DNA of 26,248 nucleotides from a virus (IMGVR_UViG_3300035698_014493:1-26248), one strand, 5' to 3'. Shown: positions 1-26,248, counted from the stretch's first letter. Made by a program: numbers and translations. The notes: generated from the sequence alone by a model not told the origin.

Positions 1-40
1 GAGTTATAAGTATGAATAAGAAGGAGGTATTGGAGATATT

Positions 41-1609
41 ATGAGTATGTCAGATGAAATACAAAGATCATTTTTGAATCTTTTGCTTACGCAACCGTAT
101 GTTGCAAGAATACACTACAACACAAGCAATGCAGAGTGGATGACGTGTGATGAGAGGAAGTTTTTATTCGACTTAGGGTATAACATCTTTAAGAAGAATA
201 AGAGTACTCTAGATGATAACTTAGTAAAAGATGCTATTATAAACAAAGTATCTAAGAGCGATCAGAAGTACTATCTTGCAGAATGGTCGGCAATAAAAAA
301 GATAGTTGTTTCAGCAAACGCAGATGCTTTGAAAGATCTTTTAAAGAGAGATCATTTAAAGGAGCAAGGCGTAGAAATAATCAATGAAGTTTATGACTTA
401 ATAGAAAAGGATAATGTAGAAGACGCTATAGCGTTGCTTAAGAAGAAAGCAATGAATGTAGGAAGTATAGTTGAACAAAAGGCCACCTCTGACTTTGAAG
501 TGTATAACCCAAGGGATGAGATAATAACAGACAAGAAGGCGCATCCAGAGAAGTACCTAGGGCTTAGGACTGGATTTACTAAGTTTGACAAGTTAGTTGG
601 GGGATTCTTCCCGAATGAAAAAAGTTTATTTGCAGCATGTACGGGAGTTGGTAAGTCAACTATTCTCAAAGCCATGGCTAAAGGCGTTATTGTGAATAAT
701 TATCAAAAGAATGTGCTTCATGTGACAAACGAAGAGAGTAAAGAGCAAGTTGAGATGAAGTACGATGCTCTGTTTACAGGGATTCCATATGATGATTTTA
801 AAAGAGCATCAATCTCAGATATTGATCGTAATGCTTGGAAGGCTGAAATAGAAAGACTGAAAGCAGACCCTGGTATGGGAAGGCTGTATGTAAAAGAGAT
901 ACCTGCTTACTGCAATGCATTGGAAATTGAAAATGCAGTAAGGGAACTTAAGCAGAGAGGAATTACTATACATATGGTTGTTCTTGACTACTTAGATAGA
1001 ATGAAGCCTATAGAGCAGGCATGGTCTGAGTTTGATGAACAGGCAAAATCAGCAGCAGACATAAAGGAATTAACGAGAGTGTTAAACATTCCTATTATCA
1101 CTGCCACTCAGGGAGCAACAGCCCTTAAGGAGAAACAGGATAAGGGAAAGCAGGCGAGTAATATGGATGTATATGGAAGTAAGGGAAAGGTCCACCATAC
1201 AAATACATTGACAGTAGTAACTCAAGATGGGCAGGATCACTCTCAGACAAGCAGGGAAGAATGGCAAAGAGATTGGTTCTGGAATGTAAATATATGTAAG
1301 AATCGAGATGGGCCTAACTTTGTGTTTAGATGTCGGCAGATAGTTCAAACTGGCGAAGTTGTTGAAGAGGCAGTGCCATTGCCAACAGCTCTAACTACCT
1401 CATCAGATCCAAACGCAGTGTCAGAGGCTGATGAAGCCAAAGCAGAAGCTCAAAAAGTTCTAGACGATCTTAATGATGAAACTGTTGAAGTGGAAGCCCC
1501 TGAAGACCCTAAAGCCGAGAAGGAAAAGGATGATGCGTTTGAAAAGGCTCAAAGAGAGATATCAGAGCGAAAGAAAAAGAACTCTTGGAAGAAAAGCCAA
1601 AGAAAATAA
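41..1609 (+). CDS. Replicative DNA helicase, DnaB / T4 gp41 type
   Basis: Hexameric 5'-3' helicase that would unwind the phage replication fork and work with the primase encoded two genes downstream. The 522-aa protein has a helical N-terminal region (about residues 1-150), then a RecA-type motor: Walker A TGVGKST at 201-207, Walker B MVVLDYLD at 312-319, a sensor-like segment ITATQGA, and KNRDGP at 420-425, which matches the KNRxG segment seen near the end of DnaB-family motors. The last ~75 residues are a highly charged, probably disordered tail rich in E, K and A, which the family does not usually have and which resembles the tails of the SSB and RecA in this window. The start is set by AAGGAGG about 12 bases upstream of the ATG; an in-frame ATG two codons on is an alternative. 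DnaB versus gp41 cannot be settled without alignment, but the family call is firm. Confidence 0.93.
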   Translation: MSMSDEIQRSFLNLLLTQPYVARIHYNTSNAEWMTCDERKFLFDLGYNIFKKNKSTLDDNLVKDAIINKVSKSDQKYYLAEWSAIKKIVVSANADALKDLLKRDHLKEQGVEIINEVYDLIEKDNVEDAIALLKKKAMNVGSIVEQKATSDFEVYNPRDEIITDKKAHPEKYLGLRTGFTKFDKLVGGFFPNEKSLFAACTGVGKSTILKAMAKGVIVNNYQKNVLHVTNEESKEQVEMKYDALFTGIPYDDFKRASISDIDRNAWKAEIERLKADPGMGRLYVKEIPAYCNALEIENAVRELKQRGITIHMVVLDYLDRMKPIEQAWSEFDEQAKSAADIKELTRVLNIPIITATQGATALKEKQDKGKQASNMDVYGSKGKVHHTNTLTVVTQDGQDHSQTSREEWQRDWFWNVNICKNRDGPNFVFRCRQIVQTGEVVEEAVPLPTALTTSSDPNAVSEADEAKAEAQKVLDDLNDETVEVEAPEDPKAEKEKDDAFEKAQREISERKKKNSWKKSQRK

Positions 1610-1622
1610 TTGAATTAAAAGC

Positions 1623-1683
1623 TAATTGATTTTAAAAAAGCAATTTATTTACTGTATTATAAGTAAATTGCTTAAATCAATTA
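1623..1683. repeat. Long imperfect inverted repeat (10 + 10 bp arms)
   Basis: Bases 1623-1632 are the exact reverse complement of 1674-1683, and 1638-1647 of 1664-1673. The left arm carries an extra TAAAA (1633-1637) that would bulge, and the loop is 16 bases (1648-1663). It fills most of the gap between the helicase and the OB-HD gene. It has no T-tract after the right arm, so it is not a standard intrinsic terminator. It overlaps the promoter-like boxes at 1631-1660, so an operator, a 5' UTR hairpin or a cruciform near a replication origin are all possible; the sequence alone does not decide. Confidence 0.7.
1631..1660 (+). promoter_or_regulatory. Probable promoter upstream of OB-HD protein
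   Basis: A TTTAAA box at 1631-1636 and a TATTAT box at 1655-1660 are separated by 18 bases. The same pair of boxes with the same 18-base spacing precedes the SSB gene at 8901-8930. The -10 box fits a sigma-70 consensus; the -35 box is weak. The boxes sit inside the left arm and loop of the inverted repeat. This is inference from two matching sites in the larger intergenic gaps. Confidence 0.45.
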
Positions 1684-1704
1684 TGGAAAATTAAAGGTAT
1701 TACA

Positions 1705-2691
1705 ATGGAAACAGTGACAAAGAAATCAAAAGGCGCAGCTGAGCATCAATTCATCAAACATGTTGAAGTTGGAGATACGTTCTCTGGTGTTTATTATGTG
1801 GAAAGAATAGACATAAAGCTTGCAAAGAATGGAAATAGATATTCTGATTTCACGTTAAGAGACAAATCAGGATCGGCTTTCGCCAGATACTGGGGAGTTT
1901 CAAATGAAATTGAGAGTAAGACCTATGTTGACATGTCGGCAAATACTGAGGAGTATTTAGATAGACCTCAAATAGTAATACAGAGAATAGATCCAGAGGA
2001 TTCTCCAGAGAACTTGGAGAATTATATCCTTAAATCAGATTCTTTCGATGAAGATACGGAGTCTTTCGATGAATTGATTGAAACAGTTGAGGCGTTGTGT
2101 GAAGATTCTGGGAATGAGACTCCTATTCTCATTGCGAGGGAGATATTCAACAAGTCAAAATTCTTTAATAAATTTGTAAAGTCTCCTAGTAGTGGGAAAT
2201 CTTACTATGGAAGAGAAGCTGGTTTGTTGAAGCAGACAGCGAATGTCGCAAAGATGGCAGAAGTGATAGCTTCCAATTATAGTCTTGAGAGCAACGAAAA
2301 GGCAATTCTTCTTGTATCTGCTATGATGCATAAGATTGGATCAGTTGATGCGTATGTATTTGAGAACTTAATTCCAGTAGAGACTGTCAGAGGTGCTTTG
2401 TCGGGGATAAAAACCTTAACTACAAATAGAGTTTTTACTGCGTGGAAGATGCTTAACAGAAAGCAAGAGTGCGACGAAGGAACATTTGATAGAATAATGC
2501 ATTGTTTGTCAACTTGCTTTGATTCATACTCTAGTAAGCCTATGACTAAGGAAGCAATAGTGCTTGCTGAGGCTTACAGAGCGGATTTAACGATCACAGA
2601 GTCATTTGACTTCATCGAAGGGGATGAGAGCGCTGATGAGAACTTCACGTCTTATGATTCTTCAAAGAGACGTAGATACTTCAAGGGTTAA
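1705..2691 (+). CDS. OB-fold plus degenerate HD-domain protein (YhaM-like)
   Basis: The N-terminal ~100 residues look like the tRNA_anti-type OB fold of the YhaM/Cbf1 3'-5' exonuclease family (phrases such as GDTFSGVYYVERI, NGNRYSDFTLRD and ARYWGV fit that pattern). The second half resembles the HD domain of the same family, but signature metal ligands are altered: the usual H in GLLxHT is Q177, and the HD pair of HDIGK is H209-K210. An active HD nuclease is therefore doubtful; nucleic-acid binding through the OB fold remains likely. It lies between helicase and primase, suggesting a replication or recombination accessory role. The start ATG has AAAGG nearby upstream. Family assignment is by eye. 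Confidence 0.6.
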   Translation: METVTKKSKGAAEHQFIKHVEVGDTFSGVYYVERIDIKLAKNGNRYSDFTLRDKSGSAFARYWGVSNEIESKTYVDMSANTEEYLDRPQIVIQRIDPEDSPENLENYILKSDSFDEDTESFDELIETVEALCEDSGNETPILIAREIFNKSKFFNKFVKSPSSGKSYYGREAGLLKQTANVAKMAEVIASNYSLESNEKAILLVSAMMHKIGSVDAYVFENLIPVETVRGALSGIKTLTTNRVFTAWKMLNRKQECDEGTFDRIMHCLSTCFDSYSSKPMTKEAIVLAEAYRADLTITESFDFIEGDESADENFTSYDSSKRRRYFKG

Positions 2692-2693
2692 AA

Positions 2694-3773
2694 TTGAAAA
2701 AACTATACAAAGATAGAGCAAAGGATGAGGATGATTACTCTGACATTTCTTGGTTAATGCCAAATATTGATGTAGTGGAAGTGTTGGAGCGCCTTGGAGT
2801 GAATGTAGATCACGTAAAGGGAGATCAGGTCGTTAGTTATTGTCCTGATCATTATCACTACGTCAAGAAAGAGCCTTCTCATCCTTATTGGCATGTCAAT
2901 AAGAAAACAGGAGAGACTTTCTGCCATACTGAGGGCCGAGGCAGTAATCTTGTATATACAGTGGCTAGATTGAGGAAGTGTGACTTCAAAGAAGCCACTA
3001 GATGGATAATGGGGAGAAGCATTGATCGCCTTCAGATGAAGCAGATGAAGCTCAGAATGAAGATTAATGCTGCGAATGAGAAAGAGGAAGGCGAGTCAAT
3101 AATGAAGTTAGATGACATCAGAAAGGATTTAGAAAAGCCTGTCGTGTTGCAGAGTGGGTATGATTACTTTATGAATCCACCTAAGAAGACTCCAACTAAC
3201 ATAACAAAAGAAACTGTAGATCGTTATAAAATATTTCAAAGAACATGGGGCTTCTATATAAACAGAGTTATACTTCCCTGTTTTATGGAAGGAGAGTTGA
3301 AAGGATTCTGTGCTATAGACGTAAAGGGGATAGATTATTGGAAGAAGAGAAATCCAAGCAAAGATCCTAAGGCTTATAGAAAAGTTTTATATCCGAAAGG
3401 ATTCAAGTCTGGGAAGTTGCTGTTTGGACATGATGACGTTGAAGACAGGGCAGATGTACTTGTTATATGCGAGGGAGCAAGAGAAGTGATGAAGTTAACT
3501 CAAGAAGGCATTAAAAATGTTGTATCTTTATTCGGAACTTATATGAGTGACGATCATTTCACATTGATTTTTGAAAAGTCTCCAAAGAAGGTAGTTATAA
3601 TGTTAGATGGGGATATAGCGGGTCAAAGAGCCTCTGATAAGATAGCTAAAATAATATGTAAACATCAGGATGTGTACGTTGCAAAGCTGCCAGAACATCT
3701 AGACCCAAAGAACTTAAATTGCGAAGAATTAAAAAAGTACATAAAGAATGCTAAATTATTTGATAATGAGTAA
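2694..3773 (+). CDS. DNA primase, DnaG-type (T4 gp61 role)
   Basis: Makes RNA primers for lagging-strand synthesis, normally in complex with the hexameric helicase encoded two genes upstream. The N-terminus has a zinc-binding-like segment: C50-x2-H53 and, after about 24 residues, FCHTEGRGSN, where C77 is followed by H78 and by E80 in the place usually held by the second cysteine. The TOPRIM core is clear: glutamate E260 in VICEGAREV and the D305-G-D307 pair in IMLDGDIAGQ. The 359-aa length matches small phage primases without a large C-terminal helicase-interaction domain. The start is TTG, three bases after the previous stop, with AAGGG 6 bases upstream; no better start is near. Confidence 0.9.
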   Translation: MKKLYKDRAKDEDDYSDISWLMPNIDVVEVLERLGVNVDHVKGDQVVSYCPDHYHYVKKEPSHPYWHVNKKTGETFCHTEGRGSNLVYTVARLRKCDFKEATRWIMGRSIDRLQMKQMKLRMKINAANEKEEGESIMKLDDIRKDLEKPVVLQSGYDYFMNPPKKTPTNITKETVDRYKIFQRTWGFYINRVILPCFMEGELKGFCAIDVKGIDYWKKRNPSKDPKAYRKVLYPKGFKSGKLLFGHDDVEDRADVLVICEGAREVMKLTQEGIKNVVSLFGTYMSDDHFTLIFEKSPKKVVIMLDGDIAGQRASDKIAKIICKHQDVYVAKLPEHLDPKNLNCEELKKYIKNAKLFDNE

Positions 3774-3864
3774 TTTTAGAGTTAGTTTATTAGAGCAAAC
3801 AGGCAAAAATCAAAGGCATAAAAGGCTATAGGTTGTCTATATGACAATCGAATTAAGGAGTAGT

Positions 3865-4605
3865 ATGGAAAAAATTGTTAGAGTCCCAGTGGTAGTAATT
3901 CGTAAACCTATCACAAAGAGATCACCCGTAAGAAAAGACCTCAATTTCTTAGCTACAGCTGTAGCAGATGATATGGTCAATGTCAACAAAAAGTATAAAA
4001 GATTAAAATTTGATGGACAGACAGCTTTATATGATGGAATAATAAAGTTAGTTTATAAGAATGCATTTTCTTATGCGAATCACAGATCAGATTTTGATGA
4101 CCTAACTCAGATCTGTTTAAAGAGAATATGGGAAAAACTATACACATTCGACATGAACAAGGCATCATTCTCTACGTGGGCATGGAAGGTATGTAAGAAT
4201 GTTTTAAATGGTGATTATTTAAAGAAGAAGAAGATATATGAGCCATTGGATACAAATGGCGAAGAAACATATAACAAGATAGAGGAAAAGAACACAAATG
4301 AGCATCTGTCTGATGCAATTAAGCATGTTGTAAAGGGAATAAGTTTAAACTTCCCAAAGCAAGAAATAATAATCGAGGCTATGTTTGGAGACAGTAGGGA
4401 ATGCAATCATAGCCTTCCTGATAACTTCTGCATTGCAAAGATAACTAGAAGAGCAAATGACATTAAGAGAAAGAAGCTTGGAATGAGTGAAGAGGCATGG
4501 GGTAATTACATGCTAGAGAATCCAAAAGAAGAAATTAACTATATGAATTGCTATGTGTTTTATAAAGAGCATATAGTTCCAATATTTAAAAAGCATTTTA
4601 AGTGA
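3865..4605 (+). CDS. Sigma-70 region 2-like transcription factor (possible gp55 role)
   Basis: Likely an RNA polymerase sigma-like subunit. About residues 55-125 match sigma-70 region 2: DDLTQ, a following IWEKLYTFDMNKASFSTW stretch, then a basic KNVLNGDYLKKKK segment, as in sigma proteins where FSTW leads into the -10 recognition helix. No convincing region 4 was seen, as for the small late sigma gp55 of T4-like phages. The ATG at 3865 is preferred over an in-frame ATG at 3841 because AAGGAG (3855-3860) sits 4 bases before it, giving 246 residues. Placement within replication genes would suit coupling of late transcription to replication, but that is inference. Another sigma-family regulator is equally possible. 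Confidence 0.65.
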   Translation: MEKIVRVPVVVIRKPITKRSPVRKDLNFLATAVADDMVNVNKKYKRLKFDGQTALYDGIIKLVYKNAFSYANHRSDFDDLTQICLKRIWEKLYTFDMNKASFSTWAWKVCKNVLNGDYLKKKKIYEPLDTNGEETYNKIEEKNTNEHLSDAIKHVVKGISLNFPKQEIIIEAMFGDSRECNHSLPDNFCIAKITRRANDIKRKKLGMSEEAWGNYMLENPKEEINYMNCYVFYKEHIVPIFKKHFK

Positions 4606-4615
4606 GGACACTATA

Positions 4616-5221
4616 ATGAGCGACAAAGAATTAAAGAAAGCAATAGACAACATCCAACCAGGTAGCTGCTTTGGGCATTACGATAAGATAGCAAGAGAGT
4701 GTAAGACATGCTTTGTTGTGGAACAGTGCAGTAAAAATACAGCGAGCAGAGAGCTTGCTGATTCTTCAGATGAGGAAGAAAAACCTGAAGTCAAGAAAAA
4801 GAGTCCTTCAGTTAAGAGGAAGTATACGAAGAAGAAAGAAGAGCCTAAGGCCGAAGTCAAAGAAGTTCCAAAAGTTGAAGTCAAAGAAGTTCCAAAAGTT
4901 GAAGTCAAAGAAGTTCCAAAAGTTGAGATTAAAGAAGTTCAAAAAGTTGAAATTAAAGAAGTTCCAAACGTTACAGGAAACTCATTCTTTGATGCGGCCT
5001 TATTGGAATTAGAATCAAAGATTAACTTAAATGAGCAAAAAGATTCAGCAAAGCTAGCGCTTTATTTCTTTGGCAGGAGCAATATGATTGTCGCTTATTC
5101 AAAGGCATCTGGAAATGTGCAGTTGTCAAAGAGTGGAGAGAAGACGAATTATAAGCCATTCGAGAACAAAGAAGATGCAGCAGTTTTGAAAAAAGATATG
5201 CTCGTTGATTATGAAGACTAG
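4616..5221 (+). CDS. Cys-motif protein with VEVKEVPK repeat linker
   Basis: Unknown function. Three parts are visible in 201 residues: an N-terminal module with CFGHYD, then C-x2-C and C five residues on (C18, C29, C32, C38 approximately), which could bind zinc; a charged linker with basic KRKYTKKK and five tandem copies of an 8-residue unit like VEVKEVPK; and a C-terminal ~80-residue domain beginning near NSFFDAALLELE. The same CFGxxxP/DxxxxxCxxCxxxxxC pattern returns as a 41-aa stand-alone protein at 10057-10182. The start has TGAGGA about 8 bases upstream. It overlaps the helicase gene that follows by 11 bases, so co-translation is likely. Confidence 0.75.
   Translation: MSDKELKKAIDNIQPGSCFGHYDKIARECKTCFVVEQCSKNTASRELADSSDEEEKPEVKKKSPSVKRKYTKKKEEPKAEVKEVPKVEVKEVPKVEVKEVPKVEIKEVQKVEIKEVPNVTGNSFFDAALLELESKINLNEQKDSAKLALYFFGRSNMIVAYSKASGNVQLSKSGEKTNYKPFENKEDAAVLKKDMLVDYED
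4853..4972 (+). repeat. Five 24-bp in-frame tandem repeats
   Basis: Five consecutive 24-base units (4853, 4877, 4901, 4925, 4949). The first three are identical at the DNA level; the last two carry point changes. Each encodes eight residues of the type E-V-K-E-V-P-K-V. The identity of three units points to recent expansion by slippage or recombination. The unit length is a multiple of three, so copy changes would keep the frame. Confidence 0.95.
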
Positions 5222-6143
5222 TGAGTATAAGCACTATAAACTTCCATTTGAATCATTCAACAAAGCGCAAGAAGCAGTAGTTCCATTCTTAGATAAGGAT
5301 ATAAACTTAGTAATAGCTTTTAACACGGCAGTGGGCAAAACAGCCCTTGCCGAGTGTGCGTTTGGGTATCATTTAAATAGGAATAAAAAGTCTAAAGTAA
5401 TTTACACATCTCCTTATAAAAGTATCTCTGAAGAGAAATATGCCTCTTGGCATCAAGATCCTCAGTTTGGCAAGAAGTTTAAATTCAAACTAGACACTAG
5501 TGATTATTCTTCTAAATTGGAAGACTTTGAGAAAAGTAGAATAATGATAATGACAACTGAATCCTTAGATGCTAAGACTAGAAGTAAATCTCATTGGGAC
5601 TGGCTTAAGGACGTAGAATGCATCGTAGTGGACGAAGCCCATATGCTTGGCATAGAAAGGCGTGGGAGCAAGTTGGAGGCCCTCATGATGCGCTTGACTC
5701 AAATCAATCCATCGATAAGAGTTATATTGTTGTCTGCCACGATGACTAATTCATTGGAAATGGCAAAATGGATTAAGCATTTAAACGGAAAAGCGACAAA
5801 GCATATTAAGAGTAGCTGGCGACCATGCGTGATGGAAGTTAGTTATCATGCTTTTGACTATTGTGACGGCTATGGACGTGAAGAAAAAAAGATAAATATG
5901 GTTTTAGAGTTGATTAAAGATTATCAAGGAGAAAAGCTAGTTGTATTTGTCCACTCCAAAGTAACTGGAAACAGCATAATAAAAAGTATAGTTGCTTCTA
6001 AGCTTCCAATAAGGTGCGCTTTCCACAACAGCTCTCTCTCTAAAGCAAAAAAGAAAGAAATAGAGAAGAAGTTCAAAGATCCAAATTCTGGATTAGACGT
6101 TCTTGTAAGCACATCTACTCTTTCCGCTGGTGTTAATTTATAG
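5211..6143 (+). CDS. Ski2/Hel308-like helicase, N-terminal piece (motifs I-V)
   Basis: First piece of a superfamily 2 helicase, ending in a TAG stop inside the second RecA domain. Motif I is NTAVGKT (residues 38-44), motif II is DEAH (141-144), motif III SAT (175-177), and the protein stops right after motif V (STSTLSAGVNL, 300-310), where relatives continue with PAxxVII. Motif VI and everything beyond are in the next reading frame, which starts 15 bases later. The pair would help remodel forks or recombination intermediates. The ATG at 5211 is chosen over a TTG at 5205; the ribosome binding site is weak and the gene overlaps the previous one by 11 bases, so translational coupling is likely. 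A split gene, a frameshift product or a sequence error are discussed in the findings. Confidence 0.8.
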   Translation: MKTSEYKHYKLPFESFNKAQEAVVPFLDKDINLVIAFNTAVGKTALAECAFGYHLNRNKKSKVIYTSPYKSISEEKYASWHQDPQFGKKFKFKLDTSDYSSKLEDFEKSRIMIMTTESLDAKTRSKSHWDWLKDVECIVVDEAHMLGIERRGSKLEALMMRLTQINPSIRVILLSATMTNSLEMAKWIKHLNGKATKHIKSSWRPCVMEVSYHAFDYCDGYGREEKKINMVLELIKDYQGEKLVVFVHSKVTGNSIIKSIVASKLPIRCAFHNSSLSKAKKKEIEKKFKDPNSGLDVLVSTSTLSAGVNL

Positions 6144-6157
6144 ATCAAGGTAATAAA

Positions 6158-7159
6158 GTGCAGAATAGAATTATAATTACAGACATCATGCGAGCCGGAA
6201 AGGAAGTTCCTGTCTCAGAACTTAAGCAGATGATAGGAAGAGGAGGTAGGAATCAGAATGAAGAAGTTGCATATGCTGATGTAGTATTGGAGAATGACAG
6301 CATTGAGTATATAAAGGAGAAGATTGATTCAGATAGAGATCTTCTGGTTAATTCTCAGATAAATACAATAGATGAGCTTTCATTTCACATAGTTGCAGAC
6401 ATTGAAAACGGATTCATTCGTAGCATTGATGACATAGAGAAATGGTATTCAAGAAGCTTTAGCTCATTTCAGGGGAATCCGCTCAACTTAAAGCATTTGC
6501 TTAATTTTTTAGTAGGAATAAATGCTATAAGGTTGAATGGGAATAAAGTCTGCAATACTAACTTGGGTAGAATAGCAGCAAAGTTTTATTTCACACCTAA
6601 TGTGGTATATACTTGGAAGAAGAACTTCACTCTTCTATTTGATCAAGGAATGCAGTATGATGATATTGCAACTGTGTGGTCGTTGGCTGATGTCCCTCTT
6701 CAGAAGTCATGGTATAATGTAAAAAATGACCTAGGAATAATATCAGACTTTAAGTCAAGCGTAGAGGCTGGAGGGTTTGAGTGGGAACATTCTAACAATG
6801 TAAGCGCTTTCCCATATTGGACTCTGATTGGAGGCCCTAGAGTAAGGGCGGCAGGCGGAATAATGGGGGATATAAAAAAGAACTATGGCAGAACTCATCA
6901 AGCACTTATGCATTTGGATAAGCATTGTGCAAAGTGGGGAATGGCGGAGTATTTCGAAGAATTGGAGTTGAGAGTTAGGTATCAAGTAAGAGCTGATTTG
7001 GTAGATTTGTGTAAAATTGATGGAATTGGAAAAAACCTAGCAGAATGGCTGTATAATATGGACATACGTGACATTGATGATATTAAAGAGAATGCTGATA
7101 GTATTATTATAATGAGCGATTATGAACTAAAGGAATTAATAGAGAAATTGATTAAATGA
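6158..7159 (+). CDS. Ski2/Hel308-like helicase, C-terminal piece (motif VI to HhH)
   Basis: Second piece of the helicase, in a frame shifted by -1 relative to the first. Its first residues (QNRIIITD) correspond to the strand after motif V, followed by motif VI QMIGRGGR at 24-31 with the arginine finger. Then comes a winged-helix-like part with TNLGRIAAKFYFTP, a helical ratchet-like region, and near the C-terminus a helix-hairpin-helix-like segment (CKIDGIGKNLAEWLY) typical of Hel308. The GTG start at 6158 has AAGG at 6147-6150, seven bases upstream, which supports independent initiation. An alternative is fusion to the upstream piece by frameshifting near 6138-6142, since this frame is open from 6137 onward. 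Confidence 0.75.
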   Translation: MQNRIIITDIMRAGKEVPVSELKQMIGRGGRNQNEEVAYADVVLENDSIEYIKEKIDSDRDLLVNSQINTIDELSFHIVADIENGFIRSIDDIEKWYSRSFSSFQGNPLNLKHLLNFLVGINAIRLNGNKVCNTNLGRIAAKFYFTPNVVYTWKKNFTLLFDQGMQYDDIATVWSLADVPLQKSWYNVKNDLGIISDFKSSVEAGGFEWEHSNNVSAFPYWTLIGGPRVRAAGGIMGDIKKNYGRTHQALMHLDKHCAKWGMAEYFEELELRVRYQVRADLVDLCKIDGIGKNLAEWLYNMDIRDIDDIKENADSIIIMSDYELKELIEKLIK

Positions 7160-7611
7160 GTTATTCGGAAAGAGCTGTGAATTCATGTGTAGGTGCAATG
7201 AAGTTAGGTATGATTACTATCAGGCATGTCAATAACATTTTAAAGTGTAAAATTGTTGATGTTGCTGAGATAGAGCAGTTCTTGGATAACAAAAATGATT
7301 TTATTAGGAAGTACGCAGTTGAGATAATAGGGCAGAAGGGAAACACATCTCTTTTAGTACAAATGGCCTTGAAAGAGAAGGATAAACAAGTCCTTCTGAC
7401 TATAATGACACAGCTCTCAAAAAGTAAAGAATCTTTAGAAGAAGTAGTAGCGTTGTTAGACTCAGAAGATTCTTACATAAAGTCAAGTGCGATAGAAATG
7501 TTTAGAAGGGCCAACAGGTCAGATTGTTTATTCTCACTGTTGTTTGATGACGATGAGGAATTGATTAAAAGAATAAGAAAATACATTGAGGAAGATGATG
7601 GCAAACATTGA
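7156..7611 (+). CDS. HEAT-repeat-like protein
   Basis: A 151-aa protein made largely of helices that pair as HEAT-like repeats: units such as DNKNDFIRKYAVEIIG, KEKDKQVLLTIMTQLS and DSEDSYIKSSAIEMFRRA each begin with an acidic turn and continue as an amphipathic helix. This suggests a protein-protein scaffold rather than an enzyme. Its ATG overlaps the stop of the helicase C-piece (ATGA), so it is probably translated with it and could be its partner, but there is no direct sign of this. No specific family recognised. Confidence 0.6.
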   Translation: MSYSERAVNSCVGAMKLGMITIRHVNNILKCKIVDVAEIEQFLDNKNDFIRKYAVEIIGQKGNTSLLVQMALKEKDKQVLLTIMTQLSKSKESLEEVVALLDSEDSYIKSSAIEMFRRANRSDCLFSLLFDDDEELIKRIRKYIEEDDGKH

Positions 7612-8284
7612 AAGAATTTCAGTACCTAAAGATAAATACTTAATGTTTAAGATGAGGTTAGTACAGGATGCAGAGCTGTTGAGAGTTTTGGATGATCCAA
7701 ATATAGCAAACTGCGTAGACCTTCTCACAAAGGCAATAGATCGCAAGATAAACAATGAAAATACGGGGATAGGGAAAAGTAGGTTTAGGAAGAAAGTAAC
7801 TACTGACAAGGCTCAATTTATATCTCTATTCAAAACTAAGTATTATCAATACTATGATGTTGAATACGACATACAGATAACGAGCATAGATATGAAATCG
7901 GCAAGTACTTTATCGGCCAAGCTAGAGGGTATGAATTCTTCCTTTGAAGAGTATGTAAATTGGTATTTTGATGATTACTTACCTGCCAATAAAAAGCTTC
8001 AAGCTCCAAGTATAAAGGGATTGTCTTCAGGGTATTTCTTGCAAGCTTTTAAAGTTGAACACGCTGGAGTAATAAAGAAGAGAAAGAAAAAAACAAATGA
8101 TGACCTAATGTCGTCTAATGTTTTGGAAAAGGCAAGAGAGTTAATAAGAGTATATAAAGACAAAGATAAAGAAAAAGCAAAAACTTTAGCAAATTTCATT
8201 GTAGAATATACAAACAGGAAAATAAGTTTATCTGACTTTGCAGTAGAGGTCAAGAGGATTCAGAGAACAGAAGGGAGTTGTTAA
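7598..8284 (+). CDS. Unknown protein in recombination cluster
   Basis: Not recognised. The 228-aa product is basic in its centre (KKRKKK near residue 160) and mostly helical at the C-terminus. It lies between helicase genes and UvsY-like and SSB genes, a position that in T4-type genomes can hold the helicase loader gp59, but no gp59 signature was seen. The start is chosen at the ATG at 7598 because GAGG (7588-7591) sits six bases upstream; an in-frame TTG at 7586 would add four residues. It overlaps the HEAT-like gene by 14 bases. Confidence 0.6.
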   Translation: MANIERISVPKDKYLMFKMRLVQDAELLRVLDDPNIANCVDLLTKAIDRKINNENTGIGKSRFRKKVTTDKAQFISLFKTKYYQYYDVEYDIQITSIDMKSASTLSAKLEGMNSSFEEYVNWYFDDYLPANKKLQAPSIKGLSSGYFLQAFKVEHAGVIKKRKKKTNDDLMSSNVLEKARELIRVYKDKDKEKAKTLANFIVEYTNRKISLSDFAVEVKRIQRTEGSC

Positions 8285-8285
8285 T

Positions 8286-8897
8286 ATGGATTTAGGTGAT
8301 GGGATAGATCGTGCTATAGATTTAATAGCAGGATCGGATAAGTATGGAGTTAAGTTGGAAGATTGCGATCCAAGTCTTTTGGACGTTAAGGATTATGATT
8401 TGGAAACGCATCTTAGGATGCAACCCGCAGGAGTTGCTTATTTTGGTAGTATGAAAAAAGCAGCAGACAGGGAGTTTGCTAGACTGAAGAGGAATTATGA
8501 ACTTTGGCAGATAGGAAAGAAAAGCGTTGCAAAGGGGAAGTTAAAGCTTTCTGGTGATAAGTCTACTATATCAGACATAGACTCTAAGTATGTTATTGAC
8601 AATAGAGATGAGATAGATGTGTGGGAGGATAATTTAGACTCCTTGCAAGAGAGAAGAGATAATATTAATATTTGGTATGAAGCTTGGCTGCAAAAGTCGC
8701 ATTCAATCAGAGAATACATTAAAATTAAAGAGGAGGATATGTATAATATAAGTGACAGTGCTAAATCACAAGCGCAGTTGAATTCAGGTGCGGATAACAA
8801 TTCTGAACCTAAAGCTTGGAAGAAGCCTAGCGGTAATTCGAGCTCAAGTAGGAAGAGTTTCAAGGAAAGAGCAAAAAAGTTTAAAGAAAACGATTAA
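8286..8897 (+). CDS. Probable UvsY-like recombination mediator
   Basis: UvsY proteins load RecA/UvsX onto SSB-coated DNA. This 203-aa protein has the general shape: a helical core (about residues 55-150) with EFARLKRNYELW, a DKSTISDIDSKYV stretch, then a helix WEDNLDSLQERRDNINIWYEAW followed by SIREYIKIKEEDM, recalling UvsY's C-terminal oligomerisation helices. The tail is rich in S, N and K and looks disordered. It stands immediately before the SSB and close to RecA, as expected for a mediator. AGGGAG precedes the ATG. The call rests on pattern and neighbourhood, not on a strict motif. Confidence 0.5.
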   Translation: MDLGDGIDRAIDLIAGSDKYGVKLEDCDPSLLDVKDYDLETHLRMQPAGVAYFGSMKKAADREFARLKRNYELWQIGKKSVAKGKLKLSGDKSTISDIDSKYVIDNRDEIDVWEDNLDSLQERRDNINIWYEAWLQKSHSIREYIKIKEEDMYNISDSAKSQAQLNSGADNNSEPKAWKKPSGNSSSSRKSFKERAKKFKEND

Positions 8898-8900
8898 TTC

Positions 8901-8930
8901 TTTAAAATTATGATAAAAACCTCATATAAT
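8901..8930 (+). promoter_or_regulatory. Promoter of the SSB gene
   Basis: TTTAAA at 8901-8906 and a perfect TATAAT at 8925-8930, 18 bases apart, in the only sizeable gap of this region. The same boxes and spacing occur at 1631-1660. Transcription would begin near 8937. The perfect -10 box suits a highly expressed, stoichiometric protein such as SSB. Confidence 0.65.
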
Positions 8931-8936
8931 ATATAT

Positions 8937-8980
8937 GAACAAACAAAACAAACAAACAAAAAAGTAAAAGGCAAAAAATA
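8937..8980 (+). promoter_or_regulatory. Unstructured A/C-rich leader of SSB mRNA
   Basis: The predicted 5' UTR is about 44 bases, almost only A and C from 8938 to 8963 (repeats of the kind ACAAACAAA), followed by an AAGG ribosome binding site at 8968-8971 and the ATG at 8981. It contains only four G residues, so it cannot fold. In T4, gp32 represses its own mRNA by binding an unstructured A/U-rich leader; a similar autogenous loop is a reasonable inference here. Confidence 0.45.
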
Positions 8981-10033
8981 ATGGCTATTAAAAGCAGACT
9001 AGAAGAAAAGATGGATAGATTTCGTAAGAAAAATGCGAAGAAAGGCGGACAGAACGATGGCTCAAGAATTAAAGGCATTTTCCATAGTTGGAAAGATGGT
9101 GATAACGTTCTAAGATTCGTAGGTGAATTTACGGAAGTAAGAACTCACTTTATTGCGCCAAATCAAAAGATGAAATCTAAAGGTTTTTGTGCAATGGAAA
9201 AGTTTCAAGGGGAAAATAAGCTTCCTCAGGTAATTAATTGTGCAAATTACGATCTGGAGACTGAAGAAGAAATTGACGGTGGTTGCGTAGTTTGTAAGCT
9301 TAATAAAATTTCTAGAGATATCCTTTATGGTGGAAACCATGAAGTTGATGACGATGATAAGGCATATCTTGATGACTTAAGAAAAAGCTCTAATGCAAGA
9401 GTTGGTTTGAAGTGGAATATCTTCGACAGAGCAGATCCTTATGTGACTAAAGTGGATGACAGTGGAAATCAGGAACAAGTTCTTGGATTGAAGATTGCAT
9501 CAGTGGGAATGGAAGCTTTTAAGGATATTGATAATATCTTTGAGCAGTTGCAGTTCGACTTGACAGATGCTGAGAAAGGAATTGACATTTCAGTGAACAA
9601 AGGCCACAATGGAATAAGACCCGTGTATTCAGCAAATGCTGTTTTGGATGGGTTGCAGATCAAGCAAACTCCTTTAACTCCTGAAGAGTTGGCAATAACT
9701 CCTCATGATCTTAAGGCAATATGTGGTCGTCAGACTGATCAAGCTTCTATTTATGAGTCTCTAAGATCTGATCTTGTAGATATGATTGAAGATTATGAAG
9801 GCACTTCTGATGAAGAAGTCGAAGAGGAAGTCGAAGAAGTTGAGGAAGTGGCTGCTGAAGTAGTTGAAGAAGTCGAAGAGGAAGTTGCAGAAGAAACGCC
9901 TAAGAAGACTGTCCGCAAGGAAAAAGTTGAAGTTGAAGAAGTGGCCGACGAGTGGGATGACGAAGAAGAAGAGGAAGAAGAAGAGGAAGAAGAAGTCAAA
10001 CCTAAGCGAAGAGCTATCTCAAAAAAAAAGTAA
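8981..10033 (+). CDS. Single-stranded DNA-binding protein, T4 gp32-like
   Basis: Coats single-stranded DNA at forks and recombination sites. The 350-aa protein shows the gp32 plan: a basic N-terminal stretch (RLEEKMDRFRKKNAKKGG) that in gp32 mediates cooperative binding, an OB-like core with cysteines C70, C87, C102 and C105 (the last two C-x2-C) that could hold a zinc ion as in gp32, and a very acidic tail from about residue 265 with runs of E and D, used in the family for partner binding, capped by a basic end. Tail codons are a low-complexity GAA/GAG repeat (about 9960-9996). It has its own promoter, A/C-rich leader and a downstream terminator. Flanking UvsY-like and RecA genes support the role. 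Confidence 0.85.
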   Translation: MAIKSRLEEKMDRFRKKNAKKGGQNDGSRIKGIFHSWKDGDNVLRFVGEFTEVRTHFIAPNQKMKSKGFCAMEKFQGENKLPQVINCANYDLETEEEIDGGCVVCKLNKISRDILYGGNHEVDDDDKAYLDDLRKSSNARVGLKWNIFDRADPYVTKVDDSGNQEQVLGLKIASVGMEAFKDIDNIFEQLQFDLTDAEKGIDISVNKGHNGIRPVYSANAVLDGLQIKQTPLTPEELAITPHDLKAICGRQTDQASIYESLRSDLVDMIEDYEGTSDEEVEEEVEEVEEVAAEVVEEVEEEVAEETPKKTVRKEKVEVEEVADEWDDEEEEEEEEEEEVKPKRRAISKKK

Positions 10034-10056
10034 TTGAAGAGAAGGGCAGTCAATTC

Positions 10057-10182
10057 ATGGGAGACGATACATGCGACTCAAGTGAATTTGACTGTTTCGG
10101 AGAAATAGAGCCAAAACATCCAGAGTGTGTTGCGTGTGGTGGTAGAAATGCTTGTGCTAAAGAAGCAGGTGTTAATATATAA
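10057..10182 (+). CDS. 41-aa Cys-motif miniprotein
   Basis: A short ORF of 41 codons starting at an ATG with AGAAGGG about 10 bases upstream and ending in TAA just before the terminator. It encodes CFGEIEP, then C-x2-C and a further C six residues on, the same module as the N-terminus of the protein at 4616-5221. With five cysteines it could bind zinc. It belongs to the SSB transcription unit. Function unknown; the repeated module makes it likely to be a real gene. Confidence 0.65.
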   Translation: MGDDTCDSSEFDCFGEIEPKHPECVACGGRNACAKEAGVNI

Positions 10183-10185
10183 AAA

Positions 10186-10218
10186 GAGGAGAGGCTCGAA
10201 AAGCCTCTCTTTTTTTTT
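10186..10218 (+). terminator. Intrinsic terminator after SSB unit
   Basis: A GC-rich stem pairs 10188-10196 with 10202-10210 around a 5-base loop (CGAAA), followed by a run of nine T (10210-10218). It ends the SSB and miniprotein transcript. The recA-like gene starts only 18 bases later with no room for a separate promoter, so termination must be partial or overridden. Confidence 0.9.
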
Positions 10219-10236
10219 ACTCAGTGAGGATTTAAA

Positions 10237-11382
10237 ATGGAAATGAGTGCAATGGATAAGAAAAAGAAAGAAAGATTAGATAAGATTTGTGGAGCTATAA
10301 ATAAAACAAAGTCAGAGTCGATACAGTGCATGGGCGGATCTCAATTGACAATAGAGAGATTTCCAAGCGGTCATCCAAAGTTGGATGTTGCTCTTGGTGG
10401 CGGATGGCCAATTGGAAGATTCATAGAGCTTTATGGCCCAGAGTCAGGCGGTAAGACTACAACATGCTTACATGCAATTTCTGAGTTTCAAAAGAAATTC
10501 CCTTCTGATGTAGTAGCTATGATAGATACAGAATTTAGTTTTGATCCAGAGTATGCAAAAGCCCTAGGAGTAAAGACAGATGAGCTGTTAATATCTCAGC
10601 CAGAATCAGCAGAAGAAGCAATGGGGATATTGAGAGATCTAATATCCTATGGCGTTAAGTTTGTTGTAGTTGACTCTATCGCTGCCATGTGTCCACAGGC
10701 AGAGCTTAACGGAGAGATTGGAGACTCTCATGTTGCAACTTTGGCAAGAGTTATGACATCTTCAATGAAGATGCTTACAGGGCTTGCAGCGAAGTCAGGA
10801 ACAACAGTTTTCTGGACAAATCAGATGAGAGAAAAAATTGGTGTGACTTATGGCGCTAAAACTGGAACACCAGGTGGTAGAGCTATCAAACATCACATGT
10901 CGGTTCGAGTTAAGATTGCAAAAGTAGGAGTTGAGAAAGATGGAGACGATATAGTCTCAAGCAAGACGAAGCTCAGCGTAGAGAAGAACAAGACTGCACC
11001 TCCTTTTAAAGTAGCAGATGTTTCAATCGTGTATGGGTACGGGTTTGATTTAGTTGCAGGAGTCTTTGACATGGCACTTCAAAAGAAGCTCATCAAAAAG
11101 ACGGGTGGATGGTTTGCCTATGGAGAAGTGTTTAAGATACAGGGGAGATATAATGTATTGGAAATGCTCAGAGAGGATGTAGATCTTTTCAATGAACTTG
11201 AGAAGGCAACTCAAGCCGCTGGAGATATTAAGGAGGCTAAAGAAGTAGTTGAAGCGCCTAAGTCTGTTGAGCCTAAGACGTTAAAAAAGCTAAAAAAGGT
11301 TAAAAGCGAAGAATCTCCTGCTGTGGTAAGAAAGCCAGTGGCAGAGGGAGATAGCGTTGAAGTAGGAGTAGACGATGTCTAG
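10237..11382 (+). CDS. RecA / UvsX-like recombinase
   Basis: Forms filaments on single-stranded DNA and drives strand exchange for recombination-dependent replication and repair. Bacterial RecA features are clear: Walker A GPESGGKTT at 67-75, Walker B FVVVDSIAAM, the catalytic-loop region with IDTEFSFD, loop L1 around ELNGEIGDSH, and NQMREKIG leading to loop L2 with TPGGRAIKHH. The C-terminal ~60 residues are a charged K/E/V-rich tail. At 381 aa it is about the size of bacterial RecA. TGAGGA lies 6 bases before the chosen ATG; a second in-frame ATG two codons later is possible. It overlaps the exonuclease gene that follows by 8 bases. Confidence 0.95.
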   Translation: MEMSAMDKKKKERLDKICGAINKTKSESIQCMGGSQLTIERFPSGHPKLDVALGGGWPIGRFIELYGPESGGKTTTCLHAISEFQKKFPSDVVAMIDTEFSFDPEYAKALGVKTDELLISQPESAEEAMGILRDLISYGVKFVVVDSIAAMCPQAELNGEIGDSHVATLARVMTSSMKMLTGLAAKSGTTVFWTNQMREKIGVTYGAKTGTPGGRAIKHHMSVRVKIAKVGVEKDGDDIVSSKTKLSVEKNKTAPPFKVADVSIVYGYGFDLVAGVFDMALQKKLIKKTGGWFAYGEVFKIQGRYNVLEMLREDVDLFNELEKATQAAGDIKEAKEVVEAPKSVEPKTLKKLKKVKSEESPAVVRKPVAEGDSVEVGVDDV

Positions 11383-12283
11383 GATTAAGAAATTACTGTT
11401 GATTGATGGTAATAACTTAGCTCATAGAGTTTATTGGGCCAATAAGAATATGGACTATAAGGGAGCCAACATAGCTTGCCTTTATGGGTTCTTTAAAAGT
11501 CTTATTGGCCTAAGACGCAAATATGACAATGGTGATTATATTTGCGTTATAGCTTGGGATCATGGCGGCAGTGCAAGAAGAAAGAAAGAAGCATCTGAAG
11601 GTGTGGAGAGTGGAATAATTCCCAGTGGATATAAAGCAAACAGGCCTTCTGGAGGGGATATATCTGAGGATCTTGAGAATATATTTGCTCAAATGGATCA
11701 AATAAGAGAAGGATTGGAGTTTTGTAGAATACTACAGGTAAAGATCAAGGGAGTTGAGGCGGATGATGTTATTTATTCTTATGCCTTAAAGAACAGAGAG
11801 AGAGGAGGTCAGTCAATCGCTGTGACCTCGGATCAAGATTACTTGCAGATGATAAGTAATGAAGTGAAAGTATTTGACCCAATGAAGAAAATACTATGGA
11901 CTCAGTCAAGGTTTACTCAAGAGTATGGATTCGAGCCTAATCTTTGGGTTGACTATGGCGCTATAATGGGAGATAGTTCTGACAACATACATGGTGTCAG
12001 TGGATGGGGGCCAAAGACAGCAATGAAATACGTGCAAGAGCATGGAAGTGTAGAAGAGATAAGAAGCTTCTTATCCAAGCAGGAAAAACTTTCTAAGAAG
12101 GAACAAGTGTTTTTAGATTCGAGAGAAAGATTAGATTTGGCTTATTCCTTAAAACAAATGGATTATATTTCAGAAATACCAAAGACAAAGTTTTCAAAAG
12201 AGTATAGTACTAAAGACATAGTTGGTTTCCTAGAAGGATTTGGATTCAAGACGCTAATTAGAGATGCTTGGAGATTGATGTGA
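11375..12283 (+). CDS. 5'-3' exonuclease / flap endonuclease (T4 RNase H, Pol I N-domain type)
   Basis: Removes RNA primers and 5' flaps from lagging-strand fragments. The 302-aa protein has the FEN/PIN-type acidic residues: LLLIDGNNLAHR near the N-terminus, VEADDVIYSY, VTSDQDYLQM and GDSSDNIHG, followed by an H3TH DNA-binding motif VSGWGPKTAMKYVQEHG. This is the order in the exonuclease domain of DNA polymerase I and in T5 D15. The polymerase in this window lacks such a domain, so a separate nuclease is expected. Its ATG overlaps the end of recA, indicating coupled translation. Confidence 0.92.
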   Translation: MSRIKKLLLIDGNNLAHRVYWANKNMDYKGANIACLYGFFKSLIGLRRKYDNGDYICVIAWDHGGSARRKKEASEGVESGIIPSGYKANRPSGGDISEDLENIFAQMDQIREGLEFCRILQVKIKGVEADDVIYSYALKNRERGGQSIAVTSDQDYLQMISNEVKVFDPMKKILWTQSRFTQEYGFEPNLWVDYGAIMGDSSDNIHGVSGWGPKTAMKYVQEHGSVEEIRSFLSKQEKLSKKEQVFLDSRERLDLAYSLKQMDYISEIPKTKFSKEYSTKDIVGFLEGFGFKTLIRDAWRLM

Positions 12284-12861
12284 AAAGACCACCGTTTGAA
12301 TATACTAATTTAAAGATGAGCATGACGAAAGCTCCTGAGTTGGATCACAATCAATATGAGGGAGAGGTAAACCCAGGTATAACTTACTTATACTTTAAGA
12401 CGTTAAGCTCAGGCGATACAGTTTGGGAACCATTTGCAGGAGTAAATGTAGTTAAGACATTTGATTTATGTAAAAAATTTGATTTAAATCTTGTAGCATA
12501 TGATATAGCTGCTACTGACAGCAGAGCTTGGAAGTTAAATTCTCTTACGGGTTGTCCAGAGGATTTCCAAGGAGTCGTTTTTCATCCTTCTTATTTTGGA
12601 TCAGATCCATTCTCTACAAGCGAAGAAGAGCTGGCTCTCAACTCTGACTTAGATAAATACAGGAAAGAGCTTGAGAAGTGCGTTAAACTGGCTTCTAAGG
12701 CGAATTCTGTTTGTGTCGTAGGAAGAACTTACAAGCATCAGAAAGAAACTATTTACTTAGACTGGATATATACGGAACTTTTTATGAAATACGGATTTAA
12801 GATAAAGAAAGTGATTAGTAGCATGCCTGATGTTGGAGTTATCTTGGAGAGGCCATTATGA
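12280..12861 (+). CDS. DNA methyltransferase-like protein, degenerate motif IV
   Basis: Resembles N6/N4 DNA methyltransferases: VWEPFAG at about residue 50 matches the AdoMet-binding FxG motif, YDIAATDS follows as the acidic strand, and VVFHPSYFG stands where the catalytic D/N-PPY motif is expected. With HPSY in place of DPPY, catalysis is uncertain. The 193-aa form is short for a full enzyme and shows no target-recognition domain. A GTG start at 12280 is chosen since TGGAG lies about six bases upstream and the start overlaps the previous stop; a TTG at 12268 would add four residues. It could modify phage DNA, or be an inactive relative. Confidence 0.55.
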   Translation: MKRPPFEYTNLKMSMTKAPELDHNQYEGEVNPGITYLYFKTLSSGDTVWEPFAGVNVVKTFDLCKKFDLNLVAYDIAATDSRAWKLNSLTGCPEDFQGVVFHPSYFGSDPFSTSEEELALNSDLDKYRKELEKCVKLASKANSVCVVGRTYKHQKETIYLDWIYTELFMKYGFKIKKVISSMPDVGVILERPL

Positions 12862-13322
12862 CTAAGTACAATGAGGATTTGCGGACTATGGATGACTGGG
12901 GTAGTTCTGTGCATTGCAAGAATTATCTTAATGAGAATGAATGGGAAAAGGAGTATCTTCAGTGTGACAAGGAGGTATGTGTAATGATGACTTGGAAAGG
13001 CAAAGATGAATTTAAAAGATGGAATAATGAGAAATGGTCTAATGGTGAAATAAAGCTTTTAAAAATTCCTAATTCTATTGATAAATATGGATTTACTCCA
13101 ACTGCCACAGTTACATCCACTAATGCAGTTTGCTATGTGATAGTGGATGATATGTATATAAGTTGGTTTAGCACTAGGAATGTATGCAGGGTGTGCTATG
13201 CTACAGAAACATGCACGTGTGATATAGATCGTGTAAGTGGCGAAAATAATTATGGAGAAGTGAATGAAGAAAATGTAAGGTTTTACTTAGAAGATTTATC
13301 TCCAGAATTCTTTGTGCGATGA
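12858..13322 (+). CDS. Unknown protein with C-terminal Cys cluster
   Basis: Not recognised. A 154-aa product rich in W and acidic residues in the first half (TWKGKDEFKRWNNEKW) with a cysteine cluster near residue 120 (CRVCYATETCTCD), which might bind a metal. The ATG overlaps the preceding stop (ATGA) and its own stop overlaps the next start, so it is part of a tightly coupled run. An in-frame ATG at 12984 after AAGGAGG-like sequence could give an internal shorter product, but the upstream start fits the operon spacing. Confidence 0.6.
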   Translation: MTKYNEDLRTMDDWGSSVHCKNYLNENEWEKEYLQCDKEVCVMMTWKGKDEFKRWNNEKWSNGEIKLLKIPNSIDKYGFTPTATVTSTNAVCYVIVDDMYISWFSTRNVCRVCYATETCTCDIDRVSGENNYGEVNEENVRFYLEDLSPEFFVR

Positions 13323-13543
13323 ATATACTTGTAAAAAGATGGTCTTTTGACAGCGGATGGAATACTACTGTTGAAAATTTTGGATCACAGCATTTGGACG
13401 AGAAGGCAATGGGAAGATTTTTGAGTGTCTTAGTAGATCGTGGTCTAATAGGGGAAGAAGAGCTATCTTTTATATTTGACAGAGAGGTAGAAATTGAAAG
13501 ATTGGCTCCAGAAGGATGTTTAAAAATATGGGAAATAAAATAA
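13319..13543 (+). CDS. Small unknown protein (74 aa)
   Basis: Not recognised. The ORF starts with an ATGA overlap and ends one base before the next gene. The product is acidic with a central helix-like segment (EKAMGRFLSVLVDRGLIGEEELSFIF) shaped like a small helical bundle. It is kept because it fills the space between two coupled genes in frame and without gaps. No function can be assigned. Confidence 0.6.
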   Translation: MNILVKRWSFDSGWNTTVENFGSQHLDEKAMGRFLSVLVDRGLIGEEELSFIFDREVEIERLAPEGCLKIWEIK

Positions 13544-13544
13544 A

Positions 13545-14108
13545 ATGAAAATTGGAATAATGGGTAGTGGCGGATCTGGCAAGACACTGACAGGATTTAG
13601 GCTTGCTGAGGATTTGGAATGTGATTTTTTAGCATCTAGAGCAATAACTGCTGGAATACTAAAGAGAGATGGATATGACCATGGTATTCAAGTTGAGAAG
13701 TTTATTGCTCAGGGTCAAAGGCAAGAAGAAATAATGAATTTGTTAATCGAAAGAGAGTCAAAGCATTCTAGTTTTATAACTGACAGAACATCCGTTGACG
13801 TTGCAACGTATGCGTTGGTAGAAATGAAAAACTCTGACCCAAAGAAATTAAGTGAAATACTAGAAATGTGCAAAGAACATGCTAAGAGCTATACTCATTT
13901 GTTCGTTTGCCCTTGGGCGGGAATAGATTTAAGGAGAAACAATCTAGCAAGAACTATAAATCCTCATTATCAGTTGCTAATACATGAAGCGCAAATAGGA
14001 TTGCTTGTTGACTGGGGATTGAGTTTTGATCTTTTGGATAAAAACAATAAGATTGGCTCAGACTTAAACGTCGAAGGAAGAGTAGAAGAGATAAAAAAAT
14101 ATTTATAA
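13545..14108 (+). CDS. P-loop NTPase, nucleotide-kinase-like
   Basis: A 187-aa protein with Walker A GSGGSGKT at residues 7-14, right at the N-terminus as in small kinases. The segment FITDRTSVDVATYALVEM resembles the DR-S-DxxAY region of the AAA_28/NadR-type kinase group, where the D and R act near the phosphoacceptor. The most likely role is phosphorylating a nucleotide or small metabolite for phage DNA synthesis; the substrate cannot be told. It follows the methyltransferase-like gene by two small unknown genes. A hairpin begins at its stop codon. Confidence 0.65.
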   Translation: MKIGIMGSGGSGKTLTGFRLAEDLECDFLASRAITAGILKRDGYDHGIQVEKFIAQGQRQEEIMNLLIERESKHSSFITDRTSVDVATYALVEMKNSDPKKLSEILEMCKEHAKSYTHLFVCPWAGIDLRRNNLARTINPHYQLLIHEAQIGLLVDWGLSFDLLDKNNKIGSDLNVEGRVEEIKKYL

Positions 14109-14135
14109 ACTCTCCTTTATGTAAAAGGAGAGTTT
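14107..14135 (+). promoter_or_regulatory. 12-bp hairpin hiding a ribosome binding site
   Basis: Bases 14107-14118 pair perfectly with 14124-14135 around a 5-base loop. The 3' arm contains AAAGGAGAG, the ribosome binding site of the ATG at 14137, and the 5' arm supplies the matching CTCTCCTTT. It begins at the stop of the previous gene, so translation of that gene would melt it. With only four T at its 3' side it is a poor intrinsic terminator, although a dual role is possible. Confidence 0.65.
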
Positions 14136-14136
14136 T

Positions 14137-14277
14137 ATGGAACAGCCATTAAGAAGTAGAAGAGATTATGTATATGATGATCTCGAAGAAGAATTAGAAA
14201 AGAGAAAGAAAGAATCAGCCAATAAAGAGAAGATTGAAAATATAAAAAACAAGAAGAAGAAAGGCTTACTAGGATAA
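14137..14277 (+). CDS. 46-aa charged small protein
   Basis: A short ORF with an ATG seven bases after a strong AAAGGAG, ending in TAA 22 bases before the nuclease gene. The product is almost entirely charged: a middle segment LEEELEKRKKESANKEK likely forms one helix, and the C-terminus is basic (KNKKKKGLLG). Function unknown. Its start region is enclosed in the hairpin at 14107-14135, so translation is probably controlled by transcript folding or by coupling to the NTPase gene. Confidence 0.6.
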   Translation: MEQPLRSRRDYVYDDLEEELEKRKKESANKEKIENIKNKKKKGLLG

Positions 14278-14299
14278 TTTCTTCTTTGAAAGGAGATTT

Positions 14300-15214
14300 A
14301 TGAGAGGATTGTTTTATACGGATATTCATGTTTCAGGGCAAAATCCAAGAAACAGGATAGATGACTACCCAAGAGCGATAATTGAGAAGCTAAGAGAGAC
14401 CTATAGGTTGGCATCGGAAAAGAAGTGCGACATTGTTCTTTTCGGAGGGGATTTCTTCGATACTCATAAGATTTATAGTTATGATATTATTTCTGAGTGC
14501 ATAGAGATAATATCAGAATCTCCATTAGAGACTTACTGTATAGTTGGGCAGCATGACTTAAGGGGATATAATCCAAACACGTATGACCAGTCAGCCTTTG
14601 GGTTCGTTCAGAAACACTGTGATAATTTCCATGTTATATGGGAGAGAATGGAATTGGAAGATTGCGTTCTTTATCCTTGCCATGTGTGGGATGACTTTGA
14701 TGAAGTAGTGAAAGTAGATCTAGATGATGAGAAGCCAACAATAATGCTTGCTCATCATTTGTTGTCTAAAGATCTTCACATGTTTGATATCATACAAACT
14801 TCAAGCATTGAAAAGTGTGACTTTGACATTGTTCTTTCAGGGGATCTTCATACTGGATACGATATCCATACGATAGACGATACTTTGTTTGCAAACCCAG
14901 GTTCTTTATGTAGAAAAACAAAAGCTGACAAAGACAGAGATCCAAGAGTGCTTTTGTTTGAAATTAAGAATGGGAAGAAAAGAGCTAAGTATTTAAATGT
15001 AGAATGCGGTGAGAGTGAAAAAGTATTTAGAAAAAGTATCATTGATGAAGTTTATGAGAAGCCAGAGTTTGACATAGCAGGATTTGCAGATAATGTTAAT
15101 GACTTAGAAGCAAACTCAGTTGACATATATGATGTTATAATAAAGTCAGCAAAGGCAAACAATACCAACCCAAAAGTATTGGATTACATTTTATCAAAAA
15201 GAGAAGATGAGTAG
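14300..15214 (+). CDS. SbcD/Mre11-like nuclease (T4 gp47 type)
   Basis: Calcineurin-like phosphoesterase that in T4 and bacteria partners an SMC-like ATPase (gp46/SbcC) to process DNA ends for recombination. Motifs in order: D8-x-H10, GD51FFD54, G83QHD86 (usual form GNHD), H152-H153 and GDLH at 181-184 (usual form GHxH). The 304-aa length fits the phosphoesterase with a short capping domain. AAAGGAG lies just upstream of the ATG. The N of GNHD being Q and the first H of GHxH being D are departures that may alter activity. No gp46-like gene is beside it; the next gene is unrelated. Confidence 0.8.
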   Translation: MRGLFYTDIHVSGQNPRNRIDDYPRAIIEKLRETYRLASEKKCDIVLFGGDFFDTHKIYSYDIISECIEIISESPLETYCIVGQHDLRGYNPNTYDQSAFGFVQKHCDNFHVIWERMELEDCVLYPCHVWDDFDEVVKVDLDDEKPTIMLAHHLLSKDLHMFDIIQTSSIEKCDFDIVLSGDLHTGYDIHTIDDTLFANPGSLCRKTKADKDRDPRVLLFEIKNGKKRAKYLNVECGESEKVFRKSIIDEVYEKPEFDIAGFADNVNDLEANSVDIYDVIIKSAKANNTNPKVLDYILSKREDE

Positions 15215-15219
15215 TTGTT

Positions 15220-16281
15220 ATGAAGTATGGATATGATTTTAAAACCAAGAATACATTTGGTTTTGATGGAGAAAAGTTTAATTACTTAGGAAAGAAGGAT
15301 TATAAAGACATTGGAATAGACAAAATCTATGATGGATCTGTGTTCTTTAATAGTGATTCCAAGGAAGTTGAGTGTGTAAATAGTAATTATGCATATATAC
15401 TAGGTGCGTATTATTTATCTGGAGCAACTCAGAAAAGAGCTATTGTAATATTGTCTGATGGAATAGATACAGTTTCTTTTATAGTTGTTGATGGGGTTAA
15501 AGGTCTAAACATAATTCCATATGACCTAAAGGACTACAATGAGAAAGATTTCAATGAAGCAATAGTTGTTTGTGGGAATGTTTGCAATATTCCCAGTCAA
15601 GTAGCTGATATCGCAAATGAATTTAAATTCAATCCAATATATTTTTGTCCAATAGTAGATGAGCTGTCATCGTTTGGGGCTTTGTTCGTTGGTATGCGTA
15701 AAAAAGCTTACATGCCTCCAAAGAGGGTTCAGTTTTGGGAAAGAAATACCAAAGAGATAGAGAATGTTCCTGAATTCATGGAATTTGATGAAAGTTTGCA
15801 GGATTATAATGAACCTTACGGGAAATTAGCCTATGCTGTGTGCAAGGGAGGGCAGAAATCATTGAATCAAATAAAGAATGGGATTGGAATATCTCCTTTC
15901 TATGATAAAGTGATAAGCACTGAGATTTTAAGCGATGATCCTGTTTTTATTGTTAACTATGATCACATGGAAGAATATTTCCCTAGTGAGTATATATCGA
16001 CAAGAGGATTCGCAGCTACATCTGTCCCAGTGACGCTAGGAAATACTGATAAGTTTAAAAAAGACAGCAAGTGTGATAAAGATAGGATAAATATATTTGC
16101 TGTTGTCACTGATTACAGTGATGCTATGGTGTTCTTTAACTTTGGCCATGCTATGTCTGGAACAAAGATTGTTTCTTCATATGAGCAAAGTTCATTGAAT
16201 TTGGAAAAGATAAATTTAGTATATAGATATAATAAATCATACAGAGTTACTGAGGAGAGATATAAAGATGGAATTAATTGA
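15220..16281 (+). CDS. Unknown 353-aa protein
   Basis: Not recognised. The product alternates beta-like stretches (RAIVILSDGIDTVSFIVVDG) with loops and has no transmembrane segment, signal peptide or clear catalytic motif. It starts five bases after the nuclease gene and overlaps the polymerase start by 14 bases, so it is made with replication proteins. In T4-like order this place would hold the gp46 ATPase, but there is no Walker motif or coiled coil here. Confidence 0.65.
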   Translation: MKYGYDFKTKNTFGFDGEKFNYLGKKDYKDIGIDKIYDGSVFFNSDSKEVECVNSNYAYILGAYYLSGATQKRAIVILSDGIDTVSFIVVDGVKGLNIIPYDLKDYNEKDFNEAIVVCGNVCNIPSQVADIANEFKFNPIYFCPIVDELSSFGALFVGMRKKAYMPPKRVQFWERNTKEIENVPEFMEFDESLQDYNEPYGKLAYAVCKGGQKSLNQIKNGIGISPFYDKVISTEILSDDPVFIVNYDHMEEYFPSEYISTRGFAATSVPVTLGNTDKFKKDSKCDKDRINIFAVVTDYSDAMVFFNFGHAMSGTKIVSSYEQSSLNLEKINLVYRYNKSYRVTEERYKDGIN

Positions 16282-19210
16282 GTTATACAAGCAGTATTCA
16301 ACACCAGAAGATGAACAAATAATATTCCCTAAAGACATATTGTTTATAGTACCAAGTAGAGACTTTGATGTTGGGCAGTATTTAGAAGAATTTAATATAT
16401 CCAAGTACGAGATATGCAAGACATGGCCTAAAAAAGGTTTGTCGATGCCAAAAGAAGTTAAGGCATTGTCTCCAAGGATAACTATTCAACTTGAAAAGAA
16501 GTTTACGGATAAGCTTCCTTTCGTTTCTGGGTATAATTCCATTGATGAAAAACTTAAGAAGAGAGTTCTAAGATCGGCAACTGATGCTTTTGTTAATTTC
16601 CATCATCACACTGACTTTAGCATTCGTGATGGGCTTGGGACTGTAGAACAGCTCAGTGAACTGTTAATAGAGCAAAGGAGATCGTATTGCTGTGTTACTG
16701 ACCATGGAAGTATAGGAGGATGGATTAAGCAGTACACAACTTGTAAGAAGAGCAACATAAAGCCAATATTCGGATGCTTGAGCCCAGGTCAGCCAATAAT
16801 TACAAAGGATGGTATAAAGAAGATAGAAGATATAAAAGTTGGAGACTTAGTATTAACTCACAAGGGGAGATTTAAAAAAGTATTAAGCACTTTCAATAGG
16901 GAGTATGAAGGCGACTTACACAATATAGACTGCTGGGGGTCGAAATCATGCTGGGTAACTTCTGAGCACCCAATATTATGTTATTCATCAGATGATAAGT
17001 TTGAGTTTAATGGGAAGAGAAAGAAACGAGTTTGGGATTATAAGTTTGACTGGATTAAGGCTGGAGACCTTAATCCTAAGAAAATAAATGCTTGGTCAAA
17101 TCCAGAGGGAGAAGTTGTAAATGGAAGATGGACGCACTATGCAGTTAAGCCTTTGATTAAGGAAAAAATAAGTTCGAAGTTAGATATTCTAGAATTTATA
17201 GATAAAGAAATATTCAATGAGTGTGAAGATGGAATCGTAAGAAAGAAAGTAAAAACAAAATCACATAAGTCATATTCATATGGATTAAGTAGATTTATTG
17301 AATTGGATGAAGACTGGATGAGGTTCCTTGGGCTGTATGTTGCGGAAGGAAGTACTAATCATGGAAGTATGAGATGGACATTAAACAATTTCATAGATTC
17401 TAATGCGATAGACTTTTTAAGAAAATTTTGTAAGGATAAGTTGAATTTAGAGTTGAAATTTGCTGGATATACTGAGCGTGAGGATGGATTTAGTAAGGCT
17501 TCTGATTACTATGTGTGCAGTATTGTGTTGCAAAACTTTATAGATAACTTATTGGGGAAGGGTTGTGCCAATAAAAGATTTCCTTCTGAATGGTTATGTT
17601 TGGATAAAAATTTATTAAAATCATTAGTGGATGGAATTTTTGAAGGAGATGCAAATAAGTCTTCAGATGTATTAAAAACTACTTCATGGGAGTTGGCAAA
17701 TTTAGTGGATTATGCAGTTACGTTAGTTGTAGGAAGATCATATTCTACAACTATTACGAAAGCAGAAGGAAAGAAAACGGCTTATGACGTGCCTAAAAGG
17801 CATTATGATGACAATAAATCAAGATATACTAAATCAGATGATGATTATTGTTATTTGCCAATAAGGGAAAAGAAAACAAAGAATTATAAAGGAATGGTCT
17901 ATAATTTCGAAGTAGAAGAGGATAATAGTTATATATCTGGAATAGCTCTTCACAATTGCGAACTTTACATTGGACATTACAGAGGCGATGACCCAGAGTT
18001 AAAGAAGGCAAACAGAAGCGCAAATCATTTGACAACTTTTGCCAATACTCAAGAAGGATTTTACAATCTAATAAAAATACACAACGATGCTCAGTTGAAT
18101 GGCTTCTACTATTCTCCAAGGGCTGATAAGCAATACATAAAAGAGAATGCAAAAGGAATTATTGGACTGTCTGGATGTCTAATGGGGGAAGTATCTAAGG
18201 CATTGAATGCAGACGATGTAGACAAGGCAGAAGAGATCTATAATTTTTACAAAGATTGCTTTGATGACTTCTACATAGAACTGCCAATGATTGAATTTAA
18301 AATGCAAGTTGATACAAATAAAAAGCTTGTTAAATTCGCTAGGTACGTTGACGCTCCTATGGTTGTAAGCTGCGATTCTCACTACACAAGGCCTGAACAT
18401 GCAGAGACTCATGACTTGTTGATGCTTATTAGAGATGGAAAGACTGTTGAGGATAAAATTGCAACTCCAGAAGAAGTTTGGCAGTTTGATGTTAGAAACC
18501 TTTATTACAAGAATGCCGAAGAGATGAGAGAACTCCATGAAGATGGGTTCATAACTCAGTCGGGAGAACATCATCACTACAAAGATGAATTTTTCACAAA
18601 AGAAGTTTTTGAAGAAGCTCTTACAAATAGTCATAAGCTAGCCGTATCAGTTGAAGACATTGAGCTAGACTCTGATATAAAACTACCTAAGCTATTTGGA
18701 GATAGTGCGGATATTCTTAAGAATAAAGTTAGATCTGGCATGACTGACAAGGAAATAAACAAAAAGGGTAATTACAAGGAATATATAAAGAGAGCTAAGT
18801 TTGAGCTTAAGATAATAGATGAGCTTGGATGGAATGACTATTTCTTAGTTATGGATAAGATCGTTCAGGATACAATAGAGAAGCATGGAGAGTGGTCTAT
18901 TGGGTATGGGAGAGGCTGTTTTGTTCCAAACTCAAAAGTGCTAATGAATAATGATGAATTTAAAGAGATCAAAGATGTTGAAATTGGAGAGGAAGTTTAT
19001 TCTCATGATGGTTCTGTAAATAAAGTTATAGATAAGTATAAGTATGAAATAGAGGAAGATATCATTGAGATAGAAATGGACAATGGTAAAAAAATAGTTT
19101 GTACTGTTGATCATAAAATCTTAGTAGCAAGAAATGGAAAGGAAGAATGGGTAGAAGCTCAGTTTTTGAAGGAAAGCGATGAGCTAGTGGAAGTAAATGA
19201 GCAGACTTAA
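16268..19210 (+). CDS. dnaE: DNA polymerase III alpha subunit, N-terminal piece with two inteins
   Basis: First half of the replicative polymerase. Residues 1-105 are an unusual N-terminal extension. The PHP domain starts at H112-H-H-T-D116 and includes CCVTDHGS and later VVSCDSHY, so metal ligands look kept. At residue 170 it is interrupted by an intein (170-563) that splits IKPIFG from CELYIGH. The polymerase continues (564-883) to WSIGYGRG, then a second intein N-half runs from C884 to the stop at residue 980. On its own it cannot polymerise DNA, as the catalytic aspartates are in the second piece at 20152-22368. GAGGAG precedes the ATG. The next gene starts 14 bases before its stop. Confidence 0.95.
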   Translation: MELIELYKQYSTPEDEQIIFPKDILFIVPSRDFDVGQYLEEFNISKYEICKTWPKKGLSMPKEVKALSPRITIQLEKKFTDKLPFVSGYNSIDEKLKKRVLRSATDAFVNFHHHTDFSIRDGLGTVEQLSELLIEQRRSYCCVTDHGSIGGWIKQYTTCKKSNIKPIFGCLSPGQPIITKDGIKKIEDIKVGDLVLTHKGRFKKVLSTFNREYEGDLHNIDCWGSKSCWVTSEHPILCYSSDDKFEFNGKRKKRVWDYKFDWIKAGDLNPKKINAWSNPEGEVVNGRWTHYAVKPLIKEKISSKLDILEFIDKEIFNECEDGIVRKKVKTKSHKSYSYGLSRFIELDEDWMRFLGLYVAEGSTNHGSMRWTLNNFIDSNAIDFLRKFCKDKLNLELKFAGYTEREDGFSKASDYYVCSIVLQNFIDNLLGKGCANKRFPSEWLCLDKNLLKSLVDGIFEGDANKSSDVLKTTSWELANLVDYAVTLVVGRSYSTTITKAEGKKTAYDVPKRHYDDNKSRYTKSDDDYCYLPIREKKTKNYKGMVYNFEVEEDNSYISGIALHNCELYIGHYRGDDPELKKANRSANHLTTFANTQEGFYNLIKIHNDAQLNGFYYSPRADKQYIKENAKGIIGLSGCLMGEVSKALNADDVDKAEEIYNFYKDCFDDFYIELPMIEFKMQVDTNKKLVKFARYVDAPMVVSCDSHYTRPEHAETHDLLMLIRDGKTVEDKIATPEEVWQFDVRNLYYKNAEEMRELHEDGFITQSGEHHHYKDEFFTKEVFEEALTNSHKLAVSVEDIELDSDIKLPKLFGDSADILKNKVRSGMTDKEINKKGNYKEYIKRAKFELKIIDELGWNDYFLVMDKIVQDTIEKHGEWSIGYGRGCFVPNSKVLMNNDEFKEIKDVEIGEEVYSHDGSVNKVIDKYKYEIEEDIIEIEMDNGKKIVCTVDHKILVARNGKEEWVEAQFLKESDELVEVNEQT
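16775..17956 (+). mobile_element. Intein 1: 394-aa cis-splicing intein with LAGLIDADG endonuclease
   Basis: Starts at C170 (CLSPGQPIITKDG, block A), has the block B T-x-x-H (T231, H234), two LAGLIDADG-type motifs LGLYVAEGS (354-362) and LVDGIFEGDA (453-462), and ends in YNFEVEEDNSYISG (block F) and ALHN (block G) before extein C564. Removing it restores IKPIFG-CELYIGH, the expected PHP-domain sequence of DnaE. All splicing residues appear intact, and both endonuclease motifs keep an acidic residue, so splicing and homing activity are both plausible. Confidence 0.93.
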
Positions 19211-20259
19211 AGATAAAAATGAATGGCCTGTATGGTTACATCCATTCTTAGTCGAAAAAGAAACTGAAAGAAGGAAGAATCAATACGATCCATCAATGAC
19301 AAGAATGATTTACTACAGTATAGGATCTGTTCCAATTGAACTGATGCTGAGTAACAATATGTCAAGATCATTAAAGTGGGAAGTTTATGGGAAGTGCATG
19401 AACTGCGATAAAGATTTTGATTGCATGTGGAATAATTTATTTATAAGGAAAAGGAATAAGGGATTGGAAATTTGTGGAAGATGTACAAGAAAAGAAAGCT
19501 ATAATGAAGAGTGGAAAAGAAATAATTCAGCCGCTCAAAAAAGAGCTCAAGGGACTCCAGAGGCCAGAGCGAGAATGTCTAACTTGTTGAAAGAGGTATA
19601 TAGGAAAGATCCAACAATGAGGAAGAGGATTTCAAATTCTTTGAAAGAAACTTATAAAGGCAATGATGAGCTGAGGAAGAAGATATCGGATGCTTCCAAG
19701 GCAAATTGGAGAAATCCATCGTATGAGGAAAAAGTAACTGGCAATGGATATTATTCTGGCTATTTCTTAAACGATAGCAAAAAGATATTCTATGCCAGCT
19801 CTTGGGAACTTATGTTTTTGATGTGGTGCGATGAAAACGATGAAATTGTAAGCTTCGACAGATGTGAGGATGTTGTTAACTACACTAAGCCAGATGGTAG
19901 TGAATCTGGGTATCATCCAGATTTTAAAGTTTTTTATAAAAATAAAAAAAATACAGTTTATGAGATAAAAGGAAGAATTAGAGATATAGGAGTATATAAT
20001 GAAAAAAAATCAGCAGCAGAAAAGTATTATCTAGATAGTTTTGATTATGTCGTATTAAAGAAGAATGATTTAAAGGAAATAGGCATCAATCTGGATAAAA
20101 AAGATTTAAAGGAATGGATTGACGCATTGCAAAAAAATGGAGTTATAGAGCATGCCAAAAGTAAAAAGAATAAATAAGAAGAAGTACATTGGAATCGTTT
20201 ATGATTTGTGTATTGAGAATACGCATACGTATAACATTGAAGGATTGGCAGTTCATAAT
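18917..20259 (+). mobile_element. Intein 2: split intein with embedded homing endonuclease gene
   Basis: N-half: 97 residues from C884 (CFVPNSKVLMNNDEF), with block B T946-V-D-H949, ending at the stop at 19208-19210. C-half: 36 residues at the start of the second polymerase gene (20152-20259), with block F YDLCIENTHTYNIEG and block G LAVHN, followed by extein serine. Between them is a free-standing endonuclease ORF. Ligation would restore GRG-SAAGSLVSY, the conserved polymerase motif. The 97 + 36 split near the usual endonuclease site is like the gp41-1 class of split inteins from phage metagenomes. Confidence 0.92.
19197..20177 (+). CDS. Free-standing Vsr-like (EDxHD) homing endonuclease
   Basis: A 326-aa endonuclease predicted to spread the split intein by cutting intein-free alleles. 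N-terminal part: a four-cysteine knuckle (C67-x2-C70 and C93-x2-C96). Middle: three repeats of a helical DNA-binding unit (RMSNLLKEVYRKDP, RISNSLKETYKGND, KISDASKANWRNP), like NUMOD3-type units. C-terminal nuclease: SSWE (E204), YHPDF (H240, D242) and YEIKG (E256, K258), the pattern of the Vsr-related family that includes I-Bth0305I. The ATG overlaps the end of the polymerase N-piece by 14 bases and its stop overlaps the start of the C-piece by 26 bases. The 3' part is very AT-rich. Confidence 0.85.
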   Translation: MSRLKDKNEWPVWLHPFLVEKETERRKNQYDPSMTRMIYYSIGSVPIELMLSNNMSRSLKWEVYGKCMNCDKDFDCMWNNLFIRKRNKGLEICGRCTRKESYNEEWKRNNSAAQKRAQGTPEARARMSNLLKEVYRKDPTMRKRISNSLKETYKGNDELRKKISDASKANWRNPSYEEKVTGNGYYSGYFLNDSKKIFYASSWELMFLMWCDENDEIVSFDRCEDVVNYTKPDGSESGYHPDFKVFYKNKKNTVYEIKGRIRDIGVYNEKKSAAEKYYLDSFDYVVLKKNDLKEIGINLDKKDLKEWIDALQKNGVIEHAKSKKNK

Positions 20260-22368
20260 TCAGCCGCAGGATCATTGGTTTCTTATTGCCTTGGCCTTAC
20301 GGATGTTGATCCGCTCCCTCATGGATTGCTCTTTGAGAGATTCTTGGATTATTCACGATCAGACCCTCCTGACATAGATACAGACTTTGATCCTAGGATA
20401 AGGGATGAAGTGAAAGAAGACATTGTGAAAGAGTTCGGAGAAGAGAAAACATGCTCAATTGGAACTTATATGCTCTATAAAACAAGAGCTGTTATTCTCG
20501 ATGTAGCACGTGCGTTGGCGTTAGATGTTTCTGAGGCGAATATGGTTACAAAGAAAATGGACCCACTGTCAAAGATATCTGTTGAAAATGAACTGGGAGA
20601 AGCTGACACTAAGACTATTGACAACATGACATTTGATGAGTTGTCAAATGAGTTTGAAGAGTTGAAAGTGTATTTTGAAAGGTATCCTGAAGTTAGAACG
20701 CATGCGGAAGTTATAAGAAATCAAGTTAAGAACATGTCAACGCATGCAGGGGGAATGATTATCTCTGATCTTAATTTGCAAGGAAAGATTCCTGTGTTTA
20801 GGGATTCAAAATCAGGCAGAGTTGTGTCTGCATGGGCTGAGGGAATGGCAACTCATGAATTGAGTCGTGTTGGATTGGTTAAATTTGATTTGTTGAGTCT
20901 TAAGAATTTATCTATAATTTCAGATTGTATAAATTTCATAGAAGAGAATAAAGGCAAGAAAATAAACAGAGATGATATTCCTATTAATGACAGAGAGGCC
21001 ATAAAATATGGATCAAAGAATGATCTAGTAGGGATATTCCAGTTTGAGAGTCCTGAGACCAAGCCAATAGCAGATGCAGTAGTAATGGAGAGTATTAACG
21101 ACATAGCTGCTGTGACATCATTGATTAGACCAGGCCCTAAGAATATGGGAATGCATATGGAGTATGCTGAGAGGAAGCATGGAGCTGATTTTGAAATGCT
21201 ACCAGGTTGTGAAGACATACTTGGCCCAACGTATGGAGTAATGGTTTATCAAGAGCAAATGATGCTTTTGTCTCAGAAACTAGCAGGATTTTCAAAAGGA
21301 GAGGCAAATAAGCTTCGTAAAGCATGTGGACGGAAGATTCCAGAATTAGTTGCTGAAATGAGATTGAAATTTAACAAAGGGTGTGAGGAAGTTGGCCTTA
21401 TTAATGGCGAGAAGTCGGAGAAAGTATTTGATTTGATAGAATCATTCGCTGCATATGCTTTTAATAAATCGCATGCAATAACTTATGGGGCTATAACATC
21501 AGTTGAGCTGTGGCTTAAGTATTATTATCCTATTGAATACATTGCCTCTTTGCTTAATAACACTCCTCCTGCCAAAAAGACAAGAACTTCCAATGCTGTT
21601 GTGGAATATATAAACTACGCAAGGAGAAGGGGCTTTAAAGTGTTGCCTCCATGTGTGAATAAAAGTGGCGAGAAATTCAGAATTGAAAAAGGAGCTATTC
21701 GATTTGCATTAGGGCATATTAAAATGGTGGGAAATTCTTCTGACATTATAGAAGCAACAAGAGATAATGATGTGCTGGATGAAGAAGGGAACATAATTGA
21801 ACACAAGGGAGATTATACAAGTGTTGAGGACTTCTTTAATCGTGTTAACAAGCGCAAAGTTAACAAAAGAGTAATGGACAGTCTTATATCATCGGGAGCG
21901 TTTGCTTGTTTTGGAACAAAGCAAGAAGTAATGGAGCAATACTTTAAGCTAAGAAAGAACAAGAAGGATGTTGTAGAGGATAAATCTGAGCAAAAATGGG
22001 ATGATCTGGAAAGAGAGGCTCTTAATATGGTTTTAAGTAAGCCACCTTTGTTGGATGATTACGAGGAGACAATAGCTGAGAAGAAATGGTGTAGGATTGG
22101 GGATTTGATTTACAGGAAGAAAGCATATGCATTTGGCAGAGTAGTTGACATAAAGCATAAAGTTTCAAAGGCTGGAAATCAGATGTACTTAGTAGATTTA
22201 ACAGATGACATTGACACAGTTACATTCTTTGTTTTTGCAAAAGCAATGACTCAATTTGTTAAAGAGTGCAAAAAGGGTTATATTGTTGCAGTACCACTAG
22301 GAAAGTTTGATGATGGGGATGCAAGATTTTATGATAACTTTAAGAATTGTATTATTATAAAGAGGTAG
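20152..22368 (+). CDS. dnaE: DNA polymerase III alpha subunit, C-terminal piece with split-intein C-half
   Basis: Residues 1-36 are the intein C-half ending in HN; the extein begins at S37 (SAAGSLVSYCLGL). The catalytic acidic cluster PDIDTDFD is at 73-80 and the third aspartate lies in GLVKFDLLSLKNLS. Fingers follow, with YQEQMM and GEANKLRKACGRK and FNKSHAITYG, typical of DnaE. Near the end are the helix-hairpin-helix region and an OB fold (GRVVDIKHKVSKAGNQ). The protein ends right after the OB fold, so the C-terminal tau-binding domain of bacterial DnaE is missing. The start ATG has GGAG nine bases upstream, inside the endonuclease gene. After trans-splicing the whole polymerase is about 1191 residues. 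Confidence 0.95.
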   Translation: MPKVKRINKKKYIGIVYDLCIENTHTYNIEGLAVHNSAAGSLVSYCLGLTDVDPLPHGLLFERFLDYSRSDPPDIDTDFDPRIRDEVKEDIVKEFGEEKTCSIGTYMLYKTRAVILDVARALALDVSEANMVTKKMDPLSKISVENELGEADTKTIDNMTFDELSNEFEELKVYFERYPEVRTHAEVIRNQVKNMSTHAGGMIISDLNLQGKIPVFRDSKSGRVVSAWAEGMATHELSRVGLVKFDLLSLKNLSIISDCINFIEENKGKKINRDDIPINDREAIKYGSKNDLVGIFQFESPETKPIADAVVMESINDIAAVTSLIRPGPKNMGMHMEYAERKHGADFEMLPGCEDILGPTYGVMVYQEQMMLLSQKLAGFSKGEANKLRKACGRKIPELVAEMRLKFNKGCEEVGLINGEKSEKVFDLIESFAAYAFNKSHAITYGAITSVELWLKYYYPIEYIASLLNNTPPAKKTRTSNAVVEYINYARRRGFKVLPPCVNKSGEKFRIEKGAIRFALGHIKMVGNSSDIIEATRDNDVLDEEGNIIEHKGDYTSVEDFFNRVNKRKVNKRVMDSLISSGAFACFGTKQEVMEQYFKLRKNKKDVVEDKSEQKWDDLEREALNMVLSKPPLLDDYEETIAEKKWCRIGDLIYRKKAYAFGRVVDIKHKVSKAGNQMYLVDLTDDIDTVTFFVFAKAMTQFVKECKKGYIVAVPLGKFDDGDARFYDNFKNCIIIKR

Positions 22369-22374
22369 GATGTT

Positions 22375-22677
22375 ATGACTATAGTTGAGAAAGGAATTAA
22401 GATATTGGCCCAAACAAAGACAGTAGAGGATATGTTTGGGGATGTTATTTGGGAAGTAGACAGTGTTGACAATGAGATAGTTAAGTTGATAATGCTAGGA
22501 GGAACTGGGCCATCTGCAAGGAAGGGATACGCAGTTCAAGATACTTTGACTAACATAGAGAAAGGAATTAAGAATAAAACAATAAAACTGTTAAGCAGTG
22601 AAAAGGCGAACGCCTTTGTGGAGAGATATAATAGTAATGGGCCTTCCTCACCCGGTGGAATGGAAATAAGCTATTAA
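22375..22677 (+). CDS. Small unknown protein (100 aa)
   Basis: Not recognised. It starts six bases after the polymerase stop with AGAGGTAGGA upstream, so it is likely co-transcribed with the polymerase. The sequence has a glycine-rich turn (IMLGGTGPSARKGYA) in the middle and a charged helical C-terminus. No catalytic motif, signal or membrane segment was seen. Confidence 0.6.
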   Translation: MTIVEKGIKILAQTKTVEDMFGDVIWEVDSVDNEIVKLIMLGGTGPSARKGYAVQDTLTNIEKGIKNKTIKLLSSEKANAFVERYNSNGPSSPGGMEISY

Positions 22678-22686
22678 AGGGATGGT

Positions 22687-23178
22687 ATGAATTTAAATAA
22701 TTATATAAAAGAAGCAATAAAAACAGAAATTGTTATAGAAGAAGTAAAAGTAAATACAAGATTAAATCATGGGATAATGGGAGTTGTAACAGGAGTAGGA
22801 GAGCTGTTGTTACCGTTTGTAGATATTGAAAACAGTCCTTGGGCTCATGTTGTACGTATCAAAGAAGAAGTTGGGGGCATACTCTGGCATTTAGCAATAC
22901 TCATGGATGAGATGTCTTTGAACTATGATGATATAGATGAAATAGAAATGTCTGGGTCTAATTGCAATGATTGTGTTTTTAATTTAGTAGCAATGGCATC
23001 AAGTCTTCAGGATGACCTGATGAAACATATTTACAATGACAATAGTCTTGATTATGATTTAATAGAGGACATTGTTGCAATGATAGTTATAAACTTAAGA
23101 AGTATTTCTAAAGAACTTGATTTTACATTAGAGGACGTGGCTGAGGCCAACATCAACAAATTGAATACAAAACATTAG
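22687..23178 (+). CDS. MazG-like all-alpha NTP pyrophosphohydrolase, partly degenerate
   Basis: Members of this group hydrolyse NTPs or dNTPs to NMPs and are common in phages. The 163-aa protein has the fold's landmarks: RLNHGIMGVVTGVGELL (for GLAGEAGE), IKEEVGGILWHLAILM (for EELGDxLWYLA) and LEDVAEANINKL near the end. Two of the four acidic metal ligands are replaced: the first E is G36 and the D of EELGD is G64, while E39 and E60/E61 remain. Catalysis may be lost or altered. AAAGGG precedes the ATG. It could tune nucleotide pools or counter alarmone signalling if active. Confidence 0.7.
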   Translation: MNLNNYIKEAIKTEIVIEEVKVNTRLNHGIMGVVTGVGELLLPFVDIENSPWAHVVRIKEEVGGILWHLAILMDEMSLNYDDIDEIEMSGSNCNDCVFNLVAMASSLQDDLMKHIYNDNSLDYDLIEDIVAMIVINLRSISKELDFTLEDVAEANINKLNTKH

Positions 23179-23189
23179 AAGGTAAATAA

Positions 23190-24197
23190 ATGTCATATTT
23201 AAAGAGTTTTCCATTTAGCGAGGATAATGTTAAAAGTTATCTATGTGGAAAGGAATTGGTTTTGTCTAAAATTAAATTAAAGAATGATAATTTAATTTAT
23301 CCAGAGGGAAACATCCTAATAGGAGAGGATGGAACTGTCACGGGGGCATTTACAGGAAGATGGTACATAGAGAATAGTTGTTTAGCGTTTTACAACAAGA
23401 ACGATGAGTACTCATTTAAAATAGATTCTCTGTCAACAAGCAAGGCATTGTTTTACTGCGGTGAGGACTCTGGGAAGCTCGAAGACGGCCATAAAGTTAA
23501 AAACATTTTGAGCTTCTATCAGCCTTTAAAGGACAGTGAAGACAATAAGATTAAGTTTGTAATATCAAGTACATACAATTACTATGAGTTGACTTTAAAG
23601 AAGCTCATAAAGTCTTTGGTAAGGAATAAAATAAGTAAAGATGATATCGTAATAAACATAAGTAATTCTCCTGAAGAGAAGAAGGAAGAATTTATGGGAA
23701 TCGAAGCATCTTTTGTTACCTACAATGCCCTTGAGTATGGAGGATTGATACATTCACTGGAGAATGACCTTGGGGATATAGATTATGTTTTTTTACTTCA
23801 AGACACAGTAGAAGCTGATAGTAATTTTATTGACATTGTCAACAGTATAGATTTAAGCTTAAAGAGTGATGTTATTTTAGTATCAGGGATAAATACTGGA
23901 AACATTGGCTTGTATGAGTATGAGTTCTTGAAGAAGAATGAGGAATTCATAATGTCTTTAAAAAACATAGGCGTTGAAAAGAAGTTTAAAAGAAAAGAAA
24001 CTGACAGCGATAAAGTATTCATGAAGGAAGTTCCACTGCTAACTACTTTAAACGGAGAGAGCAACAAAGGTAGCAATGTTGTGGTTGAGAAGAAGGATGT
24101 ATATGGAACAGGAAACATTAGAGAAGTAATTCATCTTGTTGATTGTGGGCTATATAAGTTTAAAACTGTAAAAGCAAGCAATTCAAAAAAGCCATGA
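23190..24197 (+). CDS. Glycosyltransferase-like protein with N-terminal beta domain
   Basis: The first ~95 residues look like a small beta domain (EGNILIGEDGTVTGAFTGRWYI is its core) of the kind appended to glycan-processing enzymes. From about residue 120 a GT-A-like Rossmann pattern begins (KFVISSTYNYYELTLKKLIKSL), with DYVFLLQDTVEAD near 200 where a donor-metal DxD motif would be expected, and VYGTGNIREVIHLVDCGLYKFK near the end, as in phage glycosyltransferase-like proteins. No canonical DxD was seen, so activity is unsure. An ATGA overlap couples it to the following gene. Confidence 0.5.
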   Translation: MSYLKSFPFSEDNVKSYLCGKELVLSKIKLKNDNLIYPEGNILIGEDGTVTGAFTGRWYIENSCLAFYNKNDEYSFKIDSLSTSKALFYCGEDSGKLEDGHKVKNILSFYQPLKDSEDNKIKFVISSTYNYYELTLKKLIKSLVRNKISKDDIVINISNSPEEKKEEFMGIEASFVTYNALEYGGLIHSLENDLGDIDYVFLLQDTVEADSNFIDIVNSIDLSLKSDVILVSGINTGNIGLYEYEFLKKNEEFIMSLKNIGVEKKFKRKETDSDKVFMKEVPLLTTLNGESNKGSNVVVEKKDVYGTGNIREVIHLVDCGLYKFKTVKASNSKKP

Positions 24198-24625
24198 GTA
24201 AGAGGCAGATAATAAGAATATACACAATAAATGGAGTGGAAACCCCTGTTGAAAATACTTTTTCCGTAAAATCACGAAATGATGTCCATATTGAGAGTGG
24301 ACAGATTAATAAGTTAATAAAAACAGGGATATTCTTTCCAGATCATAGTCAAAAAGATTTAGAATTTAATGCTTATTATATAAGAAGTGATTACATTCCC
24401 TTAAAGGCTTTCTTGATGGAGCATGAATTAGTAGTTGCAATGATGTTCGATTCTGATAGGTCTTTTACTTTGTTTGACAAAGTAGCATTCGCCAGCATTC
24501 AAATAAGAGATTATGGCAGAGTGGCTTTTGTTAGTTCAAATAAAGAAAATATTAAACTCAAAACAAATGAAGTAGATATAAGTGAGAATAGCAATTCAGA
24601 CAGTGATTCCAAGTTTAGAAGCTGA
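24194..24625 (+). CDS. Unknown protein in glycosyltransferase cluster
   Basis: Not recognised. The 143-aa product appears beta-rich, with a tail of S, N, D and E (SENSNSDSDS) that is probably disordered. Its start overlaps the previous stop and the last 44 bases overlap the next gene. It may assist the adjacent glycosyltransferase-like proteins, but nothing in the sequence states how. Confidence 0.6.
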   Translation: MSKRQIIRIYTINGVETPVENTFSVKSRNDVHIESGQINKLIKTGIFFPDHSQKDLEFNAYYIRSDYIPLKAFLMEHELVVAMMFDSDRSFTLFDKVAFASIQIRDYGRVAFVSSNKENIKLKTNEVDISENSNSDSDSKFRS

Positions 24626-25331
24626 TTTCATAGCTTCTATCTTTGGAAAGCATTCAGTTGACATATTGAGTCCTTGGAATATGAATTTCAATAAAGTATA
24701 TGATGTCTCTTTTTCAATTGGGCCAGTAGACAGATGGATAAATTCATCATTGAATGTTTTAATCGTGTATGGCGACTCTTCTGTGTATTCAGTTAGAGAT
24801 TATGACATTATCGTTGTAGCTAATGAAAAGGCGCTAAGGAATTGCAGAAAAAGATTTGGAGATAAGAAGTATTTCGTTATAGATCCTCCAGTTCTTGGCC
24901 TTAGTTCTGGAGAAAGAAGGCTTTCAGAGAGAAAGAATTTCTATTTAAACTATTCAATAAATCCTGATTCATATTTAAGGGTCAAAGGATTGAATATGAT
25001 ATGTCAAAGCTGGTCAGGGAATGAATTTAATTTATTCAACGTAAATGATTTCAATACTTACATTAGGAATGGAGCAATCGGATATTATGACGATGACAAT
25101 GACGATGGCTACAATCTGCAAGTGAAGAGACATTTAGCACTTGGAGGACAAGTCGTAGTAAACAATCCAGACAGGGAAGTATTAGGGGATTTAACGGATT
25201 TAGTCAACAGCAGTATAGACTTGTCAGATTCAATTCCAATTGAGTTAAAAGAGACAAAACGCAAAGTGGTTTTCTCCAGCGGAGTAGAAGAATATGGCAA
25301 TAAGATTAAAGAGTTGTTATATTACCTTTAA
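24582..25331 (+). CDS. Possible GT-B-type glycosyltransferase
   Basis: A 249-aa protein with a weak likeness to GT-B enzymes: a first beta-alpha unit (RIAIQTVIPSLEADFIASIFG), DYDIIVVANEKALRNC and YFVIDPPVLG, which recall the interdomain region where GT4 enzymes read NExxL and VIPPPV, and HLALGGQVVVNN, which recalls the AL-x-G-x-P-V segment near the C-terminus. Some acceptor-domain elements are short or missing. The start is a GTG lying 44 bases inside the previous gene without a strong ribosome binding site; GTG at 24603 is an alternative. Family call is tentative. Confidence 0.4.
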   Translation: MRIAIQTVIPSLEADFIASIFGKHSVDILSPWNMNFNKVYDVSFSIGPVDRWINSSLNVLIVYGDSSVYSVRDYDIIVVANEKALRNCRKRFGDKKYFVIDPPVLGLSSGERRLSERKNFYLNYSINPDSYLRVKGLNMICQSWSGNEFNLFNVNDFNTYIRNGAIGYYDDDNDDGYNLQVKRHLALGGQVVVNNPDREVLGDLTDLVNSSIDLSDSIPIELKETKRKVVFSSGVEEYGNKIKELLYYL

Positions 25332-25345
25332 AAGGAGATTGTTAA

Positions 25346-26248
25346 ATGTCAGGAGAATTGCCTGTAGTATGTATTTTTGGAGTCAAGAGCATAAGCTTAA
25401 AATCCTCTGTGTATCATTCAGAATTTGAAACTGGAGATTTTGATTGCCATTGTTATTTGACTGATGATAATCTACAGACAATCTTATCTAAGCATAACCC
25501 AAGTGTTATATTGACAATAGGAAATAAGAATGATTTTCCAAATCTAACAAACAGTTCAAGCCATGTTGCTGAGAAGTGTCTTAATTTCAAAAACACAGAT
25601 GATTTAAGGGACATGGGATCATCTTCTTTTGATTGTTTTATGTCAAACGCTCTAAATCCTAAAAATACCACGATTAAAGTATCGGTAATAACACCAACGT
25701 ACAAAACAGAAAACATAAGCGTTCCATATCATTCTCTGCTAAAACAAACTCACAAAAACTGGGAATGGGTTGTATTCGATGATAGCGATGACAACGATGT
25801 GACTTTCAATAAAATAAAAGATATAGTTAGAAAAGATCATAGAGTTTCAGTTTATAAGTCTGATAAAAACTCAGGTGTCATAGGAAAAGTTAAATACAAT
25901 GCGTGTGCTCTCTCAAGCGGGGAGATCTTAGTGGAATTAGACCATGACGATGAGTTGACATCTAATGCCTTGTGTGATGTAGTTAAAGCGTTCAAGGAGC
26001 ATCCTGAGGCTGAGTTTGTATATACTGACTTTGCAGAAGTACATGCGAGTGGGGCTTCGGTTAAGTATGAGAAAGACTGGGGGCATGGGTATGGAGCTTA
26101 TGAGAAAGTAAACATTGGAAGCAAAGTTTATGATTCCGTTCAAGCTCCTAATATAAATCCTAAAACGATAAGGCATATATTGGCTTGTCCAAATCATGCA
26201 AGATGCTGGAAGAGAGATTTTTACTTTAAGATTGGTGGGCACAATAGA
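25346..26248 (+). CDS. GT2 family glycosyltransferase, truncated by window end
   Basis: Open from an ATG with AAAGGAG about 9 bases upstream to the last base, 301 codons, no stop reached. About 110 N-terminal residues form a domain of unknown type. Then a GT2 core: VSVITPTYKTENIS, HSLLKQTHKNWEWVVFDDSDD, the nucleotide-sugar metal motif in ELDHDDELTSNA, and TDFAEVHASG. The C-terminal part is outside the window. It would transfer a sugar from a nucleotide donor; acceptor unknown (phage DNA, virion protein or host surface glycan). The gene sits 14 bases after the previous one, in one run with three other cluster genes. Confidence 0.8.
   Translation, partial: MSGELPVVCIFGVKSISLKSSVYHSEFETGDFDCHCYLTDDNLQTILSKHNPSVILTIGNKNDFPNLTNSSSHVAEKCLNFKNTDDLRDMGSSSFDCFMSNALNPKNTTIKVSVITPTYKTENISVPYHSLLKQTHKNWEWVVFDDSDDNDVTFNKIKDIVRKDHRVSVYKSDKNSGVIGKVKYNACALSSGEILVELDHDDELTSNALCDVVKAFKEHPEAEFVYTDFAEVHASGASVKYEKDWGHGYGAYEKVNIGSKVYDSVQAPNINPKTIRHILACPNHARCWKRDFYFKIGGHNR

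What the first reader, a model, noticed from the sequence alone, without database searches (positions are those of the whole stretch)
16268..22368. Fractured DNA polymerase III alpha gene needing both cis- and trans-protein splicing
Seen: polymerase pieces end in ...YGRG and resume at SAAGSLVSY, flanked by matching intein halves (97 + 36 residues), while the PHP domain in the first piece carries a separate complete intein. Known: split inteins in fractured phage-like genes have been described from metagenomes. Inference: an active polymerase arises only after two splicing events, one between two polypeptides. The combination of a cis intein and a trans intein in one viral polymerase, at two different conserved sites, looks unusual.
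Basis: partly seen in the sequence, partly recalled or inferred. Interest (0 to 1): 0.88.

Follow-up and report, generated by a model that had tools for sequence, protein, structure and literature searches.

The report
Phage DNA polymerase split by intein
A phage's main DNA-copying enzyme is encoded in two separate pieces with a DNA-cutting gene wedged between them, and it must almost certainly be stitched together by self-splicing protein tags; this is a clear new case of a known arrangement, with an unbroken sister gene and many broken relatives to compare.

Summary
The phage dnaE gene is in two ORFs (980 and 738 aa). A contiguous LAGLIDADG-type intein sits in the PHP domain, and a split intein (97 + 36 aa) sits at GYGRG|SAAGS. 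Removing the inteins in silico gives 1191 aa that align without a gap to an uninterrupted 1191-aa dnaE in a sister phage (91% aa identity). That sister gene is a natural empty-site allele. The layout is the 'fractured gene' arrangement that I recall from Dassa et al. 2009. The uniqueness claim fails: one relative carries one cis and two split inteins in dnaE, and Calothrix and Nostoc dnaE carry a cis intein at this same site plus the classical split intein. IMG/VR contains every state at this one site: empty, contiguous with LAGLIDADG, contiguous mini, split, split with nuclease, and nuclease fused to IntC. Among deduplicated groups, phages have 15 split and 8 contiguous; sampled bacteria have none split and 7 contiguous. 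Trans-splicing and homing are strongly inferred but not shown.

The parts
16268..19210 (+). dnaE-N: PHP domain and N-terminal part of DNA polymerase III alpha, carrying a cis intein inside and IntN at its end (980 aa)
   Evidence: ORF; Pfam PHP 3e-30, DNA_pol3_alpha 7e-7; phrog_405 DNA polymerase 1.2e-75
16775..17956 (+). cis intein in the PHP domain (394 aa), IFG|C...HN|C, with a LAGLIDADG-type middle (dodecapeptide-like FLGLYVAEGS and LVDGIFEGDAN)
   Evidence: absent without trace from the sister DnaE; Hint_2 and intein_Cterm matches; PRK14898 intein region match, 4.5e-12
18917..19207 (+). IntN, N-terminal half of the split intein (97 aa; Cys1, block B TVDH; net charge -13)
   Evidence: TIGR01445 intein_Nterm 5.6e-9 at 884-953; alignment A3; charge
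19197..20177 (+). free-standing nuclease, predicted homing endonuclease: CxxC...CxxC zinc ribbon, helical NUMOD-like linker, TnsA-like PD-(D/E)XK domain (326 aa)
   Evidence: invariant S201, E204, R222, Y229, Y239, P241-D242-F243 and K258 across 11 relatives; TnsA 1f1z Z 9.4; Tn7_TnsA-like_N in 8 of 11 members, best 2.9e-8; overlaps both neighbours
20152..22368 (+). dnaE-C: IntC plus catalytic palm, fingers, HHH and OB part of polymerase III alpha (738 aa)
   Evidence: ORF; Pfam DNA_pol3_alpha 2e-46, finger 3e-43; PDIDTDF and VKFD catalytic motifs lie in this piece
20152..20259 (+). IntC, C-terminal half of the split intein (36 aa, ends VHN, +1 Ser; net charge +3)
   Evidence: matches the end of PF14890; 58% identical to IntC of L032; alignment A3
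20260..22365 (+). C-extein of DnaE (702 aa)
   Evidence: 90.2% aa identity to the sister DnaE, no gap

Best explanation
This is a phage replicative polymerase gene (DnaE type) invaded twice by inteins. At the PHP site a contiguous intein with a LAGLIDADG-type endonuclease domain splices itself out of the N polypeptide. At the phosphate-loop motif GRG|SAAGS the intein is naturally split. IntN ends dnaE-N, IntC begins dnaE-C, and between them lies a separate gene for a zinc-ribbon, TnsA-like PD-(D/E)XK nuclease. The three ORFs overlap end to end and are probably translated in a coupled way. The acidic IntN and basic IntC bind each other and splice in trans (Cys1, block B His, terminal Asn, Ser+1), joining 489 + 702 residues into the 1191-aa polymerase. 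The nuclease most likely cuts intein-free dnaE at this site so that the split intein and nuclease are copied in together (homing). Shown: the gene layout, the residues, the intact sister allele and the recurrence of the same site and nuclease in other phages. Inferred: that splicing occurs, and that the nuclease homes.
For: (1) An intact sister allele: the spliced product is 1191 aa, gapless, 91.3% identical, dN/dS 0.035 over the exteins (dS saturated). (2) All class 1 intein residues are present in both halves: C1, TxxH, YDL..., HN|S. (3) The split falls at the same point (IntN ends ...DDxVEV, IntC starts MxKxK...) in most split relatives at this site. (4) Charge segregation: split IntN mean -9.6 against -0.3 in contiguous inteins, IntC +3.1 against -1.5; window -13 and +3. 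(5) A homologous nuclease (17-47% identity) lies between the halves, or fused to IntC, in ten other IMG/VR loci aligned here; L032's is 47% identical over nearly the full length. (6) Nuclease distances track intein distances (Mantel r 0.89) and extein distances (r 0.89) over 11 loci. (7) The nuclease domain models at pLDDT about 90 with TnsA as best fold, Z 9.4. (8) Synonymous divergence from the sister is raised within 20 codons of the GRG junction (0.61 against 0.41; top 1.2% of windows), as co-conversion from a divergent donor would give.
Against: There is no experiment, transcript or proteome. Charge and Mantel statistics treat related sequences as independent. The co-conversion hint comes from overlapping windows at one of two junctions and could be chance. 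No cleavage site has been tested, so homing is analogy. Four relatives at this site (L013, L019, L029, L035) are split with no nuclease ORF between the halves, so the nuclease is not needed for the split state.
Confidence: 0.9

Rival explanations
1. The two polymerase pieces work as a non-covalent two-subunit enzyme and the intein halves are dead leftovers.
For: Split proteins can reassemble without ligation. This phage and its sister keep a UvsW-like helicase as two ORFs with no intein between them.
Against: All splicing residues are intact in both halves, the acidic/basic pairing is kept and the split point is conserved across divergent phages. The break bisects the GRG|SAAGS loop of the polymerase core, an unlikely place for a tolerated break. 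A dead 97-aa tail would be expected to decay.
Confidence: 0.06
2. The break is a metagenome assembly error or a decaying pseudogene.
For: The window is one 26 kb IMG/VR record with no reads available here.
Against: The same site is split with a homologous nuclease in ten other aligned contigs, one with a 47% identical nuclease. ORFs are intact and overlap neatly, and the exteins are strongly conserved.
Confidence: 0.01
3. The split intein is a regulatory device: conditional trans-splicing times the appearance of active polymerase during infection, and the nuclease is a passenger.
For: Conditional splicing of cis inteins has been reported elsewhere (e.g. mycobacterial DnaB and zinc, PMC7360933, abstract only). 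Some relatives are split with no nuclease between the halves.
Against: The sister phage with 91% identical DnaE does without either intein, so no essential regulatory role. The patchy distribution with cis, split and empty alleles fits selfish mobility better.
Confidence: 0.1
4. The nuclease between the halves is not a homing enzyme but serves host DNA degradation, head completion or defence.
For: PHROGs 'head closure' (T4 gp4-like) is its best PHROG match, 8.9e-14. TnsA-like nucleases have other roles.
Against: Its position inside the intein gap at one site in many phages, its N-terminal zinc ribbon and helical linker (NUMOD3-annotated in a Moonbeam relative), and co-divergence with the intein all fit a homing enzyme.
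Confidence: 0.12

Closest known systems
'Fractured genes' (Dassa et al. 2009, NAR 37:2560; title seen in reference lists; content from memory, paper not held)
   Same: An essential phage DNA-replication gene is broken in two by a split intein with a free-standing endonuclease gene inserted between the halves.
   Different: Here the gene is DnaE at GRG|SAAGS, with an additional cis intein in the N piece. The nuclease's best fold match is TnsA rather than the Vsr-like family that I recall from that paper.
Cyanobacterial split DnaE intein (Ssp, Npu)
   Same: Split intein in a DnaE polymerase needing protein trans-splicing.
   Different: Different insertion site: FAEY|CFNK there, GRG|SAAGS here. 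There the halves are in distant genes with no nuclease between them (established knowledge).
Contiguous DnaE inteins at GRG|SAAGS: Lactococcus phages 949 and P1048, Bacillus phage G gp329, Nostoc, Calothrix, Sulfurovum, Persephonella
   Same: Same insertion site and homologous splicing domain.
   Different: Contiguous: about 375-456 aa forms that align to LAGLIDADG inteins, or about 245 aa in the phage G group; not split.
L032, IMGVR_UViG_3300035698_012402
   Same: Same split site, IntC 58% identical, nuclease 47% identical, cis intein in the PHP part.
   Different: The cis intein is at another PHP site. There is an extra MT-A70-like ORF between the halves. A second split intein at FNK|SHA with a LAGLIDADG ORF leaves dnaE in three pieces.
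gp41-1, NrdJ-1, Npu DnaE inteins of known structure
   Same: Homologous splicing fold found by profile in the PDB (8ubs, 6qaz, 2keq).
   Different: Different host genes and sites; sequence only distantly related.

Membership tests
Split intein (class 1) | Cys/Ser at position 1, block B TxxH, block F, C-terminal His-Asn, Cys/Ser/Thr at +1 | tested here: met
   C1, T63-x-D65-H66, YDL...Y120-N121, VHN|S; Pfam/NCBIfam matches
Split intein (class 1) | Two halves on separate polypeptides that together complete the fold | tested here: met
   IntN carries the N-terminal splicing region (TIGR01445), IntC covers 122-155 of 155 of PF14890; separate ORFs
Split intein (class 1) | Trans-splicing activity | not testable with these tools
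   needs expression
Fractured-gene arrangement | Conserved enzyme gene broken in two by a split intein | tested here: met
   intact homologue in L005
Fractured-gene arrangement | Free-standing endonuclease gene between the halves | tested here: met
   PD-(D/E)XK motif, TnsA fold Z 9.4; activity not tested
Fractured-gene arrangement | Vsr-like (I-Bth0305I, EDxHD) nuclease, which I recall in about half of the original loci | tested here: inconclusive
   I-Bth0305I 3r3p Z 6.5, 18% identity, among many PD-(D/E)XK folds; TnsA ranks higher at Z 9.4. Invariants read E...PDF...(E)xK
Cyanobacterial split DnaE intein | Insertion at FAEY|CFNK | tested here: not met
   here GYGRG|SAAGS; the FNKSHA region of the window and sister is uninterrupted
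LAGLIDADG contiguous intein (PHP site) | Splicing motifs at both ends plus two dodecapeptide motifs | tested here: met
   C...HN|C ends; FLGLYVAEGS and LVDGIFEGDAN; PRK14898 match 4.5e-12
Homing endonuclease | Cuts the intein-free allele at the insertion site | not testable with these tools
   intact target allele exists in L005; cleavage not tested

The most novel reading that the evidence does not exclude
One dnaE site (GRG|SAAGS) preserves every step in the birth, and perhaps the reversal, of split inteins. In phages a TnsA-like nuclease occupies the endonuclease slot of a mini-intein and fractures the gene. Some lineages lost the nuclease, one fused it to IntC (L012), one moved the halves 6 kb apart (L017), and two (L014, L025, which have acidic IntN and fall beside or within the split group) may have re-fused into a contiguous mini-intein. 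Sampled bacterial homologues at the site are all contiguous.
Probability: 0.4. Interest if true: 0.65.

Novelty: new member of a known kind. Interest (0 to 1): 0.52.

Why it matters
A replicative polymerase that cannot exist until two proteins are spliced together is a striking dependence. The sister phage with an intact gene and the range of alleles at the same site turn the question of how split inteins arise into something that can be tested directly. The split inteins found here are also candidates for protein-ligation tools.

Tried and rejected
L002-L004 (first tblastn hits covering from residue 4) proved to be intact bacterial dnaE genes in gut contigs, without inteins. The search for related loci with the nuclease alone found no relatives, and with a short IntC alignment it chose variable stretches and found only phage G; degenerate pattern scans for HN|SAAGSLV worked. 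phmmer of the nuclease against the PDB found only chance hits. The sister phage record has no detectable copy of either the nuclease or the cis intein elsewhere (these searches had no positive control). No Rfam match or tRNA in the window. L021, L045, L072 and L080 are chance pattern matches. I considered that the second break of L032 at FNK|SHA is the cyanobacterial site; it lies a few residues away and so is not the same. L067 in the second intein tree started at a wrong residue and should be ignored. The intein trees do not resolve where the window's intein joins the split group. Dassa 2009 and Taylor 2011 are not held.

Full report
What is there. The window is a 26,248-base IMG/VR virus record with a phage replication module: DnaB-like helicase, primase, UvsX-like recombinase, UvsW-like helicase, SbcD-like nuclease and DnaE polymerase. 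The dnaE gene is in two ORFs, 16268-19210 and 20152-22368. The first holds the PHP domain and ends GYGRG followed by a 97-residue intein N half. The second begins with a 36-residue intein C half ending VHN and continues SAAGSLVSY. A separate 394-residue contiguous intein interrupts the PHP domain (16775-17956), with LAGLIDADG-like motifs.

What was missed. The gap between the two pieces is filled by a 326-aa ORF, 19197-20177, overlapping dnaE-N by 14 nt and dnaE-C by 26 nt. Alignment with ten relatives shows an N-terminal CxxC...CxxC zinc ribbon and a C-terminal nuclease domain with invariant S201, E204, R222, Y229, Y239, P241-D242-F243 and K258 (E256 nearly invariant), a PD-(D/E)XK signature. 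Its AlphaFold model has pLDDT about 90 over residues 210-290, and the best solved match is TnsA (1f1z, Z 9.4, rmsd 2.8, 122 residues; I-Bth0305I Z 6.5). Pfam Tn7_TnsA-like_N matches 8 of 11 members.

Proof by an empty site. A related 202 kb phage contig, IMGVR_UViG_3300038300_000071, encodes DnaE as one uninterrupted 1191-aa ORF. Removing both inteins from the window in silico gives exactly 1191 aa, with no gap, 91.3% aa and 82.7% nt identity, and dN/dS 0.035 with saturated dS. Neither the nuclease nor the cis intein was found elsewhere in that record. Within 20 codons of the GRG junction the synonymous difference is 0.61 against 0.41 overall, in the top 1.2% of windows. This would fit co-conversion from a divergent donor, but the windows overlap and only one of two junctions shows it.

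The same site elsewhere. Pattern scans for HN-SAAG-x-L-V returned 37 contigs, 35 of them real dnaE genes. After grouping near-identical loci, phages have 15 split and 8 contiguous groups. The genome scan gave 7 contiguous groups in bacteria, none split and 2 unclear (Fisher p 0.006). The scans required S+1 and specific flanking residues, and the genome scan used only TCN serine codons, so this is a sample. Phage states: contiguous of 376-456 aa aligning to LAGLIDADG inteins (L016, L020, L041, L047, Lactococcus 949 and P1048); contiguous of 127-135 aa (L014, L025) or about 245 aa (phage G group); split with little or nothing between the halves (L013, L019, L029, L035); split with the nuclease between (window, L015, L023, L026, L032, L034, L038, L039, L042 and near copies); split with the halves 6.3 kb apart (L017, nuclease still next to IntC); and nuclease fused in frame to IntC (L012). 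For L027 the IntC piece is present but no partner was found in the contig.

Are the halves a working pair? Alignment of eight inteins at this site, seven split and one contiguous, keeps C1, F2, the TxDH block, G107, D111, Y120-N121 and V127-H128-N129. The split point is nearly the same in most relatives. IntN is acidic and IntC basic in the split forms (means -9.6 and +3.1) and not in contiguous forms at the same site (-0.3 and -1.5; Mann-Whitney p 7e-4 and 1.5e-4; relatedness not corrected; the contiguous set includes the two PHP-site inteins in the means; L017 is an exception). The profile finds NrdJ-1, Npu DnaE and gp41-1 in the PDB. Nuclease, intein and extein distances are mutually correlated over 11 loci (Mantel r 0.80-0.89), so nuclease and split intein have been associated for a long time.

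Evolution. Trees of the splicing domains separate the split inteins plus the two small contiguous ones (L014, L025) from most LAGLIDADG-bearing ones with moderate support. The window and L032 sit near the base and are unresolved. That L014 and L025 have acidic IntN halves and fall beside the split group hints at re-fusion, but one origin and its direction are not settled.

How it works, step by step. Shown: gene layout, residues, empty allele, recurrence. Inferred from established intein chemistry: the PHP intein excises in cis; IntN and IntC associate by charge and splice in trans, giving the 1191-aa polymerase. The break bisects GRGSAAGS, and the PDIDTDF and VKFD catalytic motifs are all on the C piece, so neither piece should be active alone. 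Inferred by analogy: the nuclease promotes homing into intein-free dnaE.

Against the literature. From memory, Dassa et al. 2009 described split inteins with an intervening free-standing endonuclease in phage-like DNA synthesis and repair genes; the paper is not held, so I could not check whether DnaE at this site was listed. A cis plus a trans intein in one DnaE has precedents in tool results here: Calothrix brevissima NIES-22 and Nostoc dnaE ORFs carry a contiguous intein at GRG|SAAGS and end in the FAEY|CLSYDT split intein half, and L032 has one cis and two split inteins. No held paper on a fractured phage dnaE was found.

Verdict. Real, well explained and a new member of a known kind, with an unusually good natural comparison set.

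Noticed in passing
window 5205-6143 and 6158-7159: A UvsW-like helicase is encoded as two ORFs broken between helicase motifs V and VI, with no intein or gene between them. The sister phage (L092, 85% aa identity in the first piece) has the same break, so it is probably natural gene fission, not a sequencing error.
   Followed up: partly
L032 2097-10329 on the reverse complement (IMGVR_UViG_3300035698_012402): dnaE in three pieces: cis intein at ACD|SHY, split intein at GRG|SAAGS with an MT-A70-like ORF and the nuclease between the halves, and a second split intein at FNK|SHA with a free-standing LAGLIDADG ORF between its halves.
   Followed up: partly
L015, L025, L027, L029, L035: dnaE also carries intein N halves at FNK|S near the end of the fingers domain, a few residues from the cyanobacterial split DnaE site. 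In L025, L027, L029 and L032 the partner half follows, with an endonuclease-like ORF between the halves in L027, L029 and L032.
   Followed up: partly
L012 11763-13040: The nuclease is fused in frame to IntC and the start of the C-extein in one polypeptide; splicing would cut the nuclease off together with IntC.
   Followed up: no
L017 324-9732: The split intein halves are 6.3 kb apart with unrelated genes between them, a possible intermediate towards the dispersed cyanobacterial arrangement.
   Followed up: no
L009 3317-6450 (Prevotella phage Lak-B5, TAG read as Gln): The recA-like gene is fractured in the same way: IntN, a nuclease-like ORF, IntC. By tblastn with the IntN half, nine Lak genomes match.
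   Followed up: partly
L052 2589-6696, L053 1830-4998: In these phages dnaE is broken again near residue 715-725 with no intein at the break; a DEDD exonuclease-like ORF (and an HNH-like ORF in L052) lies between the pieces.
   Followed up: no
window 22687-23178: A MazG-like ORF downstream of dnaE is absent from the corresponding place in the sister phage L005.
   Followed up: no
L008 3798-7770 (Bacillus phage G gp329-gp331): Phage G DnaE has a contiguous intein at GRG|SAAGS, and its ORF is then interrupted before a GIY-YIG-like ORF (gp330), probably by a group I intron.
   Followed up: no
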